Assembly (NCBI GenBank): GCA_902576415.1
Contig: CACGVZ010000010.1
Span: 1-51,653 of the forward strand
From: an uncultured Prochlorococcus sp.
GTDB lineage: Bacteria; Cyanobacteriota; Cyanobacteriia; PCC-6307; Cyanobiaceae
Direction of reading: 5' to 3'
Length of the DNA stretch: 51,653 nucleotides
Shown here: one piece after another, positions 1-51,653 of the stretch
Layout: the number at the start of each line of letters is the position of its first letter
Position numbering within the stretch: the first letter of the stretch is position 1
Made by a program: the position numbers and the translations under genes
Notes under the pieces: model-generated
What the model saw: the letters and a program-made list of their open reading frames with translations, nothing else
Told to the model about the DNA's origin: nothing
Database searches by the model: none

Positions 1-36
1 TCAATTGTCTTTTGAATAATTTTGAATTTAAATTTT

Positions 37-162
37 ATGAATCTAAATGAGACAAAAAAGAATTTAAAGTACGAAATTAAAAAAGAGTTAAAAAAATCTA
101 AGCTTGAAGTTCTTACTAATGAAAATGATTTTTTAGTTAAAAACCTTAAAAAGGCTGGATAA
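37..162 (+). CDS. small Lys-rich protein (41 aa)
   Basis: Short ATG-to-TAA frame encoding a highly charged, lysine-rich, probably soluble helical peptide. Its C-terminus (ENDFLVKNLKKAG) resembles that of the 55-aa product at 3970-4137 (ENERLVNSLKKSG), so the two may be paralogues, which supports both being real. No ribosome-binding site is visible and no function can be assigned. The 163-451 stretch after it holds no gene or clear hairpin that I can see. Confidence 0.45.
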   Translation: MNLNETKKNLKYEIKKELKKSKLEVLTNENDFLVKNLKKAG

Positions 163-451
163 CTTACTAGAGCTTAAAAATATCTTAAAACAGCAAATTT
201 CTAAACTTCCTTTTTAAGGCAAAATAATATTTTCTTGAGTGTTTATCCAAAAAAAGTTTAAATTTATCAAATATAAAATTTTTATTAAATATACAAATCA
301 ATAACTTGATACTAAACATATAAAACAAATCTTAGCTATGTTATTCAAATCTCAGTAAGAGATCAGATTAGAAATATAAACGGGAAATTCCAAATTTTTA
401 AATTTTAAATATTTAGTTTTTTCTGTATTTACATTTAGTTTTCTATAAAAG

Positions 452-703
452 ATGAATAACCAAGAACTTAAAGTCAACTACAAAAAGCTTATTAAGAAAG
501 CTGTCAAAGCAAACGGACGAAAAGAAACTGTTTTTTACTTAAATCGAGCTGCTAAAATTAAATCAAAAATCTATTCAAACACTAAAGTAAATTGCTTTAG
601 ATGTAATGGAGCAGGTTTTCTAAGAATTTCATTAGATGAAACTAAAACATGTCTATCTTGCTATGGAAAGGGTTTTTTAATTAAAGAAATTCAGCAGGTT
701 TAA
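452..703 (+). CDS. small CxxCxGxG zinc-finger-like protein (83 aa)
   Basis: The C-terminal half has two cysteine motifs, CFRCNGAGF (near residue 48) and CLSCYGKGF (near residue 67). This is half of a DnaJ-type zinc-binding domain, where CxxCxGxG pairs clamp one zinc ion. The N-terminal 45 residues are basic and helical. There is no J domain. Small proteins of this type are common in cyanobacteria and are presumed to bind zinc or act in protein folding, but the actual role is unknown. The gene is monocistronic and followed by another small gene at 719. Confidence 0.75.
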   Translation: MNNQELKVNYKKLIKKAVKANGRKETVFYLNRAAKIKSKIYSNTKVNCFRCNGAGFLRISLDETKTCLSCYGKGFLIKEIQQV

Positions 704-718
704 TAAATTTGATTATTC

Positions 719-874
719 ATGAAAGATCTAATTAAAGCTCACAAAAAATTTATTAAAACAGTAAAGGAACAAATGGGATTTTCTGATTACGGGATGTACT
801 GGTTGGCATTCTTGGAAGGGGGGTTAACTATGTGGTTGCTGGATAGAATATTTTTCCACTGGTTTAAGTTTTAA
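719..874 (+). CDS. small hydrophobic C-terminal-anchored protein (51 aa)
   Basis: Basic N-terminal helix (KDLIKAHKKFIKTVKEQ) followed by a hydrophobic, aromatic-rich segment (YWLAFLEGGLTMWLLDRI) ending in FFHWFKF, so it is probably a single-pass or membrane-associated protein. It starts 15 bases after the CxxCxGxG gene and may be cotranscribed with it. No family recognised. Confidence 0.5.
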   Translation: MKDLIKAHKKFIKTVKEQMGFSDYGMYWLAFLEGGLTMWLLDRIFFHWFKF

Positions 875-966
875 ATTTTATTTATGTCAAAAAAATTCTG
901 CAGGTATTAAATTTAATTAATTTATCGAAACCATTTAAAAAGTTGTAGCATAGTAAAAAAACCAAT

Positions 967-1194
967 ATGCAATTACTGGGATTAATTCTTCTTCTAGCTA
1001 GTAGCTGGTACTTATGGAAATTAACATCAAACTTTCTTGATGAACCAACAAAAAAAGAGCTTACAAATAGTTTTAATAATCTCAAAAATAAATTTTCTGA
1101 GGGAAAACAAAATTTCTCTAAAGCAAAAATAAGTGAAGCTTGGGAAAAATACAAAGAAGAAGGTGGAGCCTTATCCAAGAGTGATAAAAGCTAG
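967..1194 (+). CDS. N-terminally anchored small protein (75 aa)
   Basis: An N-terminal hydrophobic helix (LLGLILLLASSWYLWKL, residues 3-19) is followed by a charged helical domain rich in Lys, Glu and Asn. This suggests a membrane-anchored protein with a soluble tail. The stop codon overlaps the GTG start of the next gene at 1194, so the two are likely translationally coupled. No family recognised. Confidence 0.65.
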   Translation: MQLLGLILLLASSWYLWKLTSNFLDEPTKKELTNSFNNLKNKFSEGKQNFSKAKISEAWEKYKEEGGALSKSDKS

Positions 1195-1448
1195 TGGACT
1201 TTTTTATTATTACAAGTTTCACTAAAGATATTTCTAGAATTGATCTAATTGGTATTTTGATTGGTCATTTAATCTTTGGTGTCGCATTGACGCAGCTTTT
1301 AGATTGGAAGTGGCTGAAGAACCTTATGAGTGAAGAAGATAAAAAAAGGATGCTTAAAAGTTATACATGGAAAGACTTATTAGTTGATGGAGCAATTGTT
1401 ACGGTGGTTTTAGGAATAATCTTTTTAATAATTAGCATTTTTCTATAA
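1194..1448 (+). CDS. two-helix membrane protein (84 aa)
   Basis: GTG start overlapping the stop of the upstream gene by one base. There are two hydrophobic segments (about residues 18-37 and 65-84) around a charged loop (MSEEDKKRMLKSYTWKD), giving a hairpin-type integral membrane protein. It belongs to a run of four tightly packed small membrane-protein genes (967-1642). Function unknown. Confidence 0.6.
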   Translation: MDFFIITSFTKDISRIDLIGILIGHLIFGVALTQLLDWKWLKNLMSEEDKKRMLKSYTWKDLLVDGAIVTVVLGIIFLIISIFL

Positions 1449-1544
1449 ATGAACGTAACTTACATACTTTTAGTTTTTTTAATGATATCAATTGCGATTT
1501 TCACTCAAATAATAAATTCTTCGGACAAAAATCAGAATAAATGA
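1449..1544 (+). CDS. single-pass membrane peptide (31 aa)
   Basis: The ATG directly follows the TAA of the preceding gene, and its TGA overlaps the next ATG (ATGA). It has one hydrophobic helix (YILLVFLMISIAIFTQII) and a short polar tail. The perfect tiling with its neighbours is the main evidence that it is translated. No family recognised. Confidence 0.5.
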   Translation: MNVTYILLVFLMISIAIFTQIINSSDKNQNK

Positions 1545-1642
1545 CAGAAGTAACTAGCAATTCCTCAACTGGGTGGTATTTAATCGCTTTGGTAAGCACT
1601 ATATCTTTTTTAGCTTTAATATATTTTGGCCAAAAAAGATAG
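1541..1642 (+). CDS. single-pass membrane peptide (33 aa)
   Basis: Starts inside the ATGA overlap with the upstream ORF. The polar N-terminus (TEVTSNSSTG) is followed by one hydrophobic helix (WYLIALVSTISFLALIYFG) and a basic QKR end, so it is predicted to be a single-pass membrane peptide. Last gene before the bidirectional terminator near 1676-1710. Confidence 0.5.
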   Translation: MTEVTSNSSTGWYLIALVSTISFLALIYFGQKR

Positions 1643-1675
1643 CATAAACTTTGAAAGATTATTTAAATTCATAAA

Positions 1676-1710
1676 AAAAGCTCTGCAACTTCTTGAGATG
1701 CAGAGCTTTT
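1676..1710. terminator. bidirectional intrinsic terminator
   Basis: Perfect stem AGCTCTGCA / TGCAGAGCT (1679-1687 with 1699-1707) flanked by A-runs on the left and T-runs on the right, so it can stop transcription in both directions. It lies between the plus-strand membrane-peptide cluster and the convergent minus-strand small gene at 1729-1851. Confidence 0.85.
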
Positions 1711-1728
1711 AATTATTAAATAACTGAT

Positions 1729-1851
1729 TTATATAAATCTATTAATTATAAAACCTTTTTTCTTAATCGAAGAAAAAGAGACCAATGAATGTGATGATGA
1801 TACTGAATTCACGGTCCCTTTAATAACCGCATTTTTCGGTAGATACGACAA
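1729..1851 (-). CDS. small Ser-rich protein with TTG start and ideal SD (40 aa)
   Basis: Chosen because the TTG at 1851-1849 is preceded at 7 nt by a full-length Shine-Dalgarno sequence (AAAGGAGGTGA, 1866-1856), rare in this AT-rich genome. The product begins MSYLPKNAVIKG and has a Ser-rich middle (SVSSSHSLVSFSS) and a basic end. The frame stays open upstream to a TTG at 1923, but that start lacks an SD. It ends just before the bidirectional terminator. No family recognised; a regulatory leader peptide is also possible. Confidence 0.5.
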   Translation of the reverse strand: MSYLPKNAVIKGTVNSVSSSHSLVSFSSIKKKGFIINRFI

Positions 1852-1855
1852 TGAA

Positions 1856-1866
1856 TCACCTCCTTT
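1856..1866 (-). promoter_or_regulatory. near-perfect ribosome-binding site
   Basis: On the minus strand the sequence AAAGGAGGTGA matches the anti-SD of 16S rRNA over essentially its whole length, with 7 nt between GGAGG and the TTG. It fixes the start of the 40-aa gene at 1851. Confidence 0.6.
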
Positions 1867-1984
1867 ACTAATGTTTTTTTTAAGATAACTAAAAGAATTA
1901 AATAAACAAATAAATTCGTTCAAAATTTAAAAGTTTTTTAACAAATTAAAGACATAAATCTTTTTAAATATGAAATTATTGCTA

Positions 1985-2650
1985 TTACCAAGGCAAAACT
2001 TCTCCGTTGGCATGCCAAAACGTACCCGAGTTATTTTTATTTAAAGAATCAATACGTTTTAAAAGGCCATTTGCTGATTCTTCAGGACTAATTCCATTTT
2101 TTGTAAAGCCAGTCATTCTTGTACTCACAAACCCAGGATGCAAAATAGCTACGAAAATATCTTCCCTTGATAAATCTATAGAAAGTGATTTTGCTGCCAT
2201 AGACAATGCAACCTTAGACATCCTGTAGCCATAAGAACTTCCAGATGTATTATCTTCAATGGATCCCATTCTACTTGTGATAAAAGCAACTTTAGAAGAT
2301 CTTTTTAAAAGATGTTTAAGTGATTGAGTCATACATATTGGGCTCAATGCATTGACTTCAAATTGCTGCAAAATACTTTTTTTATCTAAGTTTTCGAAGG
2401 AATTAAATTCATAAATTCCTGCATTATGAATTAAGCAATCTAAATTAACTCCAGATAGTTTTTTACACAAATTTGATATCGACTCATCAGAAGAAATTTC
2501 TATATTCTCTTCAATTCTCACTCCTAAATCTCTAAGTTCTTTTGAAGCTTTCCTGCACGTTGCAATTACATTATCTCCCCTCTTATGAATTTGCCTACAT
2601 AATTCTAATCCAATACCCCTATTTGATCCTGTAATTAGATAAGTCGGCAT
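1985..2650 (-). CDS. short-chain dehydrogenase/reductase (221 aa)
   Basis: Classical SDR fold. The N-terminus carries the TGSNRGIG cofactor-binding glycine motif (residues 7-14), HNAGIY is the NAG motif (residues 95-100), and YGYRMSK supplies the catalytic YxxxK near residue 140. The length fits the short C-factor-like SDR subgroup. It is a cytosolic NAD(P)H-dependent oxidoreductase; the substrate cannot be read from sequence. No partner gene lies beside it. The promoter probably lies in the AT-rich 2651-2821 gap shared with the divergent 2822 gene. Confidence 0.88.
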   Translation of the reverse strand: MPTYLITGSNRGIGLELCRQIHKRGDNVIATCRKASKELRDLGVRIEENIEISSDESISNLCKKLSGVNLDCLIHNAGIYEFNSFENLDKKSILQQFEVNALSPICMTQSLKHLLKRSSKVAFITSRMGSIEDNTSGSSYGYRMSKVALSMAAKSLSIDLSREDIFVAILHPGFVSTRMTGFTKNGISPEESANGLLKRIDSLNKNNSGTFWHANGEVLPW

Positions 2651-2821
2651 CTTTAAACTATAAAATAAAAAATTAATCTAAATCCAAATATAAAAAAAGA
2701 CAAACTCTAAAAAGAAAAATTTATAAAATTCCTTATAAGATTTATTAAGGTTATAATAGATTTTGATATAAAAAGAATTTATAAAGTTAGCAAAGATATT
2801 TTTATCTTCAAAATTTAATGT

Positions 2822-3028
2822 ATGGAAATTTTCAATCAAGAATTTATACAAGAGATTATTAGGTTAACGTGGAGAAATCCTGCTTTCATGGCTATAGCTA
2901 TTGCGTTAATTTGGCTTATCCCGCAATTATTTATTAGAAAAATATTGGCAAAAAAATATGAACGAAGAAAAATAGAAATTCAGAAAAATAAAATTCAGAA
3001 GCTTTACCCAACTAATGCTCCTAAGTAA
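2822..3028 (+). CDS. single-pass membrane protein (68 aa)
   Basis: A short amphipathic start (MEIFNQEFIQEIIRLTWRN), one hydrophobic helix (PAFMAIAIALIWLIPQLFI, residues 20-38) and a strongly basic cytoplasmic tail. Typical of small conserved picocyanobacterial membrane proteins; no named family recognised. Transcribed divergently from the SDR gene. Confidence 0.6.
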   Translation: MEIFNQEFIQEIIRLTWRNPAFMAIAIALIWLIPQLFIRKILAKKYERRKIEIQKNKIQKLYPTNAPK

Positions 3029-3088
3029 GATTTTTATTTATAAGATGATGTAATAAATCAAAAAAATACTTTTTGAATCTAAGTAAAT

Positions 3089-3280
3089 ATGAACTACAAA
3101 ATAATTAGAATTGACGGGAAGGATGACGAATTAACCGCTCAAAGTTTTGAAAAGTATTCAGATGCATATGATTTATTAGAGGAACTATATGGAGATTTAT
3201 GTTGTTCAGATGCTGATTATGGAGACATAACCTATTACGATATTGTGGAAAATAATTTAAAAAATATTCATGGAGAATAA
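3089..3280 (+). CDS. small acidic hypothetical protein (63 aa)
   Basis: Compact acidic protein with a possible beta-alpha start (NYKIIRIDGKDDELTAQSF) and a CC pair in ELYGDLCCSDADYGD. Its end overlaps the next ATG at 3270 by 11 bases, which suggests coupled translation. Function unknown. Confidence 0.6.
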   Translation: MNYKIIRIDGKDDELTAQSFEKYSDAYDLLEELYGDLCCSDADYGDITYYDIVENNLKNIHGE

Positions 3281-3479
3281 AAAATGGGCTCCCTCCCAAG
3301 AAGAAAATTTGGGGGTAATAACGAGTGTATATGATTTCATTAAAGAAGAACTTTCAGAACTTCAAAAAGAAACTGGATGTCCAGATTCATTTATTTATCA
3401 GTTTATTGGCAAGATTCAGAATGAATGGCATCCTGAATCTTGCCACTCAATAGTTAGAAATAAAAAAAGGAATAATTAG
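3270..3479 (+). CDS. hypothetical protein (69 aa)
   Basis: Overlaps the end of the 63-aa gene and is probably its operon partner. Helical central part (VYDFIKEELSELQKETG) and a basic C-terminus; three Cys/His-containing stretches but no clear metal site. No family recognised. Confidence 0.55.
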   Translation: MENKKWAPSQEENLGVITSVYDFIKEELSELQKETGCPDSFIYQFIGKIQNEWHPESCHSIVRNKKRNN

Positions 3480-3548
3480 AAAATATTAAATCTTCAACTC
3501 AAATTGATAAAACTTCCTTAATATAATTTGAATTTAAACATTTTAAGG

Positions 3549-3635
3549 ATGATTATTAGAATACTAGGTATCGTACTTATCCTTGGTACGATTGCATATT
3601 ATGGTTTAGTTTTGACTGGGCAAAGCAATCTTTAG
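3549..3635 (+). CDS. membrane peptide (28 aa)
   Basis: Short frame MIIRILGIVLILGTIAYYGL... forming one hydrophobic helix with a polar tail (TGQSNL). A weak SD-like AAGGA overlaps the start region. Fits the pattern of very small membrane peptides in this region. Function unknown. Confidence 0.4.
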   Translation: MIIRILGIVLILGTIAYYGLVLTGQSNL

Positions 3636-3658
3636 TTTTTTTACTTTTAAAATTCATC

Positions 3659-3871
3659 ATGAAATGGCCACCTACTCTTTGTTGGACAGCACCAAAAACT
3701 ATTAATGGTAATAGGCATTTTCAAGTTAAAGCTTATGGTGGTAAAAATGAAGATAGATGGGTTGATATTTTTCCTACCAAAAATAAAAAAGATATTAAAA
3801 GGATCTCATGGGCAAAACTAAAATTAGAGTGGAGTACTGGATGGTTAAGGCTCCCAAAAGATAAAGATTAA
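3659..3871 (+). CDS. TIGR02450-type Trp-rich protein (70 aa)
   Basis: Has the spaced tryptophans and motif order of the small Trp-rich family: W..P..CW, NRHFQVKAYGG, RWVDIFPT, then ISWAKLKLEWSTGWLRLP at the C-terminus. Family length is about 65-70 aa, so it is complete. The proteins are small, soluble and widespread in cyanobacteria and marine bacteria; no biochemical role is established. Confidence 0.8.
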   Translation: MKWPPTLCWTAPKTINGNRHFQVKAYGGKNEDRWVDIFPTKNKKDIKRISWAKLKLEWSTGWLRLPKDKD

Positions 3872-3969
3872 TTTTTTTATGTAAACAAATATTATTAACT
3901 AGAAAACTGTAAAAAATAATACCTAATACGAAAAAAATAACTTCTAGTATTTTTAAAAAGCTGTTTAAT

Positions 3970-4137
3970 ATGAAGCCAGAACCGAAGAAAAAACTTCCTA
4001 ATAAAAAAGTTATAAGTTCAGCAAAATTTGAGGCTAAAGAACAATTCACAAAATCTGCATTAGAAAACTTAAAAACAGAAAATGAAAGACTTGTTAATTC
4101 ATTAAAAAAATCTGGCGAGATTAAAGAATCAAAATAA
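3970..4137 (+). CDS. small Lys-rich protein (55 aa)
   Basis: ATG-to-TAA frame giving a basic, Pro/Lys-rich start (MKPEPKKKLPNKK) and a helical, coiled-coil-like end (ALENLKTENERLVNSLKKSG). The end resembles that of the 41-aa protein at 37-162. I prefer it to the overlapping antisense frame because of that similarity. Function unknown. Confidence 0.5.
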   Translation: MKPEPKKKLPNKKVISSAKFEAKEQFTKSALENLKTENERLVNSLKKSGEIKESK

Positions 4138-4194
4138 AAAAAGATATACAGAATTAAAAATTTTTTATTATCATATTATTTTAGTGTTAAATAA

Positions 4195-4314
4195 ATGGTT
4201 GAAAAAATCTCCCTAGCTAATACTCATTTACCTCAACTTATTGGGTTCGTTCTTATGTCAATAGGCTATACATTAGGTAATAAATTCTATCTTCCCGAGA
4301 TTAAACAAAAATAA
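4195..4314 (+). CDS. small membrane-associated protein (39 aa)
   Basis: MVEKISLANTHLPQ start, one hydrophobic stretch (LIGFVLMSIGYTLGNKF) and a short basic end. Typical of picocyanobacterial small ORFs; no family recognised. Confidence 0.45.
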   Translation: MVEKISLANTHLPQLIGFVLMSIGYTLGNKFYLPEIKQK

Positions 4315-4664
4315 TTACACCAAGTAATTCAAAATTTTTTTTATTAAACGAATATTCAAAATTAACTCCTATAAGCCAATTTCAAACCTTTTTTTGATTG
4401 AGAATTAAACATCAAATCTAATTTTTTAATTCCACTAAAACAACTACTTATAAATAATTGACACAATAGTGTATCACTATAGTCATTTTAAAATATGAAA
4501 TCAAAAGAAAAAGTAAGTTTTCATACTTATTTTTTAATAATATGTTACATTTGTTAATAATTCAAATTAAGGTTTCCTTTCAATAAACAGACATAAGGAA
4601 ATATTTAATATATAAAAATGTCATTTACTATTCTGACTATTTTTATCACATATGAAATTTAAAA
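4315..4664 (+). promoter_or_regulatory. upstream region of the Hli gene
   Basis: A 350-base gene-poor gap. It contains TTGACA (4458-4463) next to an inverted repeat ATAGTG-TAT-CACTAT (4466-4480), which could be an operator, and a TATAGT hexamer overlapping the repeat. A 20-codon frame at 4495-4557 (MKSKEKVSFHTY...) may be a leader peptide, but nothing else supports it. Regulation of the downstream high-light gene from here is an inference. Confidence 0.35.
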
Positions 4665-4919
4665 ATGGATGCTCTTACTAGTTTTATAGTTGTTATTATA
4701 GCAATTACAATCCAATTCTCCTTATACGCGATCAAAAGGGTACAGGAACCCTTAGAACCAAATTATTTGTTAGATAAAAGTTCAAAAAAAATAAACAACT
4801 ATATTGGTAAATATTGGGAAAATGCAGAAATAACAAATGGTAGATTAGCAATGATTGGTTTTTTAGCTTTAGTAATAAACTACGGCTTTTTTGGGTGGAT
4901 AATTCCAGGGTTTATTTAA
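4665..4919 (+). CDS. hli: high-light-inducible chlorophyll-binding-like protein (Hli)
   Basis: 84-aa thylakoid membrane protein of the one-helix Hli/Scp family. The signature ENAEITNGRLAMIGFLALV (residues 52-70) carries the conserved ExxNGRxAMIGF chlorophyll-binding motif, followed by a Gly/Phe-rich end. An extra N-terminal hydrophobic segment (residues 6-22) precedes a charged linker. Hli proteins bind chlorophyll and carotenoid and protect photosystems under excess light; the family is multicopy in Prochlorococcus and carried by cyanophages. Confidence 0.9.
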   Translation: MDALTSFIVVIIAITIQFSLYAIKRVQEPLEPNYLLDKSSKKINNYIGKYWENAEITNGRLAMIGFLALVINYGFFGWIIPGFI

Positions 4920-5016
4920 GCCTTCAATATATTTAGGTTTTAAGAAAGAATAAATCCCTCGTTCGAAACAATGTCTCCTTTTAAAAAAAATTTTTTTATT
5001 ATAAGTAAAAAAACAA

Positions 5017-5214
5017 TTGAGTAATTCTGATTTTGATAAAAATGGAATAGATAAATATGGAATACACTGGCTTCAATATGCTGCTTTTGCTTTATCTAGT
5101 TTTGCAATATTTACGACCTGGGCATTTTTTTATGATGAAAGATTCCATAACTTCATAATGAATATTATTAGGATTATTAATTGCAGCGGTTTCAATTGTA
5201 ATGGAGCTTTTTAA
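5017..5214 (+). CDS. single-pass membrane protein (65 aa)
   Basis: TTG start is assumed. A soluble start (SNSDFDKNGIDKYGIHWLQ) leads into a hydrophobic helix (YAAFALSSFAIFTTWAFFY, residues 21-39) and a polar tail with two Cys. It lies downstream of hli in the same direction; cotranscription is possible. No family recognised. Confidence 0.45.
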   Translation: MSNSDFDKNGIDKYGIHWLQYAAFALSSFAIFTTWAFFYDERFHNFIMNIIRIINCSGFNCNGAF

Positions 5215-5220
5215 AATTCT

Positions 5221-5403
5221 ATGGCTAATCCAGATCAAAAAACAATATTAATTGATAATGCTTTTGAGGAAATAAAAAATATTTGTATAAACCTTCAAAA
5301 AGATGCTGACGCCACAAATATAGAAGTTAAAAGTTTATTAAAACTAATTATGAATGAATGGGAAGAAAAGGAAGAACAAAAAAACGGTTTTGGGTTCAGG
5401 TAA
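5221..5403 (+). CDS. small acidic helical protein (60 aa)
   Basis: MANPDQKTILIDNAFEEIK start, almost entirely helical and acidic, with an EWEEKEEQKNGFGF end. Starts 6 bases after the preceding gene, so probably the same transcript. Function unknown. Confidence 0.55.
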   Translation: MANPDQKTILIDNAFEEIKNICINLQKDADATNIEVKSLLKLIMNEWEEKEEQKNGFGFR

Positions 5404-5507
5404 AGTTAGCCACTTTCTAGAATTGACTTTGGCCTCAAATTATTAATATGAAGAAATTTTTTAATTTAAAAATTTAATATTCAAAATCTCACATTTTTTT
5501 TAGATTT

Positions 5508-5542
5508 AAAAAGGAATGAATTTCAAAAAGAAGATTCATTCC
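5508..5542 (-). terminator. intrinsic terminator (minus strand)
   Basis: Perfect 9-bp stem GGAATGAAT / ATTCATTCC (5513-5521 with 5534-5542), followed on the minus strand by a T-run. It would end transcripts coming from the small minus-strand genes at 5559-5796. Confidence 0.7.
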
Positions 5543-5558
5543 ATGTTTAGCATTAGTT

Positions 5559-5612
5559 TTATTTAGATTTAAATTTTTTATAATCTAACTCCTCTGGTGG
5601 ACTGTCAATCAT
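5559..5612 (-). CDS. possible 17-aa peptide with SD
   Basis: Very short frame MIDSPPEELDYKKFKSK. The GGAGGG at 5618-5623 on the minus strand sits at SD distance from the ATG, which is the only reason to list it. It lies between the 33-aa membrane peptide and the minus-strand terminator. Confidence 0.3.
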   Translation of the reverse strand: MIDSPPEELDYKKFKSK

Positions 5613-5694
5613 TAGATCCCTCCGATTCAACAAGTTAAACGTAAGACTTACTTATATAGAAAGTAAATCAGTAAAAATGCTGATTTATTATTTT

Positions 5695-5796
5695 CTAAAA
5701 TGTTTGAATTAAAGAAGTCAATTCCGGTGCGTCTAATAAAAGTGCAAAAAATGTAAGCACGACTAATAGAAATATGGAAAAATAAAATTGAATCAT
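5695..5796 (-). CDS. single-pass membrane peptide (33 aa)
   Basis: ATG-to-TAG frame MIQFYFSIFLLVVLTFFALL... with one long hydrophobic helix followed by DAPELTSLIQTF. The composition is clearly membrane-like rather than random AT-rich translation. Followed by the tiny 5559-5612 frame and the terminator at 5508-5542. Function unknown. Confidence 0.45.
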   Translation of the reverse strand: MIQFYFSIFLLVVLTFFALLLDAPELTSLIQTF

Positions 5797-5866
5797 ATTT
5801 AATAAATTACTTAGAAATATTTTTTAAGTTGTATAAAATAATGCTTTGTTTACATAATTAAATATC

Positions 5867-6130
5867 TCAAGCTAAAGAAGTTGAATTAGAGATTAACAAA
5901 GATGATTTATGAGAAAATATCGTTTTATTTTTTTGCCAGTACTCACAACCTTTAACTAAATGATCACCTTGTGGTAATTTTTTTTTGTATCTTGGTCAGA
6001 TCAAAACAGTAGCAAAAGTTTCTGTAATGCTGTATTGAAAGTGATTGCAAGTAATACAAATCTTTGTTCGTTTTCGTTTTAGGGTAAATTCTTTTAGATA
6101 TTTCCATTTCAAAGGATTTATCTTGATCAT
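5867..6130 (-). pseudogene. small Cys/His (zinc-knuckle-like) protein broken by in-frame UGA
   Basis: The frame opens at ATG 6130, just past the stop of the DUF1651 gene, and encodes CITCNHFQYSITETFATVLI. A TGA follows at 5998-5996, then the frame continues as PRYKKKLPQGDHLVKGCEYW and closes at 5869-5867. The two halves together look like a CxxCxHF ... GDHL...C..W zinc-binding small protein. The TGA falls about where a Cys (TGY) would be expected. I read it as a recent nonsense mutation. The intact first part is 44 aa (5996-6130). Readthrough is possible but unsupported. Confidence 0.5.
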
Positions 6131-6132
6131 AA

Positions 6133-6423
6133 TTACTGGAATTTATTAGTAACAATTTGCCAACCTCCTGAAATTAATTCATTCCATGTTTCATAAGCAC
6201 ACTCAATAGAATGAAGTCTTGAATTTTTGAGTCGTGCAGGTTCACCTAATTCATTTGCATAGAAAAGGTGAGTATATACTTTTAAGTTATTAGATAAAGA
6301 TTTTTTATAACTCTCAAAAAAAATTAATAAACCACTTTTTTGGTTAAACAACCAGCCAGTTGGGGGGTCAATAAGGCTGCCACGATAAAAATTAGTCCGA
6401 ACATTAGCAACTCCTGATTTCAT
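6133..6423 (-). CDS. DUF1651 family protein (96 aa as drawn)
   Basis: The core matches the picocyanobacterial DUF1651 pattern: TGWLFNQKSG near residue 23, then VYTHLFYANELGEPARLKN, then AYETWNELISGGWQ at the C-terminus. Function unknown; multicopy in marine picocyanobacteria. It is clearly paralogous to 8570-8884 and more distantly related to 49421-49657. The first 20-odd codons overlap, out of frame, a conserved 26-codon hydrophobic ORF (6324-6404) with the better SD, so the true start of this protein is uncertain. A sigma70-like promoter lies just upstream. Confidence 0.75.
   Translation of the reverse strand: MKSGVANVRTNFYRGSLIDPPTGWLFNQKSGLLIFFESYKKSLSNNLKVYTHLFYANELGEPARLKNSRLHSIECAYETWNELISGGWQIVTNKFQ
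6324..6404 (-). CDS. candidate 26-aa lipoprotein-like peptide nested in DUF1651
   Basis: Out-of-frame ORF beginning MFGLIFIVAALLTPQLAGC and ending TKKVVY at TAA. AGGAG lies 7 nt before the ATG. The sequence is a hydrophobic helix ending in a lipobox-like LAGC. The paralogous locus has an ORF of exactly the same length and stop position (8770-8850), with almost only hydrophobic-for-hydrophobic changes. This frame is therefore better conserved in character than the overlapping DUF1651 frame. Translation has not been shown. Confidence 0.45.
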   Translation of the reverse strand: MFGLIFIVAALLTPQLAGCLTKKVVY

Positions 6424-6474
6424 AAGGATAATACAGTTGTACTATTAGTATAATTGTACTATTTGTCAAAGTCA
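6424..6474 (-). promoter_or_regulatory. promoter of DUF1651 locus A
   Basis: On the minus strand TTGACT, 17 bases, TATACT, giving a near-consensus sigma70 promoter. A 10-bp direct repeat (plus-strand TTGTACTATT at 6437-6446 and 6454-6463) overlaps it and may be an operator. The TTGAC box and the GTATTAT segment are also present upstream of locus B. Confidence 0.55.
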
Positions 6475-6617
6475 AGTATTGCCTCAAGAAATTATCTAAA
6501 TACGAGAATTACTTCAACAGAAACAATCAGTCGTAAAATTTTTTTTTTTGGTAATTTTGTATACAAGTAACTTCTTAAAAAGGGAAATATGATTAAAGGG
6601 TTAATCCAATAAAATAA

Positions 6618-6848
6618 ATGTATCGAAATCCTTTTTATTTAGGTTGGAATAAAGGTTGGTCTTTTCTATTTTTTTTAGAAGGTGGCATTGCAAAAATTGA
6701 AGCAAGAGGTTTTGGTATATCTATTACAACAAAAGTTGAGAAAGGAGAATCTCCCTTTGAATCTGCGGATAGATTAGTCTCTAAAGAGCAAAAGATTAGA
6801 AAATCAAGATACTATTCTTGGATTAAATCTATTAATAAAAAACAATAA
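6618..6848 (+). CDS. hypothetical protein (76 aa)
   Basis: Begins MYRNPFYLGWNKGWSF, a hydrophobic/aromatic start, then an AKIEARGFGISITTKVEKGE strand-rich middle and a basic helical end. Divergent from the DUF1651 operon. No family recognised. Confidence 0.5.
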   Translation: MYRNPFYLGWNKGWSFLFFLEGGIAKIEARGFGISITTKVEKGESPFESADRLVSKEQKIRKSRYYSWIKSINKKQ

Positions 6849-6913
6849 ATTAAGCAATCCTTCAATTACTAAAGTAATTTGTTGACAATCAATTTAAAAT
6901 AAAGATTAATTAT

Positions 6914-7180
6914 TTGTTTTTCGTGTCCAATAAATTTTATGAATGGTGGAAAAACCACAGAAAAGTTGTAACTTATGGAGCTTTTATCATCTTGTTAGGT
7001 TTTTATTTATCTCCTGTTATCAAAGAAGCCAAATACAAAAACCAATGTATTAAGTACTCTACTAAAGGTGCTTTAACTAAATTTAGTAAGGACGATATAG
7101 GAGAAACTTTACTAGAGGAAACAGGTTTGAACATTGATGAACTAGCAAAGATTGAGGGTTATAAGAATTGCATTAAGTAA
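6914..7180 (+). CDS. N-terminally anchored protein (88 aa)
   Basis: TTG start drawn; GTG at 6923 is an equally good alternative. One hydrophobic helix (VVTYGAFIILLGFYLSPVI) follows a basic WWKNHRK stretch, so the tail should be periplasmic or lumenal. The tail has two Cys (NQC, KNC) that could form a disulfide. Function unknown. Confidence 0.5.
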   Translation: MFFVSNKFYEWWKNHRKVVTYGAFIILLGFYLSPVIKEAKYKNQCIKYSTKGALTKFSKDDIGETLLEETGLNIDELAKIEGYKNCIK

Positions 7181-7210
7181 TAAGTTTGCAAAATTACGCT
7201 GAGTTTTTAA

Positions 7211-7417
7211 ATGATTAGAGGCATGTTTAAACTTATTTTATTAATATTATTATCTGGATTTATTTCAATAAGTCCAAAAACAAGATATTTGATCGTCATA
7301 ACTCTAAAAGAAATTTCTTCATTTCTTTTATGGACTGTTAAGTATGAAGATAGAGAAAAATGGATTATAGATAAACCAAGTTGGATACCTGACCAAAAAC
7401 TTAAGCCATCGTATTAA
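7211..7417 (+). CDS. membrane protein (68 aa)
   Basis: Hydrophobic N-terminal helix (FKLILLILLSGFISIS), a second moderately hydrophobic stretch and a Pro/Trp-rich polar tail. The TAA abuts the ATG of the DNA ligase gene at 7418, so both are probably on one mRNA. Function unknown. Confidence 0.55.
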   Translation: MIRGMFKLILLILLSGFISISPKTRYLIVITLKEISSFLLWTVKYEDREKWIIDKPSWIPDQKLKPSY

Positions 7418-8167
7418 ATGAAGACTTATTTAGAAGAACGAATTGAATGGTATGACGATAATTATAGAAATGGTAATGCTTTAATCTCTGATAAGCAGTT
7501 CGACCAACTTGAAAGAAATTTATTAAGAACAAACCCTAATTGTGATTACTTTAAAAAGAAAAATAAACTAGTTTTACCTTCATTAGAAAAGGATTCAATA
7601 GATGAATTTTTGAAAGGATTATTAGTAGATACCAGATTATTAATTGAACCAAAAATTGATGGTTGTGCTGTTGCTTTGCAATATAGGGATGGAACCTTGG
7701 AGAAAGCAATTACAAGAAAAGGGGCAGACGTAACTAGTAAACTTATTAAAGTCCAAGACATTCCCAATAATCTCCCTTTACGAGGAGTTCTTCAAGTTAG
7801 AGGTGAATTATATGCACCCAACCAAAATCCAAATATCTCCCAGAGAATCGCTTCTGGATTTCTAAGAGCTAAAGAAGGATTTTCTGAAAGTCTTAGCTTT
7901 TGTGCATTTCAAATACTTAATTCAACACTTAACCAATATGAGTCCAAAAAGATTCTTTCAAAGCTTGGTTTCACGATCCCTCAGGATATTTCATGCAACT
8001 TTACGAGCCAAATTGAAGTATTTAGAAAACAATGGCTAGAAGGGAAGCTTTTTAGTAAATATCCAACAGATGGAATAGTAGTAAAAATAAATTCTAGAAA
8101 ATTACAATTGATTAGAGAAAAATCAAATTTAGATTATCCTTATTGGCAAGTAGCAATAAAACGTTAA
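7418..8167 (+). CDS. minimal NAD+-dependent DNA ligase (adenylation module only, 249 aa)
   Basis: Contains an Ia-like N-terminal segment (WYDDNYRNGNALISDKQFD) and the nucleotidyltransferase motifs: KIDG (motif I with the AMP-accepting Lys, near residue 84), TRKGADVT, RGELY, DGIVVKI, and WQVAIK (motif V) at the very end. The OB fold, zinc finger, HhH and BRCT domains of standard LigA (about 670 aa) are absent, and the stop follows motif V directly. Such short forms occur in phages and some picocyanobacteria. It may seal nicks with a partner, or only adenylate DNA or protein. Neighbours are tiny membrane genes. Confidence 0.85.
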   Translation: MKTYLEERIEWYDDNYRNGNALISDKQFDQLERNLLRTNPNCDYFKKKNKLVLPSLEKDSIDEFLKGLLVDTRLLIEPKIDGCAVALQYRDGTLEKAITRKGADVTSKLIKVQDIPNNLPLRGVLQVRGELYAPNQNPNISQRIASGFLRAKEGFSESLSFCAFQILNSTLNQYESKKILSKLGFTIPQDISCNFTSQIEVFRKQWLEGKLFSKYPTDGIVVKINSRKLQLIREKSNLDYPYWQVAIKR

Positions 8168-8280
8168 TGGAATTAATACACCAGATTTTCCCTACTTGGC
8201 ATATTTACTTGGATATGTTTTTGGTTGGCTTTGCAACTTACGGTTTTTTGAGAATTAAGAAAAAAATAAAAACTAAATAA
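8167..8280 (+). CDS. single-pass membrane peptide (37 aa)
   Basis: The ATG overlaps the TAA of the ligase gene (TAATG), implying translational coupling. One hydrophobic helix (IYLDMFLVGFATYGFL) and a basic RIKKKIKTK tail. Function unknown; the coupling to the ligase is the only clue. Confidence 0.5.
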   Translation: MELIHQIFPTWHIYLDMFLVGFATYGFLRIKKKIKTK

Positions 8281-8290
8281 AGTTTTTAAA

Positions 8291-8443
8291 TCATCCGTTG
8301 TCTTTAAGCATGGATTTAAGTTGTTCGGTATCTAATTGTTCAAGATAATTTCTCATTGCCAACCAAGATCTTCTGCTTTCTAACTTCCCACTTTGTTTAA
8401 ATAAATTTGCGGAAACTTGATCTATCAATTCTTTATGAGTCAT
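8291..8443 (-). CDS. small helical protein (50 aa)
   Basis: Start placed at ATG 8443 (MTHKELIDQVSANLF...), which overlaps the end of the upstream 46-aa frame by 11 bases. Wholly helical and polar (RRSWLAMRNYLEQLDTEQLKSML). Third gene of the DUF1651-B operon. An in-frame upstream ATG at 8479 would lie inside the neighbouring gene and is less likely. Function unknown. Confidence 0.55.
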   Translation of the reverse strand: MTHKELIDQVSANLFKQSGKLESRRSWLAMRNYLEQLDTEQLKSMLKDNG

Positions 8444-8573
8444 ATTTATATTCTTCATCAAGTTCAATGACAACACCATTAAAAAATTCTGCTAATAATT
8501 TTGATGGGTCTTGCATAGATATCTTTCTATCTACTTTTGATAATTTCTTTTTGATTGGATTTAAGTTAGTCAT
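8433..8573 (-). CDS. small basic/acidic protein (46 aa)
   Basis: The ATG at 8573 overlaps the stop of the DUF1651 gene (ATGA), and the 3' end overlaps the next start. Sequence begins MTNLNPIKKKLSKVDRKIS and ends LDEEYKYDS. Placed by its exact tiling between two coupled genes. Function unknown. Confidence 0.5.
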   Translation of the reverse strand: MTNLNPIKKKLSKVDRKISMQDPSKLLAEFFNGVVIELDEEYKYDS

Positions 8574-8884
8574 ACAGATTCAGGTAATTCAAGTTCTTCA
8601 AAAGTCCAACCTTCTAATTGAAGGTCATGCCATTTATCCCAAGCATTATCCAAATACATTTGAGTGGATGATTTAATTGCCATTGGCTCACCAAGATCAT
8701 TTGCATAATATGTATGAGCAAAAATTCTCATACTATTTCTTGGAGATTTTTTATTCCTTATAAATAGAATTAATCTGCTGCGGTCTGGGCTAAGCAACCA
8801 ACCACTTGGGGACTCATTACGATAACCATAAGAAAAATTAGTCCAAACATTAGCTCCTCCTAAAGTCATTACCTTATAATACAT
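8570..8884 (-). CDS. DUF1651 family protein (104 aa as drawn)
   Basis: Paralogue of 6133-6423. Family blocks: PSGWLLSPDRSRLILF, RIFAHTYYANDLGEPMAIKS, then AWDKWHDLQLEGW. Starts at 8884 or 8869 are possible; the first 38 codons overlap a nested 26-codon hydrophobic ORF (8770-8850). It heads a translationally coupled three-gene operon (46-aa and 50-aa proteins follow) lying next to the 6S-RNA integration scar. Function unknown. Confidence 0.75.
   Translation of the reverse strand: MYYKVMTLGGANVWTNFSYGYRNESPSGWLLSPDRSRLILFIRNKKSPRNSMRIFAHTYYANDLGEPMAIKSSTQMYLDNAWDKWHDLQLEGWTFEELELPESV
8770..8850 (-). CDS. candidate 26-aa lipoprotein-like peptide nested in DUF1651 (copy B)
   Basis: Out-of-frame ORF MFGLIFLMVIVMSPQVVGC ending AQTAAD. 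AGGAGG lies at SD distance before the ATG. Same length, same stop position and same MFGLIF start as copy A, with a lipobox-like VVGC. Differences between the copies (I/L, V/M, A/V, L/V, T/S) all keep the hydrophobic character, as expected for a selected signal peptide. Not proven to be translated. Confidence 0.45.
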   Translation of the reverse strand: MFGLIFLMVIVMSPQVVGCLAQTAAD

Positions 8885-8935
8885 GTGTACTACTAATATA
8901 AATACATTAGAAATGGATCGTCAAGTATTTTGGCA
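8885..8935 (-). promoter_or_regulatory. promoter of DUF1651 locus B
   Basis: On the minus strand TTGACG, about 18 bases, TATATT. The flanking words AATACTTGAC and GTATTAT are shared with the locus A promoter, so the paralogues kept a common control region. Confidence 0.5.
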
Positions 8936-8984
8936 AATAAATTATTTAGAATGACAGATAATAAAAACAGCTAAATTATTCCTA

Positions 8985-9084
8985 AAAAAATAAAATACCT
9001 ACCAAAAGACTTTTATAGCAGGCATTTTGGTAGGTAACACCGGATCCCCGTCAGTTCTCTGCTGCATCGACCTGGAAAAGCCAT
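8985..9084. repeat. element 1 left att: remnant of the 6S RNA 3' end plus terminator
   Basis: About 100 bases closely matching 17014-17112. It contains a 12-bp terminator stem (TACCTACCAAAA / TTTTGGTAGGTA, 8996-9007 with 9025-9036) and a 40-bp core at 9039-9078 identical to 17067-17106. The stem differs from the right copy by a compensating base-pair change. No 5' part of 6S RNA follows, so this is a severed gene end left by integration. Confidence 0.85.
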
Positions 9085-9133
9085 AAACTCATAGGACTCT
9101 AATAATGGCTTGAATAACTAGGTTTCCATTGCT

Positions 9134-10432
9134 ATGTTGGTCCTGCATCATGGACCTGCACTATTGTCTAGTATCCACCAAAGAAAAGGTAGAACTGGTT
9201 ATTACTTAACAGTTGCGACACCTAAGTCTTTAAGATTTAAACTTGGTAACTCAATCAGGAAAAAGGTAGGTAACACTCACAAAGAAGCACTTGCAAACAG
9301 ATCAAAGGTTGAAGCTGAAATACAACGTCAAATAGGAAAAGAACTTAATCAACTTTCTCTCGTGGAGGAAGTTCAAGAGAATTACGGAAAGAATGATCTT
9401 TCTGAATTACCAAACTCCGAGAAAGAGATCCTCAAGAATATATATCAAATTGAATTTGATATTAAAGGAAAACCAACTAACCCTGAAGAGGTCGCACTAT
9501 GGGAGGAACTTGATGGGAAAACAACTTACCATCAATGGATTAATAAAAGAAAAATGATTGAAGGTGTTAGTAAATCAACAGTTAATGGATGGCATACAAA
9601 ACTAAGAAAATTAGCTAGCTGGAAAGGATCAGATTATTTAGGAGAACTTACAAAATCACAAGCAATTAAGTTCAAAGATCATCTTATTCAAAAAGGATAC
9701 GAGTCATCATCAGTCAAAAATATCATTGGGACTCTAAATGCTTTTTGGAATTGGGGAATTGAGAATGAGATTGTCGAAATGAATATTTGGACAGGGTTAA
9801 AAAAAAGATTGCCAGATCCAGAAAAGAAAGGACTGCCTCCAAAAGAAGTCTTATATAAAGCTACAGAAAAAGCTTCAACAATCACTCCCCTAAGAAAAGA
9901 AAAAGATTATGCATTCTTAATTCAAAGATATACAGCTTGTAGAAAAGGAGCTGCTAATGGATTAAGGCACTGTGATATCGATTTAAATAAAAAGACTATT
10001 ACCTTTACAGCATGGGAAAAAGTTGTCAATTACGAAAAGAAGAGAGGTGGGAAAAGAAAAGAGAAACAGGTACGAAGATTGAAGTCTCAAAAAGATGAAA
10101 GAACAATTCCGATGTCAAATGCTCTCTATGAAGCCATAAAAGATATGCCACTTATTAAGGATTCAGATGATCCTATCTGGCCAAATAGATACAAGATTAG
10201 TGATGACTCATGGGGACATCATCATTGCAATGAGTTTAAAAATAAATATGGTTTACCATCTCATGACCTAAGAAGATTTGGAATTACAGCATTAATAAAT
10301 GAGGGTGTATCTCCCTATAGGATTTGGGATGTAGTTAGACATAAAATTCCAGGAATGTCAGAAGTAACCATGATGTACAACAGACCCACAACTGAAGACC
10401 TTATTGAAGCAATGGAAATAATTGCAAAATAG
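9134..10432 (+). CDS. int: tyrosine recombinase / integrase of element 1 (432 aa)
   Basis: N-terminal arm-binding-like segment (RKGRTGYYLTVATPKSLRF), a SAM-like core-binding domain (about residues 130-225), and a catalytic domain with Arg in CRKGAANGLR, Lys in SQKDERTIPM, HDLRR, RHK and the nucleophile Tyr in MMYNRPT. Catalyses site-specific recombination between 6S-gene att sites. The ATG at 9134 is drawn; because arm-like repeats overlap the first codons, a slightly later start is possible. It lies against the severed att rather than the intact target gene. Confidence 0.92.
   Translation: MLVLHHGPALLSSIHQRKGRTGYYLTVATPKSLRFKLGNSIRKKVGNTHKEALANRSKVEAEIQRQIGKELNQLSLVEEVQENYGKNDLSELPNSEKEILKNIYQIEFDIKGKPTNPEEVALWEELDGKTTYHQWINKRKMIEGVSKSTVNGWHTKLRKLASWKGSDYLGELTKSQAIKFKDHLIQKGYESSSVKNIIGTLNAFWNWGIENEIVEMNIWTGLKKRLPDPEKKGLPPKEVLYKATEKASTITPLRKEKDYAFLIQRYTACRKGAANGLRHCDIDLNKKTITFTAWEKVVNYEKKRGGKRKEKQVRRLKSQKDERTIPMSNALYEAIKDMPLIKDSDDPIWPNRYKISDDSWGHHHCNEFKNKYGLPSHDLRRFGITALINEGVSPYRIWDVVRHKIPGMSEVTMMYNRPTTEDLIEAMEIIAK
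9138..9160 (+). repeat. putative integrase arm sites, left end of element 1
   Basis: TGGTCCTGCA (9138-9147) and TGGACCTGCA (9151-9160), 13 bp apart, matching the array at the right end. They overlap the first codons of int, so Int binding could repress its own gene. Confidence 0.6.
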
Positions 10433-10559
10433 ATTCCTTCACAATTATCAAAACCAAAAACTTTTTTGAAAATAGTTATTTATAGTTATGCAAAAATATT
10501 AGTGATAATTAAGAAAATATATGGTAAATTTTTAAAAATTTGCTGAGTTTCTTAATAGC

Positions 10560-13500
10560 ATGTTTAAAAATATTTTAGCTTCTTCAGCTAGATTCAACTT
10601 AAGAGCCTCAGTTCAAAGATTAAGTGAAAAATTAGGTCAAAGAACATTCGATAGTACAACTATAAAGTTTGCATTTAACGAAATAAGTGACGTACAAAAA
10701 GATTTATTTTTTCTAGTTGATAATTGGAATCCAACTGTAAAGGGTTTACCACCAGAGAAAGTAATAAGAGATTTTGAAATATTTCTTTTTTCAAAGAGCT
10801 ATACACCTTTAGTTAAAAGATGTCTTGGAATGGCTGCGGGCTTTTTGCCTGATAAAGATTTAAAAACATTTTCATCTCTTTTTAATTATTTTAATGGTGC
10901 TCTAACGCCAGGCAAGGAAAACGAGAAAAAAAGGCAAATTATGTTCCAATTTCTTGAAGCTACAATCTCTGCCTTTGAAGCTGCAAGCAAAATGGATAAT
11001 CATAGTATTGAATATCAGGAAGAATTTAAAAATGAACAAATGAAGCTATGGTCTGATGATTGGTGTAAGAATGAGGATGATTTTGACAATGGATATGATC
11101 CAAATCAAGAATTAAATGAAGGCGAATCTAGATATAGAGGTTATACAGCTCAAGATATAAAGAATGTACTTGATGCAGAGAAAAAAAAAGATGAAATAAA
11201 AAAAAAACCCTTAAAAAGTTCAAATAGTTATAAGAAAAAAAATAGTAAACCAATTCTTGAAAATAATCAGAGTAAATATAAAAGCTTTGAAGAATTAGAA
11301 GAAAAATTTCTTATTCCATTTGTTGGAGGGGATGACAATTTCAAAACAGCTTTATATTGGTGCGACCAAAATATGGATGAAGAATTTAAAAAAAATTTTA
11401 CACGGATTTTTAAAATGAAATCTTTATATGCTTTAAAATTTTCTTATGCAAACGTTATTCATCAATATGAAAAAGCTAACAAAAAAGAATTTACTCGCTT
11501 TGATGATGAATCAATAAATGTAATTTTAGAATTCGGAAGACTTATTGTTTGTAGAGAGAACAAAAGTGAAGATGCAAGAAAACTATCTAATAATGGTGAA
11601 GAAACAATGAATGTTCTTTTCAATAGAAGTGTTGGTAATAATTTGTATAATCAAAGATCTCCAGAAATAATTAGCTTTTTCCCGCATGGGGATAACTCTG
11701 AAAGTGTAATAAATATGATATCAAAAGAGTTTGTAAACTCATATGGAAAAATAAATTTAGAATTAATTGAATGCCTTGAGAATGGAGAGGTCCTGGAATT
11801 CTACGGATTTCTTGGTGAGCATAATGAGGTGCCAGTAAGATTAAATTTATTAAGCAATGAAGAAAAAGAGAAATTATTAGAACTAGTCAATATTGGAGAT
11901 GACAAAGACTTGAATATTAATACTCCAATAGCTCACTTAGATATTCCAGATACAAAATCTATTTTCCCGATAGACAAAGAATGTGAAGATTATGTGAAAA
12001 ATAATATTCCAGAATTTATAAACCTACATAAGCCAACAAGAAAAATTAGTTATCCATTAACTGATATACCGAAAGATATTTATGCATTTTTTAAATCTCT
12101 ATCAAATATTGAAATTGTGGACAAAATTAGTTCTCTTGGTAAGGAAGTTGAATATGAATTAATGTCAGAGGCAACTAATTATTTCTTGAGATATTTAATT
12201 AAACTAAGTAATCCTGACTTTTGGGAATTTGATGATGAAGATGATTTTTGGTATGAACTTTTAAAAATAAAGAAAAATATAACTAATCCATTAATAACCG
12301 AGGATTGGCTGAGAGATCAAATTTATTCACACCTAAAAATTAATAAAAAAACAAAGTCGCCATACTTATACTTTTTTGAGTGGTCAATAGGTGCTCAAGA
12401 TAAATTCAAAAACTTGAATAAATTTATTTCTGAAGTTGATTTTGAAAGAATTTACTCATTATTTTCAATGGCATGGAAAGATGCTATGTCTGAGGAAAGG
12501 ATGAAATCTCTTGATGAAATAAAAATTAATTTCAAAAATTCTTTGAATTATCCTTTTTTATATGAGAGAGAGCCTTTGGTATTTGATGAAGTTGAGGATT
12601 TACCAATTAATAAAAAAGCATTTACCCAGGCTATAGAAGTTACATTATGGGATCGTCAATTGGAAGATCGTATAAGAGGCAATAAATTATCAACTGCCAC
12701 ACAAAATACTATATGGTATTTCAAAATAGAATCTGATCCTGAAATATGCGATTTTGATGGCGATGACAAAGCATTTTTTGAATATTTATTATCGCTTAGA
12801 GAGAGTGCGAGCTCAGTCTCTAAATTAAAAGAATATTTGGATTGGAGAATTGAAGAAGATTTAGAAAATATTGAAAACCTTGAAGAAGATATAGAAGATG
12901 ATTATAGGGAATGGTCAATTGGAAATAAAAATTCATACGAATACCAGACAATTGATGAATTTATTAATGACGTTGATTTTATTGAGGTAGTTAATCAAGT
13001 TAGTTTTGCATATAGAAATTCATTATCGGAAAAACTAATGAAAAGGATTTCAGAACTTGCAAAAACTATGAATAAAAATTTAGAAAAAGAAAATCAAAAT
13101 GCTGAAGATTTTGAATTAGAGTTTGAAGCGGTTCCAGATTCTGAAGATCAAGATAATGAAGATTTTGAATTAGAGTTGGAAGCAGTACCAGATTCTGAAG
13201 ATCAAATAAATCAGGCTGATAAATTAATAAACGAAAAAAGCCAAGTGGAAGTTTCAGAAAAATTTGAAGCATATTGGGATCTAAAAGAATTTAAATTATT
13301 ACTAGAAAAAGGTTTAAAGCTAAATTGCAAATACTTCTTTTTAATAAAACATATAGGGATTTATTTATATGTAAGAAAGACTGACTATAAACCTTCTTAC
13401 AAAGCAAGAAGGGAAGGTGGCGACTTCCTTATATATGCAAAAGGATTTGATGAAAATAAGTTGAGTGATGAAAAAATTGAAATTGATTCTCCTGAATATA

Positions 13501-14264
13501 AAAAAGAATATAATGAGTTAAGACAAAAAACAGATAAATTATATCAAGGAGATTTCTGTGAATGGTTTAATATATCCAATGAACTTTTAAATGAAGTAGA
13601 AGATAAATTAAATCAAGGATTTATTAACTTAAAGATAACTATTTTTAAACCTTTAGAAATTTGTAATGAAGAATTGGCAATTGATAAATCAGAAGAAAAT
13701 GAAGAGAATTTCTTGATGCACGGACAGACAATTAAATATGGAGGTGGATGTCCTGTAAGTCCATTTAATACAAAATTATTTTTAGAATATTTTAGTTTTA
13801 GCGGACAAGAAAAATTATCAGAAACCTATAATGGCAAAAAACTTTTTATAAATAGTTTATCTGCAACCAATATTTTAAATAAAAATAGGGAGGAAGAATT
13901 CTCACATTATTGTGATATCGTTGGCAAATCGGAAGAAAAAGAAGATGCAGGTAATCTTGATGAAGCAATTCTTTTATTATCTCAAGCAATTGAAAAGTAT
14001 CCTCAATTTCCTATTGCTTACTTTAAAAGAGGAAAAATATTTAGAGGTTTAGGCGAAATTGAAAAGGCAATATTGGACTATGACAGATACATTTCAATTT
14101 TTCCTGAAGATTTTAAAGGTTACGTAAATAGAGGAATAGCCAAAGCTCAAGGTGAAGATTTTCAAGGTGCAAAAATAGATTTAGAAGAAGGACTTAAAAT
14201 TAATCCTAAAGATCAAATTGCTCTTTTTCATTTGAAAGAAGTTAAGAAAAAAATGAATGATTAA
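10560..14264 (+). CDS. large acidic TPR protein, unknown family (1234 aa)
   Basis: No enzymatic motif (Walker, nuclease, protease or methylase) is visible. The N-terminal 150 residues are helical. A Lys-rich linker (about 205-240) follows, then a long acidic helical body. The region at about 551-654 resembles 724-836: both run FD.DD.FwyeLL ... EWSIG ... FI.dVDF ... S.ekmK, a diverged duplication. An acidic tandem repeat (DFELE.EAVPDSEDQ twice) lies near 848-882. Residues about 1125-1230 are three TPR units (GNLDEAILLLSQAIEKYP, GEIEKAILDYDRYISIFP, DFQGAKIDLEEGLKINP). It looks like a cytosolic scaffold or sensor. The 269-aa gene starts 2 bases later. Main cargo of element 1; a defence role is speculation. 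Confidence 0.85.
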   Translation: MFKNILASSARFNLRASVQRLSEKLGQRTFDSTTIKFAFNEISDVQKDLFFLVDNWNPTVKGLPPEKVIRDFEIFLFSKSYTPLVKRCLGMAAGFLPDKDLKTFSSLFNYFNGALTPGKENEKKRQIMFQFLEATISAFEAASKMDNHSIEYQEEFKNEQMKLWSDDWCKNEDDFDNGYDPNQELNEGESRYRGYTAQDIKNVLDAEKKKDEIKKKPLKSSNSYKKKNSKPILENNQSKYKSFEELEEKFLIPFVGGDDNFKTALYWCDQNMDEEFKKNFTRIFKMKSLYALKFSYANVIHQYEKANKKEFTRFDDESINVILEFGRLIVCRENKSEDARKLSNNGEETMNVLFNRSVGNNLYNQRSPEIISFFPHGDNSESVINMISKEFVNSYGKINLELIECLENGEVLEFYGFLGEHNEVPVRLNLLSNEEKEKLLELVNIGDDKDLNINTPIAHLDIPDTKSIFPIDKECEDYVKNNIPEFINLHKPTRKISYPLTDIPKDIYAFFKSLSNIEIVDKISSLGKEVEYELMSEATNYFLRYLIKLSNPDFWEFDDEDDFWYELLKIKKNITNPLITEDWLRDQIYSHLKINKKTKSPYLYFFEWSIGAQDKFKNLNKFISEVDFERIYSLFSMAWKDAMSEERMKSLDEIKINFKNSLNYPFLYEREPLVFDEVEDLPINKKAFTQAIEVTLWDRQLEDRIRGNKLSTATQNTIWYFKIESDPEICDFDGDDKAFFEYLLSLRESASSVSKLKEYLDWRIEEDLENIENLEEDIEDDYREWSIGNKNSYEYQTIDEFINDVDFIEVVNQVSFAYRNSLSEKLMKRISELAKTMNKNLEKENQNAEDFELEFEAVPDSEDQDNEDFELELEAVPDSEDQINQADKLINEKSQVEVSEKFEAYWDLKEFKLLLEKGLKLNCKYFFLIKHIGIYLYVRKTDYKPSYKARREGGDFLIYAKGFDENKLSDEKIEIDSPEYKKEYNELRQKTDKLYQGDFCEWFNISNELLNEVEDKLNQGFINLKITIFKPLEICNEELAIDKSEENEENFLMHGQTIKYGGGCPVSPFNTKLFLEYFSFSGQEKLSETYNGKKLFINSLSATNILNKNREEEFSHYCDIVGKSEEKEDAGNLDEAILLLSQAIEKYPQFPIAYFKRGKIFRGLGEIEKAILDYDRYISIFPEDFKGYVNRGIAKAQGEDFQGAKIDLEEGLKINPKDQIALFHLKEVKKKMND

Positions 14265-14266
14265 AA

Positions 14267-15076
14267 ATGAAAAATTTTAAATTTGAAAATTGGTCTAAAG
14301 ATAACTGCTTAGAGTTAATATCTTCGGTGAAAGAAGTTATTAATTGGGAGGACCCTTTAGAAGTAGCTAATGACCTTTTGAAATTAGCCATTGATTTTAA
14401 ATCCAAAGGAAGTCCACAAGCTGATACATATAAGAAAGCTCATGAATTAGCAATGGAAAATATTTACGAAGGCGGTGGAGATCCATTTAAAACAGCGTTA
14501 GAAAGCAATAATCCAGTAGATGTAGTTAGTACATCGCTTTATATGATTGCTGATAGGCTTTATAACTTTGGTAGAGAAGGATTTATTAAGAATGAAAAAG
14601 GGGAAATTCCAGAGGGTTATTTAGTTGCTGCTTTCGCACAAGTAGAAATTATTTACGGAGCATTCAACTTACTTTCCTGTAATACAGATGCATTTTATAA
14701 AGCGACAATCACTTCAAAAATATTTCCGCCAATGTTTCCAGAAAAACATGAAAAAATTAAAGACTCAATTGATGAATTTATACACAATAAACAAATACAA
14801 ATTGGTGTGATTCAGCCTCTTTCAGTTTTCCTAAGTTTTCTTCTTTATGATAAGAAACCAAATCCAAAATTTATAGTGAATTTTATTGATGGAAATGTAT
14901 GTAAAATTTTAGTTAAAGTCCTCACTGGAAAGCCAAATGAGGCAGTAGAAATGTGTGAAATGTTCAAATTTCAAAATGAAAAGGAATCTATTGACGAAGA
15001 AAAAAAGGCGGACAAATCTTCTCCCGATAACTCATCTAGTTCATTTAGACCGTTTGGCAAAAAAGATATTCCATAA
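14267..15076 (+). CDS. unknown helical protein coupled to the TPR protein (269 aa)
   Basis: Starts 2 bases after the stop of the 1234-aa gene, so it is very likely coexpressed and a partner. Mostly helical (ELISSVKEVINWEDPLEVAND, YLVAAFAQVEIIYGAFNLLS). It has a conspicuous EGGGDPFKTALE turn and a disordered, charged Ser-rich tail (SSPDNSSSSFRPFGKKD). No signal peptide or membrane helix. No family recognised. Confidence 0.85.
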   Translation: MKNFKFENWSKDNCLELISSVKEVINWEDPLEVANDLLKLAIDFKSKGSPQADTYKKAHELAMENIYEGGGDPFKTALESNNPVDVVSTSLYMIADRLYNFGREGFIKNEKGEIPEGYLVAAFAQVEIIYGAFNLLSCNTDAFYKATITSKIFPPMFPEKHEKIKDSIDEFIHNKQIQIGVIQPLSVFLSFLLYDKKPNPKFIVNFIDGNVCKILVKVLTGKPNEAVEMCEMFKFQNEKESIDEEKKADKSSPDNSSSSFRPFGKKDIP

Positions 15077-15509
15077 ACCACTGCAAACACAAATGAGTGA
15101 GCGATGGCGTCCTTATAAGGGGAAAAGCAAGCATGGAGGGAAACGAGGAGAATTCCTAATCCTTTGCAATCACTAACGAGTGAGCGATAACGTCCTTATA
15201 AGGGGGAAAGCAAAACCACCATTAAAAAATAAAAACAAAACAACTAATTAAAATCATTAAAAATTGACTGACTAGCAGAACTAACTAACTGCTATTACTA
15301 CCGTATTGAGGCGGGCGGTAGCTCTTATACAACAAGAGGCGGAGCCTAACTTCGTTAACCTGATATCCTCAGCGAACGAAGTGAGCGGGTGAATGGATAT
15401 CCTTTTAACTGTTCCCCACACTCATCTAACTAAAGGGATAGTGATGATATTAATTACCATGAACATCCATAAATAACACTATTAATACCAACTCAATAAA
15501 CAAACAAAA
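15077..15509 (+). other. 433-base non-coding block with repeats and hairpins
   Basis: Richer in G+C than its flanks and without a convincing gene. It holds two about 45-bp direct repeats (near 15080-15131 and 15164-15216) sharing GAGTGAGCGAT and CGTCCTTATAAGGGG. It also holds successive inverted repeats: TAGCAG/CTGCTA (15273-15278, 15289-15294), CTACCG/CGGTAG (15298-15303, 15316-15321), CTCTT/AAGAG inside an AGGC...GCCT frame, and GATATCC/GGATATC (15362-15368, 15395-15401) followed by TTTT. A structured RNA, a packaging/replication site or an operator cluster are all possible. Confidence 0.5.
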
Positions 15510-15728
15510 ATGAAGTATCACAACAACAAACTATTTAATAGAGATCTTAAGCTAGCTATTAATCTTGCAATAAAAATAAAACATCAACATGACAAATCAA
15601 AAAATAATCCTAGAGATTATTCAGCTCTTCAATCATTCTTTACTAATGAACTATATGTTGATGGTGGAGTTGTAAGAATAAGATTAAATGTTGACAGGGG
15701 ATTTAAAATTATGACTGCTCAAACATAA
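15510..15728 (+). CDS. small basic protein (72 aa)
   Basis: Begins MKYHNNKLFNRDLKLAINLA and ends VRIRLNVDRGFKIMTAQT. Basic and Asn/Lys-rich, perhaps nucleic-acid binding. It directly follows the structured non-coding block and precedes the 271-aa acidic gene by 7 bases, so the two may form a basic/acidic pair. Unknown family. Confidence 0.6.
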   Translation: MKYHNNKLFNRDLKLAINLAIKIKHQHDKSKNNPRDYSALQSFFTNELYVDGGVVRIRLNVDRGFKIMTAQT

Positions 15729-15735
15729 TATAATT

Positions 15736-16551
15736 ATGTTCATCTTTAAAGTAGGATCTGATGAAGTTAAGGTAAGAACTTATAGAGAGTTTAAATATTT
15801 AAGTGACAAAGAAAAGATTTCTTATGTATGGGATGACTTGTGGCCAGATGATTTAGGAATGACCTGGATTGAAAAAGTTTTATATGATCATGATACAGGC
15901 GATTTAGGTTTGCCTGAAATATGGGATGAATATGTATCTGAATTTTATCCAGAAAAGTATAAAGAAATTGAAAATGAAGAACCTGAAGATATTCATAAAA
16001 AGAGAGAATCGATATTTGAATTTATAGATGACTTAGACGGTAAGGAATACTCAAGAGCACTGTTATTTCTAGTAAACAAAGTTTACGATGAGAGTCTTTT
16101 TTATGATTGGCTAATTGATTCTGTCAAAGAACAGGAAGATTTTACTCAAACTCATTTAGATGCGGATAAAAAAAATGAAGAATTTAAAAAAAAATATCAA
16201 ATCCCTGTTTCCGAAAAGATCAGAAGGGCTATAAAAACACTTTATTTGAACAAAAAAATTAATGAAGCTACATTTCAATGCTTCACAATAATTGCTGAGA
16301 ATCTTAAAAATAATGAGATTCAAGAAAAGAAAGAGGAATTTCTTGATGATATTTCATCCGTTGAGTCATTTGAAAATCAAATAAGAAGTGGTCTAAATTC
16401 TTTAGAGGAGGAAGAAGGAAGTGACGTAAACAAAATTTTTAAAATTAGACAATCAAAAAGATATGCGGATTTAAGTGAATTTTTAAATGATCTAGATTAC
16501 GAAATTATGCAAAAAGTATTTAATGAAATGATTAAAGAACAATTTGAATAA
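15736..16551 (+). CDS. acidic protein of unknown family (271 aa)
   Basis: Strongly acidic, with Trp-rich early part (YVWDDLWPDDLGMTWIEKVLYD) and helical remainder. The segments IFEFIDDLDGKEYSRALLFL and LSEFLNDLDYEIMQKVF echo the FI.dVDF modules duplicated in the 1234-aa protein, hinting at a shared fold or common system. No signal peptide or membrane helix. Last gene of the element 1 cargo. Confidence 0.75.
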   Translation: MFIFKVGSDEVKVRTYREFKYLSDKEKISYVWDDLWPDDLGMTWIEKVLYDHDTGDLGLPEIWDEYVSEFYPEKYKEIENEEPEDIHKKRESIFEFIDDLDGKEYSRALLFLVNKVYDESLFYDWLIDSVKEQEDFTQTHLDADKKNEEFKKKYQIPVSEKIRRAIKTLYLNKKINEATFQCFTIIAENLKNNEIQEKKEEFLDDISSVESFENQIRSGLNSLEEEEGSDVNKIFKIRQSKRYADLSEFLNDLDYEIMQKVFNEMIKEQFE

Positions 16552-16680
16552 ATTGATGATGATGATTAAAGATTCAATTAATGAGATATTTACTTACTAC
16601 TTCTACTGATTTTTAACTACTAAAAATTGATAATAAAAAATAGCACAAATTTCACAACCCTAATATCGCTACAGCAGGGA

Positions 16681-16710
16681 TTTAGATTAGCCCCCCTGGG
16701 GGGGTCTAAA
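16681..16710. repeat. G/C-tract foldback palindrome
   Basis: TTTAGA, then CCCCCC-T-GGGGGGG (16691-16704), then TCTAAA, giving nested inverted repeats of 6 + 6 bp with almost no loop. Unusual in roughly 30% GC DNA. No T-run follows, so it is not an obvious terminator. Possible protein-binding, origin or packaging site. Confidence 0.55.
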
Positions 16711-16818
16711 AGCCCCTAGAATAAGCCTCAGCCATAAAAAAGGTTACTATCAAGTTAGTATGCAGTCCCTAAATTCAAGGCATTTAGTTACCGTCAGCTA
16801 CGATTATACGTATTATAG

Positions 16819-17001
16819 TGGTCCTGCATTATTGATTTTTTTATAAAGGAAAAGCCAGTAATCGATTCTTTTTATATCCTATTAATAAGAAATTTATTTA
16901 TCTAGCGATCTGTTGCCTCAGTTATTACTTAGTTTTGTGAGCAATTGCTAATATGGTCCTGCAATTGGTACTGCAATTTGGTCCTGCACTGTGGTCCTGC
17001 A
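16819..17001 (+). repeat. putative integrase arm sites, right end of element 1
   Basis: TGGTCCTGCA at 16819-16828, 16954-16963, 16979-16988 and 16992-17001, plus variant TGGTACTGCA at 16966-16975. The last four are spaced 12-13 bp, just over one helical turn, and stop just before the att repeat. The same word occurs at the left end beside int. Confidence 0.7.
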
Positions 17002-17013
17002 CCACTAATAATG

Positions 17014-17112
17014 AAAAATAAAATACCTATCAAAAGCCTGTCATAACAAGCAGTTTGATAGGTAATACCGGATCCCCGTCAGTTCTCTGCTGCATCGACC
17101 TGGAAATGCCAG
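17014..17112. repeat. element 1 right att (within the 3' end of 6S RNA)
   Basis: Pairs with 8985-9084. The 40-bp identical core (17067-17106) forms the 3' part of the intact 6S RNA. Homology decays just after CTGGAAA, setting the likely crossover limits. Confidence 0.85.
17020..17064 (-). terminator. 6S RNA terminator
   Basis: Minus-strand stem TACCTATCAAA / TTTGATAGGTA (17024-17034 with 17054-17064), followed on the minus strand by a run of T and A. Lies directly behind the 6S RNA. The left att keeps a second, covarying version. Confidence 0.75.
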
Positions 17113-17241
17113 AAGAGGATTCAAAGTGGGCTTTCGTTTCCGATTACAAGATCGGTTTACTACCGCATCACGACAGTCTCCTCATGTCGAAAGAGAGTCA
17201 GATCAGAGCACATAAAGAAGAACTTAACCAAAGATCCAGTA
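17066..17241 (-). ncRNA. ssrS: 6S RNA
   Basis: Minus-strand RNA just downstream of purK, the known cyanobacterial position of the 6S gene. Its ends pair as a closing helix: ACTGGATC at 17240-17233 with GATCCGGT at 17074-17067. The interior is a long, imperfectly paired rod, as in 6S RNAs that mimic an open promoter and bind RNA polymerase holoenzyme. About 176 nt, near the usual 175-190 nt. Ends are approximate. It may be transcribed from its own promoter and by readthrough from purK. The 3' part was supplied by element 1 upon integration. Confidence 0.8.
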
Positions 17242-17262
17242 ATCTAACTCTAACTTATTTTT

Positions 17263-18453
17263 TTATGCATTTGGAGATGGCCAAATGTCTCTTACCATAG
17301 TTAATAAAAGTTGAGCCTCATCATATCTTTCTGAATGCGTTTTACCATTTAATAAAAATGTGATATGAGCCATTTTTCTTCCTAGAATTTCGCGAGATTT
17401 GCCATAACAATGCATATTAGAACCCTCAATTTGACATAACATTTTAATTCTGGTTTCCATTGAGATTGGGAAATTCTTTCTTAATCCCAGTAGATTTATC
17501 ATAATTGCCCCTTCACAGTTCATTTTAATTTCAGGTGGTATTATCCCAGAAGAAATGCAAACATATTGATCAAACTGACTAGAAGTGCAAGCTTCAATAG
17601 AGAAATGAGCTGAGTTATGTGTTCTAGGAGCTATTTCATTAATTAAAAGACCATTATCTCCATAGAAGAATTCAATAGCTAAAACTCCAACGTAATTAAG
17701 TTCATTGACTATTGAAGAGAAAATATTTATTGCAAATAAGTTCAAATCATATTCATTTATTCCAGGTGCAAGAACCCAATCACAAACATGATTTGATTGG
17801 AATGTCTCAACTATTGGAAAGAATCTTATCTTACCGGCCCTATCTCTCGAACCAACCAGAGCCAGTTCTTTTTCATACTCTATCCATTCTTCTATTAACC
17901 ATTCATCAGAATTATTCTCTGTTAAAAAAGAATCTAAATCCTCTTTTGTCTTTATTTTTCTGTTCCCTTTGCCGTCATATCCACCTTTATTTGATTTTGC
18001 CATTAGAGGGAAAGTCCAATTATTAATTTCCTCATCCGGGAGATTTTTAAAATCTTCAATACTTATCCATTTTGGACAGGGAATATTCATTCTATCTATT
18101 AATTTCTTTTGAGAAAACCTATCTACTAATGGCTTAATTGCATTAAGGCTTGGAACAAAAATATCGTTATTGTCAATTAAATTTAATTTATCAATTTTTA
18201 TCCATTCATTTTCAAAAATTATTTTTTCACACTCATTAATTAATGATTTATTACCTCTTATCTTTAAAGGATCAGCTTCTATGACATGATCTGCTTTTGA
18301 ACCAGCAGGATCATCACAAGATTTTGTTTGCACACATACTTCTAAATTCCTTTTTTTTGCTGCCTCGGTTAACATCAAAGCAAGTTGACCACCGCCAATT
18401 ATTCCTAGGGAATAATTTTTCTTAATATCGTTTATATTTTTTTTAAAACTCAT
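17263..18453 (-). CDS. purK: N5-carboxyaminoimidazole ribonucleotide synthase
   Basis: ATP-grasp enzyme of purine synthesis: AIR + ATP + bicarbonate gives N5-CAIR. The N-terminus LGIIGGGQLALMLTEAAKK (about residues 16-34) is the PurK-type nucleotide-binding start. The ATP-grasp body has PLMAKSNKGGYDGKGN (residues 149-164), IEEWIEYEKELAL and NEIAPRTHNSAHFSIEACTSSQFDQ near the active site. Full length at 396 aa. The 6S RNA follows about 20 bases downstream on the same strand; aroB diverges upstream. Confidence 0.96.
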   Translation of the reverse strand: MSFKKNINDIKKNYSLGIIGGGQLALMLTEAAKKRNLEVCVQTKSCDDPAGSKADHVIEADPLKIRGNKSLINECEKIIFENEWIKIDKLNLIDNNDIFVPSLNAIKPLVDRFSQKKLIDRMNIPCPKWISIEDFKNLPDEEINNWTFPLMAKSNKGGYDGKGNRKIKTKEDLDSFLTENNSDEWLIEEWIEYEKELALVGSRDRAGKIRFFPIVETFQSNHVCDWVLAPGINEYDLNLFAINIFSSIVNELNYVGVLAIEFFYGDNGLLINEIAPRTHNSAHFSIEACTSSQFDQYVCISSGIIPPEIKMNCEGAIMINLLGLRKNFPISMETRIKMLCQIEGSNMHCYGKSREILGRKMAHITFLLNGKTHSERYDEAQLLLTMVRDIWPSPNA

Positions 18454-18578
18454 AGCATGATTTTATTACCATTTCTAATTCTTAACAACTGAATTTTTAA
18501 GTATCTAGAGCTTAGATTTTGCTAATATATAAAATATTTAATACCAAATATTTATAAATTTTAACTAGGTAATCAATT

Positions 18579-19670
18579 GTGAATAAGAGAAAAATACTAG
18601 TCCCATTAGGTGATAAGTCATACGAAGTAATTCTAGAAGCAGGGATACTCAACAATATCAGCGAAGAACTCTTGAAAATTGGAATAACCAAGAACAGAAA
18701 AATACTTGTGATTTCAAATGAAGAAATATCAAATTTGTATGGAGAAAAATTCTTAAATAATTTAAAAGATAATCAATTTCAGGCAAAAATATTTCCTATC
18801 AAGGCTGGAGAATCATATAAAAACTTAAAAACCTTAAGTGAAATATATGATATTGCATTTGAATTTGGATTAGATAGAAATTCAATAATTATTGCTCTTG
18901 GAGGAGGAATTGTTGGAGACGTAAGTGGTTTTGCAGCTGCGACTTGGCTGAGAGGTATCGAATATATTCAGATTCCAACGACATTATTATCAATGGTTGA
19001 TTCATCTGTGGGAGGGAAAACGGGAGTAAATCATCCAAAAGGTAAGAATTTAATTGGAGCTTTCAATCAACCTAAAGCTGTTTTTATTGATCCGGAAACT
19101 TTAAAAAGTTTGCCCAAAAGAGAATTTAATGCCGGCATGGCCGAAGTAATAAAATACGGAGTAATAAGAGATAAAGAACTTTTCGAGTACTTAGAAATTG
19201 AAAAAAACAAGAATGAACTTATAAATCTCAAAAATGAATATCTAATTAAAATAATTAATAGTTCAATAAAAACGAAGTCCCATATTGTTTCTCAAGACGA
19301 ACATGAAAATGGTGTTAGAGCAATATTGAATTATGGTCATTCTTTTGGTCATGTTATTGAAAATTTATGTGGATACGGCAAATTTCTTCATGGTGAGGCA
19401 ATATCAATTGGTATGCATATTGCTGGAAAAATAGCAATTGAGAGAGGGTTATGGTCTAAAGAAGAATTAGAGAGACAGAACAATCTTTTGAAGAGTTACG
19501 ATCTTCCTACCGATATCCCAAAAATAAACAAAGAAGACGTTCTAACAATACTTATGGGCGATAAAAAAGTTCGAGATGGCAAAATGAGATTTATATTACC
19601 GAAAAAAATTGGTGCTGTGGATATATATGATGACGTAGAAGATTCATTATTTTTAAAGTTTTTTTCTTAA
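18579..19670 (+). CDS. aroB: 3-dehydroquinate synthase
   Basis: Second step of the shikimate pathway: DAHP to 3-dehydroquinate, NAD- and metal-dependent, cytosolic. GTG start. Motifs: [15 protein letters not shown] (NAD site), [19 protein letters not shown], the metal ligand region [11 protein letters not shown] and [10 protein letters not shown]. 363 aa, normal length. The gap to divergent purK (125 bp) holds both promoters. Confidence 0.97.
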
Positions 19671-20857
19671 CGCAAACAGGTTGAATTTAAATTCATTTTC
19701 TTCTCATTAAACTTTTTAAAAACAAACCACTTAAAATCGCCTAAACAAACAGGATCAACTAGTCTAAGTAATGCTTCTCTTCTTAAAAGGGCATTTGATA
19801 AATCCTCCTTAAATTCTTTCTGAATCTCATAAAGTCTCTCTGCTAATCCAAGTGCCAACAAAGCCTCTCCTTGTTTAGTTATTCCAACAGTATTAAATCC
19901 TAGATTCTCAGCATCATTAATTAAAGTTTCTATGCACACATGAGATGTTAAATCGCAATTTCCAGGAGAATCTAAAACATTATTCGTCATTTTTTGATTT
20001 TCATAAGAAACTATCGTCCCATCAGAATTATTAGAGTTGTAATATTTTTTTGATTCTTTAGCGTAATCAATTATCAATAAAATACCATTATTAATTTTTC
20101 CAAAGATAGCTTTTAACCATTTTGAGTTATCTATATGCCATTCTGTCGTCCATCCTTCAAGAGCATCTTCAGGCGGGATAGTGATCCCCAACTTACTTTT
20201 AGCAAGTTCAATACTTTTTTCCAATTCACTTGTGATTGGCATTTCATCAAAAAATAATTTATGAGATTTTTTGTCTATAGAAACTGCTTGACGAAGTAAT
20301 TTTCCTTTTGAAAAGGTTAATCTCTCGACTGGCAAAGCATCTAAAACCTCATTTGCAAGAACTATTCCATTTATATTATTTTCCTCTACTTCTTCCAAAC
20401 CTTTCCATGTAATATCAACACCTAAGTTTAAAAATTCATCCAATTTATTTTTTTGTTTTTCAACCATCCCTTCATTAGGTTCAATAATTACAAAAGAAAC
20501 TCCCGCCAACAAATTCTTGCTGTTTTCTAAAAAATAATTAATTAATCCACTCATAAAGCATCCATCTCCAGCTCCAAATTCAATTACAGTCAACTTCTGA
20601 TTAGATAAAAAACTGCTTTTGATCTGAATTAGCCAATCTTCTATTTGTTTACCGACCAAAAAAGCAAAATCATCAGATAAAGAGGGTGATGTGACAAAAT
20701 CTCCATTAACGCCTAACTCAGCTTTACCGGTGCCGTAATAACCATTAACTGGATCATTTAAAACAAAATTCATAAAGTCATAAAAACTTATAGTCCCACC
20801 CATTTTTATTATTTTTTTTACTAACCAATCTGGATTATTCGCGGGTAAGCTATTCAT
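19667..20857 (-). CDS. SAM-dependent methyltransferase, MidA/NDUFAF7 family
   Basis: 396 aa. Motif [16 protein letters not shown] binds [26 protein letters not shown] is the conserved DUF185 N-terminal block; [14 protein letters not shown] follows. Eukaryotic NDUFAF7 methylates an Arg of complex I, so a role in NDH assembly is plausible but inferred. The 3' end overlaps aroB by 4 bases (convergent). Confidence 0.9.
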
Positions 20858-20888
20858 TAGCGAAAATATAAAAAGATAAAACTTTTTT

Positions 20889-21686
20889 ATGCCTCCAAAG
20901 ATTAACTATTTATTGGGAATATTTCTATCTATATTAGTTTTAATTTCACATAAACCGGTTTTCGCCATAAATAATCCAAATCTCTTACCAGAAGAAAAAA
21001 CACCAGTAATTGATTTAGCTAAAACATTAAGCCCTAATCAGAAAAAATCTTTAGAGGACAAGCTCAATAATCTAGAAATTGAAAGTGGGTGGAAAATTAA
21101 ATATTTATCTCAGTTTGAGAGTTCTCCTGGTAGTGCAATAAAGGGCTATTGGGATTTAGATGAGACAAGTTTGTTGATAGTTGCAGATCCAAGAGGAGGA
21201 AATTTACTGAACTTTAACGTTGGAGAGGCTTATTTTAATTTTATGCCAAGGTTATTTTGGGTTGAACTTCAAACAAGATTTGGCAACCAATACTATGTGA
21301 AAGATCACGGGGAGGATGGTGCAGTATTAGGTGCAATTGATTCAGTAAAAATTTGCCTCGAAAGAGGAGGATGTCAAGTTGTCCCAGGCCTACCCAAAGA
21401 GCAATATATATGGACTTTATGTACATCTATTCTTGGAGGCTTAGTAGCAGGTTTCGCATCTGCTCCAAGAAAAGAAGGTCAAGTCATATCAATTGGATTT
21501 TTAGCTCTTCTTTCTCCTTTATGGGGAATGTTATTTGGAATTTTTGGTTTGGCACCGATAATATCCAGAACAAATGATTTATTACCTTTATTTAAAAATG
21601 GTTTAGCTTTTACAGCCGCAGGAATTGCTGGTTATATCTTGTCTCAAACATTATTTTCAAGATATGAAAAGCCCAAAAATACTTAA
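20889..21686 (+). CDS. Psb32-like TPM-domain membrane protein (265 aa)
   Basis: N-terminal signal (INYLLGIFLSILVLISHKPVFA) then a TPM domain (VIDLAKTLSPNQKKSLEDKL ... WKIKYLSQFE ... SLLIVADPRGGN ... GEAYFNF). Two or more C-terminal membrane helices follow (about 175-200, 200-225, 238-257). The architecture matches cyanobacterial/plastid Psb32, linked to protection and repair of photosystem II; TPM domains can have acid phosphatase activity. Transcribed divergently from the MidA-like gene. Confidence 0.85.
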   Translation: MPPKINYLLGIFLSILVLISHKPVFAINNPNLLPEEKTPVIDLAKTLSPNQKKSLEDKLNNLEIESGWKIKYLSQFESSPGSAIKGYWDLDETSLLIVADPRGGNLLNFNVGEAYFNFMPRLFWVELQTRFGNQYYVKDHGEDGAVLGAIDSVKICLERGGCQVVPGLPKEQYIWTLCTSILGGLVAGFASAPRKEGQVISIGFLALLSPLWGMLFGIFGLAPIISRTNDLLPLFKNGLAFTAAGIAGYILSQTLFSRYEKPKNT

Positions 21687-21709
21687 AATATGGACAAAAA
21701 TATCTAATC

Positions 21710-22543
21710 CTAAAAAAATTTCTCTTCTTCACGAATTTCACCAGATTCTGAATACCATCGATGAGAAACATGACTTAATCGCTTTTTTTTAAACTCAATC
21801 CATGAAAAGTTAATTAGTAATTTCCCATCTTCATCAGTTTTATATCTTGGCACCACTGCAGTGTTGAAATAAATTGTTCCTTTTCTATCAATTTTAAACA
21901 TCTCTCTTAAACCAAGATTTCTTTTAAGCCGGTTGTGCATATGACCAAAAATTACAAGATCAACTTTTCTTCTCTTTTGTATTTGAGAAATAGCCACAGA
22001 CAAATCTCTATCTCCCCAATCTAATGAGGGTAATTTCCAGTCTTTCCCGCAAATGCTTTTAGGTTCTGAGCCTAAACCCGAGGGGCCAGCATGAGACATA
22101 ATTATTAAAGGCATATTATCGACACTCTCTTCTGAACATTTGATGATTTTATTTATTGAATCTTGTTCAGTGATAGGTCCATAAACACCTTTAACTTCTT
22201 TCGAAAGATAATAGCCACCGCCAGAACTACATGGTCTAGCAGACAATAAATTTATTTGATTATCAAAAACTTTCAAATCCCATGCACAATTTTTTTCACC
22301 AAGAACACGTATCTGCTTTGAGAGAGTTTCGCCTGTAGAATCTTTCCCTCTATCATGATTCCCTAAAATCACAAAAGTAGGAATTTTGATCTCATTGATT
22401 TTTTTAATTATTTTGACACTCCCATCAGAAATATCACCAACAAATAAAACAATATTTGGTTTGATAATCGATAAAACTTTCAAGTCTAATTCAGACCATT
22501 GACCATGACAGTCACCAACAATAGCAATTTTTAAATTTGTCAG
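21710..22543 (-). CDS. metallophosphoesterase with non-canonical start
   Basis: Calcineurin-like phosphoesterase. The metal-binding motif IAIVGDCHGQWSELD (D-x-H) lies upstream of the first ATG (22483). Later motifs are FVGDISDG, ILGNHDRG, MSHAGPSG and IFGHMHNRL. The frame is open only back to a TAA a few codons above CTG 22543/ATT 22546, with no ATG, GTG or TTG before the DxH motif. A CTG or ATT start is therefore implied; the 5' end drawn is a best guess. From ATG 22483 the protein would lack its first metal ligands. Substrate unknown. Divergent from nadA. Confidence 0.8.
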   Translation of the reverse strand: MTNLKIAIVGDCHGQWSELDLKVLSIIKPNIVLFVGDISDGSVKIIKKINEIKIPTFVILGNHDRGKDSTGETLSKQIRVLGEKNCAWDLKVFDNQINLLSARPCSSGGGYYLSKEVKGVYGPITEQDSINKIIKCSEESVDNMPLIIMSHAGPSGLGSEPKSICGKDWKLPSLDWGDRDLSVAISQIQKRRKVDLVIFGHMHNRLKRNLGLREMFKIDRKGTIYFNTAVVPRYKTDEDGKLLINFSWIEFKKKRLSHVSHRWYSESGEIREEEKFF

Positions 22544-22646
22544 AATTTTTTCTGTTTAAAGGCATATAATCTATTTAGAGATATTCTAAATCCTGACCAG
22601 TATAACTTCTACTGCAAAACAGAAATCATTTCAAAACGAAGAGGAT

Positions 22647-23561
22647 TTGATTTCTGAAATAAAGGAGCATTGCAAAAAAGCTAATGCAATTATTCTTGCG
22701 CACTATTATCAAGCTCCAGAGATTCAGGAAATTGCAGATTTTATTGGCGATTCATTAGATCTTTCTAGGAAAGCTGCTAATAATGATGCAGATATAATAA
22801 TTTTTTGCGGCGTGCACTTCATGGCCGAAACCGCAAAAATACTTAGCCCTAATAAAACAGTCCTATTACCAGATATTGACGCAGGATGCTCATTAGCAGA
22901 CGATTGTCCCTCAGATAAATTTCAAAAGTTCAGGGAAGAAAATCCAGATCACTATGTCGTAAGTTATATAAATTGTACTGCAGAAGTAAAAGCTCAAAGT
23001 GATCTGATATGTACAAGCAGTAATGCAGTCTCATTAATTAAAAAAATACCTGAAGATAAAAAGATAATATTTGCTCCAGATCAGAACCTTGGGAGATGGG
23101 TAAAGAAAAATTCAGGAAGAGATCTTAAATTATGGCCTGGCAGCTGCATTGTTCATGAATCATTTAGTGAAGAAGCACTTCTAAAACTAAAATTTCAAAA
23201 TCCAGGATCAAAAGTCATTGCTCATCCTGAATGTAGTCAAAATTTACTAAATCTTTCAGACTTTATTGGATCAACAAGTAAGCTGCTTGATTTCATAAGT
23301 AAAGATCCATCTAAAACTTACATGGTACTAACTGAACCTGGAATAATTCATCAAATGAAAAAGAAAGAACCTAACAAAATTTTTATTGAAGTCCCCGACA
23401 TAGAAGGTTGTAAATGTAACGAGTGTCCATATATGAAATTAAATACTTTAGAAAAAATTCTAGATTGTTTGAAAAACAATTCGCCATCTATCGAACTTGA
23501 CCCAGAAATAATAAGAAAAGCCTATGTACCTATAAAGAGAATGCTGGATATGAGTAATTAA
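22647..23561 (+). CDS. nadA: quinolinate synthase A
   Basis: Condenses iminoaspartate with dihydroxyacetone phosphate to quinolinate for NAD synthesis; a [4Fe-4S] enzyme. Motifs: IILAHYYQAPEIQEIADFIGDSL near the N-terminus; cluster cysteines in YINCTAEVKA, HPEC and EGCKCNECPYMKL. TTG start drawn (304 aa). The same frame stays open upstream without ATG to a CTG near 22602, so the N-terminus could be about 15 residues longer. The 3' end overlaps ctpA (convergent). Confidence 0.95.
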   Translation: MISEIKEHCKKANAIILAHYYQAPEIQEIADFIGDSLDLSRKAANNDADIIIFCGVHFMAETAKILSPNKTVLLPDIDAGCSLADDCPSDKFQKFREENPDHYVVSYINCTAEVKAQSDLICTSSNAVSLIKKIPEDKKIIFAPDQNLGRWVKKNSGRDLKLWPGSCIVHESFSEEALLKLKFQNPGSKVIAHPECSQNLLNLSDFIGSTSKLLDFISKDPSKTYMVLTEPGIIHQMKKKEPNKIFIEVPDIEGCKCNECPYMKLNTLEKILDCLKNNSPSIELDPEIIRKAYVPIKRMLDMSN

Positions 23562-24877
23562 TTTAATACAAATACTTTATTTTCCTTATTAATTTTTAGG
23601 AATGCATTAAGGTTTGTAGAGTTTGGATTAAATTCACTTATCTGATTATTTCTTTTAATTATATTTACTAGCTCTTTTTCACCAGCTCTATATTGTTTAT
23701 CTTTTCTAGTTCCAATTTCTCTTTGGAGAATAGGGTTTATATTCATTTTTACTTCTATGTCTGGAATAATTCCAGATTTGTTTATATCAGTGCCGTTCGG
23801 AGTTAAATACTTAGCGACTGTAACAGTTAGACCTGAACCATCAACTAGAGTTCTCATAGATTGAACTAGACCTTTACCAAACGTTTTCTTCCCAACTAGT
23901 TTTCCTCTTTTGTTATCTTTTATTGCACCTGAGACTATTTCACTAGCACTAGCAGAGCCCTCATTAACTAAAACAACTAAGGGCTTTTTTGTTAGAGCTT
24001 GACCGTTTCCTTTTTTTGTTTCTTTTAAACCATTTTTACTTACTGTACTTACTATTACTCCTTTGTTAATAAAATGCCTTGAGATATCTATACTTGATTC
24101 TAATAAACCTCCTGGATTGCTTCTCAAATCAAGAACATATCCTGAGACTTTTTTTGTTTCTAAATCCTTAATAGCATCTCTAGTCTCTTTAGATGCATTT
24201 GCATTAAATTGTTTAATCCTTACATAGCCAATTAGTAAGCCGTTTTTAGTTTGATTTACTTTACTTGATACAGATTTAATTTCAATTTTTTCTCTTGATA
24301 AAATTTTAAAAAAGGAATTAGAACCTCTAAGAATTTCAAGCTTTACTTTAGTACCTCTTTGTCCTCTTATTAATTTCACAGCCTCCTCAATATTCATACC
24401 TTCAGTAGAAATATCATCTATAGACAATATTTTATCTCTTGCTTTAATTCCAGCATCAAATGCAGGGGTGCCCTCTATAGGAGAAATAATTATTAAATCA
24501 TCAGATTCTTTATCTTTAACTATTTGGATACCAACTCCAGTTAATTCACCAGAGGTGTCGATTCGCATTTGATTAAATTCCTTAGGTTCTAAAAATCTTG
24601 TATAAGAATCATCTAAATTAGAAAGCATATCTCTAATTGCATCATATGCCTCATTGCTGTCTGAATATGTTTTTGATAAAACTTCTTTTCTTAGATTAAT
24701 CCAATTGGACTTTTGAAATTTACCGCTTGAATCAAGAAAGTCTCTATATACAATTTGCCAAACATGGTCAATTACTTCTTTATGACTATTATTTAAAACT
24801 GTTGCTTCTGCAAAATTATTTAAAAATAGCCCAGAAATGGTTGTCGCAAAAAGAATTATAAATTTTTTTTTAGGCAA
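23558..24877 (-). CDS. ctpA: C-terminal processing protease (S41)
   Basis: 439 aa. An N-terminal hydrophobic signal (FIILFATTISGLFLNNFAEA) directs it to the lumen or periplasm. A PDZ domain (about 110-190; GVGIQIVKD, GTPAFDAGIKARDKILSIDD) is followed by the catalytic core with LRSNPGGLL and the Ser/Lys dyad in NEGSASASEIVSGA and GKKTFGKGLVQ. In cyanobacteria CtpA matures the D1 precursor of photosystem II; paralogues exist, so the exact substrate is inferred. Confidence 0.92.
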   Translation of the reverse strand: MPKKKFIILFATTISGLFLNNFAEATVLNNSHKEVIDHVWQIVYRDFLDSSGKFQKSNWINLRKEVLSKTYSDSNEAYDAIRDMLSNLDDSYTRFLEPKEFNQMRIDTSGELTGVGIQIVKDKESDDLIIISPIEGTPAFDAGIKARDKILSIDDISTEGMNIEEAVKLIRGQRGTKVKLEILRGSNSFFKILSREKIEIKSVSSKVNQTKNGLLIGYVRIKQFNANASKETRDAIKDLETKKVSGYVLDLRSNPGGLLESSIDISRHFINKGVIVSTVSKNGLKETKKGNGQALTKKPLVVLVNEGSASASEIVSGAIKDNKRGKLVGKKTFGKGLVQSMRTLVDGSGLTVTVAKYLTPNGTDINKSGIIPDIEVKMNINPILQREIGTRKDKQYRAGEKELVNIIKRNNQISEFNPNSTNLNAFLKINKENKVFVLN

Positions 24878-24954
24878 TTTTCTTATCTGAAAAGAATTCG
24901 ATATTTTTCATTATAAAAAGGATTTATTTATAATTTCAAAAATTTGACAAATAC

Positions 24955-26172
24955 TTAAGGATCAATCCACTTCCCATCATCCTTAATAAGTTGGATTAAA
25001 GCATTAACCCCTTCATCTTCAGGTACTCTTTTTATCTCTTCTTTCCTTCTATATAAGGCAATAGTTCCTTTGCCTTTCCCAACATAACCATAATCAGCAT
25101 CAGCCATTTCTCCTGGTCCATTTACTATACATCCCATTATTGCTATATCTAAACCAGTCAAATGTGAAGTAGCGTTCCTAACTTTGTCCACAACCTCTTC
25201 TAAATTGAAGAGAGTTCTCCCACAACTAGGGCAACTGATATATTCAACCATCGTTTTTCTTAGCCCTAAAGATTGCAAAATTGAATAGCACACAGGTATT
25301 TCCTTTTCTGGAGCTTCTGTTAAAGAAACCCTGATAGTATCTCCTAATCCCTCTGCTAAAAGCGTTCCAATTCCAGCAGTACTTTTAATCCTTCCATAAT
25401 CACCATCTCCAGCTTCAGTCACTCCTAAATGTAAGGGATAGTTATATCCTTCTGAGTCAAGCCTATCGGCTATCATTCTGTAAGCTGCCATCATGACTGG
25501 AGCCCTGGAAGCTTTCATAGAAATAATTATGTTATGAAAATCAAGCTCATCACAAATTTTGACGAACTCCATCGCAGATTCTGTCATTCCCAATGGCGTA
25601 TCTCCATAAGTAAAAAGCATCCTCTCAGATAGAGAACCATGATTAACTCCAATCCTTAGAGCTTTGTTTTCAGCCTTTAAAACTTCAACTAAAGGCGTAA
25701 ATCTTTTAAGTATTGTTTGTTTTATAGTTTCAAATTCCTCATCTGTATATTCAGTTCTTGTAGGGTCTGCTTTTTCAAACACAAACAATCCAGGATTAAT
25801 TCTTACTTTATCAACATGTTTTGCAACCTCCATTGCAATTTTCATACCATTATGGTGAACATCAGCTACCAAAGGTGTGTTGATATTATTTTCTAATAAT
25901 TTTTCTTTGATATCTCCTACTGCTTTTGCGTGTGCTAAAGAAGGGACCGTTAATCTTACTATTTCACAACCTACATCATGAAGTCTTTTGATAGCCAAGT
26001 AAGCATTTTCGACATCCATCGTATCTTCATTTATCATCGATTGAACTCTTACTGGATAATCACTTCCAATAGCTACATCACCCACCATTACTGTTCTAGT
26101 TATCCTTCTCTCAATATGAGTTGAATATCTTTTGGAGAGACTATTAACCTCTTTTGATTGAGTTAATGACAT
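24955..26172 (-). CDS. ispG: 4-hydroxy-3-methylbut-2-enyl diphosphate synthase
   Basis: MEP-pathway [4Fe-4S] enzyme converting MEcPP to HMBPP, needed for carotenoid, phytol and quinone synthesis. N-terminal [15 protein letters not shown] and [10 protein letters not shown] define the TIM barrel. The cluster domain has [10 protein letters not shown] and [21 protein letters not shown] near the C-terminus. 405 aa, the cyanobacterial length. Upstream UDG is in the same orientation. Confidence 0.97.
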
Positions 26173-26207
26173 TAAAATTCTTAATATTCAAAAAGGATTT
26201 CACTAAA

Positions 26208-26711
26208 TTATACGGCATATAGTTTACCACTTACATTCTCAAGGTCTTTTAAAGTTAGATGGTAAGGTTTATTGACTTCTTTTGAAGGAAATCTCAACAA
26301 ATAAGATGGATGAAAAATTACCATAATTTCTCTCCCATCTTGTTTAATCCATTGACCTCTTAAATTACTTATAGGATCTTTAACTTCTAAAATAGCTCTC
26401 ATAGCAGTAGAACCTGTAAGTAATATAAATTTTGGATCAACTAGCTTTATTTGCTGTAATAACCAAGGTTTATGAATATTAATTTCTCTTGCAGTGGGTT
26501 TTCTATTATTTGGTGGACGACACTTAATTACATTACAAAAATAAACATCCTTCTTATAGTCAATCCCAGCTTGTATCAATAATTCGTTTAATAACTTACC
26601 AGATTTACCTACATAAGGTTTTCCTTCTAAATCTTCCTGTGCTCCAGGTGCCTCACCAATTATTAACAAATCTGCAAACACACTTCCTCTCCCAATTACT
26701 AACCTTTTCAC
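26208..26711 (-). CDS. uracil-DNA glycosylase, family 4-like (167 aa)
   Basis: Removes uracil from DNA. Motif A GEAPGAQEDLEGKPYVG, then FCNVIKCRPPNNRKPTARE and motif B HPSYLLRFPS. GTG start. Typical family 4 enzymes have four cluster Cys. Here the N-terminal CxxC is absent (a stop lies upstream without another start) and the usual C in the ..ACxPyL.. segment is replaced (NIHKPWLL), so the Fe-S cluster is probably lost. In the same orientation as ispG, 35 bp apart. Confidence 0.85.
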   Translation of the reverse strand: MKRLVIGRGSVFADLLIIGEAPGAQEDLEGKPYVGKSGKLLNELLIQAGIDYKKDVYFCNVIKCRPPNNRKPTAREINIHKPWLLQQIKLVDPKFILLTGSTAMRAILEVKDPISNLRGQWIKQDGREIMVIFHPSYLLRFPSKEVNKPYHLTLKDLENVSGKLYAV

Positions 26712-26872
26712 CGAAAATAAAACTTTAAATATTATTATCTTAAGAACTCAAAACATGAAAATAAAATAGATTAAGAAAATGAACTAAATTAAACCATTGT
26801 GTGATACTTTTATTTATTCTTAATTTATGCATTTGTCATTATTAAAAGTTATATTTGAAAAGTCATAAGTCA

Positions 26873-28057
26873 ATGAGTCAAGTTAATTTATCTGATCGGG
26901 CACTTTCAATTGATCCTTCTCTTACATTGCAGATAAGTGCTAAAGCAAATCAATTATCTGCAGAAGGGGTAGATATTTGCAATTTAAGTGCAGGAGAGCC
27001 TGATTTTGATGCCCCAAAAGAAGTTATCGAGGCTACAAGTAAAGCTATATTTGATGGATTTACAAAGTACGGGCCCGCAGCGGGGAATTTAGATCTCCGA
27101 AAAGCAATTGCAAATAAACTTGAAATTCAAAACGATTTAAATTATAAATTTGAAAATGTAATGGTCACAAATGGTGCAAAGCAAGCAATATATAATCTTT
27201 TCCAAGTCTTGTTAAATACTGGAGACGAAGTTATTATTCCTTCTCCATATTGGTTAAGTTATCCCCAGATGGTTAGATTGGCGGGTGGGAAACCAATTTT
27301 TACAAATTCTTCTGCAGAAGATGGATTCAAAATAAACATAAAAGATTTGAAGTCTAAAGTCTCTTCAAAAACTAAATTTATAATTATCAATTCTCCTAAT
27401 AACCCTACTGGAAGAGTTATGTCGAAGGAAGAATTATTACAAATTGCCGATTTAGCCAGAGAAAATCCAAATATCAATATTCTATCTGATGAGATTTACG
27501 AACTAATCCTTAAAAAAGAATTTAAACACTACAGTTTATCTTCATTAGCAAATGACTTAAAAGATAGGATTTTTATAATAAATGGATTTGCAAAAGGATG
27601 GGCTATGACTGGCTGGAGGATAGGTTATTTAGTAGGTCCCAAAGATGTAATCAAAGCATCCTCAGCATTACAAAGTCAAAGTACAAGTAATGTTTGCTCT
27701 TTTGTTCAAAAAGGTGCTTTAGAGGCTTTAAAAATTAATAATGAGTTTTTCTCAATGATAAACAGCCATTATGATCAAAGAAGAAGTCTACTCTATGAAG
27801 GCCTTAAGAATATAAATGGTATTTATATTGAAGAACCTAATGGAGCATTTTACGCATTTCCAAAATTACCTAATTCTTCAATTACTTCTGTAGATTTCTG
27901 CAACAAAGCTCTTCAAGATTATGGATTAGTTATTGTACCCGGAAAAGCTTTTGGGGCTGACGAATGTATAAGAATTTCTTGTGCCGCTTCAGAAATTAAA
28001 ATAAAAGATGGACTACAGAGGCTTGAAAAAGCAATCTCTGAATACTATATAAATTAA
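26873..28057 (+). CDS. aspC: aspartate/aromatic aminotransferase, class I
   Basis: PLP-dependent transaminase of fold type I, subgroup I-gamma. Motifs: LSAGEPDFDAP, NGAKQAIYN, the NSPNNPTGRV block, SDEIYE and the Schiff-base Lys in NGFAKGWAMTGWRIGY. ATG 26873 preferred (MSQVNLSDRALS, 394 aa); a TTG 18 bases upstream is also in frame. The probable role is aspartate/glutamate exchange; the substrate is inferred from the subgroup. Confidence 0.92.
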   Translation: MSQVNLSDRALSIDPSLTLQISAKANQLSAEGVDICNLSAGEPDFDAPKEVIEATSKAIFDGFTKYGPAAGNLDLRKAIANKLEIQNDLNYKFENVMVTNGAKQAIYNLFQVLLNTGDEVIIPSPYWLSYPQMVRLAGGKPIFTNSSAEDGFKINIKDLKSKVSSKTKFIIINSPNNPTGRVMSKEELLQIADLARENPNINILSDEIYELILKKEFKHYSLSSLANDLKDRIFIINGFAKGWAMTGWRIGYLVGPKDVIKASSALQSQSTSNVCSFVQKGALEALKINNEFFSMINSHYDQRRSLLYEGLKNINGIYIEEPNGAFYAFPKLPNSSITSVDFCNKALQDYGLVIVPGKAFGADECIRISCAASEIKIKDGLQRLEKAISEYYIN

Positions 28058-28065
28058 CTTAGTTT

Positions 28066-28959
28066 ATGTTTAATTTAAAGAATTTCCTACTAAGTTCATC
28101 TCTATTATTTTCTGTTTTTTCATCACCTGTATTTTCAAATCCCAAAGTTTTAAAAGTTGGAGCAATACCTGATCAAAACCAAGATGTTTTGGACAAAAGA
28201 TTTAATTTATTTTCAAAAGAACTATCTAAACAACTTGATGTAGAAGTTAAATACATTCCTGTTATTAATTATGTTGCAGCAGTAACTGGATTTAGAACTA
28301 AAGATTTAGATTTAGTTTGGTTTGGAGGTTTATCAGGAGTTCAAGCAAGATTACAAACACCTAATTCAATTGTCATAGCTCAAAGAGATATCGATAAGGA
28401 ATTTAAAAGTGTTTTTATAGTAAACAAAAATTTAGAACTTAACTCAATTTCAAACATTAAAGGACTTAAAAAACTAAAGAATTTAAGATTTACTTTTGGC
28501 TCTGAAAACTCAACTTCTGGAAGATTAATGCCAGAATATTTTTTAAATCAAGCAGGGGTAGAAATTAAACATTTTAAAGGGGAAAAAGCAGGTTTTAGTG
28601 GGAGTCATGATGCCACTATAGCTTTAGTAAATAGTGGGGCATTTGATGCTGGAGCTTTAAATAAACAGGTTTGGGAAAATAATCTTAAAAATAATCCCAA
28701 AAGAACAAGTAATTTAGAATTATTCTGGATCACACCAGAATATGTTGACTATCATTGGGTAGCTCAAGGTGATCTTGAAAATAGATTCGGGGAAGGGTTT
28801 ACAAAAGAACTGAAATCAGTAATTCTAAATTTAGATATAAAGCAAAAATCACATAAACAGATATTAGATATGTTCAATGCAAAAAGATTTATAAAGGCAG
28901 AATCAAAACAATATAAAAATATAGAGGGAATCGGGAGGAAATTAAATAAAATTAGATGA
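28066..28959 (+). CDS. phnD: phosphonate/phosphite-type ABC substrate-binding protein
   Basis: 297 aa. Signal peptide (LLSSSLLFSVFSSPVFS), then the PhnD fold: LKVGAIPDQNQD, YVAAVTGFRTKDLDLVWFGG and SENSTSGRLMP with the ligand-binding Ser/Thr cluster. Captures a phosphorus oxyanion in the periplasm; paralogues prefer phosphite or methylphosphonate. Overlaps phnC by 4 bases (ATGA), showing an operon with phnC and phnE. Confidence 0.93.
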   Translation: MFNLKNFLLSSSLLFSVFSSPVFSNPKVLKVGAIPDQNQDVLDKRFNLFSKELSKQLDVEVKYIPVINYVAAVTGFRTKDLDLVWFGGLSGVQARLQTPNSIVIAQRDIDKEFKSVFIVNKNLELNSISNIKGLKKLKNLRFTFGSENSTSGRLMPEYFLNQAGVEIKHFKGEKAGFSGSHDATIALVNSGAFDAGALNKQVWENNLKNNPKRTSNLELFWITPEYVDYHWVAQGDLENRFGEGFTKELKSVILNLDIKQKSHKQILDMFNAKRFIKAESKQYKNIEGIGRKLNKIR

Positions 28960-29696
28960 TTAATACTGTCTTAGAATTAGAAAATATATCTTATAAATAC
29001 AAAAATGATCTGATCCTAAATAAAATAAATTTAAAAATAAATTCTGGGGAAAAAATTGCACTTTTAGGTAAGAGCGGTTCAGGAAAAACTACACTTATAT
29101 CAGTACTTAATGGCACTATAAAGCCAACTCAAGGTGAGGTTAAATTATTCAATGAAAGTTTCGAGGAATTAGATAGAAAGCAGAAAAGTAAAATAACAAC
29201 TATATGGCAAGATTTAAGATTAATAGAAGATCTCTCTGCAGAACAAAATGTTAATTGTGGACTACTAGCGGAAAACAATTTTTATTTCGCTTTTAAAAAT
29301 TTACTAAATATAAGTTCTTTTAAGAAGGCGCATAAATATATGAAATTATGTAGACTTCATAACTCTATTTACGACAAAAAAATCAGAAAACTATCTGGGG
29401 GACAAAAACAAAGGGTGGCTATAGCTAGATCATTAATTCAACAATCAAATATATTACTTGCAGATGAGCCTTTTAATAATCTAGATCCCAAATTGATAAC
29501 AACAATTAAAAACCTTCTGCTAGAAAGTGTAGATAAAAATAAAACAAAAAAATCCCCAAAGACGGCATTAGTTGCATTACATAGATTAGATTTACTGAAC
29601 GATTTCGATAAAGTTATTGGAATAAGGGATGGTAAAATTTTTTTCAATATCAAAAGAAATAACTTAAAGAAAATTCATTTAGAGAAAATATATTAA
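28956..29696 (+). CDS. phnC: phosphonate ABC transporter ATPase
   Basis: 246-aa ABC ATPase: Walker [11 protein letters not shown] (residues 38-47), signature LSGGQKQRVAIARS, Walker B ILLADEPF, H-loop ALHRLD. Translationally coupled to phnD; phnE follows 4 bases later. Inner-membrane-associated energy subunit of the PhnDCE importer. Confidence 0.95.
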   Translation: MINTVLELENISYKYKNDLILNKINLKINSGEKIALLGKSGSGKTTLISVLNGTIKPTQGEVKLFNESFEELDRKQKSKITTIWQDLRLIEDLSAEQNVNCGLLAENNFYFAFKNLLNISSFKKAHKYMKLCRLHNSIYDKKIRKLSGGQKQRVAIARSLIQQSNILLADEPFNNLDPKLITTIKNLLLESVDKNKTKKSPKTALVALHRLDLLNDFDKVIGIRDGKIFFNIKRNNLKKIHLEKIY

Positions 29697-29700
29697 TTAG

Positions 29701-31203
29701 TTGAACAAATTAAAATTAAACTATACCTCATTATCTTTTCTTCCAATTTTGGTATGCATACCTCTAGGGTATCAATTAATAAACAATATTCATTTTGGAG
29801 GATTTAAATTATTCCAAGAATTCTTAATTTCTGCATTTAATCCCAAGATCGATAATGAAATTATTATTACAGTAATTAAGCGATTAAATGAAACTATTTT
29901 AATTGGTTTTTTTAGTTGGTTGGTAAGTATTATTTTTGGAACAATTTTTGGAATAATCTCCTCAAATATTTTTTATAAAATCTTTAATATTCCAAATTTT
30001 TTCTACCACATAATAAGGTTTTTTCTAACAATAATTAGATCTATACACGAAGTGGTTTGGGGAATACTATTAATGCAAATATATGGAATAAATTTTTCGA
30101 TAGGAATAATAGCTATATGTATACCTTATATTGCTGTAAATTCAAAAGTTTTTGCTGAACAATTAGAAACTATTGACTACAAAAGTTTTGAATCTATAAA
30201 TCAAATAAATGCACCTAAATTTTCTTCTTTACTAACTTTGATATGGTATCCAATAATAAATACATTTAAAAACTTTGGTTTATATCGATTAGAGTGTTCA
30301 ATAAGAAGTACGGTAATTCTAGGACTTTTTGGGATTGGAGGAATAGGTACCAGTATTTTTTTATCTTTCCAAACTTTGAATTTTAGAGAGTTATGGACTT
30401 ATTTATGGTCCTTAGCAATTTTGATAATTCTTTCTGGATTAATATTCAAAAAAATAAAATTTAACACTACAAATAAAATCCTATCTATTTTTTTTATTTC
30501 AGTTTTTTTCATAACAATTTTAATTTCTTTTTCATATTTTCTTTATTTTATTTTTAACAATAATTTTGAAAATTTTAATTCCGCTAGTTCACTATTTAAA
30601 TCAAGCTCAGATTTAGGATTATTTGATTTCTTAAAACTTATATTAGAAACAATAATTTTAAGTCTTTTATCAACAGGAACCGCAATTAGTTTACCTCCAT
30701 TAGTAATAGGAATTTTTAACAACAATACTTCTAAAATTTTTATAAAAATTTTTGCATTTTTATTACGTTTAATACCTACCCCTATAATACTTCTAACTCT
30801 ATTAACTTTTAATAATCCTTCTGTATCTTTAGCAGCTTTAACATTAGGTCTCCACAACGCTGGTATTACTAGCAAATTACTTTTTAAAAATCTAGATAGC
30901 CAAGACAAGAGAAATTATATTGCAATGAAATCTCTAGGAATCTCAAAAAAGACTAGTTGGCTATTAGGTTTATTTTCTCAACAAGCAAAAAGTTACTTAG
31001 CATATTGCGCTTATAGATCTGACATTATTATTAGGGAAACTGCAATTGTTGGGGTTATTGGAAGTGTTGGTCTAGGTTGGCAATTGCAAGAATCACTAAG
31101 TTCCTTCGCATGGCAAGAAGTTACATTAGTTTTGATAGCTTACAGCTCCATCGCAATAGTTGGCGAATTAATAAATGGTAAAATCAAAAATAGTTTAACT
31201 TGA
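29701..31203 (+). CDS. phnE: phosphonate ABC permease, fused double-domain PhnE
   Basis: 500 aa, about twice a standard PhnE (about 260). Two BPD_transp domains are arranged in tandem. The first half has an EAA-like NAPKFSSLLTLIWYP followed by RSTVILGLFGIGGIG; the second has SLGISKKTSWLLGLF then RETAIVGVIGSVGLGWQL. So one polypeptide probably provides the whole membrane channel. TTG start. About a dozen hydrophobic helices. Third gene of phnDCE. Confidence 0.92.
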   Translation: MNKLKLNYTSLSFLPILVCIPLGYQLINNIHFGGFKLFQEFLISAFNPKIDNEIIITVIKRLNETILIGFFSWLVSIIFGTIFGIISSNIFYKIFNIPNFFYHIIRFFLTIIRSIHEVVWGILLMQIYGINFSIGIIAICIPYIAVNSKVFAEQLETIDYKSFESINQINAPKFSSLLTLIWYPIINTFKNFGLYRLECSIRSTVILGLFGIGGIGTSIFLSFQTLNFRELWTYLWSLAILIILSGLIFKKIKFNTTNKILSIFFISVFFITILISFSYFLYFIFNNNFENFNSASSLFKSSSDLGLFDFLKLILETIILSLLSTGTAISLPPLVIGIFNNNTSKIFIKIFAFLLRLIPTPIILLTLLTFNNPSVSLAALTLGLHNAGITSKLLFKNLDSQDKRNYIAMKSLGISKKTSWLLGLFSQQAKSYLAYCAYRSDIIIRETAIVGVIGSVGLGWQLQESLSSFAWQEVTLVLIAYSSIAIVGELINGKIKNSLT

Positions 31204-31252
31204 TTTGTAAGAATAATTTGTTAAATCAAGTAATTATTTTTTTCCGGTTATA

Positions 31253-31897
31253 GTGATTAGTTTACCAAAACAGCTAGTTGTAATTGGAGATAGCTCAGTT
31301 TATGGATGGGGAGATAATGAGGGTGGTGGATGGTGTGAGAGGCTTAGAAAAGATTGGTGCAATAACCACAATGGGCCAGTTATTTATCAACTTGGCGTTA
31401 GGGGAGATGGGATAGAAAAAGTTTCATCTAGATGGGAAAAAGAATGGTCATCTAGAGGAGAAACGAGAAGAAATAAACCCAAAGCAATACTACTAAATGT
31501 AGGTCTTAACGACACAGCAGCAATTGGTCAGAAAAATGGAAGACATCAATTAAATATAGATGGATTTGAATATGGATTAGAAAGGCTAATTAATGAAATG
31601 AACTCTCAAACAAATGTATTTGTTATTGGTCTTACACCAGTTGACGAAAGCAAAATGCCGTTCGCAGGATGTCTATGGTACTCAAATGATTTTTGTAATT
31701 CTTATGAAAGGAGAATGGAGGAAGTATGCCTCAATCAGAATGTCCCATTTCTTCCTACTTTTAGAGAAATGTACTCTGATAAAAGGAGTAAAAATTGGAT
31801 TACGCATGATGGAATTCATCTAAATTCCGAAGGTCATTTCTGGCTTTTCCAAAGACTTAAAAGTTGGGAGATTCTCACAAAATGGAAGGAATCTTAG
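31253..31897 (+). CDS. SGNH/GDSL-family esterase (214 aa)
   Basis: GTG start. Block I VIGDSSVYGWGD holds the nucleophile Ser, LNVGLND is block III (GxND), and THDGIHLNSEGH gives the catalytic Asp-His. Hydrolyses ester or acyl bonds; substrate unknown. No signal peptide, so cytosolic. Downstream of phnE but separated by about 50 bp. Confidence 0.88.
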   Translation: MISLPKQLVVIGDSSVYGWGDNEGGGWCERLRKDWCNNHNGPVIYQLGVRGDGIEKVSSRWEKEWSSRGETRRNKPKAILLNVGLNDTAAIGQKNGRHQLNIDGFEYGLERLINEMNSQTNVFVIGLTPVDESKMPFAGCLWYSNDFCNSYERRMEEVCLNQNVPFLPTFREMYSDKRSKNWITHDGIHLNSEGHFWLFQRLKSWEILTKWKES

Positions 31898-31913
31898 GTC
31901 TTTCCAAATATTA

Positions 31914-32657
31914 TTAATTTAAAAAATATGAATATAAAATAAGAGCAAAGATAGCAAAAACAGAAGAAATACTTGTCTGAATAGCATTTACCAACTCATT
32001 ACTTAATTTATATTTGTTTTGAAATTTAGCACCAATAATACTTTCGGAAAGTGTTGCCAAGAATCCAGAAACTACAACAACTATAAAATGATATTTTGTA
32101 GAAATAATTGATAGACGAAGCATTATAAAAGCCATAAATATTGATCCCAAAACACTAGCTAATGTTCCTTCTATACTTACTCCTCCCTCAGTTCCCCTAT
32201 CCACCTTTTTAAGTGAAGTAATTAAGTATGTGTCTTTACCAAATCTTTTCCCAATTTCGCTACCAAAAGTATCCGCCAACTTTGCAGCAAAACTTGCAGC
32301 AAAACCTACTTTAAACATCACTACATTGGCAGCATTAAATTTGGTCATAATGGCAAGAAATAATCCTGTAGCTGCTGAGCCCCAGACATTCTCAGGACCT
32401 CTCCTCCCGCCTCTTTTTTCAGCAATTCCTTTTGCTTTTTTAAATTTAAAACCTATTTTGGTAACGAGGGATCCAAATAATAAATAAATTACAACTGACA
32501 TCCATCCCTGCCAAGACAAACATCCCCACAAAATTGTACCTAAGATGCCTGCACTTACCCAACCACTTTTCGTCATCAAAGGAATCCTGCAAAATATATA
32601 AATCAAAATAAAATTAATGCAAAAACCTATAAAAAATTGATTTCTAATTAAATCCAT
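31914..32657 (-). CDS. DUF92 / phytyl-phosphate kinase-like membrane protein
   Basis: 247-aa polytopic membrane protein with conserved SGWVSAGILGTILWG, KRGGRRGPENVWGSAATG, FAASFAAKLADTFGSEIG and GTEGGVSIEGTLAS. This is the DUF92/TIGR00297 pattern shared with plant VTE6, which phosphorylates phytyl phosphate in tocopherol and phylloquinone metabolism. The kinase role here is by family analogy. In the same orientation as rsmE upstream (6 bp). Confidence 0.88.
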   Translation of the reverse strand: MDLIRNQFFIGFCINFILIYIFCRIPLMTKSGWVSAGILGTILWGCLSWQGWMSVVIYLLFGSLVTKIGFKFKKAKGIAEKRGGRRGPENVWGSAATGLFLAIMTKFNAANVVMFKVGFAASFAAKLADTFGSEIGKRFGKDTYLITSLKKVDRGTEGGVSIEGTLASVLGSIFMAFIMLRLSIISTKYHFIVVVVSGFLATLSESIIGAKFQNKYKLSNELVNAIQTSISSVFAIFALILYSYFLN

Positions 32658-32663
32658 ATTTAT

Positions 32664-33437
32664 CTAATTCTTTAATTTCAAATCAATTCTCCACTGATTT
32701 AGGATTGATGATGCGTTAATACTAGCCGTCGAAGTTCTTAAGATAGTGTCGGAAAGTTTCACAAAGGTAATGTTATTTTTATTAAAAAAATCAATTTCTT
32801 TAGAGGACCAACCCCCTTCAGGGCCAATTACATTCCAAAATATACCTCCTTTTTTATTTGCAAATTCTTGTTGTTTTCTTAACCATTTATTTAAGTCATA
32901 TGGTGTTTCTTCTCTCGTTATAGAAATTGAAACTCTTTCTTGATTATCTCTACTTTTTAGCCATTTAATAATATCCATACCATTTAAAATAGATGGTTTC
33001 CATAATCTCTCACTTTGCTCAACTGCTTCTTTGATAATTGAATTCCATCTCAAAAGCTTTCTTGAAAAATTTAAATTTTTGTTTACCTGTCTTTCTGAAA
33101 ATAATGGCTGTATATAATCGATTCCTATTTCAGTACACATTTTTAAAACATCCTCAAAACCACTTTTTGGTATAACAACAGCAATTCCTAATAAGTAAAT
33201 TTCTTGTTCTTGAAATAAGTAAGGTTTTTTTAATTTAATTATTTCTAAACAATCATTTTTAACTTTTATAGCTTTCCATAATGAACCCTCTCCATTAGTT
33301 ATAAATATTTCTTTACCATTTTTTATCCTCATTACTTTATTTAAATAATGAGCCTCTTCTTTAGAAAGTTCTAAATTATTGTTCTTAATATTTTCAATTC
33401 TTTCATGGGAAATAATTAATCTTGTTAAGTCTTCCAT
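32664..33437 (-). CDS. rsmE: 16S rRNA m3U1498 methyltransferase
   Basis: SPOUT methyltransferase, 257 aa. The N-terminal PUA-like part has EAHYLNKVMRIKNG. The knot contains CTEIGIDYIQPLFSER, IKEAVEQSERLWKP, GPEGGWSSKEIDFF and SDTILRTSTASI (SAM site). Modifies U1498 of 16S rRNA in the small subunit. Second of a probable DUF3531-rsmE-DUF92 operon. Confidence 0.93.
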   Translation of the reverse strand: MEDLTRLIISHERIENIKNNNLELSKEEAHYLNKVMRIKNGKEIFITNGEGSLWKAIKVKNDCLEIIKLKKPYLFQEQEIYLLGIAVVIPKSGFEDVLKMCTEIGIDYIQPLFSERQVNKNLNFSRKLLRWNSIIKEAVEQSERLWKPSILNGMDIIKWLKSRDNQERVSISITREETPYDLNKWLRKQQEFANKKGGIFWNVIGPEGGWSSKEIDFFNKNNITFVKLSDTILRTSTASINASSILNQWRIDLKLKN

Positions 33438-33446
33438 CTAAAACAC

Positions 33447-33890
33447 TTAATCTTTGAAAACCAAATCTTCATGTTCTTCAATTGCCCAATCATTATTTTC
33501 ACCCCCAATAATTAACTCTTCAATTTTTACATAATTATTTGATATCTCATTCAAAGAATTAATTAATATATCTATTGAAACGGAGTCTGAAGTTCCAAAA
33601 TCGACCCAACATCTTCCCCAAAGATTTTGATATTCCATAATTCCTAAATTATGCATTAAGGCTGGAAGAGATGCATTTTTTTGATCGTTATCATAGGACA
33701 TCCAACTTAGATCGGAACCCTCTTCATGAGTTTGCAAATTTTCAGAATTAAATCCACCTAACCTTCCTAAAACGTACCAACTATCAAAAACACCATCTAA
33801 ATAATTTTTTTCGTCTTGAGTAGGCGATTCTGAAAACCTGATCCATATCCAACAATTAAAAGGATCAACTTCCCTAAAAATAATATTCAT
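33447..33890 (-). CDS. DUF3531 family protein (147 aa)
   Basis: Cyanobacterial/plastid protein with the family's opening FREVDPFNCWIWIRF, then FDSWYVLGRLGGFNSENLQ, ALMHNLGIMEYQNLWGRCWVDFGTSD and IEELIIGGENNDW. Soluble; function not established. Lies 9 bp upstream of rsmE on the same strand. Confidence 0.82.
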   Translation of the reverse strand: MNIIFREVDPFNCWIWIRFSESPTQDEKNYLDGVFDSWYVLGRLGGFNSENLQTHEEGSDLSWMSYDNDQKNASLPALMHNLGIMEYQNLWGRCWVDFGTSDSVSIDILINSLNEISNNYVKIEELIIGGENNDWAIEEHEDLVFKD

Positions 33891-33973
33891 ATTGACTAAT
33901 AACTTTTTAGATCTACAGCTATTATAAGTAAGTTATTACTAGATTAAAATTTATACCTATAACTTAATTAATA

Positions 33974-34621
33974 ATGCTTGACTTAAAAGATATATCTTAT
34001 CAACCCCAAACTGGTGAAAGAAAAATAATAGACAATTTAAATTTAAAAGTTCATGAGAATGAAATCATTTTAATTTGCGGCAATAGTGGTTCTGGGAAAA
34101 CAACACTCCTCGAAATAATAAGCGGATTAACAAATCCGCAAAAGGGAAAAATTACTTGGAAGAATAAAATTTTGTCTTCTAGACAAAGAAGATGGTTTTG
34201 TGGAGTAGTATTCCAATTTCCTGAAAGATACTTTATAGGTACAACCATTGGTAAGGAATTAAAAATAGGCCATAAATCTTTAAGAGAAAAAAATATAGAA
34301 ATAGTTTTAAATAAAGTTGGTTTGAAAAAAATTAATCTGACTCATCCACCAGAACAGCTAAGTGGCGGACAACAAAGGCGGTTAGCTGTAGCAGTTCAAC
34401 TACTTAGAAACCCCTCAATTCTTTTACTTGATGAACCAACTGCTGGATTAGACTATTCAATGAGAAATGATGTGAAGAATTTAATTCTTGATTTAAAAAA
34501 TAAAAATACAATTATTATTGTTACTCATGAACCTGCATTATTTGAGGGAATTCCTTCTAGGATATTATCCTTGGAAAAAGGGAAAATCAAAAGTTTTATG
34601 AAAGAAAATCATGCAGGATAA
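33974..34621 (+). CDS. ABC transporter ATPase, CbiO/Ecf-like (215 aa)
   Basis: Walker [12 protein letters not shown] (near residue 36), signature [16 protein letters not shown], Walker [14 protein letters not shown]-loop VTHEP. The [13 protein letters not shown]-loop region is like energy-coupling-factor ATPases. No permease is adjacent, so the cargo is unknown. The 3' end overlaps hslO by 11 bases. Confidence 0.9.
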
Positions 34622-35519
34622 GATAGTTCGGGCTACTGCAGCCAATGGAGGAATAAGATTAGTTGCGGTCTTAACAACAGAATCTTCTTTAGAAGCAAAA
34701 AAAAGACATGGCCTTTCTTACTTAACCACCTGTATCTTAGGCAGAGCATTTAGTGCTTCACTGCTTTTAGCAAGCTCAATGAAAATAATGCATGGGAGAG
34801 TCACTTTAAGAGTTAGATCTGACGGACCCTTAAAGGGATTACTAGTTGATGCAGGTAGAGACGGGAAAGTTAGGGGTTATGTAGGGAATCCTAATTTAGA
34901 ATTGGACCTAGTCAAAATAGATAATAATAAATATTCTTTTGATTTTAAAAAAGCATTAGGTACAGGATATTTAAATGTAATTAGAGATAGTGGATTTGGA
35001 GAACCCTTTACAAGCACTGTTGAATTAGTAAATGGGAATATTGCAGAAGACTTAGCTTCATATTTATATCATTCAGAGCAAACTCCCTCTGCTGTATTTA
35101 TTGGAGAAAAAATTCAAAATAAAAGTGTTATTTGTAGTGGTGGCTTATTAGCTCAAGTTTTACCTAAAAAAGATACTGACCCTCTGCTAGTCTCACTACT
35201 TGAAGAAAGATGCAAAGAAATTAATTCTTTCAGCGAAGATCTATTTAAGTCAAAAGATAATCTTCTTGAGTTAATTAGAAATATATTTCCCGATATTGAC
35301 GATAAATCAATCTCTGAAAAAGCTCGCTCTCAAGAAGTTAATTTTAAATGCAAGTGTTCCAAACAAAGAAGTTTAAATGCTATGAAAATGCTTGATAAGA
35401 GCGAGTTGGAGGACATCCTCAAGAAAGATGGCAAAGCAGAGTTGGTTTGTGAATTTTGCAAAAATAAATATCTTATAAATTATGAAGAAATTAAATCAAT
35501 GATAGAAAATCAATCATAA
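34611..35519 (+). CDS. hslO: Hsp33 redox-regulated chaperone
   Basis: 302 aa. N-terminal [15 protein letters not shown], then [15 protein letters not shown] and a C-terminal zinc switch with KCKC ... CEFC (about residues 247-283). Oxidation releases zinc and activates holdase function in the cytosol. Coupled to the ABC ATPase upstream; convergent overlap with the CPP1-like gene. Confidence 0.95.
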
Positions 35520-36188
35520 AAAAATTACGCCTAGCCATAAAATAACCATGGCCGGAATACTTTGAATTTTTTGTATTGATAAAGAGTTGTTTGATACTTC
35601 CTGTATGAAAGAATTATTTTCAAGCAATCCACCAAATATTAATCCTATCGAGAGAAAGGTAACACTCCAACCCAGAGAACCTATAAATCTTTTCCCTGAT
35701 TTAATTTGAGTATAGGTAAGTATTAATGTTGAGATAGAGAGTAAAAGTCTATTATTAGAGTCTGGACTGATAAATAACAAAATTAAAAATAATAGTCCAA
35801 CAGATATTTTTATTGAAAGATTATCAAATGAGGGGGTAGTTATTTTTGGCAAACTATACTGACTTGAATTGTTAGAGTTATTATTTAAATTTTTTATCTT
35901 AGAAAGAAGTGGGAAGTTTTTATTGGTAAATTGATTAATTTGTTTTTCTTTTTTTGAGGCACTCACAGCTTCATAGCTTACATTTCCTGATTGCCTGGCT
36001 TTCAAACTACCCATGAGTAATTGATCAAAGGAAGATTCTATTTTCGCTTTTAAAATTAAGTCTTCACCAGCCTCTTTAACTTTAATATCTCTAGCCTTCT
36101 GAATATCCTCAAAAGCAGCGCCTTCTTTTACACCTAAAATTTCATAAGGTGATTTTTCGTTATTATTTTTATTACTGTTTGAATCCAA
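35514..36188 (-). CDS. CPP1-like (DUF3353) membrane protein (224 aa)
   Basis: J-domain-like start [22 protein letters not shown] lacking the HPD motif, followed by a polar linker and four hydrophobic helices at the C-terminus. Same design as plant CPP1, a chaperone-like factor stabilising protochlorophyllide oxidoreductase; the function is inferred from that family. Convergent with hslO. Confidence 0.82.
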
Positions 36189-36239
36189 AATTTTTTACCA
36201 ATACTAACAGATTAACTAATTTTATAATCCATTAAGACT

Positions 36240-37877
36240 TTATAAAACAATTGGTTCGACTCCACTAACAACGGGCGCAACTTTGTTTAAATTTAATTGA
36301 TTATTGTCTTCAACAAACTGATTTAGATTCCACTCATTTTTGAAAAGAATAACTGGCCTATTCCAACAATCTTTAACTATTTTACAGTTGAATATTCTGC
36401 CTAGTTTTTCAATAGCTGGCCATCCATCAGAAATCCATCTAGCCAATTGATATGGCATTGCTTCAAGATTTGCATCTACACCATATTCACTTTTTAATCT
36501 GTGAGTTACTACCTCCAGCTGCAATTGACCAACGGCTGCGAGTATAGGGTCTCTTTTACTCTCATCAAAATCATAAAGAATCTGAACAGCTCCTTCTTCT
36601 CGAAGTTCATTAACACCCTTTCTAAAGTTTTTAAATGCTGAGGGATTTGGATTTCTTAGCCAGCTGAATATTTCAGGACTAAATGATGGTATGCCCTCAT
36701 ATTCCAGATGAGCACCCGTATAAAGAGTATCTCCAATAGAAAACATCCCTGGATTATTTAAACCAATAACATCTCCAGGATAGGCATCATCAACTACTTC
36801 TCTATCTTGCCCAAATATTTTTTGTGGTCTTGATAATCTAATTGTTTTCCCAGTTCTGGAATGTTTAACTGACATATCCTTTTCAAATTTGCCACTACAA
36901 ACTCTTATAAAAGCAACCCTATCTCTGTGCTTTGGATCCATATTTGCCTGAAGCTTAAAAACAAACCCACTAAATTTATCGCTTGCAGGTTCAATATCCC
37001 CTTTATTACTATTTCTTGAAGTTGGTTTTTGTGCCATTTTTAAAAAACTATCTAAAAATGGCCTTACGCCAAAATTAGTCATGGCAGATCCAAAGAAAAC
37101 TGGGGTTAAAGAGCCATTAAAAACTTTTTCTTTTTCAAATTTAGATCCTGCCTCATCAAGAACCTCCAATTCTTCAAGTGAGTTTTCAAGTAAATCTCTC
37201 TCTACATATTTTGATAGCTCTTTATCTTCAAGACTTAATCTTTTCTCATTCGATTGTTTCCCTCTAACTGCTTTATCAAATAAAATCACCTCTCTCGAAA
37301 ATCTATCAATAACCCCTCTAAATTCCTCGCCACTCCCAATTGGCCAGTTTATAGGTAGGGTATTTAATCCAAGTTCTGATTCAATTTCATCAAGTAAAGA
37401 AAATGGCTCTCTTCCTGGTCTATCCATTTTATTTATGAAAGTAAATATTGGTATTTTTCGCATCTTGCAAACTTCAAACAATTTTCTAGTTTGAGGTTCT
37501 AGTCCTTTAGCAGCATCTTCCAACATAACTGCATTATCAGCAGCAGCTAATGTTCTATAAGTATCTTCGGAGAAATCTTGGTGTCCTGGTGTATCTAATA
37601 GATTAATTACAGATCTTTCATATTCAAATTGCAATACAGTTGATGTAATAGAAATACCTCTTTGTTTCTCAAGTTCCATCCAGTCTGAGGTGGCTTTTCT
37701 CTGATTACCCCTAGCTTTTACTGCTCCTGCCTGTTGAATGGCACCTCCATACAAAAGAAGCTTCTCGGTAAGAGTCGTTTTCCCAGCATCTGGATGTGAA
37801 ATAATAGCAAAATTTCTTCTTTTATTTACCGCATCCAGTATTTCTTTATTATTTAGAATTTTAGTACCTAAGCTCAT
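36240..37877 (-). CDS. prfC: peptide chain release factor 3
   Basis: 545-aa translational GTPase. G1 [16 protein letters not shown]2 region [14 protein letters not shown]3 DTPGHQDF, G4 [10 protein letters not shown], then domain II and the RF3-specific C-terminal domain. Releases RF1/RF2 from ribosomes after termination. Full length. The methyltransferase gene lies 31 bp upstream on the same strand. Confidence 0.96.
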
Positions 37878-37908
37878 TTATATAATATAAGGGCCTTTCA
37901 CTTAGTTC

Positions 37909-38604
37909 TTAAACATTACCATAGACTATTAAATAATTTTCACCTTCCTCAAACACATCTAAAGAGGATAGATCATTCTCTGAGATGAAATTTTTTAACT
38001 CTTTAAAAGTATAAGAAGCTCTTAAAGAGGCATAATAATCATTAGTTAAAATCTCATTATATTTAGTTGAACATTGTGCTTTGAGTTCTAAAGCAGATTT
38101 TTCATCTAATGGCCTTTTTAAATCCTTGTGAAAATTCACAGTAATATTACTAGATAAAATTCTTATTGTGTTGAAGAAATCTTCAAGATTGGTAATGTGA
38201 TGAATCAAACTGTTGCTTACAAGTAAACTAATTTTTTTTTTAAATAAAAAATTATTTGATTTAATGTCTTTGATGTCAGAACAAATGTAGCGTAAATTTT
38301 TTAATTTTTTTTGATTATTAGAAATACTTTTATTATATTCTGCTCTCAAAATCATCTCTTTAGAACCATCTATCCCAACCACTTCAGTATTAGGCCATTT
38401 TATTGCTAACTTCTCAGAAATATTTCCCGGACCACATCCTAAATCAACTATTAAGTCTTTTTCACCTAAAAAAATATTTTTTCTCAAAAGATAATAATTT
38501 ATTTGATTAATTAGATTAACTTCCCCTTCTGAAAAATCAGCTTCGTCATAAGAAATGACCTGCTCTTTTTCTTCCATTAATTCAGGTTCGGGGACTCTTT
38601 CCAT
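37909..38604 (-). CDS. class I SAM-dependent methyltransferase (231 aa)
   Basis: Motif I LIVDLGCGPGNISEKL, then VVGIDGSKEMILRAE and YICSDIKD (acidic loop), LVSNSLIHHITN. Rossmann-type methyltransferase of the Methyltransf_11/25 type. Substrate unknown. Probably cotranscribed with prfC; divergent from nrdJ. Confidence 0.88.
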   Translation of the reverse strand: MERVPEPELMEEKEQVISYDEADFSEGEVNLINQINYYLLRKNIFLGEKDLIVDLGCGPGNISEKLAIKWPNTEVVGIDGSKEMILRAEYNKSISNNQKKLKNLRYICSDIKDIKSNNFLFKKKISLLVSNSLIHHITNLEDFFNTIRILSSNITVNFHKDLKRPLDEKSALELKAQCSTKYNEILTNDYYASLRASYTFKELKNFISENDLSSLDVFEEGENYLIVYGNV

Positions 38605-38737
38605 ATGCTTTCTTTAAACAAAAATTTCATATTAAACATAATTCTACACAAACCATTAAATAGTGGTAAGAATGGTTGCAGACGCCACAGGTAGAGTTAT
38701 TCTTCCAGTACGGGTTATTTACATACGTTTTTTTATC

Positions 38738-41071
38738 GTGACTGTTGCACCAAATAAAGCTTCTTCAAAGAGCAATTCCAATAATCTTAGAAAAGATGAC
38801 TTCCCAAATACTGCGCCAGCTGCTTATCCTGTTTTTTTCAGGTCTTATAGTAGGAAAACTACCTCTGGCAAGAGGGAGAACTGGAGTGAAGTAGGTGAAA
38901 GAAATTTATCAGGATTAAAAGAATTAGGAAAACTTTCTGATGAAGAATTGATCCTAATGAGGGAGATGCAAAGCAACCAAAAAGCCCAACCTTCAGGGAG
39001 ATGGTTATGGATTGGTGGAACTCCTTGGATTAATAAAAACCAGAATTTCTCTGGGGCGTACAACTGTACTTCAACAAATTTAATTGATTGGGAAGCCTTT
39101 GCTTTGATGATGGACTTAGCAATGATGGGATGTGGGACTGGTGCAATAATTGAGCCTCATTTTATAAACAACTTACCTACGGTAGTAAACAAAATAAATA
39201 TTAAATCAGTTAGTGAAGTTGGAATCACTCCTAAAGATCAAAGGGAAGAAAAATCATCATTAGAAATTAAAGGGAAAGAGCTTCATATCAAAGTTGGAGA
39301 TAGCAGAAGGGGATGGGTAGATAGCTATAAATATCTTCTTGAGGCATCAAGTAACGAGAGTCTTGAAAGAGAAATTGATGTTTATATTGATTTGGAAGAT
39401 ATTAGGCCTGCTGGAGAATCATTAAAAGGTTTTGGTGGCATGGCAAATCCAATCAAATTGAAAGATCTTTATTCTAGAGTCGCATCACTTCTTGGAAAGG
39501 CAATTGGCAGGAAATTAAGTACAGTAGAGTGTTGTTTATTAATTGATGAAGCTGCAGTAACTATAGTTGCTGGGAATATAAGAAGAAGTGCTGGAATGAG
39601 ACAATTTGCTTCAGATGATAAGGAAGCAGCATCGGCAAAAGAAAATTTATGGAGTCAAGATGAGAATGGTAATTGGAGAATAGATCCAGAAAAAGATGCC
39701 CTCAGGATGGCTAATCATACTAGGGTTTACCATACAAAACCCAGTTACCAAACTGTTTTGGATGCAGTAACTAAACAATTCCATTCAGGTGAGGGAGCTA
39801 TTCAATTTGCTCCAGAAGCAATCGCAAGGTCTAATGCAGATATTCTCAAAGATGATGAATTGAGAAAGGAATTTATTGAAATCTACTCAGAACAAGGTAA
39901 GGATGAAGCGAGAAATTGGATTAATAGTAGTTATGGGCCCTTTTCAGAAGAAGAGTTAGACCACAGGATGAGCCGATATGGACTTAACCCTTGTGGGGAA
40001 ATCTTGGGAAATGATTTCCACTGTAATTTGGCTGAAGTTCATTTAAATCAGATTGATCCAGGAAATTTTGAAGAGCAAAAAAAAGCTTTTAAAGCAGCAG
40101 CTCTTTCTGTAGCATGCTTATTAAATCATGAATTTGAAGTTGAACGTTACAGAAAAAGTAGAGAATATGACCCTATTGTAGGGGTAAGTTTCACTGGATT
40201 ATTTGATTTCTGTGTTCATGCTTTTGGGACGCCATGGCTGAAGTGGTGGGAAGCAGGTAGACCAAATAGCGAAGAAGGAAAGGCTTTCAAGGAGAAGGAA
40301 GCTAAATTCTTAGATTCCTGGAGAAAAATAGTAAAAGAAACTGTCTGGGAATATTGTGACAAACATAATCTAAGAAGACCAAATCGATGTACAACTGTTC
40401 AACCAGCTGGCACTAAAAGTCTTCTAACAGGAGCAGCTCCAGGATGGCATCCGCCAAAAGCTCAAAGATTTATTAGAAGAATAACTTTCAGGAAGAATGA
40501 TCCAATTGCTTTAGCATGCATGGATTATGGTTACTCAGTTGTTCCATCACAATCTGATAAAGATGAAAATGGCTGCTTGCTTGATAATCCATTTGATCCA
40601 AGATGCACAGAATGGTTAGTTGAAATACCTACAGAAGTTAGCTGGGCAAATATAGAGGGCGCAGACCAAATAGATATCAATAATTTTTCAGCATTAGCGC
40701 AATTTGATTTTTATATGCAGGTACAGAAATTTTACACAGAGCATAACACCTCTGCAACCGTAGAATTTAGAGAAAATGAAATCGAAGATCTAGCGAAAGC
40801 TATTCATAATGCAATTGATAATAATGAAGGATATATTTCGGCAGCATTACTAGCTAGATTTAGTGCTAACGCAACTTTCCCTAGATTGCCTTTTGAACCC
40901 ATAAATAAAGAGGAATATATATCATTACAAAATAAAGTAATAGAGAGGAAAGTTAATAACGATTTCTTTGACGCTCTCAATAAATATGATGTTGGAGAAC
41001 TATCTGAAGCTGGTCCAGCTGGTTGCGATTCAGATAAGTGCCTGCTTCCTCTAGCTAAACCAAAAGATTAA
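38738..41071 (+). CDS. nrdJ: adenosylcobalamin-dependent ribonucleoside-triphosphate reductase
   Basis: Monomeric class II RNR, making dNTPs from NTPs. Start set at GTG 38738 (VTVAPNKASS, about 777 aa). The frame stays open upstream to an ATG at 38663, but those 25 residues look unrelated to the family. Motifs: GAYNCTSTN (N-terminal redox Cys), LNPCGEILG (thiyl-radical Cys and Glu), RPNRCTTVQPAGTKS, and a C-terminal GCDSDKC redox pair. Needs vitamin B12, so it works without iron or oxygen. Confidence 0.93.
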   Translation: MTVAPNKASSKSNSNNLRKDDFPNTAPAAYPVFFRSYSRKTTSGKRENWSEVGERNLSGLKELGKLSDEELILMREMQSNQKAQPSGRWLWIGGTPWINKNQNFSGAYNCTSTNLIDWEAFALMMDLAMMGCGTGAIIEPHFINNLPTVVNKINIKSVSEVGITPKDQREEKSSLEIKGKELHIKVGDSRRGWVDSYKYLLEASSNESLEREIDVYIDLEDIRPAGESLKGFGGMANPIKLKDLYSRVASLLGKAIGRKLSTVECCLLIDEAAVTIVAGNIRRSAGMRQFASDDKEAASAKENLWSQDENGNWRIDPEKDALRMANHTRVYHTKPSYQTVLDAVTKQFHSGEGAIQFAPEAIARSNADILKDDELRKEFIEIYSEQGKDEARNWINSSYGPFSEEELDHRMSRYGLNPCGEILGNDFHCNLAEVHLNQIDPGNFEEQKKAFKAAALSVACLLNHEFEVERYRKSREYDPIVGVSFTGLFDFCVHAFGTPWLKWWEAGRPNSEEGKAFKEKEAKFLDSWRKIVKETVWEYCDKHNLRRPNRCTTVQPAGTKSLLTGAAPGWHPPKAQRFIRRITFRKNDPIALACMDYGYSVVPSQSDKDENGCLLDNPFDPRCTEWLVEIPTEVSWANIEGADQIDINNFSALAQFDFYMQVQKFYTEHNTSATVEFRENEIEDLAKAIHNAIDNNEGYISAALLARFSANATFPRLPFEPINKEEYISLQNKVIERKVNNDFFDALNKYDVGELSEAGPAGCDSDKCLLPLAKPKD

Positions 41072-41160
41072 ATTATAAATTATTTGTAAATAAAATATAT
41101 AAATTAGTTTTTAAAAATTTAATTTATGGCTACCTCTTAAAATAGGGACATAAGTTATTT

Positions 41161-41424
41161 ATGACATTAAGCTTAAATATTGGGAACTTATTTAATGATT
41201 CCTCCAGTCATGCCCTAGTTGATGAGCTAAGAAAAAGAACATCAGAAGAGGAAATGTTGGACTTTGAGGAAAAATTTAACTGCAAAAATGAAAAAAATCT
41301 ACATATTTATATATGTAGATTTCTCAAGAATAGATCAATATCCAGAGGACTTGCATCTAAATGGTTATTAACAATAATTAAAAACAAAGAATCAAAAATT
41401 GATAATTTGCAAAAAATTAGATAA
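41161..41424 (+). CDS. hypothetical helical protein (87 aa)
   Basis: Soluble, helical and charged (ALVDELRKRTSEEEMLDFEEKF), with two close Cys and a basic C-terminus. Convergent with 41425-41619, the two stops abutting. No family recognised. Confidence 0.65.
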   Translation: MTLSLNIGNLFNDSSSHALVDELRKRTSEEEMLDFEEKFNCKNEKNLHIYICRFLKNRSISRGLASKWLLTIIKNKESKIDNLQKIR

Positions 41425-41619
41425 TTAAGTCAGCGCTGAAAGTTTCCATAGAGCGATTCCAAAAATTGAGAACCCCATAATAAAAGTAAAAGCCAAAGCG
41501 TTTACTAATTGGACCTTATCATTCATTCTGTTTGCGAATGGTAGTAATTGAGCAAATAATGGAGTCTCTTCAACTATTGCAGATTTTTTTACCGTAGGTT
41601 TTTTGCTTCTAGAAAACAT
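41425..41619 (-). CDS. single-helix membrane protein (64 aa)
   Basis: Basic N-terminus (SRSKKPTVKKSA), the segment PFANRMNDKVQLVNALAFTFIMG and a hydrophobic helix ending GIALWKLSALT. The layout of polar stretch, Asn-rich turn and single helix resembles light-harvesting-like one-helix proteins, but the ExxNGR motif is missing, so I leave it unnamed. Probably thylakoid membrane. Confidence 0.7.
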   Translation of the reverse strand: MFSRSKKPTVKKSAIVEETPLFAQLLPFANRMNDKVQLVNALAFTFIMGFSIFGIALWKLSALT

Positions 41620-41924
41620 AAAACAAATTTTATAATCTTAAGAATTTTACATTTAAAAGTTCATTAAATAAAAAATACTTCTCAAAAACGAACAAAATGT
41701 AACCTGCAAGAAATTACAAAAATATAAACGTAAATACTTTAGAAGAAACCTAAGTTCATAATTAAAGTATTAAGTTTATTTATTAAAGACCTAGACAAAT
41801 ATTTTTTGGGGATGTTAATATATTTTTGTAGCAACCGCTACCAAAACGTTCAACTTGCTTATAGCAAGCCGCAAATCGACTTAAGCCATGGAACGGGGAC
41901 TTAAGCGACAACGGAGCTTAAAAA
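41620..41924 (+). promoter_or_regulatory. promoter/structured leader of the DUF4278 gene
   Basis: The first about 200 bases are AT-rich with no gene visible. The leader has GTAGC-AACC-GCTAC (41828-41841), CTTGCT-TAT-AGCAAG (41854-41868) and a repeated GACTTAAGC (41878-41886, 41898-41906) whose CTTAAG palindromes can pair. GC-richer than its surroundings. A riboregulator or a short ncRNA upstream of the tiny gene is possible. Confidence 0.4.
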
Positions 41925-42026
41925 ATGACTCTAATTTACAGAGGACAAAAGTACGTCCAGAACAAAGAAGCCGCTAAGAAGCAGCATAACCAACTAACTT
42001 ATAGAGGCAAAGCTTATACAAGCTAG
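41925..42026 (+). CDS. DUF4278 small protein (33 aa)
   Basis: MTLIYRGQKYVQ start and LTYRGKAYTS end: the two YRG repeats of DUF4278, a cyanobacterial family of very short proteins of unknown role. Complete at 33 aa. Preceded by a structured leader and followed by a strong terminator at 42045-42072, so it is a single-gene transcript. Confidence 0.75.
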   Translation: MTLIYRGQKYVQNKEAAKKQHNQLTYRGKAYTS

Positions 42027-42044
42027 TGAATTTGCTACTTAAAT

Positions 42045-42072
42045 AAAAAAAGCCACTTTTAGTGGCTTTTTT
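42045..42072 (+). terminator. intrinsic terminator
   Basis: Stem AAAGCCACT / AGTGGCTTT with a TTTT loop, A-run before and T-run after; works on the plus strand and probably also in reverse. Confidence 0.85.
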
Positions 42073-42155
42073 TATTGTCCAATCTTAGACAAAAAATCAC
42101 TTAATATTTCTCACAAGCATTAAACTAGTATGATTTAATTGCATTTATAGATTTG

Positions 42156-42311
42156 ATGACGATGGCAGACCAGAAACCTTTGTTTAAAGCTCCGTATGAC
42201 ATAAAAGATGTTAGTGCTCTTTTCGCTATAGTTGCCTTCGTTTTAATTATTGCTGCCATAATTGGTAACAACTTATTTGGTTTATTTCAACAAAATGTAA
42301 ATTTCGGATAA
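42156..42311 (+). CDS. single-pass membrane protein (51 aa)
   Basis: Polar start (MADQKPLFKAPYDIKDVS) and one hydrophobic helix (ALFAIVAFVLIIAAIIGNNL). The TAA directly abuts the ATG of the next gene. Reminiscent of small photosystem-associated proteins, but no named family is recognised. Confidence 0.6.
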   Translation: MTMADQKPLFKAPYDIKDVSALFAIVAFVLIIAAIIGNNLFGLFQQNVNFG

Positions 42312-43052
42312 ATGTCTTATAAAAATTTTTCTCAAGACGGGGATTTCATATTGATTGATATTGGGACACATTCTTGTGGAGAAATAAAAAGCTTCACAAA
42401 CTCAAAATTCTTTTTTTTTAAGCTAATAAAAAGAATCATTAAGAATATTTATAAGAAAAAATCTCCAAATATAAGTAGCTTTAAAAGTTTAATAATAAAT
42501 CATTTCAAACTAAAAAATATTTCAAAAAAAATAACTCTCATTCTAATTGAACCCAACTTTTTACATTTCGAAGAAAAGCCCTATAAATTTTCATCTATGT
42601 TATTGCCAGCAGCCATAAAGAGCACAATTGATAATAATTCAAGAACCATAAAACTTTTCTTCGCTAATAACGATCCGAAATCAGCAGGGAACTCAATATT
42701 TAGTTCAAAAGGTAATGTTAATACAAATAACTTCAGGAATGTCTTGTCCTTAAACTCTCATGAGTTAATGGAAATCCTAAAAAATACTTATCTTCATGAA
42801 AACTCAAAAGTTATACTTAGGTTAAATTGTGAGGGTATGGAAGACGAAATTATTTACCATTTTAGAAAATATTTAGCAAATAGATTAAAAGGAGTAATGG
42901 GATCGTTAAAAGATGTTAAATCCATAAAAGGTAATAAAAAGTATTCTCAACTCATGAAATTCATAGATGATGAAAAAATTATCTTTGTTCCTTTCTCTGA
43001 TGATATTGACACTTGGAACAAAGCTCATTCATTTCTTTACTCCTTAAGTTAA
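42312..43052 (+). CDS. FkbM-like methyltransferase-fold protein (246 aa)
   Basis: ILIDIGTHSCGEIKSF near the N-terminus resembles a SAM motif I (D-x-G) without the full GxGxG, and VILRLNCEGMEDEIIYHF matches the FkbM block (K.D.EG.E..vl). May be a divergent methyltransferase or only the fold. No gap after the preceding small gene, so an operon is likely. Last core gene before the element 2 scar. Confidence 0.55.
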   Translation: MSYKNFSQDGDFILIDIGTHSCGEIKSFTNSKFFFFKLIKRIIKNIYKKKSPNISSFKSLIINHFKLKNISKKITLILIEPNFLHFEEKPYKFSSMLLPAAIKSTIDNNSRTIKLFFANNDPKSAGNSIFSSKGNVNTNNFRNVLSLNSHELMEILKNTYLHENSKVILRLNCEGMEDEIIYHFRKYLANRLKGVMGSLKDVKSIKGNKKYSQLMKFIDDEKIIFVPFSDDIDTWNKAHSFLYSLS

Positions 43053-43070
43053 AATTTTAAATTTTTGCCT

Positions 43071-43179
43071 GTAGAGGTGGTAAGTGATTTAAGTCTCTAG
43101 TCTTGAAGCTAGATTTACTTGTAGTTATAGCAATAGCTTTAATATCTAACTTGACATTAGTTCCCGAACTGTTTACGAA
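43071..43179 (+). repeat. decayed tRNA-Ser 5' fragment with degenerate arm sites
   Basis: Degenerate copy of the following 111-bp left end (43236-43346): tRNA-like AGAGGTGGTAAGTGATTTAAG and CTCTAGTCTTGAA, followed by a degenerate pair of arm words GTTCCCGAA (43160-43168) and GTTTACGAA (43171-43179). Scar of an older insertion of the same element family. Confidence 0.7.
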
Positions 43180-43235
43180 AAAATCAACCACCTTTTGTTA
43201 TAATTAAAAAGCTGAAAATTTAATAATTTTCACCT

Positions 43236-43275
43236 GGAGGGGTGGTCGAGTGGTTTAAGGCTCTAGTCTTGAAAA
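43236..43275 (+). repeat. element 2 left att: 5' half of tRNA-Ser
   Basis: 40 bp identical to the first 40 bases of the intact tRNA at 51348-51387, ending just past the anticodon loop (TTGAAAA). The sequence then departs from any tRNA, so this is a severed gene half. Confidence 0.92.
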
Positions 43276-43325
43276 GTTTCTAAGGTTGTAGTTATATCAA
43301 TTAGTTTAATACGTTACTTGACTAC

Positions 43326-43360
43326 TGTTTCCGACTTGTTTCCGAAACAGTCTTTTTTTT
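43326..43360 (+). terminator. terminator-like hairpin overlapping left arm sites
   Basis: CTGTTTC / GAAACAG stem (43326-43332 with 43343-43349) followed by TCTTTTTTTT. It includes arm words GTTTCCGAC (43327-43335) and GTTTCCGAA (43338-43346). Could insulate the element from upstream transcription. Confidence 0.6.
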
Positions 43361-43366
43361 GGGTCG

Positions 43367-43383
43367 CTAGTCTTGAAGACTAG
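43367..43383 (+). repeat. third tRNA-Ser anticodon-arm fragment
   Basis: CTAGTCTTGAAGACTAG, a perfect inverted repeat matching the anticodon arm of tRNA-Ser(UGA). Probably another insertion remnant or the element's own old att. Confidence 0.5.
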
Positions 43384-43564
43384 AGATTTCTTCACGATAT
43401 GAGTAGGGAAATTGGTTGACTTTCCAAGAAATTTCAACAACAATATAGACAGATAGGACTTGAATGTTCCAAGCTCAATAGTCGAACGAGCCTACTACTG
43501 AAGGGGTTTTAATTTTAAATCATGCAACGGGTCAGACGTTATCTAACTAGCTACTTTTTTCTTT

Positions 43565-43786
43565 ATGACTAGATCAAAAGACAGGCATAGTTATGACAGG
43601 AAAGTGACCCGAAAGCTAACTCTCAGTAATGGGGTAAAGTTTTCCAATGCTGAAGAATTTGTAACTCCTCCAAGAGATTGGGAAGGATTTATGGATAGAA
43701 AAGGCAAGGATATTCTTTGGGAAACTTCTGTTATGAACATTCCAGAATTAGAGACAGTTATAAAGGCGAAAGGGTTAGAAGCATAA
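43565..43786 (+). CDS. hypothetical element protein (73 aa)
   Basis: Basic start (TRSKDRHSYDRKVTRKL) then WEGFMDRKGKDILWETSV. First gene of the element's early operon, about 180 bp inside the left scar. Could be a small DNA-binding regulator; no clear HTH. Confidence 0.6.
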   Translation: MTRSKDRHSYDRKVTRKLTLSNGVKFSNAEEFVTPPRDWEGFMDRKGKDILWETSVMNIPELETVIKAKGLEA

Positions 43787-43802
43787 CTTTTTAGAAAACA
43801 AA

Positions 43803-44096
43803 ATGAATCCCTCTAGTACAGAGGTGCGAGTTGATCGGTTAATTGCTGAAGTAGAAAATCTTACTTCGCAAATTAAACAGCTTATTGAACTTACTCCGAC
43901 CAGAAATAAAATCTGGCTTCGTCCTAGTGAAATAGGACAACTTCTTGGCGTAACATATCGGCAAATTGCCAGGTACAGAGAACAAGGAGTTTTTAACGTA
44001 GGTAGTTATAGATTTAACGGCAATAGATATGAATATCACAATGTTAGAGCAGTAGCAGATTTTGAATCTAGGAGAGGGGGTTATGAAAATAATTGA
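43803..44096 (+). CDS. HTH protein, excisionase/AlpA-like (97 aa)
   Basis: N-terminal coiled coil (EVRVDRLIAEVENLTSQIKQ) and a MerR/Xis-type winged HTH: WLRPSEIGQLLGVTYRQIAR, YREQGVF, then FNGNRYEYHNV. Likely a recombination directionality factor or regulator of the element. Overlaps the next gene. Confidence 0.7.
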   Translation: MNPSSTEVRVDRLIAEVENLTSQIKQLIELTPTRNKIWLRPSEIGQLLGVTYRQIARYREQGVFNVGSYRFNGNRYEYHNVRAVADFESRRGGYENN

Positions 44097-44343
44097 TTTT
44101 ATAGAACCTAAAAAAGTTAAAGATATTATCGAAGAAATTGATAGTACTTTATCTGATGTTGGACTAGCAAAACTTATAGAAAAATTAATTTATAGGTACG
44201 ACAAAGTTGCTAGTAAAAAAATGACAGAAATAGAAAATAATTTCGCTTATCAGTTAGAACAAAATCAAAAACTAATAGACCAGGCTAAGTGGTTAAAGGA
44301 GGAAGTTAGACGACTAGAGGAGGAAAGATTAAATGCAAAGTAA
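44083..44343 (+). CDS. coiled-coil element protein (86 aa)
   Basis: ATG 44083 chosen because GGAGAGGGGG precedes it at SD distance. An N-terminal helical part is followed by a long coiled coil ending KEEVRRLEEERLNAK. Overlaps both neighbours, so it belongs to the early operon. Function unknown. Confidence 0.65.
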   Translation: MKIIDFIEPKKVKDIIEEIDSTLSDVGLAKLIEKLIYRYDKVASKKMTEIENNFAYQLEQNQKLIDQAKWLKEEVRRLEEERLNAK

Positions 44344-44479
44344 GCAAATTAAAGTTATCTATACAGTCGATAATTTTGTATTTGAAACTGTAGAGGAAGC
44401 TAAACAGTATATTGCTAATTCTTCTTTTGAAAGTGCAGAGAAAGAACCCAACCCAAGTTACAAGGGGAGGGATATTTAA
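44333..44479 (+). CDS. small element protein (48 aa)
   Basis: MQSKQIKVIYTVDNFVFETV start; a strand-strand-helix layout (EEAKQYIANSSF). GGAGGAAAG precedes the ATG. Overlaps the coiled-coil gene, and its TAA abuts the PrimPol GTG. Function unknown. Confidence 0.6.
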   Translation: MQSKQIKVIYTVDNFVFETVEEAKQYIANSSFESAEKEPNPSYKGRDI

Positions 44480-45409
44480 GTGTTACTTCCGAAAGACCTA
44501 GCTTTACTAAAAACATTAGAAAAAGATTTTGTTCTTTTACCAGTAGGTGCAGACCACCCAACTTCAATAATTAAGAAGAAAAAAGCACCTGTTAATCCTA
44601 GAGGTGGTTTATTGAGTGGTTGGAATAAGCCAGAACTTAAAGGCTTTACTGTAGATCAACTTTGGAACTATAGGTCTGCAATATCTGTTGGCGTTAGGTG
44701 CGACAACTTATTTGTAGAAGATATAGACGGAGGTTCAGCAAGTAAAGGTTTAAATAGACTACTAGGTTGGGGAGAACCTACCTGGACTATTAGGAGAACT
44801 GGTTGCGAAGGATATTTTAAAAGAATATTCTGTCCAACCAAAGAACAATTAAGTGCTATTCCTCCAAATAAAAAAGGGAAAAAGGAAATAAGTTTTCCTA
44901 TTTATACCTTAGAAGAACCTGACCGCAGAGAAGCTATCGAGTTCTTTGGTAATACACTTGGACGACAAGTTATTGTGTCTGGTTCGCACTATTCGAGTGG
45001 CGGTAGGTATTACTGGAACGATAACGAGAGTCCTAAATATATAAGACCTCCAAGCGTTAGAGAGTGGAATAAAGTTCTTAAATTGTGGAAGCAATTCTTA
45101 GACGAAAAAACTCCTACACCTGGACTTGTTACTAAGAACAAAACTGGTTGGACTAGGTTAGCTGAGTGTCCGATTTGTGGACGAGTCGAAAGACCTGTCT
45201 GCACAATTACGGACGATTTGAACACAATAAGTTGTTTTCACGGAATTACTTATAGACCACCGCTTGATCTAAAGAAAGGCGAAGTTTTATTTAATACTTG
45301 GGCGTATTCACGGACTGAAGATAAATCTTTTGGGACATTTTCATATTTCGCAAGACATAAACCTAGCTCACTCGAATTGCTTAATCGGAGGTTAAAGATT
45401 AGTGGTTAA
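44480..45409 (+). CDS. primase-polymerase (PrimPol) domain protein (309 aa)
   Basis: GTG start after a GGGGAGGG SD. N-terminal bifunctional primase/polymerase fold: PRGGLLSGWNKPE, IDGG acid motif in LFVEDIDGGSAS, a His in VSGSHYSSGGRYYW. A C-terminal zinc-like segment has CPICGR and a later C/H pair (CFHG). Primes and copies the element's DNA. The next gene (VirE-like helicase) overlaps by 8 bases, the usual PrimPol-helicase pairing of phages and satellites. Confidence 0.82.
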   Translation: MLLPKDLALLKTLEKDFVLLPVGADHPTSIIKKKKAPVNPRGGLLSGWNKPELKGFTVDQLWNYRSAISVGVRCDNLFVEDIDGGSASKGLNRLLGWGEPTWTIRRTGCEGYFKRIFCPTKEQLSAIPPNKKGKKEISFPIYTLEEPDRREAIEFFGNTLGRQVIVSGSHYSSGGRYYWNDNESPKYIRPPSVREWNKVLKLWKQFLDEKTPTPGLVTKNKTGWTRLAECPICGRVERPVCTITDDLNTISCFHGITYRPPLDLKKGEVLFNTWAYSRTEDKSFGTFSYFARHKPSSLELLNRRLKISG

Positions 45410-46883
45410 TTTAGTTAAGGGACTACCCGAAGGGTGGAATGAAGTTAATGGAATCGTTAGATCGCAAGAACTAGACGCTGGGAGGTTAAGTCTTCTATTG
45501 AAAGACGAACTGAAGGACAGACTAAGGTTTAATTTATTAACTCTTAAACCAGAACTAGACGGAATCGAACTACCCGATACAGATATAACTTACCTATATG
45601 TAAAGATGGGCGAGTGCGGTTGGAAAGTTCCAAAAACTTCGGCAATAGACGCAATAATTTATGCTTCTCAAAAAAATTGTTATGACCCAGTTCAAGAATA
45701 TTTATTAGACCTGGAACAACAAAAGAAGGACTTAAAACTATACGAAGCCGATATTGATAATATCGCAACTGACTATTTAAAAATTAATGACGAATTAAGC
45801 AATAAAATGGTCAAAAATTGGTTAGTTGGTCAGGTAAGAAGGGCTTTCCATAGAGGAATAAAGCACGACACTATGCTAGTTCTACACGGCGAACAAGAAC
45901 TACGGAAAAGTTCTTTTTTTAGTGCGTTAATGCCTAAAGCCGAGTGGTTTTCAGATACCCCTACTACTGACGCCAAAGATAGATTAATGATTATCCAAAG
46001 TTCTTGGTGCTATGAAATTGCGGAACTGGAAAATCTAACCTCCAAGAATGAAGCTGGAAAAGTTAAAGCGTTACTATCAAGTTCTTACGATACTTTTAGA
46101 CCTCCTTATGGTCATGCGTTAATTAAAAGTCCTAGACCTTCTTTATTAGTTGGAACTGCTAATAGTACAGAACTATTAAATGACGAAACAGGACATAGAA
46201 GATTTAATTTTGTTCGAGTAACTGAACCAATAAATATTGAGCAAGTTACCAACGATAGGGACTCTATTTGGCTTAGTGCTGTTATTGCTTATAGAGAAGG
46301 TTATATTCCTATTCTTGATAAAGCGGAAAGTCAGCTTAGCGAAAGTCGGAGTTCAGAATATGAAAAAGAAAATGTCTTCTTTGATTTAGTCCAGGAGTAT
46401 TTAGAAACTGCACCAGACTATTTCACAACAAGACAATTATTCTTAGGAACTAAATTAATAACCCCATACGAAAGTCCAAAACAATTAGACGCTGTTCAAG
46501 TTGGTAAAGCACTAACCGCTTTGGGTTATGAAAAAAGACAAATGAGAGTTAATAAAGTTCGTGGTAGGTATTGGCATAAAAAAGGGACACAAGGAAAAGT
46601 CCCAAGTGTCCCAAGTTCCGAAGATGATGACGTGACAGCCGACTCCACAGCGATAGACAGCGATAGCGGAAACTGTCCCAATGTCACAACCCAAAATAAG
46701 GAAGTTAATCAAAGGGAGAATCAACCGCACAAGGCTATTCGCTGGGATAGTTGCGAAGACGTAGTGACAGCAAAGAAAACCTTCACAAACGTAGTCGTGG
46801 GCTACAATTCAACGTCCCAACCCGAAAGGACATTAGAGTCGGTACAGCAAGAAATAGAAGAAGAAGAAAAAGAGTGGAAATAA
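45402..46883 (+). CDS. VirE-family replicative helicase/ATPase (493 aa)
   Basis: GTG start with GGAGGT SD. Central virulence-associated protein E domain: VLHGEQELRKSSFFSAL (P-loop variant), AEWFSDTPTTDAKDRL, WCYEIAELENLTSKNEAGKVK, PPYGHALIKSPRPSLLVGTAN and GHRRFNFVRV. The last about 100 residues are low-complexity and probably disordered. Works with the upstream PrimPol in element replication. The P-loop has GEQELRKSS where GxxGxGKSS is usual, so its ATPase is somewhat degenerate or specialised. Confidence 0.85.
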   Translation: MVNLVKGLPEGWNEVNGIVRSQELDAGRLSLLLKDELKDRLRFNLLTLKPELDGIELPDTDITYLYVKMGECGWKVPKTSAIDAIIYASQKNCYDPVQEYLLDLEQQKKDLKLYEADIDNIATDYLKINDELSNKMVKNWLVGQVRRAFHRGIKHDTMLVLHGEQELRKSSFFSALMPKAEWFSDTPTTDAKDRLMIIQSSWCYEIAELENLTSKNEAGKVKALLSSSYDTFRPPYGHALIKSPRPSLLVGTANSTELLNDETGHRRFNFVRVTEPINIEQVTNDRDSIWLSAVIAYREGYIPILDKAESQLSESRSSEYEKENVFFDLVQEYLETAPDYFTTRQLFLGTKLITPYESPKQLDAVQVGKALTALGYEKRQMRVNKVRGRYWHKKGTQGKVPSVPSSEDDDVTADSTAIDSDSGNCPNVTTQNKEVNQRENQPHKAIRWDSCEDVVTAKKTFTNVVVGYNSTSQPERTLESVQQEIEEEEKEWK

Positions 46884-46945
46884 GCGTATTTTTTCGTATT
46901 TAGACGGCTTAAAATATACATAGGAAAAAAAAATTCACTAGATAT

Positions 46946-47146
46946 ATGAACTTTGAGAAAGAATTAACTTCCCTAAGACGTAGGTTGGATAATGTCACTA
47001 AAATAGTTGACCCGCCAAAATTAAAAATGATTATTGTTGACGAGAACCTAGACCAGGAATTACCCGAAGTTGAATCTTTAACTCAATGGGATTTAGTTCT
47101 AAAAATAGAAAAACCGCCCATTCAAGAAAAAGTCGCCCATTCATAG
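46946..47146 (+). CDS. small element protein (66 aa)
   Basis: MNFEKELTSLRRRLDNVTKI coiled start, then acidic (DENLDQELPEVESLTQWD). Ends 4 bases before the convergent recombinase gene. Function unknown. Confidence 0.6.
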   Translation: MNFEKELTSLRRRLDNVTKIVDPPKLKMIIVDENLDQELPEVESLTQWDLVLKIEKPPIQEKVAHS

Positions 47147-47150
47147 CACC

Positions 47151-47723
47151 TTAAGCAAAGGCTTGGGCTACATTCTTTCGTTCCTCCTCCGAAACCTCCA
47201 AATACCTGGACAGAACAGCCAAAGATTTATGACCACTTAGGGTCTGAATCGCCTTTAATGGCAACCCTTTTGAACTTGCGGAAGTTAAAGCACTTCTGCG
47301 GTAAGAGTGGCTTGAAACGCCTTTAAAACCAATCCTTTCAATAGTGATCTGAAGTTGTTTTCCGTGAGCCTGGCGAGTTATTGGTTTATCGCCAAAACGT
47401 CCAACAAATACCCAATCACTTGGACTAACTGGTTGACCCTTTATAAGTTCGATTTCTTGTTTCCATTCCATTAGTAGGTCATACAGACTTGAGAAAATTG
47501 GAATAGTCCTGGACTCCAAAGTTTTCGTTACTCCTTTCGGAAAAGTAATTCCACCTGGAAAAATGTTTTCCCATTTGAGTTGCCTGGCTTCTGAAATTCT
47601 GCAACCTGTTCGGCGACAAACATTAGCCAAGACTGTATGAACTCCTTTCGGAAGTTCGTGTATTAATAGGTCAAGTTCAGCAGTTGTTAAAACTTTTGAC
47701 TGACCATTACGATTAGTCTTCAT
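47151..47723 (-). CDS. lone tyrosine-recombinase catalytic domain (190 aa)
   Basis: Only the catalytic domain is present: Arg in RRTGCRISEARQL, Lys region GVTKTLESRTIPI, HSYRRS, LSGHKSL and the Tyr in YLEVSEEE. The N-terminal SAM-like domain is missing. Complete active-site set, so it may act as a resolvase/invertase or as a helper to the full integrase at 49947-51161, rather than being dead. Confidence 0.82.
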   Translation of the reverse strand: MKTNRNGQSKVLTTAELDLLIHELPKGVHTVLANVCRRTGCRISEARQLKWENIFPGGITFPKGVTKTLESRTIPIFSSLYDLLMEWKQEIELIKGQPVSPSDWVFVGRFGDKPITRQAHGKQLQITIERIGFKGVSSHSYRRSALTSASSKGLPLKAIQTLSGHKSLAVLSRYLEVSEEERKNVAQAFA

Positions 47724-48159
47724 AAGTTAAGTTTTCTAGTTGCCGAGAAGCTAGTTATAGACGTGTAAATGACGTCAAGTTTCTCTTACCTACATTTTAG
47801 AAACTCAGTTGACTAAATAATATCAATAGTTATTGATTCTATATTCAGTATTTGTTATGGATAGTCGTATTACAAATAACAGATTAAAATATTATTATTT
47901 TCTCAAATTACCTATGTTACATATAAAGAATACTCATTTGACTTTGTAGTCATACTAGGGGGAGTAGTTGCAAAAGTTTGATTTCTATTTCCACCTACGG
48001 GGGACTTACTTAAACAAAATAATAACACTAATTAACAAATAGTGCAATAGATTAGGGGTCAAAAATAATACAAACCAAACAACCAAGAAAAAATATAGAA
48101 ATCGGCTGATCGGTAGATAAAAACTATTTTAGAATTTTATTAGGGAGTCATGTCGTTAA
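47724..48159. other. 436-base non-coding region in element 2
   Basis: AT-rich with G-tracts CTAGGGGGAG (near 47957) and CTACGGGGGAC (near 47995). No ORF, perfect hairpin or iteron array could be recognised. Divides the replication module from the packaging-side module. An origin, packaging signal or divergent promoter region is possible. Confidence 0.4.
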
Positions 48160-48387
48160 ATGACAAATCAAAGACATATCTGGACTGATTGGCAATTCCA
48201 ACAAAGGTGCGTGAAGTGTGGTCTGAAGCTATTCCCCTACAGTATGCAAGACGCAGAAAGGTGGGCAGAATACGCTTACCACGAGTGCCAAAGAAGAGAT
48301 ATTACGCCAAAACAGTTGATGTATGAGAGGAGTCCAAATATCGACAATACTCACGCAACAAGACCACCAAAAGTTATCTATTACTAA
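48160..48387 (+). CDS. small putative zinc-binding element protein (75 aa)
   Basis: RCVKCGLKLFPYS then AYHEC: a CxxC..HxxC arrangement that could hold one zinc. W-rich start (HIWTDWQFQQ). Its stop is 1 base before the next ATG, so it is coupled. Function unknown. Confidence 0.65.
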   Translation: MTNQRHIWTDWQFQQRCVKCGLKLFPYSMQDAERWAEYAYHECQRRDITPKQLMYERSPNIDNTHATRPPKVIYY

Positions 48388-48388
48388 G

Positions 48389-48880
48389 ATGAAGCACCCT
48401 CTACTTGACCGCTGGGTCAGAGTTCTATCTTCAATTACTCCTCCTGGTAAGCCAATTCCGAATATTAATACTGTTACTAGAGCAAATATGTCCGTAACAC
48501 TCCAAGAGAAGTTAAGGGAGTTAGACCCAGAACTATTTCAGTCTATCCTTGCAACTCCAATAGAAGAAATAGATGACTCAAGAATACAAGCACACTTGTA
48601 TGACCAAAAGTTTTGGACGGAGGACGAAGACCAATTAAGACATTACGGCTACGAAAAATTTGCGAATACGATACGGGACGAAAAAAAGAAATTTGAGCAA
48701 GACAAGATTAATAAACAGATCGAAGAAAGTAGGCAGAGACAAGCAATACAGCAGAAAGAGAGAGAAAGGAGAGCAAATATGTCATTAATAGAAAGACTCC
48801 ACGAAGAATCTTTAACTCAGACCCCAGCAGACATAATTAACAACCAACTTAAGTATCACGGAAGGGTAGGAACTAACTAA
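48389..48880 (+). CDS. helical element protein (163 aa)
   Basis: Start taken at ATG 48389 directly after the preceding stop; an earlier in-frame ATG (48323) lies inside that gene. ELDPELFQSILATPIEEIDD central part and a long charged coiled coil (EEKKKFEQDKINKQIEES-like). Immediately upstream of the TerS-like gene (6 bp). Unknown, possibly packaging-related. Confidence 0.65.
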   Translation: MKHPLLDRWVRVLSSITPPGKPIPNINTVTRANMSVTLQEKLRELDPELFQSILATPIEEIDDSRIQAHLYDQKFWTEDEDQLRHYGYEKFANTIRDEKKKFEQDKINKQIEESRQRQAIQQKERERRANMSLIERLHEESLTQTPADIINNQLKYHGRVGTN

Positions 48881-48886
48881 AAAACT

Positions 48887-49360
48887 ATGACTATTAGCAA
48901 GGTAGGAAGACCAAGTATTAGTGAAAGTGAAGTTCCTTCACACATATTTGAAGGTTTACTTCATAAGAGTAGGGGTGCAACTTGGGCTGATAGTGCAACT
49001 GCTGTTGGTATTAAATATCAAACACTAAGAATGTGGGTCAACGAAAACGAAGAAGCCAGAAAGTTCTACAAAGAAGCAGTCCAGGAACGACAAGAAAAGA
49101 TACAAGACAGATTGGATAATGCTTACTCAATACTTATTGATGAAGCACCAACTATTGCAAAAGAACTATTAAAAACTATCAAGTCAGACAAGATTAAAAG
49201 TTATACAAAATCAGAACTTTTCAGTAACTACTTCAGAATTATAGAGAGGGGTTGGACTGACAAGAAAATGGCTCAGCAACTACACGAGACAAGAGAAAAG
49301 ATATTCCAGCTAGAAAATGGAAGACCTTTGGAATTAACCGAAAGTCCCTTCGATAACTAA
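48887..49360 (+). CDS. small terminase subunit-like protein (TerS, 157 aa)
   Basis: N-terminal HTH (GATWADSATAVGIKYQTLRMWVNEN, here split: GATWADSATAVG and IKYQTLRMW) followed by helical oligomerisation region and an acidic tail. Matches small terminase / terminase-like HTH proteins. In satellites such a protein redirects a helper phage's packaging to satellite DNA. Assignment rests on the HTH, size and context. Confidence 0.6.
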   Translation: MTISKVGRPSISESEVPSHIFEGLLHKSRGATWADSATAVGIKYQTLRMWVNENEEARKFYKEAVQERQEKIQDRLDNAYSILIDEAPTIAKELLKTIKSDKIKSYTKSELFSNYFRIIERGWTDKKMAQQLHETREKIFQLENGRPLELTESPFDN

Positions 49361-49420
49361 AAATACTCCCTTCAGAATCGGCTACAAGGGGGTTGTAAAA
49401 ATATCCAAGTGTCTTTGTAT

Positions 49421-49657
49421 CTACCAAACTACTGGAGTTTTACGCCAACCTTGAGAAAGTAATTTTTTATATTCTTCTCTAGCTTTTTCTATTTTAAGTT
49501 CTTCCCTTGTTGTTAAAACTGGTGGTTCTTTACCCAATACGCCGACAATTTTTCCTGAGTCAATAAACATATATTCAAAGAATTTATCTTTGTTTTGTTT
49601 ATTCTTTGAGAATCTTTTTACTCTTGATCTATCAGAATTAATTAACCAATACTCCAT
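49421..49657 (-). CDS. DUF1651 family protein (78 aa)
   Basis: MEYWLINSDRSRVKRFSKNK start corresponds to the GWL...DRSR block of the other two copies. Its C-terminal helix AREEYKKLLSQGWRKTPVVW also fits the family. Last gene of the int operon; its ATG overlaps the TAA of a 32-aa membrane peptide. The copy inside a mobile element suggests DUF1651 genes travel with such elements. Confidence 0.72.
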   Translation of the reverse strand: MEYWLINSDRSRVKRFSKNKQNKDKFFEYMFIDSGKIVGVLGKEPPVLTTREELKIEKAREEYKKLLSQGWRKTPVVW

Positions 49658-49755
49658 TATCTAATAAAGTAAATAATTCCTCCAACAAAAGTGCTTCCGA
49701 CAAGAAGTAAGACCATAAAAAGTGCAATTAATTTAGGTAGGCTTCCGAACTGCAT
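49657..49755 (-). CDS. membrane peptide (32 aa)
   Basis: Frame MQFGSLPKLIALFMVLLLVG... is one hydrophobic helix with a short IYFIR end. Its TAA overlaps the ATG of DUF1651 (TAATG) and its ATG abuts the stop of the upstream 64-aa gene, so it is part of the int operon. Parallels the short hydrophobic ORFs nested in the core DUF1651 loci. Confidence 0.55.
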   Translation of the reverse strand: MQFGSLPKLIALFMVLLLVGSTFVGGIIYFIR

Positions 49756-49950
49756 CTATTGTTGCTGTTGTTGTTGCTGGGTTACTGTCTGTTGAAATTC
49801 TAGTTTTCTTGCTTGTCTATGTAGTCCCGACCAAGTTGCGGTTTTCCGTTGAGCTAAAAGAATAATCTTTTGTTTGTTCTTAGGGGTCAACTTGTACTTT
49901 TTTAGAAGTTTTCCAAGTGCTAGTGAATTAATAGAATTACAAGTATTCAT
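49756..49950 (-). CDS. small basic protein with poly-Gln tail (64 aa)
   Basis: Basic helical body (LGKLLKKYKLTPKNKQKIIL, ATWSGLHRQARKL) ending TVTQQQQQQQ, encoded by a CAA/CAG run near the 3' end. ATGA overlap with the integrase stop shows coupling. Could be an Xis-like or DNA-binding helper of the integrase; no family recognised. Confidence 0.6.
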   Translation of the reverse strand: MNTCNSINSLALGKLLKKYKLTPKNKQKIILLAQRKTATWSGLHRQARKLEFQQTVTQQQQQQQ

Positions 49951-51161
49951 TTATTTAGTTTCTTACTTGCTTTTATAGCGTCAATTTGTTCATAAGTAGA
50001 GTTATAAATTTCGTAGTGAGTATTGATCGAGTGACCTAAAGATTTACTTGCAACCCTCGCATCTAACCCAGCGTGTATTGATCTAACTCCCCAATTATGT
50101 CGAATATCCGTAAGTTGTAAGAATCCAATACCCAACTCTTTGGCTCTAGGGGTTAGATACCTTAACCATTGGTTGCCAAGATATTTAGTCCTGGTTGGGT
50201 CATAAGAATTTAAGTCAAAACTATATTCTCGTTGAATATTATCTAGTTCCCATTTTCTTGCTAACTCAGCAGTAAGGGCGATTGGATATTTTATATACAT
50301 AGATTTCTTTCCTTTTGGAATACAGACACTTGTTGCAGTTCCGCTATCTAAGTCGGGTATGAGTGAGAAAGTTTCTCCGCTACGAGTGCCGTAACAGAAA
50401 GCACAAGCTGTAAGCCAACCCCATTTGTCGTTATCTCTTACCATTTCGACCAACTCTATTAACTTTGCTGGGTCAATATTTACTCTTTGCTTAGCTTTGT
50501 ATTTACCAACAAACTCGTCAATAAGTTCTACATTATTTAGTCCGTTAGCTTCAGCAAGTCTTTTGTAGTATTGGCAGAGTTTTCTTCTTTTATCAGACTC
50601 AGGTTCACTTTGTTTTATCTCATCAATTAAGACTCCCATATTTAGAGTTGCACTTTGTGGAAGTTTATTTAAGTGACCTAGTATTCCTTTCCAGGTCTGT
50701 TGCTTTGGTAATTTATTTCTATCTTTGTCTTTCCAGTAATCAAGTTCAAATATTTTTATAGCTTCATTAACAGTTATTCCTTTAGATACTCCTTTTAACT
50801 CAACCTTTGGTGCGTCCCACATTAGTTGGTCTGGTATAAATCCGTTTTTATTTACATATTCAACTAAGGTCAATATTCTTGCTTCTGCTGAGACAAGGTT
50901 GTTTTTATCTGCACTCAATCTAGTTGGAATCTTACGTTCCTTTTTTATTCCGTCCGAATCCGCAAAAGTTCCACGAATAAATAAATGATTTCGTCCTACA
51001 ACTAACTTTGCTTTTATGTTTCTTGTCTTAAGTCTGTTGTTTAAGTCCAATATTGCTGAAAGTGTTTCCGAATCTGTTTCCGAATTTCTTGCAATAGACC
51101 CTCCTCCTGGTACACTACCGCCAGAACCTTTTTTGTTACCAATTCCAAAAATTCTTGCCAT
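49947..51161 (-). CDS. int: tyrosine recombinase / integrase of element 2 (404 aa)
   Basis: Catalytic residues: Arg in YGTRSGETFSL, Lys in PKGKKSMYI, RHNWGVR, GH in SLGHSINTHYE and the Tyr in EIYNSTYEQ. A core-binding domain lies at about 115-205. The N-terminus is Gly/Ser-rich and its codons (SETDSET) overlap arm-like repeats. Expected to recombine tRNA-Ser att sites. Heads a coupled minus-strand operon with the poly-Q protein, a membrane peptide and DUF1651. Lies beside the restored tRNA. Confidence 0.92.
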   Translation of the reverse strand: MARIFGIGNKKGSGGSVPGGGSIARNSETDSETLSAILDLNNRLKTRNIKAKLVVGRNHLFIRGTFADSDGIKKERKIPTRLSADKNNLVSAEARILTLVEYVNKNGFIPDQLMWDAPKVELKGVSKGITVNEAIKIFELDYWKDKDRNKLPKQQTWKGILGHLNKLPQSATLNMGVLIDEIKQSEPESDKRRKLCQYYKRLAEANGLNNVELIDEFVGKYKAKQRVNIDPAKLIELVEMVRDNDKWGWLTACAFCYGTRSGETFSLIPDLDSGTATSVCIPKGKKSMYIKYPIALTAELARKWELDNIQREYSFDLNSYDPTRTKYLGNQWLRYLTPRAKELGIGFLQLTDIRHNWGVRSIHAGLDARVASKSLGHSINTHYEIYNSTYEQIDAIKASKKLNK

Positions 51162-51197
51162 TTGGTTAGGTTAGTCTGTTTCCGAATTGTTTCCGAA
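51064..51197 (+). repeat. putative integrase arm sites, right end of element 2
   Basis: GTTTCCGAA at 51064-51072, 51076-51084, 51178-51186 and 51189-51197, in pairs spaced 11-12 bp. The same pair stands at the left end (43327-43346). One pair lies inside the int coding sequence, the other just above its start, suggesting self-repression. Confidence 0.7.
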
Positions 51198-51310
51198 TCT
51201 ATGTCCTAAAATGTCGCAAAATGTCAAGTATATGTCAAGTGTTAGGAAATACTTTATAAGCATTAGTAAACAGGCTAAAACTCGTATTGTAGGCTGTCAC
51301 TTCCCTTTGC

Positions 51311-51316
51311 TATACT
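51311..51316 (+). promoter_or_regulatory. -10 box of tRNA-Ser supplied by the element
   Basis: TATACT starts 37 bp before the first tRNA base. A TATAAT at 43199-43204 lies at exactly the same distance before the severed left half, the presumed earlier promoter. No strong -35 is obvious in either. Confidence 0.55.
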
Positions 51317-51347
51317 ACTTAGGTGGTTAAAACTGAATAACCCATTT

Positions 51348-51387
51348 GGAGGGGTGGTCGAGTGGTTTAAGGCTCTAGTCTTGAAAA
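51348..51387 (+). repeat. element 2 right att (5' half of intact tRNA-Ser)
   Basis: Perfect 40-bp partner of 43236-43275. Because the element rebuilds the 5' half, the tRNA stays complete after integration. Confidence 0.92.
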
Positions 51388-51434
51388 CTAGCGTGTCTGC
51401 AAGGGCACCGTGGGTTCGAATCCCACCCCCTCCG
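51348..51434 (+). tRNA. tRNA-Ser (anticodon UGA)
   Basis: 87-nt class II tRNA: acceptor GGAGGGG / CCCCTCC with discriminator G; D arm GTCGAGTGGTTTAAGGC; anticodon stem CTAGT/ACTAG with loop CTTGAAA (anticodon TGA, reads UCA); a long variable arm; T arm GTGGGTTCGAATCCCAC. CCA is not encoded. Target site of element 2, which supplied its first 40 bases. Confidence 0.96.
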
Positions 51435-51520
51435 TTCAAAATAAAATGCAAACGAAATTCAACCGAATAATATAAACGCCTTTTAGGTAAGTCTTTGTTA
51501 AAATCTATCTTATTTAGACA

Positions 51521-51653
51521 ATGAGTAAAGGATTCGCCACAGATAACCTAATACCCAAAAAATCGAAAAAAAAAATTATCTCAAATGAACCTCAAGGAAG
51601 ATTAATATCTTGGTCACCTTGGCCACCAGCTAATTTTCAGACAAGATATCCTG
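51521..51653 (+). CDS. partial gene running off the window
   Basis: ATG start MSKGFATDNLIPKKSKKK, continuing through RLISWSPWPPANFQTRYP with no stop before the window ends. At least 44 residues. A core gene downstream of tRNA-Ser; family not recognised. Confidence 0.6.
   Translation, partial: MSKGFATDNLIPKKSKKKIISNEPQGRLISWSPWPPANFQTRYP

Follow-up and report, generated by a model that had tools for sequence, protein, structure and literature searches.

By sequence comparison, the non-coding block at 15077–15509 of a small integrative element in an uncultured Prochlorococcus resembles the intergenic DNA that immediately follows the gene for the large terminase subunit in T7-like cyanopodoviruses. 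The block lies between the genes for a 269-aa and a 72-aa protein in the stretch analysed here (the window, 51,653 nucleotides). We suggest, with a probability of about 0.55, that the element is phage-satellite-like and that its control region is read by the RNA polymerase of an infecting podovirus for induction, replication or packaging, a function inferred from the resemblance. Rows of virus-style promoters in related islands suggest that such islands detect or exploit infection.

The integrase and cargo form an element of 8,028 bp, bounded by 101-bp direct repeats from the 3′ end of the 6S RNA gene. All five of its genes lie on one strand, and the open reading frames and non-coding block described in the earlier note are real and correctly placed. 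Its parts, with their positions in the window, are as follows.

8986–9086, no strand: left attachment repeat, a copy of the 6S RNA 3′ end and its flank (101-nt direct repeat, 89%; empty sites in relatives)
9134–10432, plus strand: tyrosine recombinase (integrase) of the element (PF00589, phrog_1; relatives at the same 6S site)
10560–14264, plus strand: 1234-aa acidic mosaic protein, cargo (domain A, 1–170; repeats B, ~541–654 and ~725–833; domain C, ~900–1105; TPR, ~1128–1221)
14267–15076, plus strand: 269-aa orphan protein, cargo (1 of 266 genomes)
15100–15129, plus strand: weak phage-promoter-like site 1 (score 9.2)
15183–15212, plus strand: phage-promoter-like site 2 (score 12.4)
15233–15362, plus strand: stretch upstream of the hairpin, able to form stem-loops, conserved in part of the blocks
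15363–15400, plus strand: hairpin with an ATATCC/GGATAT outer stem, shared with T7-like cyanophages, where it lies downstream of the terminase gene
15401–15509, plus strand: conserved leader running as far as the 72-aa gene and partly similar to the post-terminase region of P-SSP7
15510–15728, plus strand: 72-aa basic protein, first gene 3′ of the block (15 of 266 genomes including its own; recurrent in sister elements)
15736–16551, plus strand: 271-aa acidic protein, second gene 3′ of the block (8 of 266 genomes including its own)
16819–17013, no strand: right end, conserved and containing GGTCCTGCA-like repeats (L080, L110, L117 and others have similar stretches)
17014–17114, no strand: right attachment repeat, reaching into the 6S RNA 3′ end (101-nt direct repeat, 89% against the left copy)
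17061–17245, minus strand: 6S RNA gene, the integration target (RF00013, 94.3 bits)

The label of 6S element given previously is borne out by the RF00013 match, the repeats, the tyrosine recombinase and the empty sites; the repeats of the right end are presumably integrase arm sites. The integration site is empty in relatives of the window: the left flank is present in 24 loci of relatives, of which 13 have it joined unbroken to the 6S att sequence and 2 further keep the expected flank–6S spacing with 15 or 37 unaligned bases, the rest comprising 2 with the integrase, 4 with 6S after extra DNA and 3 without 6S in the stretch. The target is the 6S RNA and no tRNA gene; the sole tRNA of the window is at 51347, and an Rfam scan of 14900–17300 returned nothing but 6S at E ≤ 1. 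Scans of the five element proteins recognized the integrase and no virion family; no Xis, Rep, capsid or packaging family was recognized in these five, and neither was an AlpA-like regulator or excision factor or a replication gene. A close-relative search of IMG/VR found no relative of the integrase, and hence no sign there of such elements in virions.

The block is structured and repeat-rich, as had been proposed: its fold stability has a z of −3.1 (0 of 100 shuffles as stable), and a 75-nt direct repeat (77%) at 15056 and 15139 overlaps it. Block and phage region share the order and orientation of promoter-like sites, a hairpin with an RTRTCC/GGAYAT stem, a leader and a small gene, with the parts in P-SSP7 following the same order as in the block. 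The outer stem changes on both sides, from ATATCC/GGATAT in the elements to ATGTCC/GGACAT in the phages. The only phage record matching the block at E ≤ 0.01 is S-SRP01 (87%, E = 2e-8), at the intergenic DNA between DNA maturase B and thymidylate synthase. A profile built from 19 of the 20 blocks in the comparison set, all from bacterial loci (G249 left out), was searched against two whole phages and 16 terminase-region stretches; S-SRP01 matched at 1.8e-10 and the post-terminase stretch of S-CBP3 at 0.006. The corresponding regions of P-SSP2 and P-SSP3 reached only E = 3.5, and that of P-SSP7 was missed. Type B blocks used as DNA queries returned no cyanophage, or S-SRP01 alone among chance-level matches.

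In IMG/VR, the hairpin core pattern occurs in 24 stretches (23 contigs), always with a relative of maturase B immediately upstream; none of three further hairpin patterns, longer or of type B, gave a match. The hairpin pattern, which includes a variant written after seeing P-SSP7, is present in 8 of 18 podovirus regions. We also ranked 812–836 segments per phage genome, both strands counted, against 18 of the 20 blocks (G249 and G237b left out). The post-terminase segment came first for 18 of 18 blocks in S-SRP01, 13 of 18 in P-SSP7, 6 of 18 in each of P-SSP2 and S-CBP3 and 0 of 18 in P-GSP1 and Syn5; shuffled controls, which cover P-SSP7 only, placed it first in 4 of 54, more than expected for one segment in 816. 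An earlier run on 13 blocks had placed it first in 11. The idea that the block is a phage terminal repeat was rejected, as the mapped repeat of P-SSP7 lies about 1 kb from the counterpart of the block.

Matches to the block occur in 44 genomes, 19 of them at E < 1e-8, and wider flanks were examined for 18 of these 19. Counts over blocks lack independence owing to near-identical blocks in G142 and G249 and in G007 and G119. Cargo differs among sister 6S elements, yet several keep the block and the 72-aa gene in common; in MIT 9314, a laboratory strain with a block next to a shortened integrase, a phosphonate-binding protein lies between the integrase and the right-end sequence.

Candidate phage RNA polymerase promoter sites of the TATACAGGGG type were predicted from sequence with a motif trained on 12 of 16 phage sites, omitting P-SSP3 (the same as P-SSP2), S-RIP1, MedS28C3 and the post-terminase site of S-SRP01. 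The Syn5 RNA polymerase is described as having only two promoters in Syn5 (PMC3950665). The Syn5 15-mer is found at 4929, within the gene for this polymerase, and again at 44797, immediately behind the terminase. Repeat pairs between the polymerase gene and the post-terminase region, compared by raw mismatch counts, show 0 mismatches in 20 in P-SSP7, 1 in P-SSP2, 2 in P-GSP1, 2 in S-CBP3 and 3 in S-SRP01; in S-CBP3 another repeat outscored the promoter pair, and for S-CBP3 and P-GSP1, whose annotation lacks the polymerase gene, its position was assumed from the gap where it is expected. Five of the scanned phages contributed to motif training, which makes recovery of the training sites circular. 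At scores of at least 14, S-CBP3 retains only the polymerase-gene site, P-GSP1 has its second site inside the terminase gene, S-SRP01 has two unexplained sites and Syn5 has two matches other than its promoters.

At the same threshold, 48 sites lie within 1 kb upstream of the 20 hairpins on the hairpin strand, with 0 on the opposite strand there and 2 elsewhere in 285.5 kb. At least one such site is present in 13 of 19 loci, and 4 of 19 have no site even at a score of at least 12. Sister 6S elements carry 0–4 clear sites upstream of the hairpin, other islands of the genus up to 8 (score ≥14) beside the same hairpin, and a further island, G120, 15 at a score of at least 12. Two or more same-strand sites (≥14, within 1 kb upstream) precede 9 of the 20 hairpins (G052, G104 contig 14, G007, G066, G124, G117, G115 and both of G237), and G119 also has an array of at least two sites, making 10 in all; the richest arrays (G124, G104 contig 14, G117 and G120) lie outside proven 6S elements. 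Upstream of its own hairpin, the window has 0 sites at ≥14 and one at ≥12, and thus no two-site array. None of the six whole phage genomes scanned showed a tandem array, which suggests that the islands are where the arrays were built up. Two scans for tandem-pair patterns each matched 6 of the 266 genomes, the window's genome not among them, and the reversed pattern matched 0; because the patterns are strict, 6 is a lower bound.

The 5′ halves of the sites were compared with those of phages for 19 of the 20 blocks (G249 left out). Among 33 distinct 8-nt 5′ halves, which lie outside the motif, 4 have an exact counterpart in a set of 11 phage 5′ halves and a total of 9, counting those 4, have one within a single mismatch; 2000 shuffles gave means of 0.013 and 0.22, with maxima of 1 and 3. 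For the 5′ half tested from the window, the closest phage sequence differs by 5 mismatches.

The cargo proteins have few relatives. The stop of the 1234-aa gene and the start of the 269-aa gene are two bases apart, and the isoelectric points (4.8 for the TPR protein, 5.2 for the 269-aa, 10.1 for the 72-aa and 4.6 for the 271-aa protein) agree with the acidic and basic labels given before. Among the four, TPR in Pfam was the only family to pass a curated cut-off, its repeats lying in the C-terminal residues ~1128–1221 of the 1234-aa protein only, and the 271-aa protein reached HHH_6 below threshold (21.0 bits, cut-off 25.6). A single PHROGs family, of unknown function, covers the TPR part, and the PADLOC defence matches of the four were limited to AriA for the 271-aa protein (E = 0.059), in keeping with the earlier statement that no known motif is visible. 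Elsewhere the 1234-aa protein is represented only by reshuffled domains, with no full-length coverage among the matches listed; phages match its TPR region only, and a close-relative search of the named genome collection found none. The 269-aa protein occurs in 1 of 266 genomes, its own, with none found in a close-relative search of IMG/VR, and the 271-aa relatives sit in settings other than that of the window. Against phages, the best match of the 72-aa protein has E = 3. Predicted structures were too poor for use, with a pLDDT of 53 for the 72-aa protein (from four sequences) and of 49 for the 271-aa protein (from a single sequence). A mosaic protein of immunity type is a possible identity for both the 1234-aa and the 271-aa protein; a SUFU domain occurs in the cargo of a sister element and DUF6891 and WGR/ligase proteins near 271-aa relatives, and no direct match backs this identity for either protein.

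In our reading, 10560–16551 holds the cargo and the control sequences of a small element that integrates at the 6S RNA 3′ end in Prochlorococcus. Upon infection by a T7-like cyanophage, the single-subunit RNA polymerase of the phage would fire at a matching site and transcribe the 72-aa gene and those beyond it. In the excised circle, the polymerase would read on through attP into the integrase and cargo, because all five genes share a strand. T7-type replication origins are phage promoters, so the block could also start phage-dependent replication, leading to packaging in phage heads. On this view, podoviruses would have the element as their satellite or hitchhiker, and its cargo, here the acidic mosaic TPR and 269-aa proteins, would be exchangeable. 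Given that its own array consists of two weak sites, the window copy may have another specificity or be decaying. At roughly even odds, the islands may act more broadly as a polyvalent infection receiver, with tandem promoter banks whose sites are each matched to a different T7-like cyanophage and lead into a copied post-terminase hairpin, allowing activation, replication and possibly packaging by many podoviruses; the 6S element of the window would be a reduced example.

The alternative that survives best, although unlikely, is an infection alarm, in which the promoters are a trigger: the polymerase of the phage would turn on the 72-aa gene and those beyond it, these would stop the infection, and the element would benefit from protecting its host and not be packaged. 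The sites do point at the 72-aa gene or whatever follows, the followers differ between elements, several 5′ halves would cover several phages, and the SUFU, DUF6891 and WGR/ligase proteins are possible modular proteins of conflict systems. However, PADLOC found only the marginal AriA match in the window cargo and, in ten proteins of related loci, TPR models in one, Cas8b (E = 0.008) in another and nothing else; the genes after the block, which vary by element, include secreted-type and other proteins; and a simple switch would need no phage-like hairpin and leader.

It is less probable again that the block is a scar, that is, neutral phage DNA or a shared terminator-like hairpin gained by recombination and with no present role. 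The weakness of the window sites, their dissimilarity to those of the tested phages, and a 72-aa gene that is broken, short or missing in some elements would fit a scar, whereas the apparent building of arrays in islands, the 75–96% identity of the better block matches over aligned parts and the strict sense orientation of the sites, 48 to 0, argue against it. That the arrays act as decoys, binding and using up phage RNA polymerase and so slowing the phage with no product necessary, is improbable: the large arrays beside the hairpin and in G120, with their varied 5′ halves, would suit this role, but a single chromosomal copy would face a replicating phage, the orientation, hairpin and leader into a gene are conserved, and the window has only two weak sites.

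Least credible is the earlier note's four-gene defence system of undescribed kind with a central RNA component, for which the tight gene pair at 10560–15076 adjoining the integrase and the structured block had spoken: it is largely refuted because the genes do not co-occur, the TPR, 269-aa and 271-aa genes being seen in 0 of 8 loci with a related integrase (two of which, L079 and L084, end soon after or inside it, in a survey of TPR-protein matches listed up to residue 1100 and of loci from L079 on), while the block recurs in sister elements with different cargo and, outside Prochlorococcus, is most closely matched by intergenic DNA of phages. An RNA component was rejected on the same grounds, the block looking less like an RNA partner than phage-type cis-acting DNA. 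Retrons, DGRs and integrons were also considered, to the extent that Rfam and the protein libraries cover them. What stands of the island-borne interference set is cargo of unknown kind beside an integrase, now with a phage link.

Returning to the satellite-like reading, the nearest known elements in the genus are tycheposons, some of which Hackl et al. 2023 reportedly called viral satellites and found in virions. We know of no description of a phage-like promoter and hairpin block in them. The element here shares with tycheposons a tyrosine recombinase with flanking direct repeats, a structural-RNA-gene target, an island setting and swappable cargo including nutrient functions, but targets 6S RNA and not tRNA; in second-hand accounts, seven tRNA genes are named for the tycheposons of Prochlorococcus (PMC10872708, with tycheposons also described in PMC10187409). 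Like PICMI and other phage-inducible satellites (PMC10803314), it is small (8.0 kb, ~1/5.6 of P-SSP7; PICMI115 is 6.1 kb, ~1/8 of its phage), with an integrase, variable cargo and no capsid genes. Unlike PICMI, it has no recognized AlpA-like or replication gene, and its suspected helper is a T7-like podovirus with the RNA polymerase as suspected trigger. The cis sequences common to the element and T7-like cyanophages are clear; the helper role of any phage is putative. In position, order and orientation of promoter, hairpin and leader, the block follows the cyanopodovirus post-terminase region and Syn5 promoter (PMC3950665), but it sits in a bacterial mobile element whose relatives carry several promoter-like sites where the phage has one. 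Virion-encapsidated integrative elements (VEIMEs) are likewise marine integrative elements thought to ride in virions (PMC10803314 and PMC11389934), whereas for ours the integrase search of IMG/VR gave no sign of encapsidation.

If the proposal is correct, the block would tie the mobile islands of a globally abundant phototroph to its T7-like viruses through a concrete cis-acting sequence, and would offer a route for nutrient genes to move between cells. It would also predict promoters for cyanopodovirus RNA polymerases that are testable in a tube. An island may keep its promoter bank as a record of phages met, and the 5′ halves could point to the helper phages.

The 6S element is 8,028 bp long and has moved recently on an evolutionary scale, its size and movement following from its direct repeats and from the empty and occupied 6S sites of relatives. 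Two 101-nt repeats enclose all five element genes:

8986-9086, left direct repeat, 101 nt, 89% identical to the right copy
17014-17114, right direct repeat, 101 nt, extending into the 3′ end of the 6S RNA

The tyrosine recombinase gene sits just after the left repeat; its product contains CRKG, HDLR, RHK and MYNR, an order that agrees with that of the catalytic residues. Among 24 relatives' loci holding the left flank, it is continuous with the 6S att sequence in 13 and lies at the expected spacing from 6S in 2 more; the remainder are integrase-occupied (2), carry extra DNA before 6S (4) or lack 6S in the stretch (3). A 249-aa protein (7418-8167), whose match to NAD-dependent DNA ligase is confined to the adenylation domain, is kept next to the 6S site in sister loci. 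Elsewhere in the window are a glutamine-II riboswitch (41844-41905, 70.2 bits), two more tyrosine-recombinase matches (47151-47723 and, below the family cut-off, 49947-51161) and a nearby tRNA-Ser gene (51347-51435); the recombinase matches near this tRNA perhaps mark a second integrative element.

The open reading frames and non-coding block described in the earlier note have exactly the coordinates given there, but its proposal that the four cargo genes form one system was not borne out: the 1234-, 269- and 271-aa genes were seen at none of the eight loci with a related integrase. Among 266 genus genomes, the window's own included, the 269-aa protein occurs in 1, the 271-aa protein in 8 and the 72-aa protein in 15, and the block is matched in 44 at E ≤ 0.001 (E < 1e-8 in 19 of these). 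The 1234-aa protein, matched in 240/266 at E ≤ 0.001 (mostly through TPR repeats among the matches listed), is a mosaic. In other genomes its initial ~170 residues, a pair of ~110-residue repeats and a domain of ~200 residues turn up apart or in new combinations, in some cases as separate genes of about 150-180 aa. At two loci (L041, L043), a relative of the 271-aa protein has a protein of 366 or 363 aa as a near neighbour; that of L043 (363 aa) has WGR and ATP-dependent ligase domains. Cargo varies between sister 6S elements: MIT 9314 has a phosphonate-binding protein between the integrase and right-end sequence, AG-418-D13 a GIY-YIG protein, and genome G043 a 1224-aa protein (locus L106, 8044-11718) with a SUFU domain, a family that is immunity-like in bacteria.

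The block's hairpin is present at four of the eight integrase-relative loci (L080, L081, L082 and L086), accompanied by the 72-aa gene at three. Of the hairpin-less loci, the L079 stretch stops 0.7 kb past the integrase and that of L084 within it, and the L083 and L085 integrases are more distant (61 and 58% identity). Across 20 hairpins, 12 (11 loci) share their stretch with this integrase, an integrase remnant or a 6S att; 8 have none of these within the stretch fetched, among them that of G249, whose block is near-identical to that of G142.

This block is, in sequence, phage-like. With 15077-15740 as the blastn query against 50,697 phage records, the T7-like podovirus S-SRP01 was the only record matched at E ≤ 0.01 (87%, E = 2e-8), between maturase B (the terminase large subunit; 669-2441) and thymidylate synthase (2809). 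Of two other blocks used as queries, one again gave S-SRP01 (2e-5), with the rest at chance level, and one gave no cyanophage match among the phage records. The hairpin core CTCAGNGAACGAAGTGAGCGGG occurs in 24 IMG/VR stretches on 23 contigs, with a maturase B relative (88-96% identity) immediately upstream in all 24 and a thymidylate synthase relative downstream in 22; the outer stem differs on both sides, being ATATCC/GGATAT in the elements and ATGTCC/GGACAT in these phages. In P-SSP7, the stretch of 156 bases that follows the terminase contains CCCCTACGTATACAGGGGAAG, the short hairpin ATATCCGTGAATGATAT and AACACT..TAACTAAAGG..TAATAACACTAT, arranged as in element blocks.

A profile that combined 19 blocks detected S-SRP01 (1.8e-10) and S-CBP3 (0.006) but missed the P-SSP7 post-terminase region. 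Counting both strands, we ranked the 812-836 windows of each phage genome for each of 18 blocks; the top window was the post-terminase one for 18/18 in S-SRP01 (median z 12.0), 13/18 in P-SSP7 (4.6), 6/18 in each of P-SSP2 and S-CBP3, and 0/18 in P-GSP1 and in Syn5. For the block of the 6S element itself, this window was top in both P-SSP7 (z 4.9) and S-SRP01 (z 12.9). Shuffled blocks, a control run in P-SSP7 only, put it at the top in 4/54 trials (Fisher p 2e-7, the blocks being related and so not independent).

PMC3950665 gives Syn5 just two promoters for its own RNA polymerase, one within the polymerase gene. We found a Syn5 15-mer at 4929, within that gene, and at 44797, five bases past the terminase stop, and comparable repeat pairs in the remaining five phage genomes scanned: AACCCCTACGTATACAGGGG in P-SSP7 (6853 and ~43820, L155), AACAGTYACGTATACAGGGGAA in P-SSP2, and looser pairs in P-GSP1, S-SRP01 and S-CBP3, a different S-CBP3 repeat scoring higher. 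Common to the sites is TATACAGGGG, in full or shortened; their 5′ halves differ, as expected for promoters of diverged polymerases. Syn5 is the sole phage whose assignment rests on published work; by position, the sites in five cyanopodoviruses (L155, L164, L165, L166, L120), placed like those of Syn5 with one inside the polymerase gene and one past the terminase, are candidate RNA polymerase promoters.

We trained a 14-position motif on 12 phage sites and used it to search the 285.5 kb of 19 loci that together hold 20 hairpins. With a cut-off of ≥14, it gave 48 sites in the 1 kb upstream of a hairpin and on the same strand, 0 on the opposite strand there and 2 elsewhere, with at least one site in 13/19 loci; at ≥12 the counts were 55, 0 and 7 (15/19 loci). 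The 12 hairpins in 6S-type stretches account for 21 of the 48 (0 to 4 per hairpin), and the other 8 for 27 (0 to 8 per hairpin). Neighbouring sites are often 26-28 bp apart. Among distinct 10-nt 5′ halves, two of whose positions are motif columns, 22/44 differed from a phage half at no more than two positions (null mean 0.27, maximum 3). With motif columns excluded, 9/33 distinct 8-nt halves were within one mismatch (null mean 0.22), including four exact matches (null mean 0.013), to P-SSP7, P-SSP2, S-SRP01 and P-GSP1; a single G124 locus holds P-SSP2-, S-SRP01- and P-GSP1-type halves side by side. Strict tandem-pair patterns, in two scans, each hit 6/266 genomes (8 sites in one scan, 15 in the other; 8 different genomes together), and the reversed pattern had 0 matches in the 266.

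In G120, one of the genomes with such a pair (C4 ~110720-111540; L201 6722-7540), 15 sites at score ≥12 span ~0.8 kb before ATGTCCCATTAATGGACAT, one base different from the hairpin past the S-B28 terminase. The integrase match of the 544-aa ORF upstream of this array is sub-threshold (PF00589, E = 0.001), while a 370-aa ORF of the G124 island matches integrases at E = 2.6e-8 (phrog_1). The arrays thus sit in islands, with integrative status demonstrated for some only. Near another rich array, L108 5865-6101 (G104 contig 14) encodes a 78-aa protein that weakly matches helix-turn-helix and excisionase families; at L113 (6448-7424) and L115, arrays lack the 72-aa gene, a 218-aa gene and one of ~90 aa come after the hairpin, and the L113 218-aa protein matches no Pfam family above cut-off. 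The array claim is based on these related islands, not on the window's copy, which has two weak sites (scores 9.2 and 12.4, the better one's 5′ half being 5 mismatches from the closest phage half) and an intact hairpin identical to those of G092, G142, G249, G010 and G224.

Of known kinds of element, tycheposons (Hackl 2023) and the VEIMEs of Eppley 2022 come nearest. In the titles and abstract openings searched, these two papers not among them, we found no phage RNA polymerase promoters described in a satellite or bacterial island and, by direct search, no integration at 6S.

The block's similarity to phage, its order, orientation and recurrence are demonstrated by sequence comparison. It may aid packaging or act as an origin of replication. 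In T7 the origins are phage promoters, and a plasmid carrying a T7 origin and concatemer junction gets packaged. Counting against packaging, a close-relative search found no IMG/VR contig with this integrase, and the block's counterpart lies at a distance from the P-SSP7 terminal repeat (PMC3350473). We propose that the RNA polymerase of an infecting phage would read the block, that this reading would induce the 72-aa and 271-aa genes and that, because all five genes are on the plus strand, the excised circle may be transcribed all the way round.
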